NCBI GenBank assembly: GCA_019635775.1
Contig: JAHBYU010000007.1
Coordinates: forward strand, 1-64,000
Source of the DNA: Rhizobiaceae bacterium
Lineage (GTDB): Bacteria > Pseudomonadota > Alphaproteobacteria > Rhizobiales > Rhizobiaceae
DNA: 64,000 nt
Reading direction: 5' to 3'
A program made the translations under genes and the position numbers. A model generated the notes under the pieces. It was not told the DNA's origin and did no database searches. It worked only from the letters and a program-made list of their open reading frames with translations. This document shows positions 1-64,000 of this stretch, one piece after another. Every line of letters starts with the position of its first letter. Position 1 is the first letter of the stretch.

Positions 1-1422
1 CTATGCGGAGTATCCCTGCGAATTTCCCCGCCCCTTATGGGTCGAGCAGGATGCCGAACTACTCTTCGAGGCCTGCTGCAAAGTTCTGGAAGAATGTATA
101 GGGAGAAGCGGTTTGGGTCCGGAAGATATCGGAGCCCTGTCGTTTTCCACCCAACGCTGCACCCTCATCCCCGTCGACAAAGATTGTCACCCCCTGCGGC
201 GTGCAATTTCCTGGCAAGACAATCGGTCCGATGCTCAGTGCGATTTCATCCGCGACGTGATCGGTGAAGAAGAGTTCTACGCCATCTCTGGACTGCCTAT
301 AGCCAACGTGTGGGCATTGCCTTCGATCCTCTGGATACGAGACAACGAACCCGATATTTATGAGCGCACCCACAAATTCATGCATCCGCATGGTTTTCTG
401 CTGCGTCGCTTCGGCTCCGATGATTTCGTGGAAGACTGGTCGAACGCCTCGCTGCACGGATTAATGTCCATTACGGACTTTGCGTGGAGCCCGAAGTTTC
501 TGGAGGCGACCGAAATTCCGAGAAGAAATTACCACGACTGGTTCCATCTGGTCAGGTGGTGGGGCGGGTCTCGGAAGCCGTCGCGTCAAGAACAGGTCTG
601 GCGGTCGGAACATTGCTGGTCGCAGGTGGGGGCGACCAACAATGTGCAGCGATCGGCGCAGGCGTGATCCGCGATGGATTGTGCGAGATTACCTTGGGCA
701 CCGCAGGAGTTACTATTTGCTCATTCGATAAGCCAGCTTTCGATCCCGACCGCCGCATCGCCGTCGAGCTTCACGCATATCCAGGCAAGTGGGTTTGCGA
801 AGGCTTGCAGAGCACAGCCGGAGCTGCGCTCAAATGGCTACGCAACGTAGCTCGAGACGGTGCGCGGGGGCAGGAGATAGAATACAGCCTATTCAACGAA
901 CTCGCCGCCACAGCTCCATCCGGGGCGAATGGCGTGATTTTCCTGCCGTATCTTGCTGGAGCAGGTGCGCCACAATGGAATGGAGAAGCGAAGGGCGTGT
1001 TTTTCGGCCTGACCCAAGGAGACGGTCTGGGTATACTGGCGCGGGCGGTAATGGAGGGCGTTGCCTACCAAAACGCCACAGTCCTCGATAAATTTGAGAA
1101 AGCCGGTCAGCCGTTGACTGACATCCGTCTGACCGGAGGAGGAGCCCGCTCGGCCCTTTGGTCGCAGGTGCAAGCGGACATTTATGGGAAGGCCGTCAAT
1201 CGCTTGGCTGAAGACGAGGCGGCCCTATTGGGCGCAGCGATACTTGCCGGTGTTGGAGCCGATTTGTTTCCCTCGATTGAGGTTGGCGTTGATCGCATGG
1301 TCAAGATAGCAGAGAGCTACTCTCCTGACCCACTGAAGCAGAGCACATACCGAGAAGGCCAAGCAAAGTTCACAGCACTGTATGATGTTCTGGAGCGCGG
1401 TGGCCTCTTCAAGAGCGCATAA
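1..1422 (+). pseudogene. FGGY-family carbohydrate kinase (xylulokinase-like), 5'-truncated by the window edge and frameshifted
   Basis: This is a sugar kinase of the FGGY family (phosphorylates a keto-sugar or polyol with ATP), lacking its first part because the window begins inside it. Reading frame 2 is open from base 2 and encodes the N-terminal substrate lobe, including the typical ISWQDNR motif (about 210-230). Frame 1 carries the rest, from LPRLVPSG at about 529 to the stop at 1420-1422, including the sugar-kinase motifs ITLGTAGV and LTGGGARSALW. The two parts join at the A-run 526-528: restoring one base there gives a continuous FGGY protein. So there is a single-base loss, either a real mutation or a sequencing/assembly error. 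The 3' half is intact and well conserved, which argues for a recent event or an error. The substrate cannot be told from sequence. Confidence 0.85.
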
Positions 1423-1486
1423 GGGAACTAGGAAAGCGGCTGGCTTTTGTCGTCTTCCGTTGCCGGCGCTTGATGTCGCCATTCCG

Positions 1487-1648
1487 CTACCGGCAGGACA
1501 ATAGGTAGGTGCTTTCGCCCTGCTGGTCTGTCTGGGTGATCTGCAGACCCAATTTCTTCGCAAGCGTGCCGGACCACACGTTTCAGCACGAATGCGGCTT
1601 TAAGCCTGTCCCGGCTGCTATCTCAGCGACCGTCGGGCGCTCCTTTCG
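1487..1648 (-). pseudogene. DUF3489 domain remnant
   Basis: Read on the minus strand, this stretch gives a peptide resembling the C-terminal DUF3489 domain (a small winged-helix-like domain common in alphaproteobacteria): RPTVAEIAAGTGLKPHS, then an in-frame TGA (1583-1585), then SGTLAKKLGLQIT and a GESTYLL ending, with a TAG at 1487-1489. In intact members these blocks are continuous (GATxxxIxxATGWxPHTVRG...GALxKKLG...GERxYRI). There is also a TAG immediately upstream. With two stops in about 160 bp and no start codon, it is a degraded fragment rather than a gene. The assignment rests on my reading of the motif and not on an alignment search. Confidence 0.55.
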
Positions 1649-1789
1649 CTAACTCACATCGACGAGGCAGAGGGGCAACAGAATGACGCCGGGACTACTG
1701 CCCCCGAGCGGAGACAGTCGCAAAACATCTTCGTTTCACCAGAAACGGTCCTCAACTCGCCGATCCGAACTGCTAAAATACCCGTACCG

Positions 1790-1897
1790 TTTCCCGTTTT
1801 GACGAAACGGGAAATTGCCTTCTAAGTCACTGTATAGACTTATCGATTTCGGCATCTATCAACGTTATTCGCCGAGAAATCAGCATATTTCCCGTTT
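1790..1897. repeat. Three copies of the 10-mer TTTCCCGTTT, two forming a perfect inverted repeat
   Basis: TTTCCCGTTT lies at 1790-1799, its exact reverse complement AAACGGGAAA at 1805-1814 (5-nt spacer), and a third direct copy at 1888-1897. The inverted pair could be an operator or a short stem; the distant third copy fits a protein-binding array better than a terminator. No neighbouring gene explains it. Confidence 0.6.
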
Positions 1898-2107
1898 TTT
1901 TGGCGCGAGACTGGTTCGCAGAAGACTGCGCGCACCGCCAGCTAGTCTTATATATTTCCCATAAGGCAATTTCACGTAATTTGTGCGACTGGATCGGGAC
2001 TTAGGCTGTCACCGGTTCTCAGGCTCTTATTCTGAGCGTGGAAATTGGCGGCAAATGCGACCCATTCTAAAAACGTGCGGGTCGCAGGTCGGACAGGCAT
2101 GCCATGT

Positions 2108-3127
2108 TCATGGAGCAGAGTTTCCGGGCACCAGCTCGAGTGGAAGAACATACTCGCGCTGCTGGAACGCGCCTCGTTCCAGGCGGTCGAGTAGGGCGCT
2201 TGCTGCTGTTACGCCCAGTTCATAGGCGCGCGAGCGAATGGTCGTCAGCGCCGGGCTGGAAACACCTGTGAACGGGAAGGCGTTGTATCCGGTTACTGCG
2301 ACGTCGCGTGGGACCTCGAGGCCCCGGGCGGTCAGGAGATGTATCGCGGCGATTGCGATCTGATCGTTCTGTCCAACCAGCACGTCCGGGACGCCGCTTC
2401 GATCCAGGTAGTCAGCTATGCCGTCGGTGATCGCCTGGCTGTTTGTCTCGTCGCAGCGGATGAAATCGAGCTTCACGCCGTGTCTGTCGAAGACTTTCTT
2501 GAAGCCAGCCACGCGATGCTCGACGGCGGGCCATGGAATGTCGGCGATCACCATGACCGCGCGCCGGCAAGGGCGCTTCATGACTTCCGCTGCCAAGAGT
2601 TCCGCACCGCCCTGGTCGTCCTGCCGCACGAAGCATACATCCTGGAGATTGTCCACGGACCGGTCCTGTATGACTACCAATGGCTGTCCAAGACCCGAGA
2701 CCAGTTCCATGGCGGCCAGTCTTTCCAGCCGCTCTCCGCTCGGGTTGAGGCAGATTGCATCGACTTCCGATTGTCGGATGAGCGAGGACTCGCCCAGCTT
2801 GCCTGGCATCACTCCGTAGAGCAGCAAGCCGAAACCGTTGGTGTTAAGTTGGTTACACAACCCTGCGACCAAATTGGTGGTGAACGGGTCGGCAAGAAAG
2901 CGCGGAGACGGATCGACGATCGCCAGCCCGACGGCCTGATGCCTTTGCACGCGCAGGCTGCGGCCGCTGCGATTCGGGCGATAACCAAGTTCTTCAATCG
3001 CCGCCTCGACCTGCACCCTGGTCGCATCGGAAACGCCCGACGTGATCCCGTTCACGACCTTGGAAACGGTCGCGATCGAGACCCCTGCCTTCTGGGCGAC
3101 ACTGTGCAGCGTAGGGCGTTCGCGCAT
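2108..3127 (-). CDS. LacI-family transcriptional regulator
   Basis: A 339-residue regulator of the LacI/GalR family that probably controls the divergent RraA-TRAP operon. The N-terminal helix-turn-helix is classic (LHSVAQKAGVSIATVSKVVNG, residues about 6-26), followed by the hinge helix and a periplasmic-binding-protein-like sensor domain (about 60-330). The open frame runs far upstream, but the HTH sits at the usual position only with the ATG at 3125-3127 (MRERPTLHS), so I use that start. The gene is transcribed away from the 3238 operon, and a perfect palindrome with a central CpG (3198-3211), typical of LacI-family operators, lies between them. The effector is unknown; by context it is a ligand or intermediate of the TRAP-imported acid or amino acid. 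Confidence 0.93.
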   Translation of the reverse strand: MRERPTLHSVAQKAGVSIATVSKVVNGITSGVSDATRVQVEAAIEELGYRPNRSGRSLRVQRHQAVGLAIVDPSPRFLADPFTTNLVAGLCNQLNTNGFGLLLYGVMPGKLGESSLIRQSEVDAICLNPSGERLERLAAMELVSGLGQPLVVIQDRSVDNLQDVCFVRQDDQGGAELLAAEVMKRPCRRAVMVIADIPWPAVEHRVAGFKKVFDRHGVKLDFIRCDETNSQAITDGIADYLDRSGVPDVLVGQNDQIAIAAIHLLTARGLEVPRDVAVTGYNAFPFTGVSSPALTTIRSRAYELGVTAASALLDRLERGAFQQREYVLPLELVPGNSAP

Positions 3128-3164
3128 GCTTTTTTCCAAATTTTCCAAACAAGGAATATTGCTA

Positions 3165-3211
3165 TTGACGAGCGAATGAAACCACCATAACGTGACTATT
3201 AAACGTTTAAT
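3165..3211 (+). promoter_or_regulatory. Promoter with overlapping LacI-type operator for the RraA-TRAP operon
   Basis: A sigma70-like -35 (TTGACG, 3165-3170), a 17-bp spacer and a weak -10 (TAACGT, 3188-3193) are followed at once by the perfect 14-bp palindrome ATTAAACGTTTAAT (3198-3211, central CG at 3204-3205). The palindrome would sit on the transcription start, so binding by the adjacent LacI protein would repress. The palindrome is read directly; the promoter boxes are inferred. Confidence 0.55.
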
Positions 3212-3237
3212 CACCTGAAAGGGAAGCAGGCGCTCGC

Positions 3238-3900
3238 ATGAAGACGTATGATTTTGCAGGGCTCGCGAAACGCCTGAATTCGGCTGTTCTCTCCGACGTA
3301 CTGGACGAACTCGGGCTGATGGGCCAGGCCATGCAGCCCTTTGTACGCCCGCTCGACGAAAGTCTCTCTGTTTTTGGCCGCGCCCGCACCGGGCTCTACA
3401 TGAACACCTACTCTGTCGAGGAGCATGGCAATCCCTATGAGGTGGAAATCGCGCTGATCGACGATCTGAAGCCCGGCGATGTCGCTGTCTTGGCGTGCGA
3501 CGGCCCGACCACTCGAATCGCGCCCTGGGGCGAACTGCTGACCACGGCTTCGCAGATGCGCGGTGCGGTCGGGTGCGTGACCGACGGCCTCGTACGCGAT
3601 GTACGGCTGATCCGCGACATGAAGTTTCCGGTCTTTGGCGGCGGCATAGGCCCGCTGGATTCCAAGGGCCGCGGCAAGATGATGAAGATGGACATTCCAG
3701 TCTCCTGCGGTGGCGCACCGGTTCGCACCGGCGACCTGATTTTCGGTGACGTCGATGGAGTTGTGGTCATCCCGGCGGATATCGCCGATCGCGTCATCGA
3801 GGCGGCGTTGTCCAAGTTGGAGAGCGAAAACAAAACTCGGGGCGAATTGCTCAATGGTGTGCTCCTCGCCGAGGTGTACGCGAAATACGGAGTGCTTTGA
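3238..3900 (+). CDS. RraA-family protein, probable metal-dependent aldolase/decarboxylase (HMG/CHA aldolase type)
   Basis: A 220-residue member of the RraA/4-hydroxy-4-methyl-2-oxoglutarate (HMG) aldolase family. Enzymatic members cleave branched or beta-hydroxy alpha-keto acids to pyruvate using Mg2+. The catalytic signature of the enzyme branch is present: GEL near residue 98-100, then DG-x-x-RD with R120 and D121, about 20 residues on (class II pyruvate aldolase D-x20-RD arrangement). This argues for an enzyme rather than an RNase E inhibitor. ATG at 3238 follows a GGGAAG-type ribosome site. It is the first gene of the LacI-controlled operon with the TRAP transporter (next gene 87 bp away), a dehydrogenase and an aminotransferase, so it probably works on a keto or hydroxy acid derived from the imported substrate. 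The exact substrate is unknown. Confidence 0.85.
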   Translation: MKTYDFAGLAKRLNSAVLSDVLDELGLMGQAMQPFVRPLDESLSVFGRARTGLYMNTYSVEEHGNPYEVEIALIDDLKPGDVAVLACDGPTTRIAPWGELLTTASQMRGAVGCVTDGLVRDVRLIRDMKFPVFGGGIGPLDSKGRGKMMKMDIPVSCGGAPVRTGDLIFGDVDGVVVIPADIADRVIEAALSKLESENKTRGELLNGVLLAEVYAKYGVL

Positions 3901-3987
3901 ATCTCAAGGCAAGCCATTCAACGATCACTCTAGAAGCCGGAGTAACCGGTCGTAGAACCTGCAGAATCCAGAAAAGGTGGAACGAGA

Positions 3988-5019
3988 ATGACAGCACAAT
4001 TCAAGATAAGCGCGGTCGCCGGAGTACTTCTGGCGTTCGGCGTGACGACGGCGCCGGCGGCGGATTTCACCATTCGCGCCAGCCACGCCGAATCGACGGA
4101 AAGCCCGTTGCACAAGGGGTGGCAAGTGTTCGAGGCATATGTCGAGAGCGCAAGCGGCGGTGCCATCGACGTCGAGATTGCGCCCGCCGGGCAGCTCGGT
4201 TCCATGACCGACGCTCTTGAGCAGGTAAAGATCGGCGCGATCCAGATGGCGCACGGCGACGAGCAGGTGATGAGCACTTTCTACAAGCCGATGATGATCC
4301 TAGCCACGCCATACCTCTTCAACAACGACCAGGAAGGAATGGACTTCGTCTACGGTCCATACTTCACCGAGGTGCGAGAAAAGATGGCGGCGGAATCTGG
4401 CCTGAGGCTTCTGTCGGCCGCTTCCTACGGCTTTCGCAACTTCACGAACAACGTGCGCCCGATCAAGACCGCCAGCGACATGGCCGGGATCCGCATGCGC
4501 GTGCCACCTAGCCCGATGTCCCTGGAAATGGTCAAGGCAATGGGCGGCTCGCCGACGCCCGTGCCGTGGGAGGAACTCTACGGTGCGATGCAGTCCGGCG
4601 TTGTAGATGGTCAAGAAAATCCTATTGGTGTCGCGCTCGATTATTCGTTCTACCAGGTCCAGAAGAACATGACGCTGGACAATCACCAGCTTGGCCTGAA
4701 CACGATGATGATTAACGAGGCCTTTTTCCAGAGCCTGCCTCAGGAGCTGCGTGAAATCGTTGTAACCGGCGCCAGGATGGGCGCTGCGACGGAATTCGGG
4801 GAGCGCAACTATCAGGCGCGTGTAACCGCCGTGGACAAGCTTCGCGAGTTGGGCATGGAAATTTATGCACCAAGCCCCGAAGAGGCTGCCACTTTCCGGG
4901 ACGCCGTTCGCGAACCCATGCAGGCCTACCTCAAGAGCGAACTGGACCCTGCCTTTGTCGACGGCGTCTATGGCGAGATAGAAGCGCAGCGGACCGCCGC
5001 GCGCGCTGCGGTCGAATAA
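3988..5019 (+). CDS. dctP: TRAP transporter solute-binding protein (DctP family)
   Basis: A 343-residue periplasmic binding protein for a TRAP carboxylate-type importer. It has a signal peptide of about 25 residues (hydrophobic core after MTAQFKIS, cleavage near TAPAADF). The family regions are clear: AGIRMRVPP with the arginine that pairs with the substrate carboxylate, then PWEELYGAMQSG and VVDGQENP. It starts 87 bp after the RraA gene, with a purine-rich ribosome site before ATG 3988, and heads the dctPQM set. A perfect hairpin (5041-5062) separates it from dctQ, which would allow more binding protein than membrane subunits. Carboxylate-bearing ligands are the family norm; by context the ligand may be a hydroxy, keto or amino acid. 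Confidence 0.93.
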   Translation: MTAQFKISAVAGVLLAFGVTTAPAADFTIRASHAESTESPLHKGWQVFEAYVESASGGAIDVEIAPAGQLGSMTDALEQVKIGAIQMAHGDEQVMSTFYKPMMILATPYLFNNDQEGMDFVYGPYFTEVREKMAAESGLRLLSAASYGFRNFTNNVRPIKTASDMAGIRMRVPPSPMSLEMVKAMGGSPTPVPWEELYGAMQSGVVDGQENPIGVALDYSFYQVQKNMTLDNHQLGLNTMMINEAFFQSLPQELREIVVTGARMGAATEFGERNYQARVTAVDKLRELGMEIYAPSPEEAATFRDAVREPMQAYLKSELDPAFVDGVYGEIEAQRTAARAAVE

Positions 5020-5040
5020 GCGTCTCCCTTCGTCAGTGAA

Positions 5041-5062
5041 TGGCCCGGCCTTGGCCGGGCCA
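5041..5062 (+). terminator. Intercistronic hairpin between dctP and dctQ
   Basis: TGGCCCGGCC (5041-5050) and its exact complement GGCCGGGCCA (5053-5062) form a 10-bp stem with a 2-nt spacer. No T-run follows, so it is more likely an mRNA-stabilising or partial-termination hairpin than a full terminator. Confidence 0.65.
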
Positions 5063-5077
5063 CAACCGGGAGCATCC

Positions 5078-5566
5078 ATGTCCTATATCCGGTCTGTTAA
5101 TCGCGTCGTCGACGCGGCGCTTGTCCTTTCGCTCTTGGTCATATCCGTGTCGCTGGTGGCGCAGGTTGCTCTGCGCTATCTCGCCCACTCGCCGCTGCCG
5201 TGGCCTGAGGAACTGTCCCAGTTCCTGCTGGTCGCCATCTCCTTCTTTGGCATGTACAGGGCTTTCGAAAACAGCGAACACATCTCGCTGAAATGGCTGC
5301 CGCGCGACGGGCTGGGCCAGAGATACCTGCGAGCCGCTGGCCTCGCCTGTGTCATGGTCTTTCTGATCTATATCGGTTGGGGAGGCTGGAAGTTGGCGCA
5401 GACCGCATGGCATCAGCCATCCACGGCGCTTCGCCTCCCGATGGCCATACCCTATCTGGTCATTCCCATCTCATGCGCTCTGTCGCTCGCGACCGTAGCC
5501 GTAACGGTCTGGCGGGTGCTGACGGGCAGTGAGACGAATCCTCCACAGAAGGACGGAGCGGCCTGA
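5078..5566 (+). CDS. dctQ: TRAP transporter small membrane subunit (DctQ family)
   Basis: The 162-residue small permease subunit of the TRAP importer, with four predicted membrane helices (about residues 12-32, 45-62, 85-105, 125-148) and the family-typical segment PWPEELSQFLLVAISFFGMYRAF after helix 1. An upstream in-frame ATG at 5036 exists, but ATG 5078 follows a CGGGAG ribosome site and the protein then begins like other DctQs, so I prefer it. The stop overlaps the dctM start by one base (TGATG at 5564-5568), so the two are translationally coupled. It pairs with the large subunit at 5566. Confidence 0.92.
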   Translation: MSYIRSVNRVVDAALVLSLLVISVSLVAQVALRYLAHSPLPWPEELSQFLLVAISFFGMYRAFENSEHISLKWLPRDGLGQRYLRAAGLACVMVFLIYIGWGGWKLAQTAWHQPSTALRLPMAIPYLVIPISCALSLATVAVTVWRVLTGSETNPPQKDGAA

Positions 5567-6852
5567 TGACTGTCTTGCTCGTCATTATCCTTTTTGGGAT
5601 ACTGCTCGCGGTCGAGACACCAATCGCCTTTGCGGTTGGCATCGTCGCCTTCGTCGGTCTCATGATAACCGGCATCGGCAATGAGGCTGTTTCCGCCCAG
5701 CGCGTCTTCGCCGGCATGAACAGCTACAGCCTGCTGGCGCTGCCGCTGTTCATTCTTGCCGGCAACCTGCTGGTCGCGGGAGGTATCATCCATCGCCTCG
5801 TCGGCTTCGTGGACATCCTGGTCGGAAGGGTCCGCGCGGGCCTGGCTTATGTCAATCTGCTGGCCAATCTGCTCATGGCCGGCCTGTCGGGCTCTGCCAC
5901 CGCCGACACCGCGGCGCTCGGCTCGGTGATGACGCCAATGATGAAGCAACGGGGATACTCCCCAGACTTCGCGGCGGCTCTTACAATATCCGGTGCGATT
6001 GTCGCTCCCATCCTTCCGCCTTCCATCATCATGGTGATCTATGCGATCCCCACCAAACTCTCGATAGGCGCTCTGTTCTTTGCGGGAATATTGCCGGGGC
6101 TGCTGATCGTCCTGTTATTGGCCATCTACATTGCCTTTGTCGCCAAGCGAATTTCCCCTCCTGTTGTCTCAAGGGAACGCGAGGGCTCCTTTATCAAGGC
6201 TACGCTCGACGCCATCCCCGTGCTGATCGCGCCGATCATTGTCGTTGGCGGTGTGCGGGGAGGGGTCTTTACGGCGACCGAAGCGGCGGCCGTCCTGGTT
6301 GCCTACGCGCTCTTCCTGAACATGGCGCTCTATCGCAGCACCGACCTGAAAACCCTTTACGGCGTGTTTCGCGAAAGCGCGATCACGACGGCGACCGTGA
6401 TGATCGTGGTAGGGACTTCGAGCCTCTTTGCGTGGTTTCTGGCCATCGAGAATGTTCCGAATGCGGCGCGCGCGCTGTTCACCTCGCTGACCGACAACCC
6501 AATACTATTTCTGGTGATCGTGAACGTGTTCCTGCTTGTCGTAGGCAGCTTTGTGGACACGGTGCCGGCAATCCTGATCTTCGTGCCGATTCTACAACCA
6601 ACGGCAGTGGCTTTCGGCATCGATCCTATCCATTTTGCCATCATCGTGATCGTCAACCTGATGATCGGCCTGAACACGCCACCGGTCGGTACCAACCTGT
6701 TCGTGATCTCCTCCGTTACCGGCCGTCCGATAGGGGGCATCGTCCGGGCGCTGTTGCCACTCTACGTCGTGAAGCTCGCCGCTCTGGCGATCATAACCTT
6801 CGTGCCATTCGTCTCGCTGTGGCTGCCGCGCGCGGCCGGCCTGATCCCATAA
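5566..6852 (+). CDS. dctM: TRAP transporter large membrane subunit (DctM family)
   Basis: The 428-residue large permease of the TRAP importer, which drives uptake with the sodium gradient in characterised members. It has about 11-12 membrane helices and the conserved blocks NLLMAGLSGSATADTAALG and GAIVAPILPPSIIMVIYA in the first half, mirrored by LNTPPVGTNLFV near the C-terminus. It is full length for the family. It starts one base inside the dctQ stop and is followed 19 bp later by the dehydrogenase gene, so transport and metabolism share a transcript. Confidence 0.94.
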   Translation: MTVLLVIILFGILLAVETPIAFAVGIVAFVGLMITGIGNEAVSAQRVFAGMNSYSLLALPLFILAGNLLVAGGIIHRLVGFVDILVGRVRAGLAYVNLLANLLMAGLSGSATADTAALGSVMTPMMKQRGYSPDFAAALTISGAIVAPILPPSIIMVIYAIPTKLSIGALFFAGILPGLLIVLLLAIYIAFVAKRISPPVVSREREGSFIKATLDAIPVLIAPIIVVGGVRGGVFTATEAAAVLVAYALFLNMALYRSTDLKTLYGVFRESAITTATVMIVVGTSSLFAWFLAIENVPNAARALFTSLTDNPILFLVIVNVFLLVVGSFVDTVPAILIFVPILQPTAVAFGIDPIHFAIIVIVNLMIGLNTPPVGTNLFVISSVTGRPIGGIVRALLPLYVVKLAALAIITFVPFVSLWLPRAAGLIP

Positions 6853-6871
6853 GCCTCCAATAGGTACTGCA

Positions 6872-7924
6872 ATGCATCCCTTCATTCTGCACCCCGACCT
6901 CCAAGCCCCGCTGCCTGCCGACATTGAGTCCGCCGTCTATGGGGGTCAATATGACGCCAAGGCCTTCCTGCCCGGCGACTTCGCGAGCATCCCCGAGCGC
7001 TTGTGGTCGGGTGCATCGGGCATGGTTTGCTACCATGAGGTGGTCGTAAACAGCGCATTGCTCGACCGCATGCCAAAATGTCGTGTCGTGGTGCGGGCGG
7101 GTGTCGGTTTCGACAACATCGACTTGCAGGCTGCCGGAGAACGCGGCATTGCCGTCTGCAATACACCCGACTACGGCACCACCGACGTCGCCGATCATGC
7201 CATGGCGCTAACCCTTGGACTGCTGCGCGGCGTCACCGCCTACAACAGGGCGATAGAGGCTGACCCGGCAAAGGGCTGGCGGTTCGAAGATGCACCACAC
7301 ATTCGTCGCTTGTCGACGCAGGTATTCGGCGTGATTGGCCTGGGAAGGATCGGCACCGCCACCGCCCTGCGCGCCAAGGCCTTTGGCATGCGCGTCTTAT
7401 TCTTCGATCCGTATCGCACCACGGGAACAGAGCTCTCTCTGGGACTCGAACGGATGCCATCGCTGGAGGACTTGCTCCAGATTTCGGACGTCGTCTCACT
7501 GCACACGCCGCTTTCGCCCGAGACAAAACACCTGATCAACGCAGAAACTCTGGGGCAGATGAAGGCGGGGTCCGTGCTCATCAACACTGGACGTGGAGGC
7601 TGTGTCGACCTGGACGCCCTGACCGATGCGCTTGTGTCCGGACACCTTTCCGCTGCCGGCCTCGATGTGCTTGAAACCGAGCCGCCATCGGCGGCAAGCA
7701 CCCTGATGGCCGCCTGGCGTGCTCCGGGCTCCCCCCTTAGGGATCGCCTGATCGTAACGCCGCACGCTGCCTTCTATAGCCCTTCCTCGCTGATAGACCT
7801 GCGGTCGAAATCCGCAGCGACCGCGCTGAATTTCCTGCAGACCAATGACTCCCGCGACTGCGTGAACCGAGATTTCCTGGACAAGGACAAAGCGAATGCC
7901 CGTGCTTCGGCAGCCCGGGTCTGA
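6872..7924 (+). CDS. D-isomer-specific 2-hydroxyacid dehydrogenase (CtBP/PGDH-like)
   Basis: A 350-residue NAD(P)-dependent dehydrogenase interconverting a D-2-hydroxy acid and a 2-keto acid. The Rossmann motif GLGRIG is at residues 156-161, and the catalytic triad is complete: Arg241 in NTGRGG, Glu270 in DVLETEPP, His298 in TPHAAF. The C-terminal-binding-protein-like features (VVRAGVGFDNID, NTPDYGTTDVADH) place it in the CtBP/phosphoglycerate-dehydrogenase-like group rather than lactate dehydrogenase. It begins 19 bp after dctM and is followed by a class III aminotransferase. Together they could convert an imported hydroxy acid to a keto acid and then transaminate it, or the reverse. The substrate is not predictable from sequence. 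Confidence 0.9.
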   Translation: MHPFILHPDLQAPLPADIESAVYGGQYDAKAFLPGDFASIPERLWSGASGMVCYHEVVVNSALLDRMPKCRVVVRAGVGFDNIDLQAAGERGIAVCNTPDYGTTDVADHAMALTLGLLRGVTAYNRAIEADPAKGWRFEDAPHIRRLSTQVFGVIGLGRIGTATALRAKAFGMRVLFFDPYRTTGTELSLGLERMPSLEDLLQISDVVSLHTPLSPETKHLINAETLGQMKAGSVLINTGRGGCVDLDALTDALVSGHLSAAGLDVLETEPPSAASTLMAAWRAPGSPLRDRLIVTPHAAFYSPSSLIDLRSKSAATALNFLQTNDSRDCVNRDFLDKDKANARASAARV

Positions 7925-7975
7925 TGCTGGGCCGGTTCCCATACGTAGATCTTTGAAATTCGAAAGGCTTTTTTG

Positions 7976-9298
7976 ATGGGCAAATGCACGTTCACGCGTT
8001 CGGCCGACAGGGTTCGCGCGGCCGGTTCGGTCGTCTCCGGCGGGGTCAACAGCAATTTCCGGTTGGGCGTCGCCCCCACGCCGCTCGTCTTCGAACGCGG
8101 CGAAGGCGCATATGTGGTCGATATCGACGGCAATCGGCTGATTGACTACTACCTCGCGCTTGGGCCGATGGTGCTGGGTCACAGCCCGCGTGACGTGATC
8201 GACGCCGCCAAGCGTCAGCTCGACGTCGGTCTCCTGTATGGCGGTCAGAGCGAACTGGAATATCAGGCTGCCGCCAAGGTGGTCGAAATGGTACCTTGCG
8301 CCGAGCGCGTGCGCTTCGCAGGCAGCGGCACGGAGGCCGTGCAACTGGCGTTGCGCCTGGCACGGGCCGTCACCGCTCGAAGCACTGTGATCAAGTTCGA
8401 AGGCCACTATCATGGCTGGCTGGACAGCATACTTTGGAGCACCAGTACCCCGCAGGCAGCCCTGGGGCCGGAAGACGCGCCGGTGAAACAGCCGGCAAGT
8501 GCAGGGCAGGATCTGCCTGCAGGTCAGAATCTAGAAATCATGTCGTGGAACCGCCCTGAACCGCTGGTCTCGCGACTGGCGAAGGGCGACGTTGCCGCGG
8601 TGGTCATGGAAGCCACGATGTGCAACAGCGGCGGCATCTTCGCACATCCGGGCTATCTGGAAGCAGTGCGCGAGGCCTGCACCAAACATGACACCATCCT
8701 GATCTTCGATGAAGTCATCACGGGCTTTCGCGTCGGTCCCGGTGGGGCGCAAGCGCGCCTGGGCGTAACGCCAGACCTGGCGACGTTTGCAAAGGCGATC
8801 GCAAATGGATTTACCGTCGCCGCAGTGGCTGGTCGGGCCGACATCATGGATCGCCTGGTTGACGGCTCAATCATGCATGGCGGCACGTACAATGCCCAGC
8901 CTGCTGCCATGGCTGCCGCCGTTGCCACGATGGAACGCCTTTCGAAACCCGGCGCGCATGAAGGCATGGAGCGCCAGGGGACGCGTCTCATGCAGGGGAT
9001 CGAGGAGGCCTTCAGGGAAGCAGGATTCCCGGTGAATGTAGGCGGTTATCCGCAGATATTCACCGTGAATCTCGGTTTAACTGAAAAGCCGATCAATTAT
9101 CGCGGGCTGGCAGACGTAGAGAAGGCGGGATACCGCAAGTTCACTTCCGCGTTGCTGGGACACGGCGTCAGGGCGCTGGAGCGAGGCGCGTGGTTCATGT
9201 CGACGGAACACGATGAGGATGTCATTGACCGTACGCTTGAGGCTGTTCGATCTGCCGTTGCAGATGTTGCGCCTGAACTTGCACACTTGCGACAGTAA
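7976..9298 (+). CDS. Class III aminotransferase (glutamate-1-semialdehyde aminomutase-like)
   Basis: A 440-residue PLP-dependent enzyme of fold type I. Motifs: phosphate-binding SGTEA (117-121), GHYHGW (143-148), FDEV with the PLP-ring aspartate (D245), and the Schiff-base lysine K273 in FAKAIANGF. It resembles glutamate-1-semialdehyde aminomutase, but location in a catabolic TRAP operon points to an amino-acid or beta-amino-acid transaminase rather than haem synthesis. ATG 7976 follows a GAAAGG ribosome site; an in-frame TTG sits directly before it. It is the last gene of the operon, 51 bp after the dehydrogenase. With RraA-type aldolase and hydroxyacid dehydrogenase it fits degradation of a hydroxy-amino acid such as a hydroxyaspartate or hydroxyglutamate analogue (inference). 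Confidence 0.88.
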   Translation: MGKCTFTRSADRVRAAGSVVSGGVNSNFRLGVAPTPLVFERGEGAYVVDIDGNRLIDYYLALGPMVLGHSPRDVIDAAKRQLDVGLLYGGQSELEYQAAAKVVEMVPCAERVRFAGSGTEAVQLALRLARAVTARSTVIKFEGHYHGWLDSILWSTSTPQAALGPEDAPVKQPASAGQDLPAGQNLEIMSWNRPEPLVSRLAKGDVAAVVMEATMCNSGGIFAHPGYLEAVREACTKHDTILIFDEVITGFRVGPGGAQARLGVTPDLATFAKAIANGFTVAAVAGRADIMDRLVDGSIMHGGTYNAQPAAMAAAVATMERLSKPGAHEGMERQGTRLMQGIEEAFREAGFPVNVGGYPQIFTVNLGLTEKPINYRGLADVEKAGYRKFTSALLGHGVRALERGAWFMSTEHDEDVIDRTLEAVRSAVADVAPELAHLRQ

Positions 9299-9714
9299 CA
9301 AGCGGCTGGTGTGTCTACGCGACGCCCGTGGCGATAGCGGGCGAGGATCGATTGTGGAAGCGCTGTTCGACGTTATCGTCATGGTTGGATCGACAAGGCC
9401 TCAACCCGCTGGGCATCGACTCTTCCGGCGGGATCATCGTTGTCGCGACGTGTCCGGAACTGCTCTCTATCAATAACCGTCAGCGGTCTCGCAGCAGGCA
9501 CCCCGAAGGTTACCTGATTGGCATAGTCGCCGCTTATAAGTTCGCTCGCACGCTCAAGACCATCAGAGGTCTCGAGCCTTAAGAGTTTGCATTCGGAACG
9601 GTTCAAACCAATCTGCTCCCGCAAATGCCGAGAGCAAATATTCAGTTGTTGAAGCCGGCGATCGCAACGGCCTTTTGCCTTGCTCGGGTAGCCCGGCGGT
9701 CACGCTTTAGAGCG
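9299..9714. other. 416-bp intergenic stretch between convergent operons
   Basis: This separates the aminotransferase (plus) from the IclR gene (minus), so it should hold two transcription ends. I see no clear hairpin with a T-run. An open frame on the minus strand (9379-9624, 81 codons) reads like protein (GDYANQVTFGVPAARPLTVIDRE) but matches no family I recognise and has no convincing ribosome site. I do not call it a gene. Confidence 0.4.
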
Positions 9715-10524
9715 TTAAAGAATCCGCGATAATTCGGCAGTGATCCGCTCCGCCGATCGACGCACAAGCCTGGCGCAGAGTTCATGGCGTCGGGCGTCGT
9801 GCCGGTATACGGGCATACTGACGCTGATTGCTCCGACAGGTTCGCGTTGACGATTGAAAATCGGGCTACCGAGACAACGAATATCCGGTTCGTTCTCCTC
9901 GTCATCAAACGCAAACCCCTGTTCGCGCGTCCGATTAAGTTCCTCAATCAGCGTCTCTGGCGTCGTTATCGTTTTGGAGGTGTGGCGCCGCAACTCCAAC
10001 CCCTTGATAACTTCCAACAACCGATCTTTCGGCAGGCCAGACAGCCAGGCCTTACCCACCGAAGTAGAATGAAGTTCAACCTGGCCGCCGATGCTGGTCT
10101 GCATCTGCACTGTGCTGGAGCCTACCAGCTTGTCTATGTAGACCATCCGGTGGTTGCTGGGCACAGCAAGGTGCACGGCCTCATCAGTTGCGTCCCGGAG
10201 GGATACTAGGAAATCCCTGGCGATCGTTCGCAGGTCGGAATCTTCCCAGGTCTTGGCAGCCAGCTGGAGCAGGCGAGGCCCAAGGCGAAACGTCCCTCCC
10301 TCGCCGGACTGTGTGATGAGACCCTCCGCCATGAGCGCGGAAACCAGGCGGTAGGCCGTCCCCCGCGGAAAACGCGCACGCTTGGTCAGTTGTGCAATGT
10401 CTAGTGTCCCGGGAGAGTCAGCGATGATCTGTAGGACCGTCATGAACTTCGAGAACGACGCTGCTCCTTGGACGGGAGGCGAAGTTCTTACCTCGGCCTC
10501 ATTATCGAGGTCACTCATGCCCAT
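9715..10524 (-). CDS. IclR-family transcriptional regulator
   Basis: A 269-residue IclR-type regulator: N-terminal winged helix (about 25-90, with LDIAQLTKRARFPRGTAYRLVSAL as the recognition region) and a C-terminal GAF-like effector domain (about 100-265, with HSTSVGKAWLSGLP and the CLGSPIFNRQREPVGAISVS block). Of the possible starts, ATG 10522-10524 has the good GAGGAG ribosome site 7 nt upstream; a GTG lies 15 bp further up. It is divergent from the DUF1330-TRAP operon. The inverted repeat TGGAC-N5-GTCCA between them (10577-10591) recurs before the alcohol dehydrogenase and dctP genes at 15230-15381, so this protein probably controls the whole second TRAP block. Confidence 0.92.
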   Translation of the reverse strand: MGMSDLDNEAEVRTSPPVQGAASFSKFMTVLQIIADSPGTLDIAQLTKRARFPRGTAYRLVSALMAEGLITQSGEGGTFRLGPRLLQLAAKTWEDSDLRTIARDFLVSLRDATDEAVHLAVPSNHRMVYIDKLVGSSTVQMQTSIGGQVELHSTSVGKAWLSGLPKDRLLEVIKGLELRRHTSKTITTPETLIEELNRTREQGFAFDDEENEPDIRCLGSPIFNRQREPVGAISVSMPVYRHDARRHELCARLVRRSAERITAELSRIL

Positions 10525-10576
10525 GGCACAACTCCTCACAAGCTTGACAGTTCAAAATGACGCCCCTAAGCTTTTG

Positions 10577-10591
10577 TGGACAACGTGTCCA
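10577..10591. promoter_or_regulatory. Probable IclR-family operator, site 1
   Basis: TGGAC (10577-10581), 5-nt spacer, GTCCA (10587-10591), located between the IclR gene and the divergent DUF1330-TRAP operon. IclR-family regulators commonly bind a 15-bp T-G-G...C-C-A inverted repeat of this shape. Two matching sites lie 4.7 kb away at 15230 and 15364. Confidence 0.65.
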
Positions 10592-10722
10592 TATTGTAGT
10601 CAATGTTCCCGATTTCGTTTCTGGTCGTACAAGCGGGGAGCGCCAACGGCAAGCAAATGTAAGCGCATCGATGGCCCCGACCTCCGCAAGAGGCGCGTGA
10701 GTTGCTGCTGAGAGGAGAAGCA

Positions 10723-11013
10723 ATGACAAAGAGAGGTTACTGGGTTGCAATGGTCGATATTGCAGACCAGGAGGGCTACAAGGAATACATTGCCTTGAAC
10801 AAGGCCGCTTTCGATAAATTCGGGGCCACATTTGTCGTTCGCGCCGGAAGACATCAGGTCATGGAAGGGCCTGACGCAAACCGCGTGGCGGTGATCGAAT
10901 TCAAGGACTACGAGACCGCCCTCGCTTGCTACAACTCCCCTGAATACCAGAAAGCCATCAAGGCACGCGTCAAGTACGCCGAGGCACACTTGACTGTTGT
11001 TGAAGGTGTCTGA
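10723..11013 (+). CDS. DUF1330 domain-containing protein
   Basis: A 96-residue protein of the DUF1330 family, a ferredoxin-like alpha-beta barrel fold (dimeric). The family core is visible: GYWVAMVDI at the start, YKEYIALNKAAFDKFGATFVVRAG in the middle, then VVIEFKDYETALACYNSPEYQKAI. ATG 10723 follows an AGAGGAG ribosome site; the open frame reaches further upstream but no better start exists. It is the first gene of the IclR-controlled operon, about 200 bp before dctQ. The biochemical role is unknown; small dimeric proteins of this fold often act as isomerases, hydrolases or monooxygenases in catabolic operons. Confidence 0.88.
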   Translation: MTKRGYWVAMVDIADQEGYKEYIALNKAAFDKFGATFVVRAGRHQVMEGPDANRVAVIEFKDYETALACYNSPEYQKAIKARVKYAEAHLTVVEGV

Positions 11014-11220
11014 CCTGCGGGGAAGGCCTGAAAGTTCCTGTGATGATGGTTGAAGGGAAAGCGCTGCGGCCCTTGCCAACTATTCGACCGGAACAGAAGC
11101 TCAGCCGACAGAGCGTTTCTTCCCGAACCACCATGCGGGCAGCGCCACGCTCGCGGCTCTCTGTCTTCAGGCTGGGGGCGGCGAGGCTATCGCATCAGTG
11201 AACAACTCTTTGGAGCACCT

Positions 11221-11766
11221 ATGCCGGTACCGTTGCAATGGCTTTTGAAGGTTTTTGATGTTCTTGTCGTAGTTGGCATGGCCGGAATGAGCCTTCTTGT
11301 TTTTTCAAACGTTGTATTGCGGTACGGGTTCAGTTCCGGGATACCGTCCTCGGTAGAGGTCTCCCGTGTCCTTTTCGTGTGGATCATCTTTCTGGGGTCC
11401 GGGGTTGCCCTGGCCAAGGGCGCGCACCTCAGTGTCGACACGCTGGTCTCCCAACTCCCTCGCAAGGCACGCTTCGCCTGCTTTCTTGTGTCATACGGAC
11501 TGATGCTCTGGTGCTGCTGGCTCTTGGCACAGGGGAGTTGGTCGCTCACCCTCATCGAATGGAACAACCGCGCTGCGCTGTCGGGACTGCCCGTCGGCCT
11601 TACATACGCGGCGGCGCTAGTCGCCTCCATTACGATGGCCCTGTGTCTGCTTGTCGGCTTATGGCACGCCCTGCGCGGTAGCCTGCCCGCCACGTGGTCG
11701 GGAGCAGAGGTTCCCGAGTCGCCGCCGACCGTGATCCAAGCGCTACCGTCGGAGAAAGCGCGGTGA
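11221..11766 (+). CDS. dctQ: TRAP transporter small membrane subunit (DctQ family), second system
   Basis: The 181-residue small TRAP permease subunit with four predicted membrane helices and the DctQ landmark SSVEVSRVLFVWIIFLGSGVALAKGAHLSVD. The frame is open 171 bp further upstream, but that extension is polar, arginine-rich and unlike the family, while ATG 11221 follows GGAGC and gives a standard N-terminus. The stop overlaps the GTG start of dctM by 3 bp (GTGA at 11763-11766). The binding protein of this system is not adjacent; the only free dctP is at 15494, beyond two minus-strand genes. Confidence 0.9.
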   Translation: MPVPLQWLLKVFDVLVVVGMAGMSLLVFSNVVLRYGFSSGIPSSVEVSRVLFVWIIFLGSGVALAKGAHLSVDTLVSQLPRKARFACFLVSYGLMLWCCWLLAQGSWSLTLIEWNNRAALSGLPVGLTYAAALVASITMALCLLVGLWHALRGSLPATWSGAEVPESPPTVIQALPSEKAR

Positions 11767-13040
11767 GTGGCGTTGTATTTCTTGGCTCCCTCCTTGGTGC
11801 GATAGGCATCGGGATTCCCATCAGCTTCGCGCTTATGCTGTCGGCGGTCGCGCTGATGATGTTGTTGGGGAATATGGACGCGCAGATCCTCGCGCAACGC
11901 CTGGTCAATGGCGCGGACAGCTATCCGCTGATGGCGATTCCGTTCTTTCTCATTGCCGGCGAACTCATGAACGCCGGCGGTCTCTCGCGCCGTATCGTGA
12001 ACGTGGCCCTGGCCCTCGTTGGCCACCTGCGCGGAGGTCTCGGTTACGTGGTCATCGGCACCGGCCTGCTGATGGCCAGCCTCTCGGGATCCGCGATCGC
12101 GGATACGGCGACGCTTGCCATCATGCTAGTCCCCCTTATGCGGGATGCCGGCTACAACATGAATCGCGCGACTGGCCTAATGGCATCGACTGGCATCATT
12201 GCTCCCGTCATCCCACCCTCCGTCGGTTTCATTATCCTGGGCGTCACCGCAAACATCTCCATCGTCGGCCTGTTCCTGGCCGGAATCGTGCCAGGCATCC
12301 TGATGGGTGTGAGCCTCACAGTCGCCTGGTGGCTCGTCTCCAGGAAGGAAACCGCGGCGCTTCGACCCAAGCTGCCGCGCAGGGATCTCCCGAAAGCCAT
12401 CCTGACCGCCGGTTGGGCATTGATCCTGCCGGCAATTATACTGGTCGGACTCCGGTTTGGCGTCTTTACCCCGACAGAAGCTGGCGTCGTCGCTGCCGCC
12501 TACGCACTGTTCGTTGGTTTGGTTGTTTACCGGGAACTGACCCCGAAGCTGCTCTATGAAGCGCTGCTCGCCGCTGGTCGCATGACGGCCGTGATCATGC
12601 TGCTCGTGGCAGCCTCGATGGTCACCGGCTTCATGATGGCGATCTCCAATCTGCCCGCACAGCTTGTTGCTCTTCTCGGTTCCTTCATCGATACGCCAGT
12701 CCTTCTGATGGCCATGATCGTACTGGCGATCTGCATCATCGGCATGGTGCTCGATTTTGCGCCCTCGATCACCATTCTGGTGCCTATCCTCATGCCGCTC
12801 GTGAATGCAGCCGGGATCGACCCGGTCTACTTCGGCGTCATCTTCATCATGACCGCTGCTGTCGGTATGATCACGCCGCCTGTCGGAGCCGTCCTCAATA
12901 CGGTGTGCGGGATCAGTGGAGTAAAAATGGGGTCAGCATTGAAGGGTGTCTGGCCGTTTCTGCTGGCCGAGATGTTACTGATCGTGCTGCTGGTTATCTT
13001 CCCGCAATTGGTGACCGTGCCAGCGTCCTGGTTGCATTGA
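11763..13040 (+). CDS. dctM: TRAP transporter large membrane subunit (DctM family), second system
   Basis: The 425-residue large TRAP permease, with about 12 membrane helices and the family blocks GLLMASLSGSAIADTATLA, STGIIAPVIPPSVGFIILG and MITPPVGAVLNTVCG. The start is GTG 11763, overlapping the dctQ stop; an in-frame ATG at 11694 lies inside dctQ and would add an unrelated polar tail. It is the last gene of this operon; the next gene (SDR) is convergent, 168 bp away. Confidence 0.92.
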   Translation: MSGVVFLGSLLGAIGIGIPISFALMLSAVALMMLLGNMDAQILAQRLVNGADSYPLMAIPFFLIAGELMNAGGLSRRIVNVALALVGHLRGGLGYVVIGTGLLMASLSGSAIADTATLAIMLVPLMRDAGYNMNRATGLMASTGIIAPVIPPSVGFIILGVTANISIVGLFLAGIVPGILMGVSLTVAWWLVSRKETAALRPKLPRRDLPKAILTAGWALILPAIILVGLRFGVFTPTEAGVVAAAYALFVGLVVYRELTPKLLYEALLAAGRMTAVIMLLVAASMVTGFMMAISNLPAQLVALLGSFIDTPVLLMAMIVLAICIIGMVLDFAPSITILVPILMPLVNAAGIDPVYFGVIFIMTAAVGMITPPVGAVLNTVCGISGVKMGSALKGVWPFLLAEMLLIVLLVIFPQLVTVPASWLH

Positions 13041-13208
13041 AATTATGTGGTGAGGGGCAGCGATACTGGCTGAGTTGGGATTGTCAGGAGCAGCGTCCCT
13101 CTTGCACAGCCGCAAGGCCTCCGATCCGCTACTCTGCGCACGCCATCCGTGGCGATGGCGGCAGGATGGCGGGCCTCACCACGGATCTATCATACGCGGG
13201 GCGCGGCA

Positions 13209-13955
13209 TCAGAGCCCTCCGGACACCGTGATCATAGTACCTGTCACGAAGCCTGATCCCGGAGACGCAAGCCACAGAGTTGCGCGTGCGATGTCCTCAG
13301 GCTCTGCGATCCGGCCCATCGGCGTCAAGGCCGCGATTCTGGCAGGTCGCTCGGGGTTTCCACCTTCTGTGTGGATGCGCGTGTTGGTCGTTCCGACGCG
13401 TATGGCGTTTACGCGGATACCCTCTGGTGCCAGCTCCTTGCCGGCGCCGACCGAAATGGATTCGACCGCACCCTTGCTTGCGGCATAATGCACATACTCG
13501 TTGGGGCTACCAAGGTGGGCGGCGAGGGATGACATGTTGACGATCGTCCCGCCCTTGCCTCCCGTCCGGGTCGACATGCGTTTGGCTGCCTCTTGAATGC
13601 AATGGATCACGCCGAATACGTTCACCCTGAAGGTTCTTTCCAGGACGCCAGGCTCCAACTCCTCGATTCTGCAGGCGTGGCCGATGATTCCTGCATTGTT
13701 GACCAGACAGGTCACCCGCCCCAACGCATCGTCGCACGCGCTGAACATGGCCTTAATGTCTTCAAGCTTCCCCACGTCTCCCTGCACAGCGACGGCACGG
13801 GCGCCTGCGGCAGTGCAGTCCTCAACAACTCTGGATGCGGCAGTAGCGTCCGCAAGATAGTTTATACAGACATCGTAGCCCTCAGCGGCGAATAGCCGAG
13901 CCGTTGCGGCTCCGATGCCGTGGCTTGCGCCTGTTACCAATACAATAGGTCTCAA
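13209..13955 (-). CDS. Short-chain dehydrogenase/reductase (SDR), NAD(P)-dependent
   Basis: A 248-residue classical SDR. It has the cofactor glycine motif TGASHGIG (8-15), NNAG (86-89), catalytic Ser142/143, and the YxxxK pair Y157-K161, ending with the usual GTMITVSGGL. Such enzymes oxidise or reduce an alcohol or ketone on small substrates. It lies 41 bp downstream of the iron-type alcohol dehydrogenase on the same strand, so the two are probably co-transcribed from the region controlled by the IclR sites at 15230. Two consecutive alcohol or ketone steps on the TRAP substrate are likely; the compound is unknown. Confidence 0.9.
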   Translation of the reverse strand: MRPIVLVTGASHGIGAATARLFAAEGYDVCINYLADATAASRVVEDCTAAGARAVAVQGDVGKLEDIKAMFSACDDALGRVTCLVNNAGIIGHACRIEELEPGVLERTFRVNVFGVIHCIQEAAKRMSTRTGGKGGTIVNMSSLAAHLGSPNEYVHYAASKGAVESISVGAGKELAPEGIRVNAIRVGTTNTRIHTEGGNPERPARIAALTPMGRIAEPEDIARATLWLASPGSGFVTGTMITVSGGL

Positions 13956-13996
13956 CAGATCTGTCTCCTGGTACGCCGTATTCGGGCGTTCGCAGC

Positions 13997-15124
13997 TCAG
14001 AATACCGACTCAAGTATTGCCGAGTAGTCTTCCTTGGTCAGCGGACGTGGATTGGTTGGATGACTGTGATCTGCGAGGGCTCGCTCACATACCCAGTCGA
14101 TGACACGTCGCGGCACACCCAATTCGGACAACCGTGGCGGGATACCCAAAAGTCGGTTCAATTCATCCAGCGCATCTGCGAGCGATGTTTGTTCAAGTCC
14201 CACCACGCTCTCGAGGTAGCCGACCTTTTTCGCCACCGCATCAACTTCCACGTTCCAACGTAGGACGGGCGGCATCAGCACCGCGTTGAGAGTCCCATGA
14301 TGAAGCTGCGCCTCCTTGAGGCCGCCCAGAGCATGGCTGAGCGCATGGACGGCTCCAAGGCCCTTCTGGAATGTCATGCCTCCTTCGAGTGCGCCCATCA
14401 TCAAGTTCGTCCGCGCCTCCGCGTTCGATCCATCCGCATAGGCGACGGGCAATGCCTCCCAGATGCGTTTGAAGCCATCCACGGCGATAGCCTCGGCAGG
14501 CGGATTGTAGCGCGGAGAAAGGTAGGTCTCGATGCAGTGGGATAGCGCATCGACCCCGGTCGAGGCCGTCAAGGCTGGAGGAAGCCCCATGGTCAACTCC
14601 GGGTCACAGATCGCCCTGCGTGGAATCAGATAGGGGCTGATGAAGCCCAATTTCCGGCCATCATCGAGAGTGATCAATGCTGCACGTCCGACCTCGGATC
14701 CCGTGCCAGCTGTTGTGGGTATAGCAACAAGCGGCGCCACCGCGTTCGTAATGCGTGACAGGCCGCCAAGAATTGCAGCATAGCGTTCGAGTTCGCCGCC
14801 GTGCGTGGCGAGCAGCGCAACACCCTTCGCAAGGTCAATAGGAGAGCCCCCACCAATCGCCACCACCCCATCGCAGCCACTGCGCCTGTACAGATCAAGA
14901 CCAGCGGCAACCGCGGTCTCGGTTGGGTTGGAGGGGACGTCCAGAAAGGTCGGCGAGGTCTTCAGAAACGCGAAAGCATCGCGGGCAAGAAGGCCAGCTG
15001 CTTCGACTCCGTGATCGCTGATTACCAGGGGGTTCGAAACCCCGAGCTCGCGCAAGCTTTCCGCCAGCGATTCGGTTGCCCTGGGGCCGAAACTGATGTT
15101 CGTAAGATAACTTATCGGATTCAC
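13997..15124 (-). CDS. Iron-containing alcohol dehydrogenase (Fe-ADH family)
   Basis: A 375-residue group III, metal-dependent alcohol dehydrogenase or maleylacetate-reductase-like enzyme. The family hallmarks are present: GDG-type nucleotide segment [21 protein letters not shown], and metal-ligand blocks [25 protein letters not shown] and HHGTLNA. These place it with broad-range Fe-ADHs that act on short alcohols or hydroxy-acids; maleylacetate reductases are relatives. It is divergent from the dctP at 15494 and upstream of the SDR gene. A degenerate copy of the IclR-type site lies about 106 bp before its start (15230-15244). Confidence 0.9.
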
Positions 15125-15229
15125 AGTACTACTCTCATCGATTTGCAGCCTCTCACCGGCCCCGTCACGGTAAGCAACCGTTGCTTATCGAGGGGCCGTT
15201 CAGACAAAGAGTTTGAAGATCCCACATTG

Positions 15230-15244
15230 TGGGCATTGTGTCCA
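15230..15244. promoter_or_regulatory. Probable IclR-family operator, site 2 (one mismatch)
   Basis: TGGGC (15230-15234), 5-nt spacer, GTCCA (15240-15244) matches the TGGAC-N5-GTCCA pattern with one substitution. It is about 106 bp upstream of the Fe-ADH start. Confidence 0.45.
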
Positions 15245-15360
15245 AGTTTCGGGCCGAACTCTTTGGTTGTCAAGCATCGCCCGGTGACGGCGTCTTCATT
15301 AACACGCGAGGCTTGGCGAAGATGCGTTGACAATTGACGGCAGTCTGCCCATCATTGTAT

Positions 15361-15381
15361 TTATGGACAAATCGTCCATAA
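15361..15381. promoter_or_regulatory. Probable IclR-family operator, site 3 (perfect, extended)
   Basis: TTATGGAC (15361-15368), AAATC, GTCCATAA (15374-15381) is a perfect 8+5+8 inverted repeat containing the same TGGAC-N5-GTCCA core as site 1. It is 112 bp before the dctP start codon. Confidence 0.65.
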
Positions 15382-15493
15382 TGTGGGCGTGCCTGTCGCT
15401 TCCCGAGGTTTGGGCGACGAAAAGCCTGACGTGGGCGTGGAGGAAAATCCGTACATACTGGTTTCGTGAACCATTTCTTGGGAGGAGAACTGA

Positions 15494-16489
15494 ATGAAAC
15501 TATTGCTTCTGACTGCGGCAATTTTCGGAGGCCTTCTGGCTGCCGCACCTGCCATGGCACAGAACGCCCGTCTCGGCTATGTGCCTACGGAAGATCATCC
15601 AGTAGGGGAAGCCTCGCGTTATTTCGCGAAGTTGGTAGCAGAGAAGACCGGGGGTCGCATCACGATCGAGACCTTCGGCAACGGCGTGCTCGGCAGCGAG
15701 CCTGATATGCAGGCGTCGGTTCAGGCTGGCTTCATCGACATCATGGTTGGCCCGACCCCCAACCTGGTTGGGGTGGTGCCTGAGTTCATGATCTACGACC
15801 TGCCGTTCTTCTATAAGGACTTCGCCGCTGTGGATGCGGTGATGGACGGCGCCGTTGGCGAACGCCTGTTCTCGCTGCTGGAGGAGAAGACCGGCATCGT
15901 CGGTCTCGCTTGGTGGGACAATGGGTTCCGTCACATGACGAACGCCATTCGCCCCGTCAATACAGTCGAGGATATGGCTGGACTCAACATCCGGGTCATC
16001 CCTAATCCGTTGTTCATCGCCACCTGGACGGCCTTGGGAACCAATCCGACTCCGCTTCCCTGGCCTGAGCTTTATGCGGCCCTCGAGAACCGCGCTGTCG
16101 ATGGCCAAGAGACGCCATACGCTCTGATTTATACCGCCAGGTTCTATGAGGTTCAGAGCCACCTTGCCAAGACGGGCCATGTCTACACGCCGTTCGTCCT
16201 GCTTGCGAGCCAGAAGTGGTTTGGAAGCCTGTCGGAGGAAGACAAGGCACTTGTTATGGAAGCAGCGAAGGAATCGGCTACCTTCCAGCGGGAAATTTCT
16301 CGCAAGTCGGCTCAGGATCTGGAGCAGGAACTTGTGGCGAAGGGCTTCCAGATTACCCAACCCACACCTGAGGCCCTCGCAGAAATGCGCGAACGCGTAG
16401 CACCTGTCGTACAGGAATACAGCGAGAAGATCGGCGCTGACGTGGTCGAGCAGGCACGTGGAGCTATGGCCGCAGTAGCCGGTCAGTAG
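15494..16489 (+). CDS. dctP: TRAP transporter solute-binding protein (DctP family), second system
   Basis: A 331-residue periplasmic binding protein with a signal peptide of about 21 residues (cleavage near AMAQNA). DctP landmarks: AGLNIRVIPNP with the ligand-binding arginine, PLPWPELYAALENRAVDGQETP. ATG 15494 follows a strong GGGAGGAG ribosome site. It stands alone in its transcription unit, followed by a hairpin (16501-16530), and is the only unpaired dctP in the window, so it should serve the dctQM pair at 11221-13040. The shared operator motif supports this. A separate, stronger expression unit for the binding protein would be logical because it is needed in excess. Confidence 0.92.
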   Translation: MKLLLLTAAIFGGLLAAAPAMAQNARLGYVPTEDHPVGEASRYFAKLVAEKTGGRITIETFGNGVLGSEPDMQASVQAGFIDIMVGPTPNLVGVVPEFMIYDLPFFYKDFAAVDAVMDGAVGERLFSLLEEKTGIVGLAWWDNGFRHMTNAIRPVNTVEDMAGLNIRVIPNPLFIATWTALGTNPTPLPWPELYAALENRAVDGQETPYALIYTARFYEVQSHLAKTGHVYTPFVLLASQKWFGSLSEEDKALVMEAAKESATFQREISRKSAQDLEQELVAKGFQITQPTPEALAEMRERVAPVVQEYSEKIGADVVEQARGAMAAVAGQ

Positions 16490-16500
16490 AGGACATTTCA

Positions 16501-16530
16501 AAGTGGCGGTGTGCCCTCGCATCGCCACTT
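16501..16530 (+). terminator. Hairpin after the second dctP
   Basis: AAGTGGCG (16501-16508) and CGCCACTT (16523-16530) form a perfect 8-bp stem with a 14-nt loop, 11 bp after the stop codon. There is no T-run, so termination strength is uncertain. Confidence 0.55.
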
Positions 16531-16702
16531 GCGGCATCTCAGACTACGGCCCCCGATGCCCGCAAGTTGCTGGCGTCCAGGCAACTCTGCTAGTCTAACC
16601 TGGGCGCAGGTGAACTTGCCCGGCAGTGCTGGGCGACAGCCAAGCCTGATATGTTAAAGAGCTTGGCCGCCCCGCGCGGCAGCCTACTGATGTGGTGTGT
16701 CC

Positions 16703-18268
16703 TCAAATCCCCGGAGCGCGCCACATCGAGGTGGTGATTCGTTCGTCCACTAGACGCCTTTGAGCCGCGTAAGCGGGCTCCCAGCGGTGACGTGCATCAT
16801 CGTACACAGCCCTATTCGCCGGATTTGGATCAACCGTGCGATTCCATTTCACGAAATGGCGTCCGGCTTCGGACAGAGAACCGAACTGGCCTATGCCGAC
16901 CGCGGCCGCGGCGGCTCCGCCAAGCGCGGTGGCTTCCCGCACTTTCGGGATACGAAGCTGCCGACCCGTGACGTCTGCTACGATCTGCGGCCACAGGCGG
17001 CCTTTCGATGCACCTCCGGCGAGCGTGAGCGGCGCTTTCGAATCCACCTTTGCGAATTCTTCGACGCGGGCGAGGTTGATCGCGGCGACGATGGCGGCGT
17101 TTTCCTGGATTGCACGGAACATCGATCCCTTATTGGCGATCGCCGGATCGATCGAGAGGTTCAGGAAGGACGGTGCTGCATGATACCAGTTACCGAAGTT
17201 CATTGCGTCCGAGAAAATCGGTATGATTCCGTTGGCGCCTGGCGGTGCCTTCATTGCAAGTTCTTCAATCAGGTCGTAGGCGTCCAGCCCGCGTTCGGCC
17301 GCGTTCTTCACTTCCTCGCCGCAGAAAGCATCGCGGAACCAGCGTGCGGTCAGTCCGACAAAGAATGAAATCGCTTCGGCCTGGTTCATGCCATCCAAGC
17401 CGGCGCTGTTGACCCGCAGGCGCATCGTGCCGTCGACCGACTTTTGCGGGATGTTCACGACCTGCTGCCAGAATGTGCCTCCGAGAATGGCGGCATCGCC
17501 GAACTCGACGACGCCAAGCCCGATCGATCCCATCTGCACGTCACCCCCGCCCGCAACGAAAGGCGTGCCCTGGGCGAGACTGGTCTCTTCTGCGGCCTGC
17601 GCGGTGACCCGGCCGACAATCGTGCCGGGTTCGACCACCCGCGGGAAGAGCGAACGGTCCAGGCCGGCGATCGCGATGAGTTCGTCTGACCAGTTGCGCG
17701 CCGTAAGATCCATGAGGCCGTTTGTTGATCCATTTGTCGGCTCGACTGCGATCTCTCCAGTCAGTTTTGCGCCGATCCAGTCGTTGATCATGGACATCGT
17801 CGTTGCCGTCTCGAAGACTTCGGGGCGGTGCTTGCGCAGCCAGTTAAGACGCGGCAGCGCGCCCAGCGCGAAGGTTTCGCCGGATATGTCATAGAACCGG
17901 CGCTCGAAATCCGCGGCCCGGGCCTTGAGTTCCGCGACTTCCGCGCTGGCGCGGCTGTCGACATTGGCGACGGCCCAAACCTCCTTGCCCGAACGATCAT
18001 AGAGTACGATGGCTTCACGCATGCTTGTGGCGCTGATCGCTGCGATGTCGTTGCCGTCAAGGCCGCAATTCGACAGCGCCTTGGCGATGCAGCGGCGCAG
18101 CAGCGCCCAGCCAGCCTCGACGTCGAAGGACATCGAGCCGGGGACGCCCTCCTCGGGAAGGTGGCGCCATTCCTCCTGTGCGAACCCGATCTGGTTGCCG
18201 GCGCGATCGAATACCACGGCCCGGCCGCTGCCGGTGCCGGCGTCGATAACAAGCAGATGCGTCGTCAC
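16703..18268 (-). CDS. lsrK: Autoinducer-2 kinase LsrK
   Basis: A 521-residue FGGY kinase that phosphorylates imported AI-2 (DPD), giving the inducer that relieves LsrR repression. It matches the E. coli LsrK type closely by motif: LVIDAGTGSGRAVVFD at the N-terminus, GSMSFDVEAGW, SMREAIVLYD, VAGGGDVQMGSIGLGVV, GGTFWQQVVN, ISFFVGLTARWFRDAFC and the C-terminal TTSMWRAPGI. The length equals the family norm (530 in E. coli). I place the start at GTG 18266-18268, which overlaps the lsrR stop (GTGA); the frame is open far upstream, but that part is the shadow of lsrR. lsrK and lsrR are co-transcribed and divergent from lsrGACDB. Confidence 0.95.
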   Translation of the reverse strand: MTTHLLVIDAGTGSGRAVVFDRAGNQIGFAQEEWRHLPEEGVPGSMSFDVEAGWALLRRCIAKALSNCGLDGNDIAAISATSMREAIVLYDRSGKEVWAVANVDSRASAEVAELKARAADFERRFYDISGETFALGALPRLNWLRKHRPEVFETATTMSMINDWIGAKLTGEIAVEPTNGSTNGLMDLTARNWSDELIAIAGLDRSLFPRVVEPGTIVGRVTAQAAEETSLAQGTPFVAGGGDVQMGSIGLGVVEFGDAAILGGTFWQQVVNIPQKSVDGTMRLRVNSAGLDGMNQAEAISFFVGLTARWFRDAFCGEEVKNAAERGLDAYDLIEELAMKAPPGANGIIPIFSDAMNFGNWYHAAPSFLNLSIDPAIANKGSMFRAIQENAAIVAAINLARVEEFAKVDSKAPLTLAGGASKGRLWPQIVADVTGRQLRIPKVREATALGGAAAAAVGIGQFGSLSEAGRHFVKWNRTVDPNPANRAVYDDARHRWEPAYAAQRRLVDERITTSMWRAPGI

Positions 18269-19224
18269 TTTCCTCTCCTCAACAATTCCTCGGCAGTCGC
18301 CTGATCGGTGATCAGTATGTTGGCGAGCCGGCCGCGCAGCAGGCCGAGAATGGCGTCGACCTTCTGCAACCCGGCGGCGGCCGCGGCGCGATTGGGGATA
18401 TGGCGCAGATCCTCGACCCTGATGGCGACGACATGGCGATGGATGTCGAGGTCGAGGATCTCGCCCTGCGCGTCGTAGAAGTAGCCGAGGATGTCGCCGA
18501 CCGCGCCGCGCCGCGCGAAGAGCTCGATCTCCGTGCTGGTGCAGTAGCCGTAGCGGACAAGCGTTGCCGCGCTGGAGACGACACCGACGCCGATCAGCGC
18601 CATGCGCGCGGTCGCCGCCATGTCCAGAACATAGCGGACATAAGGTTCGAGCCGCAGCATCTCTGCGAGTTCCTGCGAGGACACGCGCAGCGGCGTCGGG
18701 ATCAGGTGGGCGTTGCTTTGCGGGCCGTAAAGGCCGGTGGTGCTCACATAGGCAGACACTCCGCCGGTCAGGCTGACCAGCGACACATTGTTCTGTGGAA
18801 AGGTCGGCGAGGCATAACGAAGGGCGGTTGCGACCGTCTCGCCCCAGCCGATGGCCAGCAGATCGTTCGGTTCCAGCTTCTGCATCAGGAAGCTTGCCGC
18901 CGCACGTCCGATTCGCGGCACGACCGGCAACTCGCTGGCGCTGGGCACAACGCGTGCGTCGACAAGACCAAACGCCGAGATCAACTGCTTCTGGAGCGTC
19001 AGGCATCCCGCATGCGGGGCATTGATCCTCAGTTCAATAAGCCCGCTCTGCCGTCCCTTCTCCAGCAGGCGCGACACCTTGATACGCGAGACGCCAAGCA
19101 TGTCGGCGACCTCGTTCTGGGTCAGCCCGTCATTGTAGTAGTGCCAGGCGGCCCGCGTGATCTGCTCGACCTCATCGGGCTCGAAGGGGGACGCCGTCTC
19201 CGTGTCCTGGAGGGTCTGGGACAT
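18265..19224 (-). CDS. lsrR: LsrR, SorC/DeoR-type repressor of the lsr operon
   Basis: A 319-residue regulator of the SorC family: N-terminal HTH (about 25-60, WHYYNDGLTQNEVADMLGVSRIKVSRLLEKG) and a sugar-phosphate-binding C-terminal domain (about 70-315, with IGWGETVATALRY). In enteric bacteria LsrR represses lsr genes until phospho-AI-2 binds. The gene overlaps lsrK by 4 bp and is divergent from lsrG. A near-perfect palindrome in the gap (19256-19274) is a good candidate for its operator and would allow autoregulation. Confidence 0.94.
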   Translation of the reverse strand: MSQTLQDTETASPFEPDEVEQITRAAWHYYNDGLTQNEVADMLGVSRIKVSRLLEKGRQSGLIELRINAPHAGCLTLQKQLISAFGLVDARVVPSASELPVVPRIGRAAASFLMQKLEPNDLLAIGWGETVATALRYASPTFPQNNVSLVSLTGGVSAYVSTTGLYGPQSNAHLIPTPLRVSSQELAEMLRLEPYVRYVLDMAATARMALIGVGVVSSAATLVRYGYCTSTEIELFARRGAVGDILGYFYDAQGEILDLDIHRHVVAIRVEDLRHIPNRAAAAAGLQKVDAILGLLRGRLANILITDQATAEELLRRGK

Positions 19225-19255
19225 CCGCAGGATTCCTCTCTCGATGCGCGTTCAA

Positions 19256-19274
19256 ATGATCAACAGTTGATCAT
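19256..19274. promoter_or_regulatory. Probable LsrR operator
   Basis: ATGATCAAC-A-GTTGATCAT, a perfect 9+1+9 palindrome in the 213-bp gap between lsrR and lsrG. A related word (GTTCAAATGA at 19250-19259, and TGTTCAAAATGACA at 19334-19347) occurs again near a TTGACA box at 19324-19329, suggesting a second half-site close to the lsrG promoter. Confidence 0.6.
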
Positions 19275-19437
19275 GGTGTCAACAAGCAAACGCATTGTGC
19301 GCTGCAATATGCCGGCATGCGTATTGACATGAGTGTTCAAAATGACATTCTTGTATCAGATGATCACGATGCCTTGGGGAGGAGCACCAAGTGTCGGCCG
19401 GATCGTTCAGCTCAGATATTCAGACAGGACCGCGTCA

Positions 19438-19758
19438 ATGTTCGTTCAGCTTGTGCACATCCGCCTCAAACCCGGCTGCGTGGAGCAGTTTCTCGATGTG
19501 TTCCGGGTGAACTACGAAGGGACGCGCGCCGAGCCCGGCAACTATCGCTTCGACGTGCTGCAGGATTCCGAGGACGAGAATCATTTCGTGATCTACGAAG
19601 TGTTCGAGAACGAGGCAGCAGTCGATGCACATCGTCAGACGGAGCACTACAGGCAGACCACCGAAGGGCTGAAGGCCCTGATGGCGACCGGCGAGCGTCA
19701 GAAGCAGTTCTTCAGCCTCGTCATGCCCGACCGCGAAGCTGCCCTGGCAGGAGAGTGA
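19438..19758 (+). CDS. lsrG: LsrG, phospho-AI-2 isomerase (ABM-fold protein)
   Basis: A 106-residue antibiotic-monooxygenase-fold protein. In E. coli LsrG isomerises phospho-DPD to 3-hydroxy-2,4-pentanedione-5-phosphate, ending the signal. The sequence follows LsrG: MFVQLVHIRLKPG, FLDVFRVNYEGTRAEPGNYRFDVLQD, FVIYEVFENEAAVDAHRQTEHY, and a terminal FFSLVMP. The start is ATG 19438, which gives the family N-terminus; the open frame extends 105 bp further up. It is first in the lsr operon here, whereas in E. coli lsrG follows lsrF near the end. The lsrF thiolase that should act next is missing from this operon. Confidence 0.92.
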   Translation: MFVQLVHIRLKPGCVEQFLDVFRVNYEGTRAEPGNYRFDVLQDSEDENHFVIYEVFENEAAVDAHRQTEHYRQTTEGLKALMATGERQKQFFSLVMPDREAALAGE

Positions 19759-19863
19759 GTCTTTGCACCCGCTGCGTCGCATGATCAGGACGAGACCGGG
19801 ACGCGGCGTCGTCGCTGCGAGCGGCGCTCCCTTGGCGGCGGGCGCATATGCAGGGTTCGCCCG

Positions 19864-21378
19864 ATGATTGCGGCCGCACCGTCTTCCGTTCCGCTCGTGT
19901 CGCTGCGCGACGTATGGAAAGTGTTCGAGAGCGTCACCGTGCTGCGCGGCATCGATCTCGACATTTATCCCGGAAGGGTCCTGGCGCTGCTCGGTGGAAA
20001 CGGCTCCGGCAAATCCACGATGGTCAAGATCCTCTCTGGCGCCTACCAGCCGACCGCAGGCGTCATCGAGGTAAAGGGTGTGCCGACGGTTCTTTCCCAT
20101 CCCTCGGATGCGCATGCCAAGGGCATCTACATGGTTCCGCAGGAGCCGCACATCTTCCCCAACCTGTCCGTTATGGAAAATCTCACGGCCGGCCTGAAAG
20201 GCGATCCCGACGCCAACGAGGCCCGGGCGCTGACGGTAGCGCGCGAGATTGGCCTCGATACGGATTTTGACTCTCCCGGAGGAGAGCTTTCGATAGCCAG
20301 CCAGCAGCTTGTCGAGATCACGCGGGGCCTGCTGCGTAATGCGCGCGTCCTCATACTCGACGAGCCCACCTCATCGCTGACCCGCCGCGAGGTGGCGAAT
20401 CTCGCGCGGCAGATGAAGGAACTGAAAGCGCGTGGCATAGGCCTTTTGTTCATATCGCATCGACTGAACGAGGTGCTCGAACTGACCGACGACACGCAGG
20501 TCCTGCGCGATGGAAGAATCGTGCTGAATGCGCCGTCGGCGGAACTGACCACCGATATGCTGGTCGAGGCGATGTTGCCGGCCGACTTCGCGCCGCCCTC
20601 CGATATTACGGAACGCGATCCCGGTACCGCAAGCAGCCCCTCTGACAAAAGCGCCGTGCTCTCGGTGCGCAACCTCTCCAGCCGGTTGTTCCGGGATGTC
20701 AGCTTCGATGTGTACCCCGGCGAAGTGCTCGGCATATCGGGTGTCGTCGGCTCCGGCCGGACTGAACTTGCCGAGGCCATCTACGGTATCGACGCTTTCG
20801 CCAAAGGCGAGGTGCACATCGCCGGTCGCGCCGCGCCACGCCGGTCGCCACAGATTTCGCAGGCCATGGGCTTGTCCTACGTGCCGGAAGACAGGCATGC
20901 CCACGGCATTTTTCTCGCGTTGCCGAGTTCACAGACAGTGACCGCCGGCCTTCTGTCACTAGGCCGGTCGCGCTTCATGAAGCGCGATCATGAGTTATCG
21001 CTGACGCAGGAATTCATCGACCGCTTGCGGATAAAGCTCTCGTCGCCGCTTCAAGTCGCGCGGACGCTGAGCGGCGGAAATCAGCAGAAGGTCGTGCTTG
21101 CCAAGACGCTGGCGCCGGCGCCGCGCGTGATCATCCTCGACGAGCCGACGCGCGGGATCGATGCGCGGGCAAGGCAGGACGTCTACAGGACCATTCGCGA
21201 GCTGACCGCGGAAGGTGTGGGTGTCGTCGTCATCTCGTCGGAGGTCGGCGAGATCGCCGAGGTGGCCGACCGCGTCATGGTGATGCGCCGTGGACGGCTG
21301 GTGCCGCTTCCCGGCGGGCCAAAAAGCGTCGAGCAGATATCCGCAGCAACCTTCGCCGCCAACGGTGCCGCGGCATGA
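19864..21378 (+). CDS. lsrA: AI-2 ABC transporter ATPase LsrA
   Basis: A 504-residue ATPase with two fused nucleotide-binding domains, as in all ribose-type importers (E. coli LsrA has 511). NBD1: Walker A GGNGSGKST (about 44-52), signature LSIASQQLVEITR, Walker B LILDEPTSS. NBD2: degenerate P-loop SGVVGSGRTE, signature [13 protein letters not shown], Walker [13 protein letters not shown]. The start is ATG 19864, 105 bp after lsrG, and the stop overlaps lsrC by 4 bp (ATGA). It energises AI-2 import with LsrC, LsrD and LsrB. Confidence 0.93.
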   Translation: MIAAAPSSVPLVSLRDVWKVFESVTVLRGIDLDIYPGRVLALLGGNGSGKSTMVKILSGAYQPTAGVIEVKGVPTVLSHPSDAHAKGIYMVPQEPHIFPNLSVMENLTAGLKGDPDANEARALTVAREIGLDTDFDSPGGELSIASQQLVEITRGLLRNARVLILDEPTSSLTRREVANLARQMKELKARGIGLLFISHRLNEVLELTDDTQVLRDGRIVLNAPSAELTTDMLVEAMLPADFAPPSDITERDPGTASSPSDKSAVLSVRNLSSRLFRDVSFDVYPGEVLGISGVVGSGRTELAEAIYGIDAFAKGEVHIAGRAAPRRSPQISQAMGLSYVPEDRHAHGIFLALPSSQTVTAGLLSLGRSRFMKRDHELSLTQEFIDRLRIKLSSPLQVARTLSGGNQQKVVLAKTLAPAPRVIILDEPTRGIDARARQDVYRTIRELTAEGVGVVVISSEVGEIAEVADRVMVMRRGRLVPLPGGPKSVEQISAATFAANGAAA

Positions 21379-22400
21379 TCAAGAGGATTGTAAAAAGCCG
21401 GGAGTTCCTCGTGCTGGCGCTGCTGGTGGCGATGATCTTCGCCGTCTCGACGGTCAACGCCGCCGTGCTGAGGCCGCTGACGCTGATCAACATCGTCAAT
21501 TCCTCCCTGTTCCTGATACTGATCGCCATAGGCCAGATGTTTGTCGTCATGACGCGCGGCATCGACGTTTCGGTCGGCGCGATCGCCGGGCTTTCGGCCG
21601 TGATTTTCGGGATTGCGCTGAATGCGGGAATACCGCTGCCGATCGCTATGCTGTGCGCGCTGCTGACCGGATGTCTGTGTGGAAGCGTGAACGCGGCCGG
21701 GATCGTGTTCGTGGGCATTCCGCCGATCATCATGACGCTGGGTACGCTCGGCGCCTATCGGGGCCTGATGCGCGTCCTTACCGGCGGAAGCTGGATCGAG
21801 TCGATTCCGCAGAGCATCAAGACACTTGCCGTGACCCGCTACATGAGCGTGCCACTGATGGTCTGGGCCGTCGCCGCGCTTGTCATCATTCTTGCGGTGC
21901 TGCTTTACCGCATCAAGGCTGTCCGCAATTTCTACGCGGTGGGCGACAATCGGGAAGGCGCCTACCTGCTCGGTATCAACGTGCGGGCGACGGAGTTCAC
22001 CGCCTATGCGCTGGCGGGGGTATTCGCCGGTGCCGCCGCAATCGTGTTCACAGGGCAGATCGGCTTCGTCCCGATGCAGACCGGCTCGGGCCAGGAACTC
22101 AAGGCGATCGCTGCAGTGGTGCTGGGCGGCGTCAGCCTGATGGGCGGGACAGGTACGATCTGGTCCGCCGTGATCGGCGCGCTGTTCCTGACCACGGTCG
22201 ATTCGATGATGATCTTCCTCAAGGTCCCCGGCTCCTGGAACAACGCGGTCGCTGGAGGCGTGCTGCTTGCCATCGTCGTGTTTGACTACCTGATCCGGCG
22301 AACCGTTCGCAATCGCCAGCTGGCGATGCGCGCGGCCGAGATGCACCATGCCGAGCAGGATCACGATACCCCGCTGCAGCCGAAAGAGGCCGTGCGATGA
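21375..22400 (+). CDS. lsrC: AI-2 ABC transporter permease LsrC
   Basis: A 341-residue ribose-type permease with about 8-10 membrane helices. The typical segments are FVVMTRGIDVSVGAIAGLSAV (substrate-path motif of the RbsC family), FVGIPPIIMTLGTLGAYRGLM and AVGDNREGAYLLGINV (cytoplasmic coupling loop). It is the first of two different permeases (with LsrD), as in characterised Lsr systems, and overlaps its neighbours by 4 bp on each side. The LsrC/LsrD labels follow gene order and could be swapped only by comparison with the two enteric paralogues. Confidence 0.9.
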   Translation: MIKRIVKSREFLVLALLVAMIFAVSTVNAAVLRPLTLINIVNSSLFLILIAIGQMFVVMTRGIDVSVGAIAGLSAVIFGIALNAGIPLPIAMLCALLTGCLCGSVNAAGIVFVGIPPIIMTLGTLGAYRGLMRVLTGGSWIESIPQSIKTLAVTRYMSVPLMVWAVAALVIILAVLLYRIKAVRNFYAVGDNREGAYLLGINVRATEFTAYALAGVFAGAAAIVFTGQIGFVPMQTGSGQELKAIAAVVLGGVSLMGGTGTIWSAVIGALFLTTVDSMMIFLKVPGSWNNAVAGGVLLAIVVFDYLIRRTVRNRQLAMRAAEMHHAEQDHDTPLQPKEAVR

Positions 22401-23461
22401 AAGGCTTGACCGTTTTCAGAAGCTGGGAGTTCATGCTGGCCGTCGTGCTGGTGCTGGAACTTCTGGTGCTCGGCCTGATCAATCCCGCCTTCCTCAACAT
22501 CGAGAACCTGCTGTTCTCGACCAGCGACTTCGCCCATGTGATCATTGCTGCGATCGGGCTGACACTGATCATCATGACGGGCGGCATCGACATTTCCGGC
22601 GTATCGATCATGGGCCTCGCCTCCATAGTGCTTGGCCTCGCCTTCATCGCCGGCATACCGATCGGTTTTGCCGTCGTGATTGCGCTGGGCGTCGGGATCG
22701 CGGCGGGCGCGCTTAACGGGGCGGTTGTCGCGAACACCGACGTCAATCCGCTGATCGTGACGCTCGCGACACTGTTTCTCTATGCGGGTGTCGCAACGGG
22801 CCTTCCGACCTTGCTCGATATTCTGGGTTTCCAGGCATATGGAGCCGGCGGCTTCGAGGCCTACCAGTATGAAGGCATCACCGGCCTGCCCAAAACGTTT
22901 ACCTGGATCGGTTCCGGGCGGATAGGTTGGGTGCCGATGCCGCTCGTGATCGCACTCCTGCTCGCGGCGGCCGCCACCTGGCTGATGCTGTTCACCCGTT
23001 TCGGCCGCTATCTCAAGCTGATCGGCGTTTCGCCCGCCGTGGCCCATTTCACCGGCGTGCCGATCAAGCGCACGCTTGTCGCGGTCTATGCGATGAACGG
23101 TTTCGCCGTCGCCGTCGGCGGCCTGGTGCTGACGGCCTATCTCGGCTCGGCGCGCTCCGATCTCGGCAGCGAGGCGCTGTTGAGCATCATAACCGCAGTC
23201 GTGCTCGGCGGGTCTTCGATCTATGGCGGACAAGGCTCTGTGCTCGGGACGCTGCTTGCCGGCTTCGTGCTTGGCTTCATGCGGCAGGGGCTGCTCGCGC
23301 TGGGCATCAGCAGCGACGTGGTTCCGGTGCTCATCGGGGTGCTTCTGGTCGGTTCCGTGGCGCTGAGGATAGGCCTTGCACGGCTGAGCACCGCGCGAGC
23401 CAACCGAGCCGCCTTCGCCGCCGAGCGGATGGCGGTGGAAGGGAACGGCGGAATGCCCTGA
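22397..23461 (+). CDS. lsrD: AI-2 ABC transporter permease LsrD
   Basis: A 354-residue ribose-type permease, the second of the heterodimeric pair. It has [45 protein letters not shown] and [19 protein letters not shown]. It overlaps lsrC by 4 bp and precedes lsrB by 62 bp. It is longer than RbsC and has an inserted hydrophilic segment (about residues 135-175, [18 protein letters not shown]), which I see only in this protein of the set. Confidence 0.9.
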
Positions 23462-23523
23462 CGGCATCCGCCTGGACGGGCCGACAAGGGCCAGAAACTG
23501 ATCTCAAGTGGAGGAAAGTGGAA

Positions 23524-24561
23524 ATGACAACAGGACTGAGAACGTTGGGAATACTGGCGGCATCGGCCGTCGCGCTCGCCTTGACGGCAAACGCCGCCAA
23601 GGCCGTGGACTCGAAGATTGCTTTCATTCCCAAGCTGACGGGCGTTGGCTTCTTCGAGTCGGGCGGCAAGGGCGCCGTCGAAATGGGCAAGGAACTGGGC
23701 ATCGAGGTGAAGTATGACGGCCCTTCGGAAGCCTCGGTTTCCGGACAGGTCGAGTTCATAAACAACTTCGTCAACCAGGGCTACAACGGCATCGCCATCT
23801 CGTCGCTTTCGCCCGATGGCCTGTGTGAGGCGCTCAAGCGCGCGATGGACCGCGGCGTGAAGGTCCTGACCTGGGACAGCGACGTCAATCCGGAGTGCCG
23901 CAGCTACTACATCAACCAGGGTACCTCGGAGCAACTCGGCGCGCTGCTCGTCCAGATGGCCGCGGACCAGATGGAAGATCCAAGCGCCCCAAAGAAGGTG
24001 GCGTTCCACTACTCGTCACCGACCGTGACGGACCAGAACCAGTGGGCCGAAGTGGCAAAGCGGATCATCGCGGAGAAGTATCCGAGCTGGGAAGTGGTGG
24101 CGACCGAGTTCTCCAACCAGGATGCGCAGAAGGCGGTGCAGGTGCCGACCGCGCTGTTCCAGACCTATCCGGACCTCGATGCCGTCATCGCACCTGACGC
24201 CAACGCGCTTCCGGGTACTGCCCAGGCGGCCGAGAACCTCGGCCTGGGCGGCAAGGTCATCGTCACCGGCTTCTCGACGCCCAACACGATGCGGCAATAT
24301 GTGAAGTCGGGAACGGTCAACCAGTTCGGCCTGTGGGACGTGGTGGTGCAGGGCAAGCTGTCGGTCTTCATCGCCAACGAACTCGTCCAGGGAAAGACCT
24401 TTAAGGTGGGCGACAAGATCGAAGTCCCCGGCATAGGCACCGTCGAGGTGAGCCCGAACTCCGTACAGGGCTATGACTACGAGGCCGACAACAACGGCAT
24501 CATCCTGCTGCCTGAGCGGACCGTGTTCAAGGCCGACAACATCGACAATTTCGACTTCTGA
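23524..24561 (+). CDS. lsrB: AI-2 binding protein LsrB
   Basis: A 345-residue periplasmic AI-2 receptor with a signal peptide of about 27 residues (cleavage near AKAVDS). The residues that hold AI-2 in Salmonella LsrB are all present at matching places: K37 ([11 protein letters not shown]), D118 (LTWDSDV), D170-Q171 (TVTDQNQW), P224 and A226 ([10 protein letters not shown]). That makes true AI-2 binding likely, not just a ribose-like ligand. The ATG at 23524 follows GGAGG and GTGG purine stretches; the frame is open upstream inside lsrD but that is shadow. It is the last gene of the operon and is followed by a 9-bp-stem hairpin at 24574-24600. Confidence 0.95.
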
Positions 24562-24573
24562 CAGGTCGAGACT

Positions 24574-24600
24574 CTGCCGCAGTCATTCAGGCTGCGGCAG
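24574..24600 (+). terminator. Hairpin after lsrB
   Basis: CTGCCGCAG (24574-24582) and CTGCGGCAG (24592-24600) form a perfect 9-bp stem with a 9-nt loop, 12 bp after the lsrB stop. It probably protects the lsrB 3' end or ends the operon; no T-run follows. Confidence 0.6.
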
Positions 24601-24962
24601 GCCTGGCGGTGAAAATGGCGCGCCGTTACCCGCCGCCACTGCACCGCCTGTTCCCCGAAACCATACAGTGATCGCCCCCGAGACGCCGCCGCGTACATGG
24701 CTGGAGGCGGGACTTGCCGGCTACGCCGATGGTCGTAGACGTCGCGACGAGTTTCTCGCCATCGCGCGCTAGCCGCGTCCTTCAACAAAGAATCGGTTGT
24801 GCGTTCACCTCAAATTCCTCGGACGGCCACCGCAAGGCGCGCGAAGCGCCGCAAGTGCGGTCCAAAGGCGGTGCGATGGAAGCGAAAGCTCGAGCTGAGG
24901 TGGATCCGGCGGCGCATGCCCAGCCGCGTTTGAACTCAATCGTTTTGGCCATCGCCACGGAC
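24601..24962. other. Intergenic stretch between the convergent lsr and TIM-barrel operons
   Basis: No clear gene is seen in these 362 bases. A short open frame ends at 24772 and its last 33 codons read like protein (ETPPRTWLEAGLAGYADGRRRR); it could start at a GTG near 24668 but has no recognisable homology or clear ribosome site. It may be a fragment of a lost gene. The rest looks non-coding. Confidence 0.4.
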
Positions 24963-25790
24963 TCAATCCAGTCCTGCGACGAAGACCAGAGAGCGCGATA
25001 GAGAAAGCCGGATATGCTCCAGTGAAACAGGGGATGAACGCCGGGTAGGCTCTGATCGCCCGAAGCGTTCGAGCCTGAGAGGGAGCTCAATCGTCACCGG
25101 TAGCGAGGCCGGAAGGTGTGCCCACACCGCCTTATAGTCGATCGAGCCATCCCCGATTGCGGTGAAAGTCCAGTCATTCCCTATGCTTGCGACATCTTTC
25201 AAATGGCAATGGATTATGCGGTCTGTGCGGTCGCAGAGATCGGCTTCCGGCCTTTTCGCCTCCCGGCTGTACGTAAAGACGTTGCCTATGTCGTAGTTCA
25301 ACCCGACATCCGGAGAACCCAATTCGTCAATGAGGAGGGTTCCCTCCCGCGCATTGCCGATGAGGTCTCCACTACCGTGACCTGGATTCTCAAGCGCAAG
25401 CTTGATTCCAGCCGCTCTGCATTCTGCACTGACTGCTCGCAGCAGGCTGACAATTTGGTTGCGCGAATTTCGTCGGCCACTGTTTGTTATGAGGAATCGT
25501 GCGCCGAGCGTTGCTGCGAAACCGATACGTCGTCTCAGCATCCGCGCGGAATCCGGGTTACTCAGATCCATATGAGCCGACACGGCGTTTGCAGCCAGGC
25601 CGGCGGAGGCGATCCGTCGCGCCAGGTCCCGGCCGCTTGCCGCCGAGAACGCCTCCTCGTCGAAATCCAGGTATCCCTTGATGTAGGCCGGCTCGATGGA
25701 CCGGCAGCCGGACGCCGCGATCTCCTCGATGGCCTGCTCCATGGGATAGCCGTCGAAGAGCGCGGTCGATACGGATACGATGCGGGACAT
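24963..25790 (-). CDS. Sugar phosphate isomerase/epimerase-family TIM-barrel protein
   Basis: A 275-residue TIM-barrel protein of the AP-endonuclease-2/xylose-isomerase-like superfamily. Visible metal- and substrate-site segments are KLALENPGHGSGDL, NYDIGNVFTYSRE and HCHLKDV. The frame is open further upstream, but ATG 25788-25790 (MSRIVSVST) gives the standard first beta-strand and is preceded by a tract of ten Gs acting as ribosome site. It is the third gene of the minus-strand operon with the RuBisCO-like protein and the ApnO-like enzyme. By context it could be a decarboxylase, isomerase or epimerase of the 3-oxo-isoapionate route (OiaC of that pathway is one candidate), but I cannot assign it from sequence alone. 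Confidence 0.82.
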   Translation of the reverse strand: MSRIVSVSTALFDGYPMEQAIEEIAASGCRSIEPAYIKGYLDFDEEAFSAASGRDLARRIASAGLAANAVSAHMDLSNPDSARMLRRRIGFAATLGARFLITNSGRRNSRNQIVSLLRAVSAECRAAGIKLALENPGHGSGDLIGNAREGTLLIDELGSPDVGLNYDIGNVFTYSREAKRPEADLCDRTDRIIHCHLKDVASIGNDWTFTAIGDGSIDYKAVWAHLPASLPVTIELPLRLERFGRSEPTRRSSPVSLEHIRLSLSRSLVFVAGLD

Positions 25791-25795
25791 TTTCG

Positions 25796-25805
25796 CCCCC
25801 CCCCC
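25796..25805 (-). repeat. Homopolymeric tract of ten Gs at the ribosome site of the TIM-barrel gene
   Basis: On the minus strand ten consecutive Gs lie 5 nt upstream of the ATG at 25790, exactly where the Shine-Dalgarno sequence should be. Such tracts can change length by slippage and so alter translation. They are also common sites of sequencing error. Confidence 0.7.
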
Positions 25806-25857
25806 GGCGGCTACGCCATCAGTTGTACTATGGCAGCTATTACATTCCTGGGATGGG

Positions 25858-26703
25858 TCAGGAACCCTTGCCGTAAACAATGAGTTCAGATGCTTCTTTC
25901 ACCTTTGTGGGTGACAGGGCATCCCGCCAATCCTCGCGTACGACTACGCCCTTTGCAAAGCGCATCAACCGCAGGGCAGCGTCAGACGGAACTTTGGGCG
26001 AATAGCCGAACCACATGGCGATCTCGACGTTGAGGTGGCCGATAAGAAAGTCGAGAGCGGCCTGTCGCGGAATGCCGTACTTCTTCTCGCACTCCTCGAC
26101 AGCCTCCACCATGGTGTCGACGAAAGGCATCGCGACCATCTCTGACAATCCCGGTTCGAGTATCGCGAGCTGCTCCACTGTCACCCGGTAGCAGTTGATG
26201 ACTGGAGACCACATCGCCTTGCAGATATCCTCGCCCAGCTTGTAGTGCTCCTCGGGTCCCTGCATGAGCGCACAGACGATAGACTGTTTGGCGATACCGC
26301 CATGATAGTCGCGTCGCGCCTCCCAGGCTGTCTCGTCGTTGAAGAGCGGCGGATGGCAGGGGTGGCCCACGAAATAGGTGAGATCGGGTCGATCCGTCGG
26401 CAAGTCGCCCGCATATGGGGCAGCAGCGTCCAGAATGAGAAGCATCGAACCTGATGCGAGCTTCGGTGAAAGGTCTGCAGCGACCTTGCCGATCACATTG
26501 TCGGGCAGCGCCAGCACAACGACGTTCGCACCCTTGACTCCCTCGTCGGTATCGACCGCCGGAATGTTTGCCTCCGCGAGCCGCTGCTTGCCTCCGTCAC
26601 CGATCTCGACAGCACGAACGTCGTAGCCGGCGTCGACAAGCTTCCTGGTGATGCGGAAGCCCATTTTTCCGCCAGCGCCCAGTATAGCAATGGATGTCGT
26701 CAT
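25858..26703 (-). CDS. ApnO-type oxidoisomerase paralogue (phosphogluconate-dehydrogenase-like)
   Basis: A 281-residue NAD(P)-dependent enzyme of the 6-phosphogluconate-dehydrogenase-like superfamily, with GAGGKMG at residues 8-14. It is closely similar to the protein at 33673-34500 (HPCHPPLFNDET, LMQGPEEHYKLGE, GHLNVEIA), which I take as the D-apionate oxidoisomerase ApnO. ATG 26701-26703 follows a GGGAGGA site. It is sandwiched between the RuBisCO-like protein (22 bp upstream) and the TIM-barrel gene. Either it is a second ApnO for an epimeric or related branched acid, or it is the main one. Only assay or phylogeny can tell the two apart. Confidence 0.85.
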   Translation of the reverse strand: MTTSIAILGAGGKMGFRITRKLVDAGYDVRAVEIGDGGKQRLAEANIPAVDTDEGVKGANVVVLALPDNVIGKVAADLSPKLASGSMLLILDAAAPYAGDLPTDRPDLTYFVGHPCHPPLFNDETAWEARRDYHGGIAKQSIVCALMQGPEEHYKLGEDICKAMWSPVINCYRVTVEQLAILEPGLSEMVAMPFVDTMVEAVEECEKKYGIPRQAALDFLIGHLNVEIAMWFGYSPKVPSDAALRLMRFAKGVVVREDWRDALSPTKVKEASELIVYGKGS

Positions 26704-26725
26704 GATCTTCCTCCCTGCAAGGGTT

Positions 26726-27991
26726 TCAAGCAAAACTGTCCAGCGCAGCGGCAAGCGCCGGATGAGCGCGGGCGTATTCGGTCGCAGGAATGCCCTCTCT
26801 TGCCGCCTGCCATGCCTCGTGAATCGAACGAACGCCGGCCTCGACGCCATGAGGATGTCCGATGATGCCGCCGCCACAACAGTAGATCAGGTCCGTGGTA
26901 CCCAACCGCCTGTAAGTCTCCTCCGCCTGTACCGCCGATTGGGCCGAGGAGAAGACCGGCATGACGGTGTCCGGTCGGTCTTCCCGCGCGAACATTGGGG
27001 TGAGGCACTCCTGCGCGGAGGCGATCACGCTGTCGTCTGGCTCACAGAACTTGTTACGCAGCCCATTGACGTGGAGATGATCCACCCCCGCAAGACGCCA
27101 GAACTTCTGATAGGCCAGATAGCTCATCCCCAGGGCGGGGGAACGATCATAGAGACCCCAGCCTGCGCGGTGACCGTGCAGCGCGACGGATGAATGGCGG
27201 CGGATTTCGATGACGCCGGACAGGCCTGTCGAGTTCAGTACGAGCATCGCGCACGTGCCGCCCCGGCGCTCGATGACATCGAGTTGCCTGCGCATAGCAT
27301 CCATGTCGCCGGAAATGTTGACGGCGTACATTGCTTTCCTGCCAGTCCGATCCGCATGGCGATCGATGACTTTCATGACAGCCTCGAATCTTTCGGCGAA
27401 TGGCGAGTGGGGTGGATCGCCCATCAGTTCGTCATCCTTGAGGAAGTCGAGTCCAGCGCCGATCATCATGTCGGCAAGTTCTGCCGTCGCCTCTGGTGTC
27501 AGGCCGACGCTCGGCTTGAAAATCGTGCCGACGATCGGGCGATCGTAGACACCGGTCAGCTTGCGCGTGCCCGAGACTCCAAAGCCCGGGCCGGGATAGG
27601 CATCAGCAAAACTATCCGGGAACTCAAGCGTGAGCAGCTTCAGGGCAGAGAAGTGATGCAGTTCGAACAGATTGCCAAGAACGGTGGACCACACCGAGGC
27701 GAGGATAGTTCCGGTATTCTCCACGCTCCAGGAGATCGTGACCTTGGCTTGGCGGGGACGCTGCGACGCTCCGGTTTTAGGACCGCGCGAATGAGGCAGG
27801 CTTGGGTATTGGGTGTCGCCAATGATGTCGATGCTTTCAACCCTGGCTCCGAACCTAGCCAGTAGTTCCGCTGTTTCGCCGGGCATGGCGCGGAACGTTC
27901 CGCTCGACTGCTCGCCGGCCATGGCGGCCGCAGCCTGATCCACCGGATACGCTGTTTCGATCAGGTAGGTCGCAAAGATTCGATTGGACAA
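26726..27991 (-). CDS. RuBisCO-like protein (form IV), probable 3-oxo-isoapionate-4-phosphate-cleaving enzyme
   Basis: A RuBisCO-like protein of about 421 residues. The large-subunit active-site framework remains: K159 in FKPSVGL (K175 in RuBisCO), and the carbamate lysine and metal ligands K185, D187 and E188 in DFLKDDEL; also HGHRAGWG, HVNGLRNKF and CCGGGIIGHPHG. Known RLPs of the D-apiose pathways either decarboxylate 3-oxo-isoapionate-4-phosphate or split it by transcarboxylation/hydrolysis; the neighbours here (kinase, ApnO, ApnL, ApsD) match that setting. I choose TTG 27989-27991, which gives the family start (SNRIFATYLIETA); a GTG at 28030 is the alternative, and neither has a strong ribosome site. 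A GntR-type operator lies upstream at 28041-28054. Confidence 0.88.
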   Translation of the reverse strand: MSNRIFATYLIETAYPVDQAAAAMAGEQSSGTFRAMPGETAELLARFGARVESIDIIGDTQYPSLPHSRGPKTGASQRPRQAKVTISWSVENTGTILASVWSTVLGNLFELHHFSALKLLTLEFPDSFADAYPGPGFGVSGTRKLTGVYDRPIVGTIFKPSVGLTPEATAELADMMIGAGLDFLKDDELMGDPPHSPFAERFEAVMKVIDRHADRTGRKAMYAVNISGDMDAMRRQLDVIERRGGTCAMLVLNSTGLSGVIEIRRHSSVALHGHRAGWGLYDRSPALGMSYLAYQKFWRLAGVDHLHVNGLRNKFCEPDDSVIASAQECLTPMFAREDRPDTVMPVFSSAQSAVQAEETYRRLGTTDLIYCCGGGIIGHPHGVEAGVRSIHEAWQAAREGIPATEYARAHPALAAALDSFA

Positions 27992-28040
27992 TGTGGCACC
28001 GGAACAGATTGAGTTCCGGCGAAGTAGCACATCAAAGTGT

Positions 28041-28054
28041 TTATGTCATCATAT
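28041..28054 (-). promoter_or_regulatory. Probable GntR operator upstream of the RuBisCO-like gene
   Basis: On the minus strand ATATGATGACATAA. The same word with one change (ATATGATCACATAA) is at 28899-28912 upstream of the ABC-transport operon, on the other side of the GntR gene. It sits in the 79-bp gap between the GntR stop and the chosen RLP start, implying a separate RLP promoter under the same regulator. Confidence 0.6.
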
Positions 28055-28070
28055 CAGTTTATGCTACTCG

Positions 28071-28796
28071 CTAAGAAGTCGCATTTGACTTTGAATCGTC
28101 ACCGAGCACTTCGTACAGTTTGTTGGCGCGCGCTATGTGGTCTGCCATAAGAGAACTGGCCGCGGTGCCGTCGCCTGCCGCGATGGCCTTGTAGATCTTC
28201 TCATGCTCCTCGATCGTCAACCGCTCGGCACCGCGAACGGAAACGAACTCCCGCTTGAAGCGCGAAAGCCAGTCGAGCATTCCGCGCGTCACTGCGGCAA
28301 TGAGCGAATTTCCGCTCATGCTCGCGATCTGGGCGTGGAATGCCATGTCGGCGGCGAGGAACCTCGCATGGTCTCCGCGAGCATCCTTCAGGTCGCGGAT
28401 AAGGGCCGCGAGATGCTCCAGGTCTCGTGCCGAGGCGTTGCGGGTCGCGATGCGAACAAGCGCTGTTTCAAGCCATAGGCGGGCCTCTTTCAACTCGTCA
28501 AGGCCGCGCGGGCTGGTCGCCAGAAGCATGATCATTGCAGCAGAAATCTGATCAACCAGAACTTCCGGTGTCGGATTTATGACCCTTGCTCTCTCTCCAT
28601 GGGAGATTCGGATCAAGCCCATTTGCTGCAGGGAAAGCATTGCCTCGCGTATCGAGGGGCGGCCCACGCCGATCATCGTCATCAATTCGCGTTCAGACGG
28701 CAACTGCGAACCGGGCGGAAACTCGGAAGTCGAGATCGCGGAGATCAGCCGATCGAGCACTTCTTGGTAGAGCTTCTTCTTGTGGATGGGCTCCAT
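28071..28796 (-). CDS. GntR/FadR-family regulator (NanR-like)
   Basis: A 241-residue regulator with an N-terminal winged helix (about 8-75; PPGSQLPSERELMTMIGVGRPSIREAMLSL and NGERARV-like HGERARV) and an FCD effector domain (about 95-230, with metal-ligand-type residues in FLAADMAFHAQIA and DHIARAN). The sequence resembles NanR more than FadR. It lies between the RLP operon (same strand, downstream) and the divergent SBP operon, and matching operator words occur on both sides, so it likely coordinates both halves of the D-apiose/apionate regulon. The effector is probably a pathway intermediate. Confidence 0.9.
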   Translation of the reverse strand: MEPIHKKKLYQEVLDRLISAISTSEFPPGSQLPSERELMTMIGVGRPSIREAMLSLQQMGLIRISHGERARVINPTPEVLVDQISAAMIMLLATSPRGLDELKEARLWLETALVRIATRNASARDLEHLAALIRDLKDARGDHARFLAADMAFHAQIASMSGNSLIAAVTRGMLDWLSRFKREFVSVRGAERLTIEEHEKIYKAIAAGDGTAASSLMADHIARANKLYEVLGDDSKSNATS

Positions 28797-28888
28797 GGGG
28801 AATGCGCCTCGCCGTTTCGATCCGCCCTTCTAGGGCGTGTTCATGCCGGAGACAATCATCCTCCAAAGGGCATCGATCCGCAATCGTT

Positions 28889-28913
28889 GACATAACATAT
28901 ATGATCACATAAC
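28889..28913 (+). promoter_or_regulatory. Probable GntR operator upstream of the apiose-type ABC operon
   Basis: GACATAAC (28889-28896) and CACATAAC (28906-28913) are direct repeats 17 bp apart; the second is part of ATATGATCACATAA (28899-28912), the word repeated before the RLP gene. A TTGACA box lies at 28887-28892, so binding would overlap the promoter of the 28999 operon. Confidence 0.55.
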
Positions 28914-28998
28914 GTCTTGTTGGCTGCCAAAGTCGCGGCCACTGCTGTAACGCGACCGCATCGGGCGGCGCGGGATAACAAAGGGGAGGATTTCGGAC

Positions 28999-30006
28999 AT
29001 GGCGCTAAACAGGCGTGATTTTACCGTAGGCGCCCTTACGGGGCTTGCCGCTTTGAGCGGGATGACCGTTGCGGTGCGTGCGCAGGGCAGCAAGACAATA
29101 GCAGTGCTGTTCGACGGTCTCTATTCCGAGTTCTGGGTGGCCGGGATTCAGATCATACGTGAGGACCTGAAGAAGCGCGGTTTCGAGATCATGGAGGCGA
29201 TTTCGGATCAGGACGACAACAAGCAGTTCGAGCAGGTACGCGCGGCAATCGCCCGCAAGGTCGACGGCATCATCATCGTGCAAACCGACTCGAATGCAGT
29301 TATCCCGGCGATCCGTGCAGCCAACGAAGCGGACATTCCGATGGTTCACTTCAATCGTCCTCCCGCTCCCTCGGATGCATTCTCGGTCGCGATCCAGGCC
29401 GACAACCAGAAGATTTCGCGCGATGCGGTGACCTACTCCTGCGAAGTAGCCAAGGCGTCTGGCAAAAAGCACAAGGCTGCGATCCTCATAGGCGACCTCG
29501 GCGATCCGAATGCGATCCAGCGCCGCGACGGATTCCAGGAAGCGGTGGATCAATATCCCGACGTGATCGAGGTTGTGGCCAAGATACCGACCGAATGGAA
29601 CGCCGACACGGCCTTCGCGGGCTTGACGAACGCCCTGCAGGCAAATCCCGACATATCCTTCCTGTTCACGTCATCGGACTTTCTCATTCCGCAGATTCAG
29701 CAGGCCCTGAAAACAGCCGACAAGTGGCATCCTGTTGGGAACGAGAACCATGTCATCTTCACCGGGTTCGACGGATTCCCGGATGCCTACGCGTTGATGA
29801 AAGACGGCTACATGGACGCCTGCGGTGTTCAGAACCTCTTCTACGAGACCGAACTGGCCATCCAGGCAATTCTCGATCTGCAGGAAGGCAAGAAGGTCGA
29901 CAAGCTCCTTCTCGATCCGGGCTTTGCAATCACGCAGCAGAACATCGAAGAGAAGAAGGAAGAAATGTGGGGTTATGTCCTCTGGAAGGAAAAGAACCCC
30001 GGTTGA
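28999..30006 (+). CDS. Ribose-type ABC transporter substrate-binding protein with Tat-like signal
   Basis: A 335-residue periplasmic sugar-binding protein (type 1 fold). The N-terminus NRRDFTVGALTGLAALSGM is a twin-arginine-type signal, unusual for this family, with cleavage near VRAQGS. It heads the operon of transporter and pathway genes under the NanR-like regulator. In the published D-apiose work, binding proteins of this kind bound D-apiose; the full set of pathway genes downstream makes D-apiose or a related branched sugar/acid the best guess. An 11-bp-stem hairpin (30042-30070) follows the gene. Confidence 0.9.
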   Translation: MALNRRDFTVGALTGLAALSGMTVAVRAQGSKTIAVLFDGLYSEFWVAGIQIIREDLKKRGFEIMEAISDQDDNKQFEQVRAAIARKVDGIIIVQTDSNAVIPAIRAANEADIPMVHFNRPPAPSDAFSVAIQADNQKISRDAVTYSCEVAKASGKKHKAAILIGDLGDPNAIQRRDGFQEAVDQYPDVIEVVAKIPTEWNADTAFAGLTNALQANPDISFLFTSSDFLIPQIQQALKTADKWHPVGNENHVIFTGFDGFPDAYALMKDGYMDACGVQNLFYETELAIQAILDLQEGKKVDKLLLDPGFAITQQNIEEKKEEMWGYVLWKEKNPG

Positions 30007-30041
30007 GATAACTCGCCTTAAGGTCCTCCCGGACTAGGCCC

Positions 30042-30070
30042 AGACCGCCCGGCGTCAGTCCGGGCGGTCT
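30042..30070 (+). terminator. Intercistronic hairpin after the first apiose-type binding-protein gene
   Basis: AGACCGCCCGG (30042-30052) and CCGGGCGGTCT (30060-30070) form a perfect 11-bp stem with a 7-nt loop. Since the permease gene follows in the same direction at 30110, it probably acts in mRNA stability or partial termination. Confidence 0.65.
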
Positions 30071-30109
30071 CCATCGGTTCCAAGAACAACCACACCGAGC
30101 GACCTGAAG

Positions 30110-31147
30110 ATGACAGCAGTGCCGCCCGCTCATATTGCACAATCGGCAATTCCCCGTTCCGGAATGGGCAGGCTGCTGAAGCTTGTATTGTCGGAATATT
30201 TCATCCTGGTTCTATGCCTGCTCTATGTCGCGGGCATCTATCCCTTCGTACCAGAAATCCTGACCTGGGGCGTCTGGTCGAACATCCTCGGTGACATGAT
30301 GCCCTTGCTGGTCGTGGCGATAGGGCAGACCTTTGTCCTGATCGTCGCCGGCATCGACCTGTCAATCACGGCGATCATCTCGATGGCCGCGGTGGTTGGC
30401 GCCTCGGTCATGACGGGCACCGGTGGGTATCTTTCCGGTAGCGCAGCGGCGGTTCCGATTGCCATTCTCGTCATGCTTCTGGTTGGGGTCGGCATAGGCT
30501 TTATCAACGGCATGTCCATCGTCTGGCTCAACATGCCGTCGTTCATTGTGACATTGGCGACCCGCATGTTCTTCGCGGGAGCTGCAATCTGGTTCGTGAC
30601 ATTCCACTCGACATCGTCATCCATCGCCGACCTCCCGCGCTCGTTCTCGAATTTTTCCACGGGTAGTTTTTCAGGCATCCCCTACACGGTACTCGTCGTG
30701 GGCATGATCGCAGTAGTCGCCCATGTGTTTCTTTCCCGTACACGATACGGCCGCTGGATTTATGCTGTTGGGGCAAACCCGAAGGCGGCCCGAGTATCCG
30801 GCATACCTGTCGAGCGTACCATCATGATGGCATTTCTCATCAGCGGCGCGTGCGCGTCGGTGGCTGCGATGATTTATGCAGCGCGCATGCAGACCGGTTC
30901 CCCAATTGCCGGTGAGAACATCCTGCTCGACGTGATAGGCGCGGTCGTGATTGGCGGAACCAGCCTGTTCGGCGGCAAGGGCAAGATTATCTGGACCGTA
31001 TTTGGCGTTCTGTTTCTCGTCATCCTGGATACTTCGATGAAGCTTCTCGGTGCCTCGCTGTTTGCAATCTATATCATCAAGGGCAGTGTTATCCTGCTTG
31101 CCGCCATGATGGACACGTTGCGCAACCGCATCCTGGCGGAGCGCTGA
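30110..31147 (+). CDS. Ribose-type ABC transporter permease (1 of 2)
   Basis: A 345-residue RbsC-family permease with about 8-10 helices: FVLIVAGIDLSITAIISMAAVVG, LNMPSFIVTLATRMFFAG, YAVGANPKAARVSGIPVERT and a C-terminal block VIGGTSLFGGKGKI. It lies between the binding protein and the ATPase gene (start 2 bp after its stop). A second permease follows the ATPase, so the importer likely has a heterodimeric membrane part. Confidence 0.92.
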   Translation: MTAVPPAHIAQSAIPRSGMGRLLKLVLSEYFILVLCLLYVAGIYPFVPEILTWGVWSNILGDMMPLLVVAIGQTFVLIVAGIDLSITAIISMAAVVGASVMTGTGGYLSGSAAAVPIAILVMLLVGVGIGFINGMSIVWLNMPSFIVTLATRMFFAGAAIWFVTFHSTSSSIADLPRSFSNFSTGSFSGIPYTVLVVGMIAVVAHVFLSRTRYGRWIYAVGANPKAARVSGIPVERTIMMAFLISGACASVAAMIYAARMQTGSPIAGENILLDVIGAVVIGGTSLFGGKGKIIWTVFGVLFLVILDTSMKLLGASLFAIYIIKGSVILLAAMMDTLRNRILAER

Positions 31148-31148
31148 A

Positions 31149-32678
31149 GTGACCGGCGCGAGCACTCCATTTCTAAGAGTCGAAGGGGTCCGCAAGAGTT
31201 TCTTCGGCGTCACCGTGCTGCATGACGTCTCTTTCGCCGTGGAAGCAGGCAAGGCGCTCGGTCTCGTAGGGGAGAATGGATCGGGCAAATCGACCAGCAT
31301 GAATATCCTTGGTGGCGTGATCCAGCCGGAAGCAGGCTCCATGTTCCTCGGGGGCGAGGCCTATGCGCCGGCCGACCCGAAACAAGCGGCCGCGGCAGGC
31401 GTAGCCTTCATTCACCAGGAACTGAACCTTTTCCACAATCTGACGGTCGAGGAAAACCTCTTCGTGGACGCTTTTCCGCGGCGCGGCGTGTTGCCTCTGA
31501 TAGACCGCCGCGCAATCCGCGCCTCGACGGAGGAGGTGCTTGCAGAGGTTGACCTGCAGGTGAAGCCATCCACTCTGGTTGCGAAGCTGAGCCAAGGCGA
31601 AAGGCAACTCGTCGAAATTGCAAAGGCCGTGTCGCGAAACGCCAGACTCATCATTTTCGATGAGCCGACCACGTCGCTCACCCGGCCTGAGGTCGAGCGT
31701 CTTTTCGCGATCATCGAAAGACTGAAACAACGCGGGATTGCGATCATCTATATCAGCCATGCGCTGGAGGATGTAATCTCGGTTTGCGAGACGATCACAG
31801 TGCTTCGCGACGGGCACCTTGCGGGCACTGCACCAAAAGACGACCTGACGCTGCAGCAGATCATCGCCATGATGGTGGGACGATCGATCGACACGATCTA
31901 CCCGCAACGGCTGCGAAGCGGCGGCGGTGATAGGATCTTCTCAGTGTCAGGTCTGTCTCAGCCAGGCGTCGCCGAGAACGTGTCGTTCGATATACGCCAA
32001 GGTGAGATTGTCGGACTCTCCGGGCTGATGGGGTCAGGCAGATCCGAACTGGCGCGCATGATTTTCGGTCTGGATCCGTTCCGCAGGGGCGTCATAACAA
32101 TCAACGGCAAGCCCCTGAATGATCCTACGCCGCGGAGCGCGATGGATGCGGGAATTGCATTCCTGACCGAAGACCGTCGAGGCGAGGGGCTTCTGATGGA
32201 TTTCACTGTCTCCGAGAACACTGTGCTGGCCTCGCTGCGAAGCGTTGCGGGCGCCCTCGGCATACTCGACAAGCGCGCCATCTCACGCGTCTCGCTGGAC
32301 ATGGCATCCGCAATGCGGCTTTCGACTGACAGGGTTGACGATACGCAGGTAAAGCACCTTTCGGGGGGCAATCAGCAGAAGGTGGTCATCGGCAAGTGGC
32401 TTCGCAGGCAGCCGGTCCTCTTTATCCTGGACGAACCCACGCGAGGCATCGACGTCGGGGCAAAGCAGGAGGTCTATCGCATCATCAACGGCCTTGTCGA
32501 ACGAGGCAGCGCCGTTCTGCTCATATCGTCGGAGATAGAAGAACTGATGGGTCTTTCCGACCGCATTCTGGCTCTCTCGCGAGGCGAAATGGTGGGATCG
32601 TTCGACAGCAAGCCGTTTGACCGGGAGGCGATCATGGCGGCCGCGGCGGGCGTCGGCAAGCTGGAGGCGGCGGAATGA
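31149..32678 (+). CDS. Ribose-type ABC transporter ATPase (two NBDs)
   Basis: A 509-residue double NBD protein. NBD1: Walker A GENGSGKST, signature LSQGERQLVEIAK, Walker B IIFDEPTTS. NBD2: [39 protein letters not shown]. The GTG start at 31149 sits one base past the permease stop; no closer ATG exists. It overlaps the next permease by 4 bp (ATGA). Confidence 0.93.
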   Translation: MTGASTPFLRVEGVRKSFFGVTVLHDVSFAVEAGKALGLVGENGSGKSTSMNILGGVIQPEAGSMFLGGEAYAPADPKQAAAAGVAFIHQELNLFHNLTVEENLFVDAFPRRGVLPLIDRRAIRASTEEVLAEVDLQVKPSTLVAKLSQGERQLVEIAKAVSRNARLIIFDEPTTSLTRPEVERLFAIIERLKQRGIAIIYISHALEDVISVCETITVLRDGHLAGTAPKDDLTLQQIIAMMVGRSIDTIYPQRLRSGGGDRIFSVSGLSQPGVAENVSFDIRQGEIVGLSGLMGSGRSELARMIFGLDPFRRGVITINGKPLNDPTPRSAMDAGIAFLTEDRRGEGLLMDFTVSENTVLASLRSVAGALGILDKRAISRVSLDMASAMRLSTDRVDDTQVKHLSGGNQQKVVIGKWLRRQPVLFILDEPTRGIDVGAKQEVYRIINGLVERGSAVLLISSEIEELMGLSDRILALSRGEMVGSFDSKPFDREAIMAAAAGVGKLEAAE

Positions 32679-33655
32679 AGATTGGCAGTCGCGCGCTTCT
32701 GCTCATACTCCAGAACGCCCCCTACATACTTTTTGTCGTGTTGCTTGTCGTGTTCGGCCTGATGTCGGACCGCTTCTTCGCGATCGCCAATTTCCGCAAC
32801 ATCATCATCCAGGCCGCTCCCATCGCCATTCTGGCAATCGGCATGACCTTTGTCCTGCTGACCGCGCAGATCGATCTTTCGGTCGGGGGCATCATGTATC
32901 TCACCGCCACTGTGCTCGCGCTATACATGACCGGGGCCCCATGGCCTGTAGGTCTGGCCGCAGTCATCTTCATGGGTGGCTTCATAGGGGCGTTGAACGG
33001 CGTCGTGGTGACGCGATTGGGGGTCGCATCTTTCATCGTGACACTTGCAACACTTTTCATCCTGCGCGGAATCGCGATGTATCTGTCTAACACCCGTACA
33101 CTGATGTTCGGGGACGAGATTTTGACGTTGAACCGTGCGACGGTACTTGGCATCCCCTCGGCAATCTTCGCCTTCCTCGTGGTGTTCGCTGTTGCCTGGG
33201 TCATCCTGCACCAGACGCCGTTCGGCCGGCAGGTCTATGCGGTCGGCGGAGATCCGGAGGCTGCGCGCAAGGCCGGCCTTCCCGTTGCGCGCATCGTCTT
33301 CTTCTGCTTCGTGATCGCGGGAATCTGTGCCGGCGTCGGCGGGTTCGTGTCGATCACGCAGATCGGTGCCGTAGGGCCGAAATATGGAGACCAGATCGAA
33401 TTTTCCGCGATCGCGGCTGCAGTCCTCGGCGGGGTTTCCCTGTTTGGGGGAAGAGGCAGTGTGGCGGGTACGGTTTTCGGAGCCATCCTGATCAAGTCGG
33501 TCCAGAACGGGCTGAACATCATCAACGCAGACCCGTACATCTATCCCCTTGTCACCGCGGCAATCATCTTCCTCGCGGTGGCGATCGACGGATTGAGAAC
33601 ACGCATCATCGAGCGGCTGGAACGTCGGACAATTCGTCCGGTGTCGGTCGAATAG
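32675..33655 (+). CDS. Ribose-type ABC transporter permease (2 of 2)
   Basis: A 326-residue RbsC-family permease: [62 protein letters not shown]. It overlaps the ATPase gene by 4 bp and precedes the ApnO-type gene by 17 bp, so transport and catabolism are on one message. Confidence 0.92.
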   Translation: MKIGSRALLLILQNAPYILFVVLLVVFGLMSDRFFAIANFRNIIIQAAPIAILAIGMTFVLLTAQIDLSVGGIMYLTATVLALYMTGAPWPVGLAAVIFMGGFIGALNGVVVTRLGVASFIVTLATLFILRGIAMYLSNTRTLMFGDEILTLNRATVLGIPSAIFAFLVVFAVAWVILHQTPFGRQVYAVGGDPEAARKAGLPVARIVFFCFVIAGICAGVGGFVSITQIGAVGPKYGDQIEFSAIAAAVLGGVSLFGGRGSVAGTVFGAILIKSVQNGLNIINADPYIYPLVTAAIIFLAVAIDGLRTRIIERLERRTIRPVSVE

Positions 33656-33672
33656 CATCGGAGTTTCGGAAC

Positions 33673-34500
33673 ATGACCACGGTTGCGCTGATCGGCGCTG
33701 GCGGAAAGATGGGCTACCGGCTGGCCGGCAAGCTGAAGGAATCGCGCTTCACTCTGCGATGCGCCGAGGTGAGCGACGCCGGCAAGGCGCGGCTCAGCGA
33801 GGGGTTGCGCCTCGATACGATGGATATGAAAAGCGCCATATCGGGCGCCGAAATTGTGATACTCGCCGTTCCGGATACGGCAATCGGCAAGGTATCGAAT
33901 GCCATAGAGAAGGATCTGAAGCCCGGGACCATGCTGGTCATCCTCGATGTGGCAGCGCCCTTTGCCGGCCACCTGCCAAAGCGCGAAGACCTGACAATCT
34001 TCGTGACCCATCCCTGCCACCCACCCATATTCAACGATGAGACGGACCTGAATGCCAAACGCGACTTCTTTGGCGGAGTGGCGGCAAAGCAGCACATAGT
34101 CAGCGCGCTGATGCAGGGGCCGGAAGAGCACTATGAATTGGGTGAGGAAATCGCGACGATCATCTGGGCGCCGGTCATGCGTTCCCACCGCATCACCGTC
34201 GATCAGATGGCTATGTTGGAGCCCGGTCTTTCCGAAACGCTTTGCGCCAGCCTGCTGGTTGTGATGCGCGAGGCGATGGATGAGGTTGTTTCCCGCGGAG
34301 TGCCAAAGCAGGCCGCGCGCGACTTTCTGCTCGGTCACATGAATGTTCTCGGGGCCGTCATCTTCGAGGAAACACCGGGCGTGTTTTCAGATGCCTGCAA
34401 CAAGGCGATCGAGTTTGGAAAGCCGATGCTGATGCGCGATGACTGGAAGCGCATCTTCGATCCTCAGGAACTGGCCGACTCCATTCGTCGCATCACGTGA
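33673..34500 (+). CDS. apnO: D-apionate oxidoisomerase-type enzyme (ApnO)
   Basis: A 275-residue NAD(P)-binding enzyme with GAGGKMG at residues 8-14 and the blocks VTHPCHPPIFNDET, LMQGPEEHYELGE, LGHMNVLGAV. In characterised D-apiose pathways an enzyme of this kind oxidises D-apionate while moving a hydroxymethyl group, giving 3-oxo-isoapionate. It sits directly before ApsD-, ApnL- and OiaK-type genes (9 bp to the next), exactly the set expected for that route. A close paralogue is encoded at 25858-26703. Assignment relies on context plus family recognition. Confidence 0.82.
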   Translation: MTTVALIGAGGKMGYRLAGKLKESRFTLRCAEVSDAGKARLSEGLRLDTMDMKSAISGAEIVILAVPDTAIGKVSNAIEKDLKPGTMLVILDVAAPFAGHLPKREDLTIFVTHPCHPPIFNDETDLNAKRDFFGGVAAKQHIVSALMQGPEEHYELGEEIATIIWAPVMRSHRITVDQMAMLEPGLSETLCASLLVVMREAMDEVVSRGVPKQAARDFLLGHMNVLGAVIFEETPGVFSDACNKAIEFGKPMLMRDDWKRIFDPQELADSIRRIT

Positions 34501-34509
34501 GGGCCCACC

Positions 34510-35541
34510 ATGCTCAAAGGCGCACTGATCGGCTGCGGCTTCTTCGCCATCAATCAGCTCAACGCTTGGCGGGACATCGAGAACGGAGGCGGCGCACGGA
34601 TAGTCGCCGTGTGCGATCGCGATCCGAGCCGACTGAAGGCTGCCTCCGAACAGTTCGGCATTCACCGAACCTACACGGATGCAGCGGAGATGCTGGACGC
34701 GGAGAATCTCGATTTCGTCGATATCGCCACGACGGCGCCAAGTCATCGTATGCTTGTGGAGCTTGCTGCCTCACACGGATTGCCAGTTATCTGCCAGAAG
34801 CCGGTGGCGCCAACCCTGGATGATGCGAAAGCCATGGTTGCGGCATGTCAGGCGGCCGACGTCCCGTTCATGATACATGAGAATTTCCGCTTCCAGTCTG
34901 CGGTCATCGCGGTTCGGGAAGCGATCGATAGGGGAGAGATCGGCCGACCCTTCTGGGGTCGGATATCCTTTCGCGCCGGCTACGACGTGTTTGCCGGTCA
35001 ACCCTATCTTGCCGAAGGGGAGCGCTTCATCATCGAGGATCTGGGGGTCCACATTCTCGATATCTCGCGTTTCCTCTTCAACGATGTCGCGAGCGTGACC
35101 GCAAAGACGCAGAAGGTAAACCCGCGCGTGCGCGGAGAGGACGTTGCAACCATGCTGCTGACACATGAAAGCGGTGCGATTTCGTTGGTCGACTGCAGCT
35201 TCTGGAGCAAGCGTGACAAGGAACAGTTTCCACAAACCCTGATAGAGATCGACGGATCGGAAGGTTCGCTCAGACTGGAGATCGACTACCGGCTGATCGT
35301 ATCCGGTCCAGGCGGGACGCGTGTCCGGGACGTGTCTCCGCCCGTGCTCCCCTGGGCCCAGAAGCCATGGAACAATATCCAGGAGAGCGTCCTGCTCATT
35401 CAGAAGCATTGGGTCGAGTGCCTTCTGCGAGGGGTTGAGCCGGCGACTTCCGGCCGCGATAATCTGGCCACCTATGCGCTCGTCGAGGCATCCTATCAAA
35501 GCGCCGCGACAGGCCGGCCGGTCGATCCCCGCACGCTATGA
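34510..35541 (+). CDS. apsD: Gfo/Idh/MocA oxidoreductase, D-apiose dehydrogenase type (ApsD)
   Basis: A 343-residue Gfo/Idh/MocA enzyme: Rossmann N-terminus (ALIGCGFFAINQLNAWRDI, residues about 5-23) and a C-terminal dimer/substrate domain. The family's usual EKP motif is CQKP here (about 97-100). In the D-apiose pathways this type oxidises D-apiose to D-apionolactone with NAD+. Its stop overlaps the ApnL-type start by 4 bp (ATGA), which fits direct hand-over of a lactone to a lactonase. Confidence 0.82.
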   Translation: MLKGALIGCGFFAINQLNAWRDIENGGGARIVAVCDRDPSRLKAASEQFGIHRTYTDAAEMLDAENLDFVDIATTAPSHRMLVELAASHGLPVICQKPVAPTLDDAKAMVAACQAADVPFMIHENFRFQSAVIAVREAIDRGEIGRPFWGRISFRAGYDVFAGQPYLAEGERFIIEDLGVHILDISRFLFNDVASVTAKTQKVNPRVRGEDVATMLLTHESGAISLVDCSFWSKRDKEQFPQTLIEIDGSEGSLRLEIDYRLIVSGPGGTRVRDVSPPVLPWAQKPWNNIQESVLLIQKHWVECLLRGVEPATSGRDNLATYALVEASYQSAATGRPVDPRTL

Positions 35542-37427
35542 CGGCTTCACGAGCGCATATTCTCTATGGGACCGAAGCGCCGCCTGTGGTGCCGCGCCTG
35601 CTCCGCGCTGGTGGTCTGACGGTAGAGTTTGCCGATGGCAGTCTGCGGGCAGTAAGCTGGCATGGCAAGGAAGCCATACGTGCGATCGCCTACCTGGTGC
35701 GGGATGAGAACTGGGGCACATATGCCCCAGACCGGCGGTCCCTCCGGATCAAGGAAGACGCTGAGCGTTTCCATGTTTCGTATGAAGCCGAGTGCCGTTC
35801 GGCAGAGGGCGCGGTGCTTCGATACAAGGCTCTTGTCGAAGGGTATGCCGACGGACGCCTGCACTTCGACGTGACCGCGGTACCAGAAGGAGACTTCAGA
35901 ACCAACCGTTGCGGCTTTTGCATCCTGCATCCGATCCTCGGTGTGGCTGGTGAGTGGGCGCGGATCGAACATGTCGACGGATCTGTCGAGAATTCGCGTT
36001 TCCCGGCGCAGATCGATCCGGCTCAACCGTTCAAGGACATCCGCGAAATCGCGCATCAGGTCGAGCCGGGCGTGATCGCCATTTGCCGTATGGATGGCGA
36101 TGCGTTCGAGATGGAGGACCAGCGCAACTGGACCGACGCGTCGTACAAGACCTATGTGCGCCCCCTTGCGTTACCCTGGCCCTACAGCCTCCCTGACGGC
36201 GAGCCTATGAGGCAGACGATCTCAGTGCGGTTCGAAGGTGTCCCAACGCATGTGACTGTGGCCAATGACGATGCGATCCGGGTTTCGCTCGGCGAGCCAT
36301 CCGGCCGCATGCCGACCTTTGGGCTCCTTGTCTCGCCGGAGGAAGCCCGCAATGTCCTTGAGCAAATCGATGCGCTGCGGGTGATAGCGCCAGGACATCT
36401 CATTTTCCACTACAGTCCGCTGCAAGGGCATGGGTTGGATGCTCTTCGGTCCTTCTCGAACGTGCTCGACGCATTCGCAGCCGAAGCGACGCTCGAATTT
36501 GTTCTGCCGTGCGTTGATACGCCGGAGGCTGAACTGCAAGCCGTTGCGAGGGATGTGTCGGCTGCAGGGCTCAATCTCTCATCGATCGCGGTGAGTCCCG
36601 CTCCCGACCTGAAGTCGACGCCGCCAGGCAGCAGATGGCCCGAATGCCCGGCGCTTGACCGGATCTACCGCGCCGCCCGGGCAGCATTTCCCGGAAAGAC
36701 CCTTGGCGGCGGTATGTTCAGCTACTTCACTGAGTTGAACCGGAAGCGGGTACCGGCAGATCTCCTCGACTACTTTACCCACACGACATCCCCGCTGGTG
36801 CATGCCGCCGATGACCGCAGTGTGATGGAAAGCCTGGAAGCGCTGCCTTTCGTTACGCGTTCGGCCAGAGCCATCTTCGGCGACAAGGAGTATCGGATCG
36901 GGCCCTCATCCATAGGCATGCGCCACAATCCCTATGGCGCGCGGCTGGCTGACAACGTTGTTGGTAACCGCGTGACGATGACCGCCGACGACCCCCGCCA
37001 GAAGGGACTTTTTGCTGCGGCCTGGATGGTGGGCTACGCTGCGGCCGTCTCGGATGCAGGGCTTACGCACCTTTCGCTCGGCGCATTGACCGGATCGTCA
37101 GGCGTCATCGGTGAGGAGGGGATGCGGCCCGCATTTTTCGCTGCCAAGGCGCTTGCCTCCCTTCAGGGCAAGAATTTGCGAGTTGCGACGACCGACAGGC
37201 CTGCCACCCTTCTGGCGCTAGCGGCAGACGATCGCCTGATGGTCGCCAACCTGTCATCGGAGACAATAGAGGTGCTTTTGCCGGAATTCCGGGAGGCGGA
37301 GGTGCTTGACGAGCGTGAAGCAGTCGAGGCGGTCGCGTCTGGCGTGTTGCCAGTTCTGCCGGCGGGGAATCGAATGTCGCTCGGAGCCTATGGCATCGCA
37401 ATAGTGACCATGGCGGAGCCGGGATGA
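35538..37427 (+). CDS. apnL: D-apionate lactonase type protein (ApnL)
   Basis: A 629-residue protein with the N-terminus ILYGTEAPPVVPRLLRAG and a beta-rich first half followed by a TIM-barrel-like second half, as I recall for the ApnL family. It opens D-apionolactone to D-apionate in the characterised pathway. It overlaps ApsD upstream and the kinase downstream (both 4 bp), forming a tight apsD-apnL-oiaK block. I know the family mainly by this operon; no classic lactonase motif can be pointed to with certainty. Confidence 0.78.
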   Translation: MTASRAHILYGTEAPPVVPRLLRAGGLTVEFADGSLRAVSWHGKEAIRAIAYLVRDENWGTYAPDRRSLRIKEDAERFHVSYEAECRSAEGAVLRYKALVEGYADGRLHFDVTAVPEGDFRTNRCGFCILHPILGVAGEWARIEHVDGSVENSRFPAQIDPAQPFKDIREIAHQVEPGVIAICRMDGDAFEMEDQRNWTDASYKTYVRPLALPWPYSLPDGEPMRQTISVRFEGVPTHVTVANDDAIRVSLGEPSGRMPTFGLLVSPEEARNVLEQIDALRVIAPGHLIFHYSPLQGHGLDALRSFSNVLDAFAAEATLEFVLPCVDTPEAELQAVARDVSAAGLNLSSIAVSPAPDLKSTPPGSRWPECPALDRIYRAARAAFPGKTLGGGMFSYFTELNRKRVPADLLDYFTHTTSPLVHAADDRSVMESLEALPFVTRSARAIFGDKEYRIGPSSIGMRHNPYGARLADNVVGNRVTMTADDPRQKGLFAAAWMVGYAAAVSDAGLTHLSLGALTGSSGVIGEEGMRPAFFAAKALASLQGKNLRVATTDRPATLLALAADDRLMVANLSSETIEVLLPEFREAEVLDEREAVEAVASGVLPVLPAGNRMSLGAYGIAIVTMAEPG

Positions 37428-38728
37428 CACAGCGCAGGTTCCTTGCGTTCTACGGCGACGATCAGACCGGTTCGACGGACGTGATGGAAGCCTTGGAACT
37501 GCGCAGCGTTCCGACCGTCCTGTTTACGGGCATCCCCACGCCGGAACAGGAGGCGCGCTTCCACGACCGGCTTGCGGTTGGCATCGCGGGCACGAGCCGC
37601 AGCGAGACGACGGCATGGATGGATGCTAACCTGCCGTCCATTTTCGTTTGGTTGAAGGACCAGGATGCAGAGATCTGCCACTACAAGATTTGCTCGACGT
37701 TTGATTCCAGCCCGACGATCGGCAGCATAGGCCGGGCACTCGATATCGGCGCCGCAATCTTCAATCAGGACTCAACCGCATTGGTCGTCGGGGCGCCGGA
37801 GCTCAGGCGCTACACAGCTTTCGGAAACCTGTTCGCGGGCTTTCTCAGCGAGAATTTCCGCATTGATCGTCACCCAGTCATGAGCCGCCATCCCGTTACG
37901 CCGATGGATGAGGCAGACATCGGGCGTCATCTTCAACGGCAGACCGAAAAATCGGTGGGTCTCATCGACCTTGTAGCGCTCAAGCGGAACATCAGTCCCG
38001 AAGCGGTCGATGCGACTTTCGATGTCTTCCCGATCGTGCATCTGGACGTCTTGGACGACGAGACACAAAGAGCGGTCGGTCGCCACATCTGGCGTCGCCG
38101 GACCATCTCGCGTTTCGTGGTAGGGTCGTCCGGCGTTGAATATGCCTTGCTTGGCGAGGGAACCGGCGTGCCGATCGCCGGACGGGTCCGTGATTTTCCG
38201 AAGCCTGGCAGTCGTGGGCCGGTGGCGGTTGTCTCGGGCAGTTGTTCGCCGACAACAGAAAGACAAATACGCTTCGCAGAAAAGCATGGCTTCGAGGGAA
38301 TAGCGTTGGACCCTGGTCTCCTCGTCGGAGAGCAGAGGCAGGTCGAAATAGAACGGGCCGTCTCGACTGGCTCCGCCGTCCTGTCGGCCGGCGTCAGCCC
38401 GTTGTTCTACACGGCGCTCGGGACCGAAACGCCGGGAGCGGAATTGCAGGGAATGGGCCACGAGATTGGTACGGCCCTCGGGCAAATTCTCGACAGGCTC
38501 ATCAAGCGCCATACCTTGCGCCGCGCCGTGGTTGCCGGCGGCGATACCTCAAGCCACGCAATCGGGCAACTCGGGATCTATGCGCTGGAGTGCCTTATGC
38601 CCCTGCCGCTATCACCCGGGTCTCCGCTCTGCTCGGCGCATCGCGTCGACGGCGGTGTTCTTGAAGTGGCGTTCAAAGGCGGCCAGGTCGGCGGTGACGA
38701 CTATTTCCCGCTGGTCCGTGACATCTGA
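37424..38728 (+). CDS. oiaK: DUF1537-family acid-sugar kinase, 3-oxo-isoapionate kinase type (OiaK)
   Basis: A 434-residue four-carbon acid sugar kinase (DUF1537). Motifs: FYGDDQTGSTD (substrate site, residues about 9-19), VSGSCSPTTERQI (about 270-282), VAGGDTSSHA and FKGGQVGGDDYF (nucleotide-binding domain). Relatives phosphorylate 3-oxo-tetronates; in the D-apiose pathway a branch phosphorylates 3-oxo-isoapionate, giving the substrate of the RuBisCO-like enzyme. Context places it in that branch. It is the last gene of this operon; the next binding protein has its own promoter-like sequence. Confidence 0.85.
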   Translation: MTQRRFLAFYGDDQTGSTDVMEALELRSVPTVLFTGIPTPEQEARFHDRLAVGIAGTSRSETTAWMDANLPSIFVWLKDQDAEICHYKICSTFDSSPTIGSIGRALDIGAAIFNQDSTALVVGAPELRRYTAFGNLFAGFLSENFRIDRHPVMSRHPVTPMDEADIGRHLQRQTEKSVGLIDLVALKRNISPEAVDATFDVFPIVHLDVLDDETQRAVGRHIWRRRTISRFVVGSSGVEYALLGEGTGVPIAGRVRDFPKPGSRGPVAVVSGSCSPTTERQIRFAEKHGFEGIALDPGLLVGEQRQVEIERAVSTGSAVLSAGVSPLFYTALGTETPGAELQGMGHEIGTALGQILDRLIKRHTLRRAVVAGGDTSSHAIGQLGIYALECLMPLPLSPGSPLCSAHRVDGGVLEVAFKGGQVGGDDYFPLVRDI

Positions 38729-38732
38729 ACGG

Positions 38733-38759
38733 TTGAGTGAAAAGAAAAAGTGGTATAAT
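38733..38759 (+). promoter_or_regulatory. Candidate sigma70 promoter for the second apiose-locus transporter
   Basis: TTGAGT (38733-38738) and a perfect TATAAT (38754-38759), 15 bp apart, in the 106-bp gap before the binding protein at 38835. The short spacer would weaken it, but TATAAT is rare in this GC-rich region. Confidence 0.45.
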
Positions 38760-38834
38760 GAGCATGTCAGATAGCGAGGGAAATATTAGAATTCTGCTGT
38801 TTAGTTGGTCATGGTAGTGAAAGGGAGGTCATAC

Positions 38835-39872
38835 ATGTTCAAACGGCTGTTGGTTGCGCTCTGTTCGGCGGGCTCATTGTTCACCGCGTATGGAGTTGCA
38901 GGAACTGCATATGCGTCGGAGGACAAGCCTGTCATCGCGCTGTCGAATTCGTTTTATGGCAATACGTGGCGCAGGCAGATGGTGGACGCGTTTACCGCTG
39001 AGGCCGAAAAGGCAAAGGCCGAGGGCAAGATCGAGGATTTCGTCGTTCTGAACGGGGATGGCAGCGTTGCCCAGCAAAACAGCCAACTGGCGGAACTCAT
39101 CCTTCGTGGGGTCGATGCCATCGCCATTAACGCCGCCTCGGAGACCGCGCTCAACGGACTGGCCGAAAAGGCATGCGCGGCTGGTATCAAGATCATTGCA
39201 TTCGATTCCCTGCTGACCGCCGATTGCGCTTACAAGTTGTCGTTCGACTTCACCGGCTACAAGACCGAACAAGCCAACGCCACGCTCGACCTTATCGGCC
39301 GGAAGGGCAACGTGATCGTGGTTCGTGGCGTGAAGGGATCTGGTCCCGACAATCTGATGTATTCAGCCCAGAAGGCCGTCCTGGATGCCAATCCCGACGT
39401 CAAGGTCGTTGCGGAGGTCTACGGGCAGGCGACCGCCTCCGAGGCTCAGGCTGGCATCGCCAATGTGCTGCCGAGCCTGCCTCATGTCGATGCTGTTCTC
39501 GCACAAGGTGGGAGCGATGACTTCGGCATTGCGCAGGCATTCGCGCAAGCCGGCGGTTCCTATGCCGAGAAGCTCCCCGTGATCGAGGGCGGCGGCTCCA
39601 GCGATTTCGTTATCTGGTGGAACGAGCAGGCAGCCAAGGGCTATAAGACGACGTCGATGAATACGACGCCCGGAATTGGGGGCGCCGCGTTCTGGCTTGC
39701 TTACGAGGTCGTCAAAGGCGCGGAGCCTCCGAAAGAAATGACCATGCCGGTCGCGGTGGTCGATCCGTCAAACCTTGCTGAGATGGCAAAGGATCTGCAG
39801 CCGGGCTTCATTATCAGCCCTAGCTATAGCCAGGAATGGGTTCAGCAGAACCTCTTGAAGGCGACCCAGTAA
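38835..39872 (+). CDS. Ribose-type ABC transporter substrate-binding protein (second system in the apiose block)
   Basis: A 345-residue sugar-binding protein with a Sec-type signal (cleavage near AYASED, about residue 28). Ligand-pocket segments of the RbsB-like fold are LSNSFYGNTWRRQMV near the start and NAASETALNG and GGSDDFG later. ATG 38835 follows GGAGG; the earlier in-frame ATG adds a short polar tail. It lacks close resemblance to the 28999 protein, so a different ligand is likely. A 10-bp hairpin with one G-U pair (39896-39919) follows. Confidence 0.9.
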   Translation: MFKRLLVALCSAGSLFTAYGVAGTAYASEDKPVIALSNSFYGNTWRRQMVDAFTAEAEKAKAEGKIEDFVVLNGDGSVAQQNSQLAELILRGVDAIAINAASETALNGLAEKACAAGIKIIAFDSLLTADCAYKLSFDFTGYKTEQANATLDLIGRKGNVIVVRGVKGSGPDNLMYSAQKAVLDANPDVKVVAEVYGQATASEAQAGIANVLPSLPHVDAVLAQGGSDDFGIAQAFAQAGGSYAEKLPVIEGGGSSDFVIWWNEQAAKGYKTTSMNTTPGIGGAAFWLAYEVVKGAEPPKEMTMPVAVVDPSNLAEMAKDLQPGFIISPSYSQEWVQQNLLKATQ

Positions 39873-39895
39873 ACTGTTCAAGGGATACAGCGATG

Positions 39896-39919
39896 ACGGC
39901 TGCTGGCGACAGCGGCCGT
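39896..39919 (+). terminator. Intercistronic hairpin after the second binding-protein gene
   Basis: ACGGCTGCTG (39896-39905) pairs with CAGCGGCCGT (39910-39919) with one G-U wobble and a 4-nt loop. It lies between the binding protein and the fused ATPase-permease. Confidence 0.55.
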
Positions 39920-39938
39920 TCTCGCTAAAGGTGCTTAA

Positions 39939-42404
39939 TTGAGCGGTGATTTGGAAACAGGGCTGGCGACAGGGGCTGGGGCGCTGGAGCAGCGAGCATT
40001 CCTGTCGTTGTCTGGGATAGGGAAGTCTTACGGCCACACGCGCGCTGCTGAAGCCATTGATTTCACCATTACCGGAGGAGAGGTCATCGGGCTTATAGGC
40101 GCCAACGGCGCCGGCAAGAGTACTTTGATGCGTATCCTCGCTGGTGTCACGGAGCCGAGTGAAGGTTCAGTGACGCTGTGTGGAGAACCGTTGAACCTCG
40201 CCACCTATTCTCCCCGGGTTGCCCGTGATGTCGGCGTTCGAATAGTTTGGCAGGAGCTCTCCTTGTCCCCCAATCTGACGGTTGCCGAGAACTTCTATAT
40301 CGAACAACCCCAGCTAGGCAGGTTTTCTCCCTTTTGGCTTCGCGATTATCATCGCATGGCGTCGGAAGGCATCGAAAGAATCTTTCCAGGTACGAATATC
40401 CCGACTGGAAGGCTTTTGGCGGAGTTGTCCATAGCCGAGCGACAGATCGTGGAGATTGCACGCGCCGCAAGCGATCCCAATCTGAAGCTGCTGATCCTGG
40501 ACGAACCGACTTCCTCACTGGCTGCCGAGCGAAGCGCCCAGCTTCGACGATTCGTGAAGTCGCTGGCCAGGAGTGGGGTGACAGTCATCTTCATCAGCCA
40601 CAAGCTCGCGGAGGTGCTTGATGTGGCAGACCGTGTCGTCGCGATGCGCAATGGTCGGCTGGTTTGGCAGAGAGGCGCAGAAGAAGCATCTGTGTCCGAT
40701 CTGATTTCGGCAATGTCCGGCGCGGAGGCGGGAGAGGTCGGTGAACGACGCCACTCCGATCCGGATGCAGCGCGCCCAGTCCTTGCAATGATCGGGACCG
40801 GACTGACCGGCTCGCCAGGGCGGTCGATCGAGTTGCGCGCAGGAGAGATCGTTGGCGTCGCAGGGCTGGAGGGGAGCGGACAGCGCGAACTTCTGCAAAA
40901 GCTTTTTGCCTCGCGATCGTCCGTGGACGTCCAACGATCGAGCGACAGGATTCGCTACATTTCCGGTGACCGTCAACGCGAGGGCGTGTTTCCCCTCTGG
41001 AGCGTACTGGACAATATCCTGATCGGCCGGATAGCGCGCCAGTCGTCTCTTGCTCCCGTCGGACGCGCCGGGTTGCGTCCAAGGGCAGTTGAACTGGCTC
41101 GAAAGCTCGCGCTTGATGATGCTCGTTTTGATGCCGGAATTCTGGACCTTTCGGGTGGCAACCAGCAGAAGGTTCTTGTCGCCCGCGCCCTCATCGACGA
41201 TCTCGACATCGTCCTGCTCGACGATCCGACTCGCGGCGTTGATATTGCAGCCAAACGCGACTTCTACAAGCTTGTGCGCCAAATCGCAGATGCCGGCTGT
41301 CTTGTGGTATGGCATTCCACGGAAGACCTGGAGTTCCTCGAGTGCGATCGAGTCCTCGTCTTTGGCAGCGGAGAAATCGTTGCTGAACTGAGCCGCGATG
41401 AAATCACCGAAGACAATGTGGTGGCGGCCTCGTTCATTCAGCCCATACACAGCAATGCGGCGGAGCGAAACCGGGGCGGGGGCGGCGGCCCTGCGATCGT
41501 CAGATCGATACCGTTCGTCAGCTTGTTCGCGGTCTTTGCAACCATGGCATGGCTCAATCCGGTCGTGGCTTCCGGATTCGGTGTCGAGTTGCTGCTTGCG
41601 CCTGCCGTAACGCTGGTTCTGATCGCTCTTGCCCAAATGTTCGTGGTGGGCGGAAGCGAGATTGATCTGGGCATCGGCGCCTTTGCAGGCCTGATCAATG
41701 TCGTCAGCGCAACTCTGCTCGTGACGTCGCCGCTGCTCGGTATTGCCGGCCTTGCCTGTGGCCTGTTGGGTTATGCGCTCGTGGCGACCCTGATACAGGT
41801 GCGCGCCATTCCCGCCATCGTTGTGACGCTCGGCGCATCCTTCATCTGGACCGGGGTTGGCAGGACGATACAGCCTTCGCCGGGCGGAGGCGCTCCTGAT
41901 TGGCTGCGCGATCTGTTCACCCGGAGCTTGCCAGGAATTCCGTCGCCGCTGCTGCTGATACTTGTCGCGGCCGTCACTGCCTACATGATAGACCGGTCGC
42001 GCACCGGAACCGTGCTACGCGCCTTTGGGTCCAGCCCGCTTGCGCTGAGACAGGCTGGCTGGTCGCCGCTGCGCTTTAGCATCTATCGCTATGGCATAGC
42101 CTGCATGTTCGCCATGGCGGCTGGCCTATATGTCACCGCGACGAACGGCGCCAGCGACATCAATGCGGGAGCTTCGTTTACGCTCCTCAGCATAGCCGCA
42201 GTGGTGATTGGCGGATGCCAGTTGCTGGGCGGTTTGATTGCACCGCTTGGAGTCGTCGCCGGGGCGGTGACGCTATCCCTGATAGGCGCCTTGCTCGCAT
42301 CACTTGGCGTCAGCACCGATTACAATGCGGCCGTACAGGGCGCACTCCTCATCGTCATACTGGGTTTGCAGGCGATCGCGCTTGCGCGGCGGCGTCATGG
42401 CTGA
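39939..42404 (+). CDS. Fused ABC transporter: two NBDs plus permease domain
   Basis: An 821-residue fusion of a RbsA-type ATPase (about 1-505) with a RbsC-type permease (about 530-820). NBD1: Walker A GANGAGKST, signature LSIAERQIVEIAR, Walker B LLILDEPTSS. NBD2: GLEGSGQRE, signature [13 protein letters not shown], Walker B VLLDDPTRGVD, where Asp replaces the usual Glu. Permease: MFVVGGSEIDLGIGAFAGLINVV and RAIPAIVVTLGASFIWTG. The linker is a GGGGG-rich segment (about 515-520). TTG 39939 is the likely start, with AAAGG upstream. A separate permease follows with an 8-bp overlap, so the complex may be fusion plus one permease. Confidence 0.9.
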   Translation: MSGDLETGLATGAGALEQRAFLSLSGIGKSYGHTRAAEAIDFTITGGEVIGLIGANGAGKSTLMRILAGVTEPSEGSVTLCGEPLNLATYSPRVARDVGVRIVWQELSLSPNLTVAENFYIEQPQLGRFSPFWLRDYHRMASEGIERIFPGTNIPTGRLLAELSIAERQIVEIARAASDPNLKLLILDEPTSSLAAERSAQLRRFVKSLARSGVTVIFISHKLAEVLDVADRVVAMRNGRLVWQRGAEEASVSDLISAMSGAEAGEVGERRHSDPDAARPVLAMIGTGLTGSPGRSIELRAGEIVGVAGLEGSGQRELLQKLFASRSSVDVQRSSDRIRYISGDRQREGVFPLWSVLDNILIGRIARQSSLAPVGRAGLRPRAVELARKLALDDARFDAGILDLSGGNQQKVLVARALIDDLDIVLLDDPTRGVDIAAKRDFYKLVRQIADAGCLVVWHSTEDLEFLECDRVLVFGSGEIVAELSRDEITEDNVVAASFIQPIHSNAAERNRGGGGGPAIVRSIPFVSLFAVFATMAWLNPVVASGFGVELLLAPAVTLVLIALAQMFVVGGSEIDLGIGAFAGLINVVSATLLVTSPLLGIAGLACGLLGYALVATLIQVRAIPAIVVTLGASFIWTGVGRTIQPSPGGGAPDWLRDLFTRSLPGIPSPLLLILVAAVTAYMIDRSRTGTVLRAFGSSPLALRQAGWSPLRFSIYRYGIACMFAMAAGLYVTATNGASDINAGASFTLLSIAAVVIGGCQLLGGLIAPLGVVAGAVTLSLIGALLASLGVSTDYNAAVQGALLIVILGLQAIALARRRHG

Positions 42405-43347
42405 GCGCCTTTCGTTGTTCATGCGGACTAACCGCTGGATCTGGCCATTTCTGGGCGTTCTGATACTGTGGATCATCCTTGCCAGCCTTACAGCACGCTT
42501 CAGCCTGCACAGCCTGAGCGGGGTCGCAATCTCCGCGTCATTCCTGCTGCTGCCGGCACTCGGTCAGATGCTTGTGATCACGACAGGCAAGGGAAACATA
42601 GATCTTTCGATTCCCGGCGTGGTTACTCTCTCGGCATATCTATCCGTCTACACGGCGACCGGCTCGAACACCGGCTTCGTCGTGACACTGGCGGTCGTGT
42701 CGCTGATCGCTGGACTGATAGGGCTCTGTAACGCGATACTGGTTCTGTTGCTGCGCATTCCCGCCATGATAGCCACGCTCGCGACCGGCTATATCCTCGC
42801 CACGGCAACACTTATTGTGAACTCCCAGATCGGACTGTTCACCCGCCCGCCCGCGCTGGGTTTCCTTGCCGCAGGGCGGATCTTTGGCTTTCCTGTTATC
42901 TGCGTTCTCGCTCTGGTGGCGGTTGCAGCGACCGCGCTACTCCTTTCCCGCAGCGCGTACGGCCGCAAGCTTTTTGCGGTGGGACAAAGCGCGGAAGCGG
43001 CATATCTAACCGGCATCCGCGTTGCGCCGATCATTGCGTCGACCTTCGTTGCGAGCTCAGTGGTTTCCGGTCTGACCGGCGTTTTGCTGTCAGGCTATGC
43101 AGGCGGTGCGTTTCTTGAGATGGGCACACCGTACCTGTTGCAGTCGGTCGGAGCTGTCGTTCTGGGTGGAACACTGATTGCAGGCGGAAGCGCCACCGCA
43201 CTTGGTACCCTGTTTGGCGGAATGTTGCTCGTCATGATAGTTACAACCATGCAGATCGCAGGCCTTCCGCCAGGGGCGCAAGATATCCTGCAGGGCATCG
43301 TTGTTATTTCAGTGCTCTCTGTCGCCGGTACGAAGATGAGGCGTTGA
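42397..43347 (+). CDS. Ribose-type ABC transporter permease
   Basis: A 316-residue RbsC-type permease: MLVITTGKGNIDLSIPGVVTLSAY, LLRIPAMIATLATGYILA, FAVGQSAEAAYLTGIRVAP. ATG 42397 starts 8 bp inside the fusion gene; the open frame extends further up but is shadow. It is the partner of the fused permease domain. Confidence 0.9.
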   Translation: MAERLSLFMRTNRWIWPFLGVLILWIILASLTARFSLHSLSGVAISASFLLLPALGQMLVITTGKGNIDLSIPGVVTLSAYLSVYTATGSNTGFVVTLAVVSLIAGLIGLCNAILVLLLRIPAMIATLATGYILATATLIVNSQIGLFTRPPALGFLAAGRIFGFPVICVLALVAVAATALLLSRSAYGRKLFAVGQSAEAAYLTGIRVAPIIASTFVASSVVSGLTGVLLSGYAGGAFLEMGTPYLLQSVGAVVLGGTLIAGGSATALGTLFGGMLLVMIVTTMQIAGLPPGAQDILQGIVVISVLSVAGTKMRR

Positions 43348-43558
43348 TCGCGCCTGGTGGCCCCTTGTTTCGATGTGGCGAAATCGACTCAGCTTTCTGC
43401 AACTGCCGGGACCAGACTAAGGGCCTCCCTGCGCCAGCGCCGAAAGCCGCAACTGCGTCACCCCGATCGAGCTGTCTGGTTGGCCAACTGATCTGGCCTT
43501 GGAAAGAAATGGGCTGACGCAGCTTCGCAACGCTACAACGAACAGACCGGCTTGCTTG
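43348..43558. other. 211-bp gap between convergent transporter operons
   Basis: It separates the plus-strand permease (stop 43347) from the minus-strand permease (stop 43559). No gene and no obvious T-rich terminator are visible. Confidence 0.5.
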
Positions 43559-44532
43559 CTACGTTCGGGACCCATGACCCAGCCGGTAGCGGTCGAGTGC
43601 AACGGCCACGATGATTACCAAGCCCTTAATAATGTACTGCCAGATGTCGGAGACACCGACCAGGATGAGGCCATTGGACAGCACAGCGATGATCAGCGCG
43701 CCGATGAGCGTGCCCCAGATGGAGCCGACGCCGCCCACAAAGCTCGTTCCGCCCAGGATCACGGCGGCAATGGCGTCGAGTTCGTATGCCTGACCGAGTT
43801 GCAGTCCATTCGCCGCGTAGAGGCGTGAAGCGGACATCAATCCACCGAGTCCGGAGAGTAAGCCCGACATCGCATACACGAAAAGCAGAACGAACGTCAC
43901 GTTGATGCCCGCCAGTCGCGCTGCCTCGATGTTTCCCCCTACCGCATAGATACGCGTACCAAGCACAGTGCGTTTCAGGATGAACCAAGACACGAACACC
44001 GTGGCCAGCGCGATGATCGCGAGTGCGGGTATGCCAAAGAGCGACCCGTTGCCGATGAATGCAAAGGGCAAGTCTGAATTGAAAATCGTGGAGTCCTTGC
44101 CAAGCAGGCGCGCGAATCCGCGGATCGCCGTCAGGGATCCGAGGGTGACAATGAAGGGCGGCAGTTTCAGATAGGCGATGATCGCGCCGTTGATCAGGCC
44201 GCAAAGCAACCCAACGGCGATCGCCGCCGGAATGCCCAGCATGCCCATGTCAGGGATGAGGGAGACAATCAGGCCGACCATGGCGGCGGCGGCGAGAATG
44301 GACCCCACAGAGAGGTCGATGCCGCCGGTGAGGACGACAAAGGTCATTCCTGTGGCCAGAACGATGTTGATCGATGCCTGCTGCATGACGATCGAAAGAT
44401 TGCTGAACGACAGAAAGCGACCGCTCAGCATGTGGAAGCCGATGGCCAGGAGGATCAGCACCGGCAGCATGCCGAGCGCCGTCAGGGTGGCGCGCCACTG
44501 TCTCTTCTTCAGATCGGCTGCTTCTGTTGTCG

Positions 44533-44536
<4 letters not shown>
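43559..44536 (-). CDS. Ribose-type ABC transporter permease
   Basis: A 325-residue RbsC-family permease with a long hydrophilic N-terminus (about 20 residues), then [50 protein letters not shown] and [16 protein letters not shown]. It ends the minus-strand operon SBP-ATPase-permease and overlaps the ATPase by 4 bp. Only one permease gene is present, so a homodimer is expected. Confidence 0.93.
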
Positions 44537-46113
<1,577 letters not shown>

Positions 46114-46141
46114 AGTCGGATTCTTGCCCCAGCCAGCGGTG

Positions 46142-46168
46142 AAGGGGCCGGCGTTACGCCGGCCCCTT
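46142..46168 (-). terminator. Intercistronic hairpin between binding protein and ATPase
   Basis: AAGGGGCCGGCG (46142-46153) and CGCCGGCCCCTT (46157-46168) form a perfect 12-bp stem with a 3-nt loop, 7 bp after the binding-protein stop on the minus strand. It is the strongest hairpin in the window. Confidence 0.7.
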
Positions 46169-46175
46169 GCATTTA

Positions 46176-47114
46176 TCAGGGCGTGATTTCCCAGCCAACA
46201 GCGTCGCCGACGTTTTCCTTCGTCACGAGCTTGGTATCAAGGAGTGTTACCGCGGGGTCGGGCTGCTTGCCGTTCAACAGTTCAACGGCTTTCTCAGCGG
46301 CCATCTTGGCCATGCCGTAGGGATCCTGCGAGGATGATGAAACAAGCAGGCTCCCTTCGGATTTCATTGAGGCAATGAAGTCCGGCGAACCGTCGACGCC
46401 CGCAATGATCATCTCGTTGCGGTTCAACTGCTTGGCTGCGAGTTCGGCTCCAATGGCGGTCGGGTCATTCGCCCCGAAAACCGCGTCGATCTTGGGGAAG
46501 CGGGTCAGCAATGCCTGCATGACGGCCAGGCCGCCTTCGCGAGATGCCTTGCCGTCCTGGTCGTCGGACAGGATCTTGATGTCCGGATACTTGCCGAAGG
46601 CGGTCTTGCAGCCCGTGACGCGGTCAATGATCGAGGACACCGGCGGACCGTTGATGATGACAACCTCGCCCTTCCCGTCCAGGCGCTTGGCCAAGTCCTC
46701 ACATGCCTGCTCGCCAGCCTGCACGTTGTTGGTCATCACGGTGAGGTCGGAGCCCTCGGCCGAAACGTCCATAGCCGCAACGACAATGCCCGCAGCCTTC
46801 GCCTTTTCGACGAACGGCTTCACAGCAACGACGTCTACCGCATTCAGCATGATGATCTGCACACCCGAGGCTATGAAGCTGTCGATCTGCGAAGCCTGCT
46901 TGTTAAGCTCATAGTCAGCACCGACTGAGGTGATTTGAACGTCGGGGTTTGCAGCCTTCAGACCGTCCTCCGCACCCTTGATCAGCGGCTGGAAGAATGG
47001 GTTGCCAAGCGTTCCGACGGTAATTCCGGCGCGCTCCAGCTTTTCCTGAGCCGAGGATGGCATTGCGGCGACGCAAATGACAGCCGCGGAGAGCAGCATG
47101 GTCTTCAGTTTCAT
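46176..47114 (-). CDS. Ribose-type ABC transporter substrate-binding protein
   Basis: A 312-residue sugar-binding protein with a Sec signal (about 22 residues, cleavage near SSAQEK). RbsB-like landmarks: [41 protein letters not shown] and [13 protein letters not shown]. It is the first gene of the minus-strand transporter operon and divergent from the LsrF-like aldolase, with UTRA-regulator-type palindromes in the gap. The ligand is unknown; a pentose, pentulose or related polyol is a fair guess from the neighbouring araB and araD. Confidence 0.92.
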
Positions 47115-47428
47115 TCGGTACTTCTCCTCCAGTGAGAAACAAGGTTTAAGTCAGACGCCTTCCGGGCGTCAACGCGCGGTAAGCCCTACCACAGCCGCCG
47201 CCGCGCCGGCGTCGTGGTTACCGACGACGCGGTCGCCGAGAAACCTCGAACGCTCGCGTCTTGATTTCAAATCACCCAAGCAGTTCCTGCCGTGGCCGCC
47301 GCGGCAAGGTCTTCGCACCGTATACCAAGATGCTTAGACCCATACTGAACGGTTAGGCGACTGGCAACATAGCGGTGGGCTTCTCATTGGGCGGTTCGCC
47401 AGTGACCAGCCCGTGAATCCTCATTTAA

Positions 47429-47440
47429 CTGTCCGTACAG
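47429..47440. promoter_or_regulatory. GntR-type half-conserved operator CTGTCCGTACAG
   Basis: This 12-mer is a near-palindrome sharing the TGT...GTACA frame with the perfect site at 47502-47513. HutC/UTRA regulators typically bind such words. Confidence 0.5.
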
Positions 47441-47484
47441 AAAGGACGATGCAGCACAATCGCTTCCGGTATGTCAAGCGATTG

Positions 47485-47521
47485 ACAGATTTTTGTCCGT
47501 CTTGTACGTACAAAAATCTGT
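47485..47521. promoter_or_regulatory. Nested operator: 12-bp inverted repeat enclosing TTGTACGTACAA
   Basis: ACAGATTTTTGT (47485-47496) and ACAAAAATCTGT (47510-47521) are perfect inverted arms around a 13-nt spacer. Inside, overlapping the right arm, lies the perfect palindrome TTGTACGTACAA (47502-47513). It ends 18 bp before the aldolase ATG, so a bound protein would block it. The UTRA-type GntR at 49711 is the obvious binder. Confidence 0.65.
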
Positions 47522-47539
47522 TTCTTGAAAGGAAATCAA

Positions 47540-48334
47540 ATGGCAAGTCGCTTGTCGACCAACTATCGAATGAATCGGCTGTTCCGCGATGATCGTGGGA
47601 TGCTGATCCTCCCTGTGGATCACGGCGTTGTTTGGGGGCGAGTACCGGCGCTTGAAGCCCCAGTAAAGGTCATGAAGACGTTCATGGACGAGGACATCAC
47701 CGGGTTCATGGTGACTACCGGCATCGTCCGGTCCACCGAAACCATGCTCGCACGCCGGCCCGAGCTCTCGCGGATACTGGCCATCGACGCCTTCTGGCCG
47801 ACTGGCGCTCCGGAAACAGGAACCGGAACCATCATCGCCCAGGTCGAGGATGCCGTGCGCCTCGGCGTTGATTGCGTTAAACTGCTGCTCCCCTGGAACG
47901 TTTCCGACAAGGAAAAGATACTCTATTGCGAGCGGATAGGTCGTGTGATCTCGGAAGCCAACAAATGGGAAATCCCGGTCATGGTCGAGCCGGTTCTCCT
48001 GGCTGTTCCGCGTAGCCCCGAAGTCGTGGAGCAGGAACTCGAGGTGGCTCGCGTCGCCTATGATCTCGGCGCCGACATCATCAAGATTACCTTCCCTGGC
48101 ACCAAGGCCACCGAAAAGCTGGTATCGGAACTCGACATCCCGATCCTTATAGCCGGAGGGGCCTTGTCAGGCGACGCAGACTCTACAATCAGGGACGCCG
48201 AAGAGGCAATGGCCGCAGGCGCTCAGGGTCTCGTGATCGGCCGCAAGGTATGGCAGCGCCCCGCCCCCGAAGCGAAATCCGTTATCTCGCGTCTGGCGAA
48301 ACTGTGCCGCGAGAAATATACCCGACATTGGTAA
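47540..48334 (+). CDS. DhnA/LsrF-like class I aldolase
   Basis: A 264-residue TIM-barrel aldolase of the DeoC/LacD (DhnA-type class I) family, the same superfamily as E. coli LsrF. The family pattern is visible: PVDHGV near residues 26-30, the likely Schiff-base lysine K182 in DIIKITF, IAGGAL (204-209) and GLVIGRKVWQ. It is clearly not a close LsrF orthologue, and it sits with a kinase and sugar transporter rather than in the lsr operon. ATG 47540 follows GAAAGGAAA; an upstream in-frame TTG is less likely. It is 4 bp before the FGGY kinase gene; the two could phosphorylate and then split a ketose. Confidence 0.87.
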   Translation: MASRLSTNYRMNRLFRDDRGMLILPVDHGVVWGRVPALEAPVKVMKTFMDEDITGFMVTTGIVRSTETMLARRPELSRILAIDAFWPTGAPETGTGTIIAQVEDAVRLGVDCVKLLLPWNVSDKEKILYCERIGRVISEANKWEIPVMVEPVLLAVPRSPEVVEQELEVARVAYDLGADIIKITFPGTKATEKLVSELDIPILIAGGALSGDADSTIRDAEEAMAAGAQGLVIGRKVWQRPAPEAKSVISRLAKLCREKYTRHW

Positions 48335-48338
48335 AAGC

Positions 48339-49751
48339 ATGATTATTTGTGGCGTCGACATAGGCACGACCAATCTCAAAGTCGTCGTTGCCGACGCCGC
48401 CGGACGCCTCTTGGCGCAGGTATCGCAACCCGCACCGCGCAAAGAACAGGACGGCGTGCCGGTGACTGACCCCGGCGCGCTCCTGGCTCTCGTGGAAACG
48501 ATGATCGCCCAGGCTTGGCGAGAGGCCGGCGCGATCGAGCCGATCGCAGCCATCGCCACCGCAGGTGTAGGCGAAGACGGGTTTCTGGTCGATTCCGACC
48601 TGCGTCCGCGATCCAACGCCATACCGTGGTTCGACGGGCGCGCCGCAGCCGAGGCCGAGGAACTTGAAACATCGCATCCGTCGCAGCTTCGGACGGGTTT
48701 GACCTTCGAACCGACTCGCACCGCCGCCAAATGGCTCTGGCTGTCCCGGCACACCTTGCCGACTGAAAACGCCGTCTGGCTCGCGCTGACCGATTTTCCC
48801 TTGGCAGCATGGAGCGGCAAGCCTTTCATCAGCAAGACCCTTGCCGCACGCACCGCATGCTATGACGTAGTCGAGGACCGCTGGATCGCGGAGTTGCTTG
48901 CGGCGTCGTCGGCCCCGGAGTTGCCGAGGATTTTGCCCGGTGGAGCCATAGTCGGCCGCATGCGGAAGGGGCCGCTTGTGGAAAGCGGGGCTGTCACGAC
49001 CGACACTCTCCTCGTGGCCGGCGGGCACGACCATCCCGTGGCGGCATCCTACATCAGGAGACATGCGGCCGATGCGATCGTGGATTCGCTGGGAACAGCC
49101 GAGCTCATCTACGCCGAAGCAGACCACTATAGCCCACTCCCGCGAACCGGCCTCGTTCATTCTCCGGCCATCCTGGGCGATGGCGGCCACGCGCTGACAT
49201 ATGTATTTCAACTCGCGCGCGCGATAGATCCGGTCACCAACCTGCCCGGCGGACGTGACCTGCTCGAGGCGGCGGCTATCCTTCCAGGCACGCCCTCCAC
49301 CGATCCGTGGCTGCCAACAGACAGTGCAATCGAAGCGTTGCCAACCCGGTTGCAAGCCGACGAGCCCCAGCGCCTGGCAATTGTCCGGTCCGTGCTTGAA
49401 GGGTGCGCCTTCGTGGCCCGGTCCGTCATCGACGAGATGCGGCTTGCCGGCGGTGTGAACGGGCCTGTCTATTGCAGCGGCGGCCGCAGCCGGTCCAATG
49501 CCTGGATGAAGCTGCGGGCGGATGCATTGGGCGCACCGGTCCATCGCATGGCAGAGGATGAGCAGGCCGCCCTCGGCGCAGCCCTTATCGCTCTCTCGGC
49601 CACGGCAATCGGCCCCATCAAGCAAAGCGCTCCGGCAGTCAGCAGCTTCGAGCCGGACAAGGCCGCCGCCGCGCTCTTCACATCACGTTTCGAGCCCTGC
49701 GCCGCCGCCTTCAGGGAACTGCGCGCGCCTCCGCGTCGACCGATATCGTGA
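48339..49751 (+). CDS. FGGY-family carbohydrate kinase (xylulokinase/gluconokinase-like)
   Basis: A 470-residue FGGY kinase: CGVDIGTTNLKVVVAD at the N-terminus, TAGVGEDGFLVD, AIPWFDGRAA, VAGGHDHPVAASYIR, DSLGTAELIY and YCSGGRSRSNAWMKLRADALG with EDEQAALGAALIA. It is not a ribulokinase by length and motifs; the substrate is unknown. It is in one transcription unit with the aldolase. Its last 41 bp overlap the tail of the convergent GntR gene. Confidence 0.9.
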   Translation: MIICGVDIGTTNLKVVVADAAGRLLAQVSQPAPRKEQDGVPVTDPGALLALVETMIAQAWREAGAIEPIAAIATAGVGEDGFLVDSDLRPRSNAIPWFDGRAAAEAEELETSHPSQLRTGLTFEPTRTAAKWLWLSRHTLPTENAVWLALTDFPLAAWSGKPFISKTLAARTACYDVVEDRWIAELLAASSAPELPRILPGGAIVGRMRKGPLVESGAVTTDTLLVAGGHDHPVAASYIRRHAADAIVDSLGTAELIYAEADHYSPLPRTGLVHSPAILGDGGHALTYVFQLARAIDPVTNLPGGRDLLEAAAILPGTPSTDPWLPTDSAIEALPTRLQADEPQRLAIVRSVLEGCAFVARSVIDEMRLAGGVNGPVYCSGGRSRSNAWMKLRADALGAPVHRMAEDEQAALGAALIALSATAIGPIKQSAPAVSSFEPDKAAAALFTSRFEPCAAAFRELRAPPRRPIS

Positions 49752-50463
49752 CGATGTCGCTGCGCACATGCGAGCGATAAAAGTCGAAGGCGCGGCCGCT
49801 TGCATCGCGCGAAACGGAATCTATCCGCAGAAGCGGGCTGCCTTCCTTGAGATCAAGGTAGTGGGCGACCTCGCGCGGCGCCGCCACCGCGGCAACTTCG
49901 CGACGTGCGGCGTGAACCGTCAAGCCGGAAGCGGAGAGTGCTTCGTTGAGCGACTGTTGCCCCTCGAGCACACGTTTTCCGATGAGGTGACTGCCCACAT
50001 CCTCAGGCATCCAGTTGATAGAATGCAAGGCCGGCTGACCGTCCATCGAGCGGATGCGTTCAAGATGAAAGCCGCTGCTCCCAACGGGAAGATCGAGAGC
50101 ATTCGCAGCCAGTTCCGGCAGCGACTCGACACCCCAGCGAAGCACTCTGGTCACAATGGCTCGGCCGGATGACCGCGACTGCGTTTCCAGAAAGCCCTGC
50201 GTCACCTGGAGCGTCCAGCTTTCCGTCCGGGGATTGCTTACATATGCGCCGCGGCGGGGGACCATCTTGACGAGGTGCTGTTGCTCCAGGGCGCGTAACG
50301 TCTCGCGCACCGTGGAACGGGACAGGTCGTAGAGACGGCAAAGTTCCGTTTCACTGGGAATTCGTTCCCCAACCGCATATTTGCCGTCGCGGATGTCCTG
50401 CTCGATGATCCTCGCGAGTTGCTGGTAGTAAGGCTCAGGCGATTCTCTTGCTATTCCGCCCAT
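49711..50463 (-). CDS. GntR-family regulator, HutC/UTRA type
   Basis: A 250-residue regulator with winged-helix DNA-binding domain (about 10-78; VGERIPSETELCRLYDLSRSTVRETLRAL) and UTRA ligand domain (about 95-245). It probably binds the TTGTACGTACAA-type sites in the 47115-47539 region, controlling the transporter and the aldolase-kinase operons. The start at ATG 50461-50463 has the usual short leader before the HTH. The gene is convergent with the kinase, with a 41-bp overlap, and upstream of it lies the araD stop, 60 bp away on the same strand. Confidence 0.9.
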   Translation of the reverse strand: MGGIARESPEPYYQQLARIIEQDIRDGKYAVGERIPSETELCRLYDLSRSTVRETLRALEQQHLVKMVPRRGAYVSNPRTESWTLQVTQGFLETQSRSSGRAIVTRVLRWGVESLPELAANALDLPVGSSGFHLERIRSMDGQPALHSINWMPEDVGSHLIGKRVLEGQQSLNEALSASGLTVHAARREVAAVAAPREVAHYLDLKEGSPLLRIDSVSRDASGRAFDFYRSHVRSDIVTISVDAEARAVP

Positions 50464-50523
50464 GTCCCGCTCGGTGGAAAAGAATACGAACTACAGGAAA
50501 TCAAAGGATCAACGATCTCACTA

Positions 50524-51225
50524 TCAGCAATTGCCACCCGACTGTCCATAATACGCATCGGCGCCATGCTTGCGGAAGAAGTGCCGCCTTAACAGTTCCG
50601 GCTCGATAGGGGCGATATCCGGGGAGAGTTGCAGCGTCATGAGCGCCATCTGCGCAACGCATTCTATCGCCACGGAGTTCTCAACAGCCTTGGCCGCCGT
50701 GTTCCCCCATGAGAACGGTGCATGCCGGTAAACAAGGACACCCGGGACTTCTTCGGGACTTCTTTTTGCAAAAGTCTCAACGATGACGTTGCCCGTCTCC
50801 CATTCGTAGGCGCCCGCTATCTCTGGCTCGGTCATGCGTCGTGTAACAGGAACCTCGCCGTTGAAATAATCGGCGTGCGTCGTGCCGAGATTGGGGATTG
50901 CACGCCCCGCCTGCGCAAAGGCCGTCGCATGCGACGAGTGGGTGTGAACGACACCGCCGATGCCCTCGAACGCCAGAAAGAGCCGCCGGTGCGTCGGAGT
51001 GTCCGACGACGGTTTGAGCGAACCTTCGGCGACCTTTCCTTCGAGATCGACGAGCACCATGGCGTCGGGCGTCAGGTTCTCATAGGGCACGCCGCTCGGC
51101 TTGATGGCGAAAATGCCGTTTTCGCGATCGATGGCGCTGGCATTTCCAAATGTAAGGTTGATGAGACCCAGGCGGGGCAAGGCGAGATTGGCCTCGTAGG
51201 CTTCGCGCCGCAATTCAGTGAGCAT
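50524..51225 (-). CDS. araD: L-ribulose-5-phosphate 4-epimerase AraD
   Basis: A 233-residue class II aldolase/AraD-family epimerase that interconverts L-ribulose-5-phosphate and D-xylulose-5-phosphate. The residues match E. coli AraD: D75 (SSDTPTH), zinc ligands H94 and H96 (VVHTHSSH), H168 (VLVYRHAPF) and the HADYFNGEVPVTR loop. ATG 51225 is chosen because it follows GGGAGG; an in-frame ATG 15 bp up is less likely. It overlaps the end of the araB gene by 11 bp, so the two are coupled. Confidence 0.92.
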   Translation of the reverse strand: MLTELRREAYEANLALPRLGLINLTFGNASAIDRENGIFAIKPSGVPYENLTPDAMVLVDLEGKVAEGSLKPSSDTPTHRRLFLAFEGIGGVVHTHSSHATAFAQAGRAIPNLGTTHADYFNGEVPVTRRMTEPEIAGAYEWETGNVIVETFAKRSPEEVPGVLVYRHAPFSWGNTAAKAVENSVAIECVAQMALMTLQLSPDIAPIEPELLRRHFFRKHGADAYYGQSGGNC

Positions 51226-52909
51226 GTGCCCTCCCGCCATCCTGTGCCTGCGCGGACTTCAGCCGCAATAATTCCTTCATGACAGTCGACATGTCGACGG
51301 AAGTTCGAAGCCCGCCGAACCCGTCGTGCAAGATGCGATATAGACCATAGAGTTCGTCATAGATTGCTGCGTTTTCGGCGACCGGCTCATAGACTTCCGG
51401 GCGCAACGAAGTCATCGCCTGTTGCGCCTGCGCCAGGTCTGCATGCGCCTTGCCCAAGACCGACGCAGCGAGCGCCGCGCCGAGGGCGCATGTCTGGCTC
51501 GAGCCTGCAACCTGCATGGTGCACCCCGTAACGTCCGCGTAGATCTGCATAAGCAACGGGTTCTTCTCGGCAATGCCGCCGGTGCATACTACCCGATCGA
51601 TCTTCACTCCATATTCCCGGATCCGTTCAATGATCGCACGGGCGCCGAATGCTGTACCCTCGATCAGCGCCCGATAGATGTCCGAGCGGGAGGTATGAAG
51701 CGTCTGTCCCACCAGCAGTCCCGTAAGCAACTGGTCAACGAGGATCGTGCGGTTCCCATTGTTCCAGTCCAGGGCGAGCAAGCCCGATTCGCCGGGTTTG
51801 AGGACGGCGGCCTCCTCCGTGAGCTTGCGATGCAGCGCAGCATCGCCCTCGCAGACGCCTTCAACCCACCATTTGAAGATGTCCCCGACAGCGGATTGCC
51901 CCGCCTCGATGCCCAGGTACCCCGGCAGGATCGACCCGGGCACGATACCGCAGATGCCGGGGATGTCCGCGGTTCCGCGAGAGACGTCGACCACGGCGCA
52001 GTCGCATGTCGATGTGCCGATGACCTTGACCAGCATGCCCTCGGTGACGCCGCAGCCAATCGCGCCGTAGTGCACGTCAAACGCACCGATCGCGATCGGT
52101 ATCCCCTCGGGAAGCCCGAGCCTGTCGGCCCATTCCGCGCAGAGCGTCCCGGCGGGTTGGGAAGCGTCGAATGTTTCCCGGTAAAGGCGATCACGCAAAG
52201 CTGACAGTCTGGGATCGAGAGAGGCCAGGAAATCCTTATCGGGAAGCCCGCCCCACTCTTCCGAATACAAGGCCTTGTGTCCGGCGGCGCATATGCCTCG
52301 GCGGATCGCGGCAGGTTCTTTCACGCCCGCGAGCACCGACGGAATCCAATCGGCGATCTCTACCCACGAATAAGCGTTGTCGAAAACCTCCGGAGCAACG
52401 TTCAGGCAGTGCCAAATCTTGGCCCAGAACCACTCCGAAGAATATGTCGAGCCGCATTTTGCAATAAACTGCGGCCGGTCCCGAGCGGAGCGTTCGGTAA
52501 TCCACTGGGCTTCGGCGAAACTCGTGTGGTCCTTCCAAAGCCAGCATTGTGCGTCGAGATTGTCCTTGAAACGCTGATCGCTCGCCAGTGGCCGGTTCTC
52601 AGGGTCTACCGGCAGCGGGCTGGACCCGGTGGTGTCGACGCCGATCCCTATGACGTTCCTTGCCGAGAAATCGGTTGCGTGGGCGGCTGCGGAAGCGAGG
52701 GCGTTCCTGACGCTAAGCTCCAGTCCATAGATATAGTCGGCAGGATTCTGCCGCGCCACGAACGGGTCTCTCGAACTGTAGAGGATGCCTTGATCACCGC
52801 TCGGATAGTCGACGACCGAAACGCCCACCTCCTCGCCGTCGGCACAGCGTACGACAAGCGCACGCACCGAATTGCTTCCGAAGTCAATTCCGATCGAATA
52901 CACTGCCAA
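51215..52909 (-). CDS. araB: Ribulokinase AraB
   Basis: A 564-residue ribulokinase (E. coli AraB 566). Motifs: IGIDFGSNSVRALVV, IGIGVDTTGSSPLPVD, LWKDHTSFAEAQ, YSSEWFWAKIWH, VKVIGTSTCDCA, GLEAGQSA-type GIEAGQSAVGD and VCTGGIAEKNPLLMQIYADV. It phosphorylates L-ribulose (and related ketopentoses) to feed AraD. No araA isomerase accompanies it in the window, so the imported or generated sugar may already be a ketose such as L-ribulose, or arise by a dehydrogenase from an alditol. It is divergent from nothing close: 224 bp separate it from the APH-family gene on the same strand. Confidence 0.93.
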   Translation of the reverse strand: MAVYSIGIDFGSNSVRALVVRCADGEEVGVSVVDYPSGDQGILYSSRDPFVARQNPADYIYGLELSVRNALASAAAHATDFSARNVIGIGVDTTGSSPLPVDPENRPLASDQRFKDNLDAQCWLWKDHTSFAEAQWITERSARDRPQFIAKCGSTYSSEWFWAKIWHCLNVAPEVFDNAYSWVEIADWIPSVLAGVKEPAAIRRGICAAGHKALYSEEWGGLPDKDFLASLDPRLSALRDRLYRETFDASQPAGTLCAEWADRLGLPEGIPIAIGAFDVHYGAIGCGVTEGMLVKVIGTSTCDCAVVDVSRGTADIPGICGIVPGSILPGYLGIEAGQSAVGDIFKWWVEGVCEGDAALHRKLTEEAAVLKPGESGLLALDWNNGNRTILVDQLLTGLLVGQTLHTSRSDIYRALIEGTAFGARAIIERIREYGVKIDRVVCTGGIAEKNPLLMQIYADVTGCTMQVAGSSQTCALGAALAASVLGKAHADLAQAQQAMTSLRPEVYEPVAENAAIYDELYGLYRILHDGFGGLRTSVDMSTVMKELLRLKSAQAQDGGRAHAH

Positions 52910-53133
52910 TTCCTCATTCCAAACATCACTCGCTTAGTAGAGCGCTTGGCGCGAGATTGAAACAATCCTGTTGAGCTGGCGGTGGAGGATTTACACAGAT
53001 CGTTCGAAATGGATTGCTGCCCATGCTGGCAGGGCGGCCGGTGGCTACTGTTTGCTACTTAGCCTTTCCCGACCCTGGCTGCGATCTTGTCGCGCCTGCG
53101 ACATGGAGCACGGGTTATCCGTCGGAACGCCGG

Positions 53134-54315
53134 TCAATCATACAAATCGAGGAGATGCTCGATGCAGGCGTTGATCCGTGCGAGGTAGGGCAAGGGGAAA
53201 GCTGCCGCAAACAGAAACTGATGTCCGATACGGTTGATCGCCTGGAGCTTCAGTTCCGCGCGGAACGCCTGCTCGAAACCTTCGGGATCGAGGCCCGACG
53301 CCAAATCTCCGGCAGACTCGATGATCGCTTTCCTGTGGCCATCGACAAGGGATTTGACCTCAGAGCGCGGGGTCCCCGCCGGGAGCACGAATGTAAGCAA
53401 TTCGACGAGATCGCGTTGTGGGGCGTCGCGCGCGGCAAGTTCCCAGTCCAGCGCAATCGGAGCAGGCCGGAAGCCGCAGTTCCTGTTGTTGAAGTCATCG
53501 TGCACCAGTGTGACGGGAAGTTGATCCTTGATCGGATGCCAGACATCGATTGTATCGACGATATGATGTCGGCGACGCCAGACGGCTTCCGTCAGGATAT
53601 CCGGGAAACGCCCTCGGGCGTTGTCCAGAAGACCCCGCCACAAGCCTTCGTCGGCGAGCCGCTGGGCTGTGGTGGCGCGCGGCGCCGCGAATGCGTCGTC
53701 CATGTGATCCACCTTGCCGAGAAACGCGCCGTGCCAACCTCCCGCCGCCGAAAGGGCCGACGCGATCAACGCCGGTGGCCAGTCGCCTTCTGCGCCCGCT
53801 GCGTCGAGACGAGCCACATTGTCGAGAAATTCGAGGAAGATGGCGTGTTCGCCGCTTTTCCCATCCACGACGCCCCCGTAGCAACGTGGCAGTACCCGCG
53901 CCAGAGAAGGACAGCCTGGGGCGAGCCCGTTGAAGACATGATATTCGCGTGCGCCGGTATGGTCGAACTCGCTCGCTGCATGATATTCCGGATACGGTCG
54001 GTCCAGCGCGATACCATGTTCGCGGATGATCCAGCTGTTAAGCGTTCGAGCGAGACCTTGAGCCGGGTTGACTTTCACAGCGAGGCGTAGCCGTTCCACT
54101 GCGGCATCGGGACTACGCCGGAAATCGACGGTCGCGGGAACCACGCCGTGCCATTCGTCCGGTCCCGACGGTCCGTATTTGACGCGGATCCATGGTTGGC
54201 GTTTCTCGTCGATGACGGGCCGCTTTCCAGCAATGCCGACGATGCTCAGACCCGGTGCGCCGAGGCTTTTTTTAAGGCAATCCTCGACTGCCAACCGGAT
54301 GATACTCAGCCGCAT
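53134..54315 (-). CDS. APH-family phosphotransferase (unknown substrate)
   Basis: A 393-residue kinase-like protein of the aminoglycoside-phosphotransferase/choline-kinase superfamily. The ATP-Mg core is visible: LVHDDFNNRNCGF (H272, D274 and N279) and ALDWELA (D290), with K81 in LAVKVNP as possible beta-3 lysine. The start is ATG 54315, with GAGGAA 8 nt upstream; a TTG two codons earlier is less likely. It is upstream of araB on the same strand, with a 224-bp gap; a shared role in sugar-derivative phosphorylation is only an inference. It is longer than antibiotic-modifying APHs, so resistance is not indicated. Confidence 0.78.
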   Translation of the reverse strand: MRLSIIRLAVEDCLKKSLGAPGLSIVGIAGKRPVIDEKRQPWIRVKYGPSGPDEWHGVVPATVDFRRSPDAAVERLRLAVKVNPAQGLARTLNSWIIREHGIALDRPYPEYHAASEFDHTGAREYHVFNGLAPGCPSLARVLPRCYGGVVDGKSGEHAIFLEFLDNVARLDAAGAEGDWPPALIASALSAAGGWHGAFLGKVDHMDDAFAAPRATTAQRLADEGLWRGLLDNARGRFPDILTEAVWRRRHHIVDTIDVWHPIKDQLPVTLVHDDFNNRNCGFRPAPIALDWELAARDAPQRDLVELLTFVLPAGTPRSEVKSLVDGHRKAIIESAGDLASGLDPEGFEQAFRAELKLQAINRIGHQFLFAAAFPLPYLARINACIEHLLDLYD

Positions 54316-54376
54316 GAGCAAGGTTCCTCAACCACATAACGCCGCACCGGCGACGTGATCTACCCACCGCCTTGGC

Positions 54377-54404
54377 CCGACGAGTGTTGACCGACGAGTG
54401 TTGG
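54377..54404. repeat. 14-bp tandem duplication
   Basis: CCGACGAGTGTTGA (54377-54390) is followed directly by CCGACGAGTGTTGG (54391-54404), differing at the last base. It lies in the gap between the APH gene and the RND gene. Its origin by replication slippage is likely. Confidence 0.6.
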
Positions 54405-54489
54405 GCCTGTTGCAGAAGGACCGGAGAATATCAGAAATCCAGGTGCCTGCGGATTGCATTCCGGCCAAGCTCGAACTGCCGCTTCCGGG

Positions 54490-57400
54490 TCACTTCCGCA
54501 AGACCACATAGATCGCGGGAATGACAAGCACAGTGAGCGCGGTGGACGAAATCAAGCCGAATAGCAGCGAAATCGCAAGACCCTGGAAAATCGGGTCGGT
54601 CAGTATGACAGCGGCGCCGATCATCGCTGCGATTGCCGTAAGCATGATCGGCTTGAAACGAATGGCGCCCGCTTCGAGAAGGATCTCGACCAGTGGCTGG
54701 CCCGGCCTTCGTGCGTGTCTGATGAAATCCACAAGCAGAATCGAATTGCGCACGATGATGCCGGCAAGCGCGATGAAGCCTATCATGGACGTGGCGGTGA
54801 ACGGGGCGCTGAACAGCCAGTGGCCGACCATGATGCCGATGAACGTCAGGGGGATCGGCGTCAGGATGACGAGGGGCAGCTTGAAGGAACGGAACTGGGC
54901 CACGACCAGGATGTAGATGCCCAGGATTGCCACCATGAAGGCTGCTCCCATGTCGCGGAATGTGACCCAGGTCACCTCCCATTCGCCATCCCAGAGAAGG
55001 GTCGGGTGCGTCTCGTCGTCCGGCTGGCCATGCAAGGCGATTGCAGGCTTCGGGACGTCGCCCCAGTCAGCATCGTCAATCGCAGCGGCGACCGCGATCA
55101 TGCCATAGACCGGCGCCTCGTATGCACCGGCGAGTTCGCCGGTGACCATCTCTGCCGCGCGCCCGTTGTGACGGAAGATCGGGAAGGACGCGGTTTCGCG
55201 CGAGACCCCGACGACGTCGCCAAGCTCGACGACGTCGCGCCCGCCGGGCAAGGCGTTTGCCGGAACAGGCGTCGACAGCGCCCGCTCGTTCATCACCTTC
55301 TCGCCTTTCGGGAGAGCAACCACGATGGAAATCGGTTGGCGTCCGCCGCCTCGGTGCGAGTAGCCGACCTTCACGCCGCCGTAGAGGGCGCGCAGCGTGC
55401 CATACACATCTGACTGTTCGACCCGATAGTACTCGAGATTGTCCTGGTCGATAGAGATGCGAACACGCTGCGCTGGGGCGCCATATGAGTCGTCGACATC
55501 GACAATGAACGGAACGCTCTCGAAGGATTTCCGTACCTTCTCGGCCACGGCGCGGCGGGTCGCTGGATCGGGGCCGTAGATCTCGGCCAGCAGCGTGCCC
55601 ATGACAGGCGGCCCAGGAGGAGGCTCGACCACCTTGACCGCCGTTCCGTGAGGCAGGTCCGCACCCGCCAGGCGCTCGCGTATGTCGAGCGCGATCGCGT
55701 GACTTGCGCGGTCGCGTTCGGCTTTGGGCAGGAGATTGATCTGGACATCGCCCAGATAAGGCGCGTTGCGCAGGTAGTAGTGACGGACCAGGCCGTTGAA
55801 ATTGAACGGCGAAGCAGTGCCTGCATAGGTCTGGAAAGAAACGATCTCGGGAACCTGCTGGAGCCGGTCGACGATCGCCTGCAAGGCCCGGTCGGTCGTC
55901 TCGACCGAGGAGCCCTCGGGAAGGTCGACCACAACCTGCAACTCGGCTTTGTTGTCGAACGGCAGAAGCTTCACCGTGACGTGCTTGGTGTAGAACAGCG
56001 AGAGGGACGCGAGCGTCGCCAAGCCCACGACCGCGAGGAAGATCCAGGCTCGTTTCCTCGACCGCAGGATTGGACGCGCGACCGCGACATATGCCCGGCC
56101 AAGCCTGCCTCCGTCCGAGTGACCATGCGCGTGGGCGGCAGTATCCGACTTGCCGAACTTCATCATCAGCCAGGGGGTCAGCATCACCGCAACGAAGAAC
56201 GAGAACAGCATGGCCGCCGAAGCGTTGGCGGGGATCGGGCTCATGTATGGCCCCATCATTCCCGACACGAAGAGCATGGGCAGCAGCGCCGCAATGACGG
56301 TGAGCGTCGCCACGATCGTCGGGTTGCCTACTTCGGCCACGGCATCAATCGCCGCCTTCGCGCGCGACCGCTCGTCCCCCATCCCCCAGTGGCGCGCAAT
56401 GTTCTCGATCACGACAATGGCGTCGTCGACTAGGATGCCTATGGAGAAGATCAGCGCGAAAAGGCTGACGCGGTTCAGCGTGTAACCCATGACGCGCGAG
56501 GCAAAGAGCGTCAGCAGAATCGTGGTCGGTATCACCACGGCGACCACAAGCGCCTCGCGCCAGCCGATGGCGATCGCCACCAGGAAGACGATTGAGACGG
56601 TAGCCAGCCCGAGATGGAAGAGCAGCTCGTTTGCCTTCTCGTTGGCCGTCTCGCCATAGTTGCGCGTGACCGTCATTTCGACGTCTTCGGGGAAGATCTG
56701 ACCCCGGACCTGCTCCACACGATCCAGGATTTCCTCGGCGATGACAACGGCGTTTGTGCCCGGGCGCTTGGCGATTGCCAGCGATACCGCCGGAACACGG
56801 CTCAGCCCGTCGTCTGTCTTCCTGATATCGGTGACGCGGTTCTCGTTGGGTTCGGTCGCCAGCACGATCCGTGCAACATCGCGAACATAGACAGGACGTC
56901 CGTCGCGGGCGGTGAGCACGAGGTTGCCGATCTGCGGCATGGCCTGAAGCGTCTGCCCGGCAAGAACCGTCCGCTGCTCGCCGTCCTCGCGAACCATGCC
57001 GATCTGGAACGAGCTGTTGGCGCCCGCCACCTTGGCGGCGAGCTGCTGCAGCGTGATGCCGTAGAGCGACAAAAGCTCGGGGTCCGGCTCTACCCTGATC
57101 TCTTCCGGTTGCTCGCCGACGATATAGGTCAAGCCGATGTCGGGCAGTTTGGACAGCTCGACCTGGAGTTCGCGCGTCAGCCTGGTGAGGTCGTTCGCAC
57201 TCCAGCGCTCCGCCGCGGCAGGCGTTGGCGAGAGTGTCAGCACGACAATCGCCACGTCGTCGATGCCGCGGCCGACGATCAGGGGCTCCGGAATGCCTAC
57301 GGGAATGCGGTCCAGGTTGGCTCGAACCTTGTCGTGGACCCGCAGAACTGCCGCGTCGGCACTCGTTCCGACCTCGAAGCGCGCCGTGACGACCGTGCCG

Positions 57401-57675
57401 TCATCCTGCGTCTGGGAATACACATGCTCGACACCGTCGATGCTCTTTATGATCGTCTCAAGCGGCTCCGTTACCAGCTTGACGGCGTCTTCCGCCTTCA
57501 GGCCGTTGGCGTCGACGCGGATGTCAACCATAGGCACCGAAATCTGTGGCTCTTCCTCGCGCGGCAGGGTCAGCAGGGCGACCATGCCAAGCGCAAGCGA
57601 CGCCAGCAGAAAAAGCGGCGTCAGCGGCGAGCCGATAAAAGCGCGCGTAAGATTGCCGGCGATGCCGAGATTCAT
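54490..57675 (-). CDS. RND efflux transporter permease
   Basis: A 1061-residue RND pump (inner-membrane proton antiporter). It has about 12 helices, the proton-relay pair D417-D418 in ILVDDAIVVIENIARHW (TM4), and two large periplasmic loops. The N-terminus carries LPREEEPQISVPMVDI. TM4 has two aspartates but not the heavy-metal DFG-type set, so the substrate is probably organic or sulfur-related rather than Cu/Zn. It is translated from an ATG overlapping the adaptor stop by 4 bp. The operon begins with sulfide:quinone oxidoreductase and is divergent from a persulfide-sensor-type regulator, so efflux may serve sulfide or persulfide stress. No outer-membrane channel gene is present. Confidence 0.93.
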   Translation of the reverse strand: MNLGIAGNLTRAFIGSPLTPLFLLASLALGMVALLTLPREEEPQISVPMVDIRVDANGLKAEDAVKLVTEPLETIIKSIDGVEHVYSQTQDDGTVVTARFEVGTSADAAVLRVHDKVRANLDRIPVGIPEPLIVGRGIDDVAIVVLTLSPTPAAAERWSANDLTRLTRELQVELSKLPDIGLTYIVGEQPEEIRVEPDPELLSLYGITLQQLAAKVAGANSSFQIGMVREDGEQRTVLAGQTLQAMPQIGNLVLTARDGRPVYVRDVARIVLATEPNENRVTDIRKTDDGLSRVPAVSLAIAKRPGTNAVVIAEEILDRVEQVRGQIFPEDVEMTVTRNYGETANEKANELLFHLGLATVSIVFLVAIAIGWREALVVAVVIPTTILLTLFASRVMGYTLNRVSLFALIFSIGILVDDAIVVIENIARHWGMGDERSRAKAAIDAVAEVGNPTIVATLTVIAALLPMLFVSGMMGPYMSPIPANASAAMLFSFFVAVMLTPWLMMKFGKSDTAAHAHGHSDGGRLGRAYVAVARPILRSRKRAWIFLAVVGLATLASLSLFYTKHVTVKLLPFDNKAELQVVVDLPEGSSVETTDRALQAIVDRLQQVPEIVSFQTYAGTASPFNFNGLVRHYYLRNAPYLGDVQINLLPKAERDRASHAIALDIRERLAGADLPHGTAVKVVEPPPGPPVMGTLLAEIYGPDPATRRAVAEKVRKSFESVPFIVDVDDSYGAPAQRVRISIDQDNLEYYRVEQSDVYGTLRALYGGVKVGYSHRGGGRQPISIVVALPKGEKVMNERALSTPVPANALPGGRDVVELGDVVGVSRETASFPIFRHNGRAAEMVTGELAGAYEAPVYGMIAVAAAIDDADWGDVPKPAIALHGQPDDETHPTLLWDGEWEVTWVTFRDMGAAFMVAILGIYILVVAQFRSFKLPLVILTPIPLTFIGIMVGHWLFSAPFTATSMIGFIALAGIIVRNSILLVDFIRHARRPGQPLVEILLEAGAIRFKPIMLTAIAAMIGAAVILTDPIFQGLAISLLFGLISSTALTVLVIPAIYVVLRK

Positions 57676-58676
57676 GGCATTACGACCTTGTCCCCGTCCC
57701 GCAGCCCGCTGAGGATCTCGATGCGTGGGCCATCGGCCGTCTCGACAGCCTCGCCCAGGACAACCGCCACGTCGATCTCGCCCTGCGGAGCGGAGATGCG
57801 CACATAATCGACACCGTGAAGGGTCTTCACCGCCTGCCGCGGCACAAGAAGCACGGAACGCTTGCCGACCGGAATGGACACCAGCGTGCGCTCGTTGACG
57901 AAGTAATCGCCAACGTCGGCCACCTCGACATCGGCAATCACGCGGCCATTGTCGATCTCAGGGTAGACCTTGGCGATCTTGCCCTGCCGCGCTTGCGAGG
58001 GGGTGCTTGAAGAAGACCGGGTGAGACTCCGCTCGCCGACAAGGACCGTATCGCCTTCCTTTATCTCCGAGGCGTGCCGCTCGGGTAACGAGAGGCGCAG
58101 ATAGTAGGGGCCCGTCGCGATGCGGGCGATTTCCTCGCCGGCCATGATGACCGAACCGGGCGTCACGGGAACCGTGAGCACGCGCCCGGTGGCGGGCGCC
58201 AGGGTTTCGCCCTCGCGCGCGCGCTGCTCGACCACTGCCTTGTTGGCCTCTGCGGCGACGACCTGGTTGGTTATGACGTCCAGTTGGGTTCGCAGCGCGT
58301 CGAGACTGCTCTGCGTGGCGATGCCCTGCGTAAGCAGCTTCTGGATGCGTTCGTAGTCCTTCTGAACGTTTTGCAGTTGCGACTGAAGCGCTTTCAGCTG
58401 CGCGTCGGCAGCTTGCCTTTCCAGCGCAATCTTGTCGTCGACAACGGTGGCGATAACGTCGCCTTCATTTACTTCGCTGCCCTCGCTGACGTTGATGCTG
58501 CGGATCGTACCGCCGATGCGCGCCCTTGCCGGAACCACGGTGCGGCTCTCGACCTGCCCGAACACCGCCTTCATCTCAGCGATGACGCCAGGCGTGACGA
58601 CGAACTCGGCCGCGGCGGCAGGCAAAGGCGCAGCCGCGAGCAGCGCGGCGCAGATAAACAAGCTTTGTTTCGGCAT
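57672..58676 (-). CDS. RND periplasmic adaptor (membrane-fusion protein)
   Basis: A 334-residue adaptor with a signal peptide (about 22 residues, ending PAAAAEF), lipoyl half (IGGTIRSINVSEGSEVNEGDVIATVVD, about 45-70), a coiled-coil hairpin (about 78-145, rich in Q, K, L, E, A) and second lipoyl and beta-barrel parts (PATGRVLTVPVTPGS). It links the inner pump to an outer-membrane channel. I use ATG 58676, which follows GGAGA; the frame has an earlier ATG adding a polar tail. It lies 78 bp after the DUF2892 gene and is coupled to the pump gene. Confidence 0.9.
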   Translation of the reverse strand: MPKQSLFICAALLAAAPLPAAAAEFVVTPGVIAEMKAVFGQVESRTVVPARARIGGTIRSINVSEGSEVNEGDVIATVVDDKIALERQAADAQLKALQSQLQNVQKDYERIQKLLTQGIATQSSLDALRTQLDVITNQVVAAEANKAVVEQRAREGETLAPATGRVLTVPVTPGSVIMAGEEIARIATGPYYLRLSLPERHASEIKEGDTVLVGERSLTRSSSSTPSQARQGKIAKVYPEIDNGRVIADVEVADVGDYFVNERTLVSIPVGKRSVLLVPRQAVKTLHGVDYVRISAPQGEIDVAVVLGEAVETADGPRIEILSGLRDGDKVVMP

Positions 58677-58754
58677 GTACGGTTCTCCGGATGACGGCGT
58701 GACCGGCAAAGCGAGCGAAGGCCCGATCCTCTCAGGTGGCCTGTCGTGACGCCT

Positions 58755-58958
58755 CTACTTGAACGCCACGCCCGATCGGCAGCCGAGCTTCCTGAACACG
58801 ATTGCTGCGGGGCAAAACCCGCTGATGGAGGACTGTATCAGGTTCAGCCCGACGAAAGCAGTGAGCAGCAGCCAGTAGGGTGAAACATAGTAAGCGAGCG
58901 CCAGCGAGATCAGGACCATGAAACCCGCAAACATCAGTACCGCGCGATCGATCGTCAT
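58755..58958 (-). CDS. DUF2892 small inner-membrane protein
   Basis: A 67-residue protein with two membrane helices (about 7-27 and 30-48) and the DUF2892 ending GFCPAAIVFRKLGCR, which has two cysteines (about residues 49 and 60). The same domain is found in YgaP-type rhodanese proteins. Its role here is unknown, but the cysteine pair next to sulfide oxidation genes suggests sulfur handling. It lies 30 bp after the SQR gene. Confidence 0.88.
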   Translation of the reverse strand: MTIDRAVLMFAGFMVLISLALAYYVSPYWLLLTAFVGLNLIQSSISGFCPAAIVFRKLGCRSGVAFK

Positions 58959-58988
58959 TGTGCTTCTCCTTTTTTGGGGGCGAGCCGG

Positions 58989-60281
58989 CTACTCGACCGG
59001 CTCGATATGGATGTCCTTGAGTTTCTTGATGCCGAGGACATCAAGCGCGAGGCTCTCGTAGAAGGTCTCCGCCTTGCCCTGGCGTACCTTGTGGAGGAAA
59101 TACTTCTCGAAGCCGACTTTTGCGGCGTGCACCCATTTGCCTTGCGAGGACCAGTTGACGTTGCGAGGCGGGATCTGAGGCTGGGCAACGAAAGCGATGC
59201 CCTCGTCGCCGAAATCCGCCAGGCAGACGGCGTTCCAACTCGCCACTGCCTGGGGTTTCTCGCCTTTCAGCAGGGACGCGATGTTGTTTGCCGTGGCCGT
59301 GACCATCGATTCGATCATGAAGCCAGTCTTAGGCACGCCGACCGGAAGCGGCGTCTTGCCAACCGGCGGGATAGCGACACACACGCCGATTGCAAACACG
59401 TTGGGAAAAACCGGATTGCGCTGATGCTTGTCGATGACGACGAAGCCCCTCGGGTTGGTGAGTCCTTCGATCCCGGCCACGGACGGTACGCCCCGGAACG
59501 CCGGCAACATCATCGAATAGGCGAAGGGGAGTTCATGTTCGGTCTTGAGCGAGCCGTCTTCCGCGACCTCCTCGGCAAACATGATGCCCTGCTCCACTTT
59601 GGTCACGCGGGCATTTGTGATCCACTTGATGTGGCGGTCGCGCATTGCGCTCTCAAGAAGCCCTTTGGTGTCGCCGACGCCATCTAGGCCGAGGTGGCCG
59701 ATATAGGGTTCGGGCGTCACGAATGTGATCGGCACCTGGTCACGCTTCCTCGCGCGCCGCAACGCTGTGTCCAGGATGAAGGCGAATTCATAGGCGGGGC
59801 CGTAGCACGAGGCCCCCTGCACGGCTCCGACCACGATTGGACCCGGCTTCTTCAGCAACGCGTCGAAGTTGGTCTGCGCCAGCAGGGCGTGGTCGATGTG
59901 GCAGATGGACTGTGTGAAGCCTTCGGGTCCAAGCCCCGGCACCTCGTCAAAGGCGAGATCCGGCCCTGTGGCGATGATGAGATAGTCGTAGTTCAGGAAT
60001 GAACCGTCATTGAGCTCGATGCGGTTCTCTTTGGGTAGCACCCGCCGGGCACCTTCAGGCCGGAGCGCGATGCCGCGCTTCTCCAATACCGCGGACAGGT
60101 CGACGGTTATGTCCTCGCGCTTCCTCCAGCCGACCGCTACCCAGGGATTCGACGGGACGAACGAATAGCTTGTTCCGAGATTGACGACCGTCAGCCTGTC
60201 TTCGCGGCTCAGTCGCTGCTTCATCTCGTAGGCCATGATGGTGCCACCGAGGCCGGCACCCAGAACGATGATGTCCGACAT
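58989..60281 (-). CDS. sqr: Sulfide:quinone oxidoreductase (FAD-dependent)
   Basis: A 430-residue FAD enzyme that oxidises sulfide to sulfane sulfur and reduces quinone. The FAD motif IIVLGAGLGGT is at residues 4-13. Cysteines at 127 (SICH), 159 (QGASCYG) and 353 (NAVCLADFGD) line up in position with C128, C160 and C356 of the Acidithiobacillus ferrooxidans enzyme, including the redox-active pair, so I call a true SQR rather than a generic NAD(P)/FAD protein. The C-terminus with amphipathic character may bind the membrane. ATG 60281 follows GGAGG; an upstream ATG 15 bp away is less likely. It is divergent from the SqrR-type regulator. Confidence 0.9.
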   Translation of the reverse strand: MSDIIVLGAGLGGTIMAYEMKQRLSREDRLTVVNLGTSYSFVPSNPWVAVGWRKREDITVDLSAVLEKRGIALRPEGARRVLPKENRIELNDGSFLNYDYLIIATGPDLAFDEVPGLGPEGFTQSICHIDHALLAQTNFDALLKKPGPIVVGAVQGASCYGPAYEFAFILDTALRRARKRDQVPITFVTPEPYIGHLGLDGVGDTKGLLESAMRDRHIKWITNARVTKVEQGIMFAEEVAEDGSLKTEHELPFAYSMMLPAFRGVPSVAGIEGLTNPRGFVVIDKHQRNPVFPNVFAIGVCVAIPPVGKTPLPVGVPKTGFMIESMVTATANNIASLLKGEKPQAVASWNAVCLADFGDEGIAFVAQPQIPPRNVNWSSQGKWVHAAKVGFEKYFLHKVRQGKAETFYESLALDVLGIKKLKDIHIEPVE

Positions 60282-60383
60282 GCTGTTTTCCTCCACCAGA
60301 GTTCTCAGTAGAAGCTCTTTCGGCGGCAGCGGCCTTGATCTCGCTCAATAAGTGCCGCCCGCCGCTCTTCTCACTTGCAAATA

Positions 60384-60418
60384 ACATTCAAAGATTATAA
60401 ATTCAAGAATATGAATGT
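60384..60418. promoter_or_regulatory. AT-rich operator region of the SqrR-type regulator
   Basis: This is a strongly AT-rich stretch in a GC-rich region. It contains ATTCAAAGAT (60386-60395) and ATTCAAGAAT (60401-60410) as direct repeats 15 bp apart, and ACATTCA/TGAATGT arms (60384-60390, 60412-60418). It overlaps the start codon of the regulator (60411), so autorepression and divergent control of sqr are plausible. Confidence 0.55.
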
Positions 60419-60710
60419 AAAAGAAATGATTCCGGCCTCGGGCAAGGCAGCCGAACTGCTCAGAAGCCTTTCGCATCCGCAGCGATTGCTGGTGCTTTGC
60501 GCTCTGGGCAAGGATGAGAAATCGGTGGCCCAACTGCGCCGCGAACTGGATATCGACCAAGTACCGATGTCGCAGCAACTCATGCGGCTGCGTGCCGACG
60601 GTCTGGTCGAGGCCCGCCGTGATGGCACCACTATGTTCTATCGCATCACGCGGCAGGAGGTGCTGACCGTGGTTCAAGCCCTGCACACCGCATTCTGCCC
60701 GCCAAAGTGA
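60411..60710 (+). CDS. sqrR: ArsR-family persulfide-sensing repressor (SqrR/BigR/YgaV type)
   Basis: A 99-residue winged-helix repressor: HTH about 35-75 (SVAQLRRELDIDQVPMSQQLMRLRADGLV). Two cysteines, C30 (LLVLCALG) and C96 (TAFCPPK), are 66 residues apart, exactly as the sensor cysteines of SqrR (C41/C107) and BigR (C42/C108). These form a polysulfide link when reactive sulfur rises, releasing DNA. It lies 130 bp from the divergent SQR-DUF2892-RND operon, which it should repress in the absence of sulfide. ATG 60411 is chosen; a second in-frame ATG is at 60426. Confidence 0.9.
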   Translation: MNVKEMIPASGKAAELLRSLSHPQRLLVLCALGKDEKSVAQLRRELDIDQVPMSQQLMRLRADGLVEARRDGTTMFYRITRQEVLTVVQALHTAFCPPK

Positions 60711-60818
60711 CCGTCAACCTTATGCGAGCCTGTCGGCGCGTGCGCGGTGCGCTGAGGACTTCTTTCCCTCAGGGTCTCAGCCCAAACCGGCCAGTGGCTG
60801 ACTGCCGGCCATGGGAAC

Positions 60819-61559
60819 TCAGCCTGCGAGCGCACCGGTCGACGAATCCAAAGCCTTGCGGATTCGGCTGAAGCTCATGGCGATATGGGCGCGTCGAACA
60901 TGGCCTGCGGCAGCGAGATCTCCCAGTTCTACCGCCTCGGTTATGTCGGCAACTTCGCGCTCGAAGATCACGAACTCGTTGTTCAGGAGTTGCTCATAGT
61001 CCTTCAGCCGCGAGGCCGTCTTCAGCCAGATGCGTGCGGTCTGGTAGTAGAGGCGTTCGCTGATCTGGCGCAGCGGTTCATTGGCCGTCAGACCGTTGAA
61101 CAGGTGGAAGAACTCCATGTTGATACGTGAAAACTCCCTTGGGTCGCCCTTCCTCGCCATGCGGTAGCAACGTTCCCTGATCTCCTGGAAGCCCGCGACC
61201 AGCGTGTCGTCAACGAGAACAGGCGAGAGCGTTCCAACCAGTCCCGCCAGCTCGACGCGCAGTTCGTAGACCCCGGCCAATGCGTTGACCTCGATATCGG
61301 TAACGATAGTCCCCACGCCGTGGACCGAACGCAACAGGCCTTCGGCCTCAAGCTTTACGAGAACCCGGCGGATAGGCGTGCGGGAGACGCCGAACTCGTC
61401 GGCCAAATCCTCCTCGCGAAGTCGCTCGCCTGGCGCATAGTCGAGCAGGCATATGCGCATGCGCAGGGTCTGATAGATGCGGTCGAAACGCCCACGCGCA
61501 CCCTCCTCGGCCGGCCTTTGGCCGCCCGACCGCATCATCGGCTCGCTCTCCTCCGACAT
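60819..61559 (-). CDS. GntR-family regulator (FCD type)
   Basis: A 246-residue regulator with winged helix (about 25-90; YAPGERLREEDLADEFGVSRTPIRRVLVKL) and an FCD-type effector domain (about 100-235, with INMEFFHLFNG). ATG 61559 overlaps the deacylase stop by 3 bp (ATGA), giving an operon of DoeA-type hydrolase, ArgE-like deacylase and regulator. It probably controls the operon's promoter beyond 63927. The preceding 108 bp (60711-60818) hold no gene. Confidence 0.9.
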   Translation of the reverse strand: MSEESEPMMRSGGQRPAEEGARGRFDRIYQTLRMRICLLDYAPGERLREEDLADEFGVSRTPIRRVLVKLEAEGLLRSVHGVGTIVTDIEVNALAGVYELRVELAGLVGTLSPVLVDDTLVAGFQEIRERCYRMARKGDPREFSRINMEFFHLFNGLTANEPLRQISERLYYQTARIWLKTASRLKDYEQLLNNEFVIFEREVADITEAVELGDLAAAGHVRRAHIAMSFSRIRKALDSSTGALAG

Positions 61560-62734
61560 CACGCACTTCCCGCCTCTGCGCCGAGTTTCCGGCTCAGCTT
61601 GTCGAGCATTTCGAGACAAGCGGCAAGCTGGTCGATTGCGACGAATTCATCGGGTTTGTGCGCCTGGGCGATGGAGCCTGGTCCGCAGATGATGGACGAT
61701 ATGCCAGCCGACTGAAACAGGCCCGCCTCGGTGCCGAAGGGGACCACCTCCGCATCATCGCACCCCGTCAACTCGCGAACCATGTCGCGCGCTTCGGATT
61801 GCGCGACGACCTGCAGCCCCTCGACTTCGCCGATCGTATGCGTGACGATCCCGCAGCCGGGCGAGATGCCCCGCATGGCTGGAAGCAAGACGGTATCGAC
61901 ATAGTTCCCAAGATCCTTCTGCACGAATGCTGCATCGTCGAGCCGGATGGGTCGCATCTCCCATTCGACCGAGCACGCGCCGGCGATGACGTTGCGTGCC
62001 GTGCCGCCGACGATGCGGCCCACCTGCACTGTGGTCCAGGGTGGGTCGAACCGGCTTCCAGCCTGCGCACGCTCCTTGAGACGCTCTCCCAATTCAAGGA
62101 GTCGTGAGATGTAGCGGGTCGCATACTCCACGGCGTTCACGCCCCTACCGGGCTGCGAGCCGTGCCCTTCCAGTCCGGTGAACTCGGTCGTGTATTCGTA
62201 GCAGCCCTTGTGACCTTCGATAATGCGCATGCTGGTCGGCTCGCCAATGATGGCGACAGAAGGACGGATGCCTGCATTTTCGATCTCGCCCATCAGGGCT
62301 CTGGCACCCAGGCAGCCAACCTCCTCGTCATAGGTGAGCGCGAAATGGATCGGTCGGGAGAGGTTCGCGACGGCGAACCGCGGAGCCATCGCCAGAGCAG
62401 CTGCGATGAAACCCTTCATGTCGCATGCGCCGCGACCATACAGCCGACCGTCGCGTTCGGTCAGGGCAAAGGGGTCACTGGCCCACTCCGACGGATCAGC
62501 GGGTACAACGTCCGTGTGTCCGCTGAGGACGATACCGCCATCTCCAACTGGTCCGATCGTAGCGAACAGGTTGGCCTTGGTGCCGCTCTCGTCGCGTGAC
62601 AGGGACAGCGTGGCCCCGGCGTCGGACAGCAGGTCGGCGGCATATGCGATCAGTTCGAGATTGCTTTCCGACGACACTGTCGGAAAGGCAATAAGCTGGC
62701 CCAGTATCTCGCGTGTGCGGGCGAGCATATCCAT
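61559..62734 (-). CDS. ArgE/DapE-family metallopeptidase (M20), probable N-acyl-amino-acid deacylase
   Basis: A 391-residue M20 deacylase. Dinuclear zinc ligands: H73 and D75 in SGHTDVVP, D105 in YGRGACDMKG (bridging), E137-E138 in DEEVG (general base and ligand). It closely resembles acetylornithine deacetylase. The gene is downstream of a DoeA-type ectoine hydrolase by 8 bp. Ectoine hydrolysis gives N-acetyl-2,4-diaminobutyrate, whose deacetylation is normally by DoeB-type enzymes of another family, so this ArgE-like gene could replace that step. The start is ATG 62734; the upstream frame is shadow. Acetylornithine remains a possible substrate. Confidence 0.88.
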   Translation of the reverse strand: MDMLARTREILGQLIAFPTVSSESNLELIAYAADLLSDAGATLSLSRDESGTKANLFATIGPVGDGGIVLSGHTDVVPADPSEWASDPFALTERDGRLYGRGACDMKGFIAAALAMAPRFAVANLSRPIHFALTYDEEVGCLGARALMGEIENAGIRPSVAIIGEPTSMRIIEGHKGCYEYTTEFTGLEGHGSQPGRGVNAVEYATRYISRLLELGERLKERAQAGSRFDPPWTTVQVGRIVGGTARNVIAGACSVEWEMRPIRLDDAAFVQKDLGNYVDTVLLPAMRGISPGCGIVTHTIGEVEGLQVVAQSEARDMVRELTGCDDAEVVPFGTEAGLFQSAGISSIICGPGSIAQAHKPDEFVAIDQLAACLEMLDKLSRKLGAEAGSA

Positions 62735-62742
62735 GCCGGTTC

Positions 62743-63927
62743 TCAGTCCTTGACAAACAGTTTGCGCGGCCGGTCGCAGAAGCATTCGGCCGGGCCTGAC
62801 TCCCGGATCAGGATGCTCTCGGTTATCTCGAGGCCCCAATCGTCCATCCACAATCCCGGCATGAAGTGGAAGGTCATGCCGGCCTGGAGGATTGTCTCGT
62901 CTTCCTTGCGGAACGAGATGGTGCGTTCGCCCCAGTCTGGCGGATAGGAAATCCCGATCGCGTAGCCGCAGCGGCTATCCTTGTCGATGCCCGCCCGCTC
63001 AAGCGAACCGAAGAGCGCCCGAGCCACGTCGCCCGCCCGGTTGCCCGGTCGCGCCGCTTCAAGGCCGGCCTCCAGCCCCTCCACCAAGGCCTTCTCGGCT
63101 TCGACAATCTTCTGCGGCGGCTTGCCGAGATAAACCGTACGGCAAAATGGCGTGTGGTATCGGCGATAGCAGCCAGCAATCTCAAAGAAGGTGGCTTCGC
63201 CCTTTCGGAACGGCCGGTTATCCCAGGTCAGATGTGGCGCTGCTGCATCGGTGCCCGACGGCAACAATGGGACAATAGCGGCATAGTCTCCCCACGCATC
63301 GCCGACGCCGCGTATCGCGTCGCCGAAGATCTCGGCCACGACTTCGTTCTTTGGCCGCCCCGGCTCCACCCTTTCGACGATCCCATCGACGATCTTCTCG
63401 GCGATCCGGGCGGCCTTGCGCATGAACGCGATTTCCTCGTCAGACTTGATCCCCCGCTGCCAGTTGACCAGCGCGGTCGCGTCGATGAGCTTGGCCTCCG
63501 GCAATTCGTCTTTGAGGACCAGGAAGGCCTTGGCGGAAAAATAGTAGTTGTCCAGTTCAAGGCCTATCCGTCCCGCAGCGTGGCCCCGATCGCGAAGAAG
63601 CGCGGCCAGATCCTGCATCGGATGGCGCACCGTCGACTGCACATAGTGGTCTCCGTAGCCTGCGACATGCCTGTCGTCCATCCAGACCGTGCGGATGGCT
63701 CCGTTGACGTCCTGCGACCTTCCCCACCACACCGGGTCGGCGTCGTGGAAGACGATCACTCCCTGATGTACGTAAAAGGACCAGCCGTCGTATCCCGTGA
63801 TCCATGCCATGTTCGATGGATCCTCGACGAACAGCACGTCGAGATCCCGCTCCGCCATCGCCTGACGCACCTTGGCGAGACGCCGGTTGTATTCCGGGCG
63901 GGAGAAGGGGAGTTGTTCCGCCGGCAT
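62743..63927 (-). CDS. doeA: Ectoine hydrolase DoeA type (M24 family)
   Basis: A 394-residue M24 (creatinase/aminopeptidase P fold) protein. It matches the rhizobial EutD/DoeA form at many points: DPSNMAWITGYDGWSFYVHQ, DHYVQSTVRHPM, NWQRGIKSDEEIAFMRKAARI, YAAIVPLLPSGTDAAAPHLTW, TFFEIAGCYRRYH, SYPPDWGERTISF, TFHFMPGLW, ESILI and a C-terminal PRKLFVKD. These hydrolases open the ring of ectoine or 5-hydroxyectoine. It is the first gene of the minus-strand operon at the right edge. A typical eut/doe cluster has more genes (transporter, aminotransferase, dehydrogenase), which would lie outside the window or elsewhere. Confidence 0.85.
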   Translation of the reverse strand: MPAEQLPFSRPEYNRRLAKVRQAMAERDLDVLFVEDPSNMAWITGYDGWSFYVHQGVIVFHDADPVWWGRSQDVNGAIRTVWMDDRHVAGYGDHYVQSTVRHPMQDLAALLRDRGHAAGRIGLELDNYYFSAKAFLVLKDELPEAKLIDATALVNWQRGIKSDEEIAFMRKAARIAEKIVDGIVERVEPGRPKNEVVAEIFGDAIRGVGDAWGDYAAIVPLLPSGTDAAAPHLTWDNRPFRKGEATFFEIAGCYRRYHTPFCRTVYLGKPPQKIVEAEKALVEGLEAGLEAARPGNRAGDVARALFGSLERAGIDKDSRCGYAIGISYPPDWGERTISFRKEDETILQAGMTFHFMPGLWMDDWGLEITESILIRESGPAECFCDRPRKLFVKD

Positions 63928-64000
63928 TGTTTCCTCCTGAGAACACCGATGAATTCATCATCACATGTACACATCTAAGGTGAGTTTCTGCGAACTAACA
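63928..64000 (-). promoter_or_regulatory. Upstream region of the doeA-type operon, partial
   Basis: These last 73 bases include a GAGGAA ribosome site and ACATGTACACAT (63963-63974), with nested palindromes ACATGT and TGTACA that could be a GntR half-site. The window ends before the promoter can be judged. Confidence 0.35.

Follow-up and report, generated by a model that had tools for sequence, protein, structure and literature searches.

Several described systems resemble parts of the locus considered here. In Azospira suillum PS, the genes Dsui_3440-3443 form an SQR-RND operon that is highly expressed under sulfide and gives a fitness signal in Bar-seq (PMC5358917). Deletion of the full operon left the rate of sulfide oxidation unchanged, sulfide being oxidised by another enzyme in that organism, and the authors proposed metal-sulfide export for the RND pump and for metal efflux pumps raised by sulfide (PMC5358917). 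As described there, the operon groups a sulfide:quinone oxidoreductase (SQR), an RND pump together with its adaptor, and a protein of unknown function, although the word ArsR is absent from the main text. In a second line of work, sulfane-sulfur-responsive ArsR regulators appear, by gene neighbourhood, to control RND pump genes among other transporters (PMC12423496); section 2.1 of that paper gives neither an RND clade nor a control set, unlike the present analysis. Finally, E. coli YgaVP pairs a SqrR/BigR homologue with YgaP, and no SQR or RND is named alongside in the passages on this pair (PMC9774250).

The sequence-only reading had taken an RND pump in a BigR/SqrR-type operon, and a role for such a pump in the export of sulfur species, to be new. 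Yet an operon of SQR and RND genes was reported for Azospira suillum PS in 2017 (PMC5358917), and RND genes at Cys-pair ArsR genes are noted in a passage of 2025 (PMC12423496).

Gene content and regulator of the locus

The window, which is the whole stretch of 64,000 nucleotides analysed here, comes from a Rhizobiaceae bacterium and carries five genes between 54490 and 60710. An ArsR gene on the forward strand is divergent from genes for SQR, a DUF2892 protein, an adaptor and an RND permease, all on the reverse strand (Table 1); an ORF check agrees with the coordinates and orientation first proposed for all five. The adaptor and permease ORFs overlap by 4 nt. Neither the ORFs nor Pfam gave an OMF, rhodanese or PDO gene in the operon, which in this respect differs from the canonical BigR operon with its persulfide dioxygenase (PDO) or rhodanese; OMF genes are present elsewhere in the genome. 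The gene at 53134-54321, downstream of the permease gene, was excluded from the operon: neither Pfam nor NCBIfam matched it at 0.001, and blastp against loci L001-L085 matched the window's own locus only.

Table 1. Features of the SQR-RND locus and of a related operon in the same genome
Feature	Position	Strand	Details
RND permease	54490..57675	-	1061 aa, without cysteine; PF00873, E 6e-138
Arg976 at the AcrB Lys940 position	54748..54750	-	alignment
FNGLVRHYYLR, clade-specific insertion, residues 626-636	55768..55800	-	alignment
RND periplasmic adaptor	57672..58676	-	TIGR01730, 137 bits (cut-off 94.9)
RLS-like motif of adaptor, RIQKLLTQGIAT	residues 110-121	-	motif read in window
DUF2892 / YgaP-like TM protein	58755..58958	-	67 aa; PF11127 (YgaP-like_TM), 4e-11
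Type I-like SQR	58989..60281	-	nearest solved relative 3sz0, E 5e-145
Promoter-like TTTACA-16-TATAAT into SQR operon	60394..60421	-	11/12 consensus positions
Putative operator ATTCAAGAATATGAAT, ATTC-N8-GAAT palindrome	60401..60416		pattern in 30/33 close ArsR loci, the window's own included
ArsR-family repressor, SqrR/BigR-like	60411..60710	+	99 aa; Cys30 and Cys96
BigR-like/PDO operon elsewhere in genome	L211 = G000:C31		profile matches

The SQR is the single one found in this genome. The three cysteines taken as catalytic, Cys127, Cys159 and Cys353, align to Cys of 3sz0, the best solved match and itself a sulfide-quinone reductase; the type I label and the roles of these residues are our assumption. 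Sulfide:quinone activity is predicted from this likeness. The DUF2892 protein matches the YgaP-like TM model and, unlike E. coli YgaP, is without a rhodanese domain. It had been credited with a Cys pair, and Cys49 and Cys60 are both present, but the pair is no feature of the family: among 112 DUF2892 matches scanned, the first Cys (C-P/A type) is kept in 108 and any later Cys in 60, the conserved residue being Cys49, in a GFCP-type motif.

The regulator contains an ArsR winged helix (PF01022, 29.3 bits, cut-off 22). On the NCBIfam BigR model it scores 88.4 bits, short of the cut-off of 155, and it is thus a BigR relative and not a BigR equivalog. The closest solved structures are an ArsR-family regulator (13ct/6o8k, 72 bits), which we take to be R. 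capsulatus SqrR, and a 'Biofilm growth-associated repressor' (3pqj, 71 bits). The ArsR profile matches ArsR proteins generally, and the cysteine spacing is the finer test: Cys30 and Cys96 lie exactly 66 apart, which is the SqrR/BigR spacing, as had been claimed. Pairs given for published regulators are Cys50/116 and Cys31/98 (PMC12423496, PMC9774250). The protein appears to be persulfide-sensor-like, with a putative release from DNA upon persulfide. A close orthologue (E 1e-30) occurs in two of 398 genomes, the window's own and G217, in each adjoining an RND gene of the clade described below.

The same genome holds a second, BigR-like/PDO operon (L211) with a Cys-pair ArsR (Cys38/Cys104, 66 apart), a DUF2892 gene and sulfur genes. 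It differs in having PDO and YeeE-like genes where the SQR-RND operon has SQR and RND, and its DUF2892 protein scores 22 bits on the profile of RND-linked DUF2892 proteins, against 129 and 110 for those of L245 and L247, both RND-linked.

An ATTC-N8-GAAT palindrome forms the spacer of a promoter-like sequence, the sole sigma-70-like site found in 54200-60900; shuffled sequence gives a mean of 1.2 such sites, and the observed one is not above that. Two of the loci counted, L038 and L158, come from one and the same stretch of genome, which leaves 29 of 32 distinct ArsR loci with the palindrome; none of the 53 alignment columns upstream of the palindrome block reaches 75%. We take ATTC-N8-GAAT to be the SqrR operator consensus; none of the papers searched gives it as such.

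A distinct clade of RND permeases

The permease shares its PF00873 family with the HAE1 pumps (AcrB, MexB, OqxB, MdtBC), and is 24% identical to AcrB in a profile alignment. In AcrB the proton relay consists of Asp-Asp-Lys-Arg-Thr, Lys940 among them. Within the clade, Asp407, Arg971 and Thr978 are found in 90/90 rows and Asp408 in 89/90, but the HAE1 relay is altered at the Lys940 position, which is Arg in all 90 rows (controls: Lys in 10/12, Asn in 2/12). A further difference from HAE1 is an additional insertion, of the type FNGLVR[HQ]YYLR. Its loose core, F(NG/AA)(L/M)(V/L)R, is found at 153/153 family loci and a stricter form at 122/153, and either form at 0/39 controls. Among the adaptors of the family, R-x3-L-x6-S/T, the pattern of the RLS-like motif, occurs in 101 of 146. 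Absence of the AcrB pocket phenylalanines was rejected as a clade marker, since they are likewise missing from MdtB, CusA and several of the control RNDs.

The clade is monophyletic with a support of 100 both in FastTree (106 rows) and in a quick IQ-TREE run on 51 of those rows, and AcrB and MdtBC fall outside it in both trees. The larger tree was built from 20 of the 80 named loci, 12 of the 39 controls and all 33 close and 36 distant loci.

These residues also bear on what the pump might carry. At the Lys940 position, where the clade has Arg throughout, CusA has Glu. Met573, Met623 and Met672 are the metal ligands of CusA; the clade has Met at the first in 12/90 rows (Val in 63), Met at the second in 21/90 and a gap at the third in 90/90, while the window's permease has Val, Leu and a gap and so lacks the HME (CusA-type) triad. 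On the TIGR CusA/CzcA model it scores 229 bits, against a cut-off of 701. A CusA-like metal pump was accordingly rejected on signature residues, and we consider it unlikely that the pump clears metal-sulfide complexes or sulfide-mobilised metals, as put forward for metal-sulfide export by the Azospira suillum authors (PMC5358917). The present operon is likened to theirs by the gene content described (PMC5358917).

Linkage to sulfur genes across genomes

The sequence-only reading had called for a survey of how often the five genes co-occur, and would have been undone by an association limited to one strain. The association is broad, extending over many proteobacteria, and a restriction to one strain is rejected: close relatives of the permease gene have SQR, DUF2892 and/or ArsR within 6 kb in 29/33 sampled genomes (SQR 23, DUF2892 25, ArsR 25). 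At control RND loci in the window's own genome and in 18 of the sampled genomes, the figure is 0/39 (Fisher P = 4e-16, to be read with the relatedness of the genomes, which are not independent draws). DUF2892 also lies within 6 kb at 65 of 80 named loci, these being the best 80 of 575 relatives, some on truncated contigs.

The set of 33 close genomes comprises every match outside the window that reached 1320 bits, with the two best candidates per genome scored; two of their permeases are identical to named loci (L158 = L038, L161 = L075). The 36 distant loci were hand-picked for spread among the matches listed. The 39 controls were likewise chosen by hand, among the matches of a second listing: the window's genome supplied six, and the 18 others one or two apiece. 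In five of them the contig ends within the stretch. Since the RND model had no match in controls L231, L232, L233 and L239, the whole stretch was scanned there in place of 6 kb. The sulfur genes sought were absent from every one of the 39 control stretches. For SQR, the threshold of 300 bits removed weak flavoprotein hits, namely 5 of the 42 matches at named loci, 1 of the 24 in sampled genomes and 1 of the 7 at distant loci. SQR types distant from the query are undercounted: next to the pump of Paracoccus denitrificans, the flavoprotein scores 52 bits. At this threshold, 10/33 sampled genomes have no clear SQR (at least 300 bits) within 6 kb of the pump.

Other neighbours in the 33 genomes include rhodanese (12), thioredoxin (9), PDO (4) and TauE (4). 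In Azospirillum brasilense Sp7, a single locus combines SQR, DUF2892, adaptor, RND, rhodanese and ArsR genes. OMF genes lie beside 10/33 close pumps and 10/39 control pumps, and as this frequency is not raised they are uninformative about the pump. The PDO and TauE genes would suit a pump whose cargo is an end product of sulfide oxidation, sulfite or thiosulfate, in place of sulfane sulfur, and the conserved Arg of the insertion could, from the alignment, suit an anion. Against this, the window's genome carries its PDO gene at another locus, and none was seen within 6 kb of the pump in 29/33 sampled genomes; we judge such a substrate quite improbable.

RND pumps are commonly drug pumps, and the substrate could instead be a thiol-attacking organic toxicant that raises persulfide (isothiocyanates, thiosulfinates, organotins), with SQR clearing the sulfide released. 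Tributyltin derepressed E. coli ygaVP, in the account of that system (PMC9774250). The recurring neighbours that can be named are, on the other hand, mostly genes of sulfur oxidation, sulfur transfer and sulfur transport, and an organic toxicant is a possibility to which we give modest weight.

Some members of the clade stand apart from sulfur genes. In the 106-row tree, 24/89 labelled clade rows are without sulfur context, and a nine-row subclade has no sulfur neighbours, yet retains the insertion and the Arg; an SCP2-like small gene (named by eye) is found instead at 7/9 of its loci. In 4/33 sampled genomes none of SQR, DUF2892 and ArsR is near the pump. Such cases would fit RND genes that merely share an operon and serve general envelope stress, sulfur export being incidental. 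Linkage to sulfur genes is absent at the 39 other RND loci, and in the clade it persists through repeated changes of gene order, with SQR upstream, divergent or downstream; a general envelope role thus seems very improbable.

A possible route for sulfane sulfur

The recurrent pairing of repressor, SQR and pump suggests that the bacteria carrying it may export reactive sulfur that they themselves produce. Export of a sulfur species by the RND pump is a reasonable reading, and its likeliest role, as predicted from the genes, would be the inducible export of sulfane-sulfur species made by SQR.

We regard the chances as evenly divided that the operon is a persulfide-derepressed sulfide-handling unit whose RND pump exports the sulfane-sulfur product of SQR. 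In such a unit, an ArsR dimer on ATTC-N8-GAAT would block the overlapping promoter. Sulfide would raise cellular persulfide and, by analogy with SqrR, BigR, YgaV and HlyU, a sulfur bridge between Cys30 and Cys96 would release ArsR. Derepressed SQR would oxidise sulfide into the quinone pool, with release of polysulfide, S0 or organic persulfide, and the DUF2892 protein may pass on or scavenge sulfane sulfur via its single conserved Cys. The RND permease and adaptor, with a TolC-type channel encoded elsewhere, would pick up sulfane sulfur in the periplasm or the outer leaflet and export it. This mechanism is favoured by the Cys pair, the similarity to SqrR/BigR, the palindrome within a promoter-like site, the linkage and the sulfide-induced operon described for Azospira suillum (PMC5358917). 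Counted against it are the unchanged oxidation rate in Azospira, the genomes without SQR, the clade rows without sulfur context, a promoter-like site at chance level, the relatedness of the sampled genomes and the lack of OMF, rhodanese and PDO genes in the window's operon.

More tentatively, and with a slight leaning against it, we propose that the whole clade may serve in tripartite pumps dedicated to exporting sulfane sulfur, whether as polysulfide, organic persulfide or S8. The Arg-containing FNGLVRHYYLR, near the AcrB G-loop, would be part of a pocket for anionic chains, and the pump would act as a sulfide valve past the outer membrane. To our knowledge, the route of polysulfide or elemental sulfur across this membrane is not settled. 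The sequence signature lets anyone recognise, in many proteobacterial families, the pump family linked to SQR and a persulfide-sensor-like repressor, and with a recognisable family the passage of sulfur across the outer membrane becomes testable by deletion. If true, the proposal would extend to sulfur the substrates of a transporter superfamily that is best known for handling drugs and metals. Both the FNGLVR motif and the Arg occur in the family members of Paracoccus denitrificans PD1222 and Azospirillum brasilense Sp7.

The operon and its control region

The feature comprises five genes, in which arsR is divergent from four minus-strand genes that encode sulfide:quinone oxidoreductase (SQR), a DUF2892 protein and the adaptor and permease of an RND pump, and these identities agree with family scans. 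The SQR and DUF2892 genes are separated by 30 nt and the DUF2892 and adaptor genes by 78 nt, whilst the adaptor and permease frames overlap by 4 nt. The SQR, the only one found in this genome, aligns over its full length with the solved SQR 3sz0, and Cys127, Cys159 and Cys353 pair with cysteines of that structure. The permease has no cysteine at all. The RLS-like adaptor motif and the genes for TolC-type outer-membrane channels (OMF), which in this genome are located elsewhere, off the operon, indicate only an ordinary tripartite pump.

Features of the window and of the compared loci
Feature	Location	Strand	Details
Five-gene locus	54490-60710		
RND permease	54490-57675	-	
DUF2892 protein		-	67 aa
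ArsR		+	99 aa; Cys30 and Cys96, spacing 66
Sigma-70-like site	60421-60394	-	TTTACA-16-TATAAT
Region with the palindrome and a possible promoter (by eye)	60375-60425	+	promoter ends just before arsR start codon
ORF resembling RuBisCO-like protein (by eye)	26726-28030	-	amid sugar-transport genes
BigR-type operon, window's genome	L211:8013-12612		contig G000:C31
Paracoccus denitrificans PD1222 plasmid locus	L245:2719-13021		
Shinella plasmid pShin-07 locus	L246:757-3272		

The nearest solved structures to the regulator are BigR and an ArsR-family regulator that we take to be SqrR. On the NCBIfam BigR model it scores 88 bits, under the cut-off of 155, and is therefore a relative of BigR and not a BigR equivalog. 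The exact spacing of 66 residues that the sequence-only reading gave for its cysteines was borne out; published relatives have their pairs at Cys50/116 and Cys31/98 (PMC12423496, PMC9774250). Of 398 genomes, two carry its close orthologue (at E 1e-30), each time adjoining this RND. The window's genome also encodes, on another contig, a BigR-type operon with persulfide dioxygenase (PDO), ArsR (Cys38 and Cys104, 66 apart) and DUF2892 genes, accompanied, as judged by eye, by YeeE-like, DUF6691-like, sulfurtransferase-like and SulP-like genes.

By family analogy with SqrR, BigR, YgaV and HlyU, sensing by ArsR would lead to derepression. The sole sigma-70-like site found in 54200-60900 is directed into the SQR operon, and by itself proves nothing, since shuffled sequence yields 1.2 such sites on average. 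The palindrome ATTCAAGAATATGAAT, as written on the opposite strand, makes up the whole 16-nt spacer of the site, and this overlap supports the proposed sensing and derepression. The pattern ATTC-N8-GAAT, presumably the SqrR consensus, stands at the same place in 30 of the 33 close ArsR loci, window included, or in 29 of 32 distinct loci, as two are the same stretch. When the close loci are aligned on the arsR start, a conserved block runs from CTTGCA to ATGAATGT, and none of the 53 columns upstream of CTTGCA reaches 75% conservation. Conservation of the palindrome may partly be coding, because its right half-site shares sequence with the start codon of arsR; this overlap, together with the possible plus-strand promoter, means that arsR might have a leaderless message.

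Genomic context of the RND family

Permease matches at E 1e-200 or better are found in 153 of 398 genomes, an even sample of Pseudomonadota. Close matches, defined as the 33 non-window genomes with at least 1320 bits, all belong to the same class. Marker genes were counted as linked within 6 kb of the permease, and an SQR as clear at 300 bits or more. On this basis, DUF2892 accompanies 25 of the 33 close matches, ArsR 25 and a clear SQR 23, with at least one of the three in 29 and all three in 18. Further neighbours include rhodanese (12), OMF (10), thioredoxin (9), PDO (4) and TauE (4). The controls were 39 other RND loci, hand-picked partly in the window's genome and partly in 18 of the close-match genomes, and scanned for about 8 kb per side where the contig allows. 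Over the whole stretch scanned, SQR, DUF2892, ArsR, rhodanese and PDO occur in none of the 39, and an OMF gene in 10, as often as in the RND family. The linkage is thus not limited to this strain, the question that the sequence-only reading had raised (29/33 versus 0/39; Fisher P = 4e-16, the relatives not being independent draws).

The same context is seen in the 80 named loci, the best 80 of 575 relatives from a scan of genome contigs, whose titles are all alphaproteobacterial but one, titled only 'bacterium'. Among these best 80, DUF2892 is linked in 65, ArsR in 53 (51 with cysteines 65-67 apart) and a clear SQR in 37, with at least one in 68 and all three in 33. For a further 36 matches, less closely related and chosen for their spread, the figures are 20 for at least one and five for all three. 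Gene order varies, with SQR upstream, divergent or behind the permease. Cysteine spacing is 65-67 in 15 of the 25 ArsR proteins of the close matches and 62 or 63 in eight of the other ten; an ArsR with the cysteines 62 apart, a spacing variant of the sensor, adjoins the pump at L174, L178, L181-L184, L186 and L188.

The sampled rows span 33 family codes, and context with SQR, DUF2892, ArsR, rhodanese or PDO is present in 22 of them. The distribution of the pump is patchy: the permease (E 1e-200) is found in none of three same-genus genomes, and it is present on 44 plasmid records. On pShin-07, the adaptor and RND genes are preceded by an IS6 transposase gene, and DUF2892, SQR and ArsR are unmatched in the stretch scanned, which starts at the record's start. 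On the Paracoccus plasmid, a PDO/DUF2892/YeeE/ArsR group adjoins a DUF2892-adaptor-RND trio, separated from it by cytochrome c and b genes; the flavoprotein behind the pump is only distantly SQR-like.

The RND clade and its signatures

A FastTree of 106 rows unites all 90 family members sampled in a single clade (support 100), outside of which fall E. coli AcrB, CusA, MdtB and MdtC and 12 control permeases; IQ-TREE on 51 of these rows recovers the same clade with support 100. The position of AcrB Lys940 is Arg in 90/90 clade rows, and Lys (10) or Asn (2) in the 12 controls. The second signature is an insertion of FNGLVR[HQ]YYLR type, at which the family profile is gapped against its best solved match, 7wlv (265 bits). 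Its loose core is found in 80/80 named loci (the best 80 of 575), 33/33 close, 36/36 distant and 4/4 relatives' loci, and its stricter form in 122 of 153 family loci; both are absent from every long frame of the 39 control loci.

Sulfur context is missing from 24 of 89 labelled clade rows. Nine of these form one subclade (L118-L120, L147-L152) that keeps both signatures, so the signatures mark the clade and not necessarily a sulfur role. Its neighbourhoods, which lack sulfur genes, suggest a role change inside the clade; in seven of the nine an SCP2-like small gene, recognized by eye, lies near the pump.

Substrate and earlier reports

The linkage points, with about even chances, to export of the sulfane-sulfur product of SQR. 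The alternatives are a metal sulfide, an organic toxicant, sulfite or thiosulfate, or a general role. In the literature searched, to which subscription journals mostly did not belong, no paper listed defines this RND clade or tests its substrate. The novelty that the sequence-only reading had seen in a sulfide-linked RND pump does not stand, given the SQR-RND operon and ArsR-RND neighbourhoods in two papers (PMC5358917, PMC12423496). In the latter, RND pumps are listed, by gene neighbourhood, as likely targets of Cys-pair ArsR regulators. In the former, Bar-seq pointed to a single operon of Azospira suillum, Dsui_3440-3443 (with SQR, RND pump and adaptor); it is highly expressed under sulfide, and its deletion left the sulfide oxidation rate unchanged. 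Metal-sulfide export is that study's own proposal, and a DUF2892 gene at another locus was raised about 10-fold (PMC5358917).
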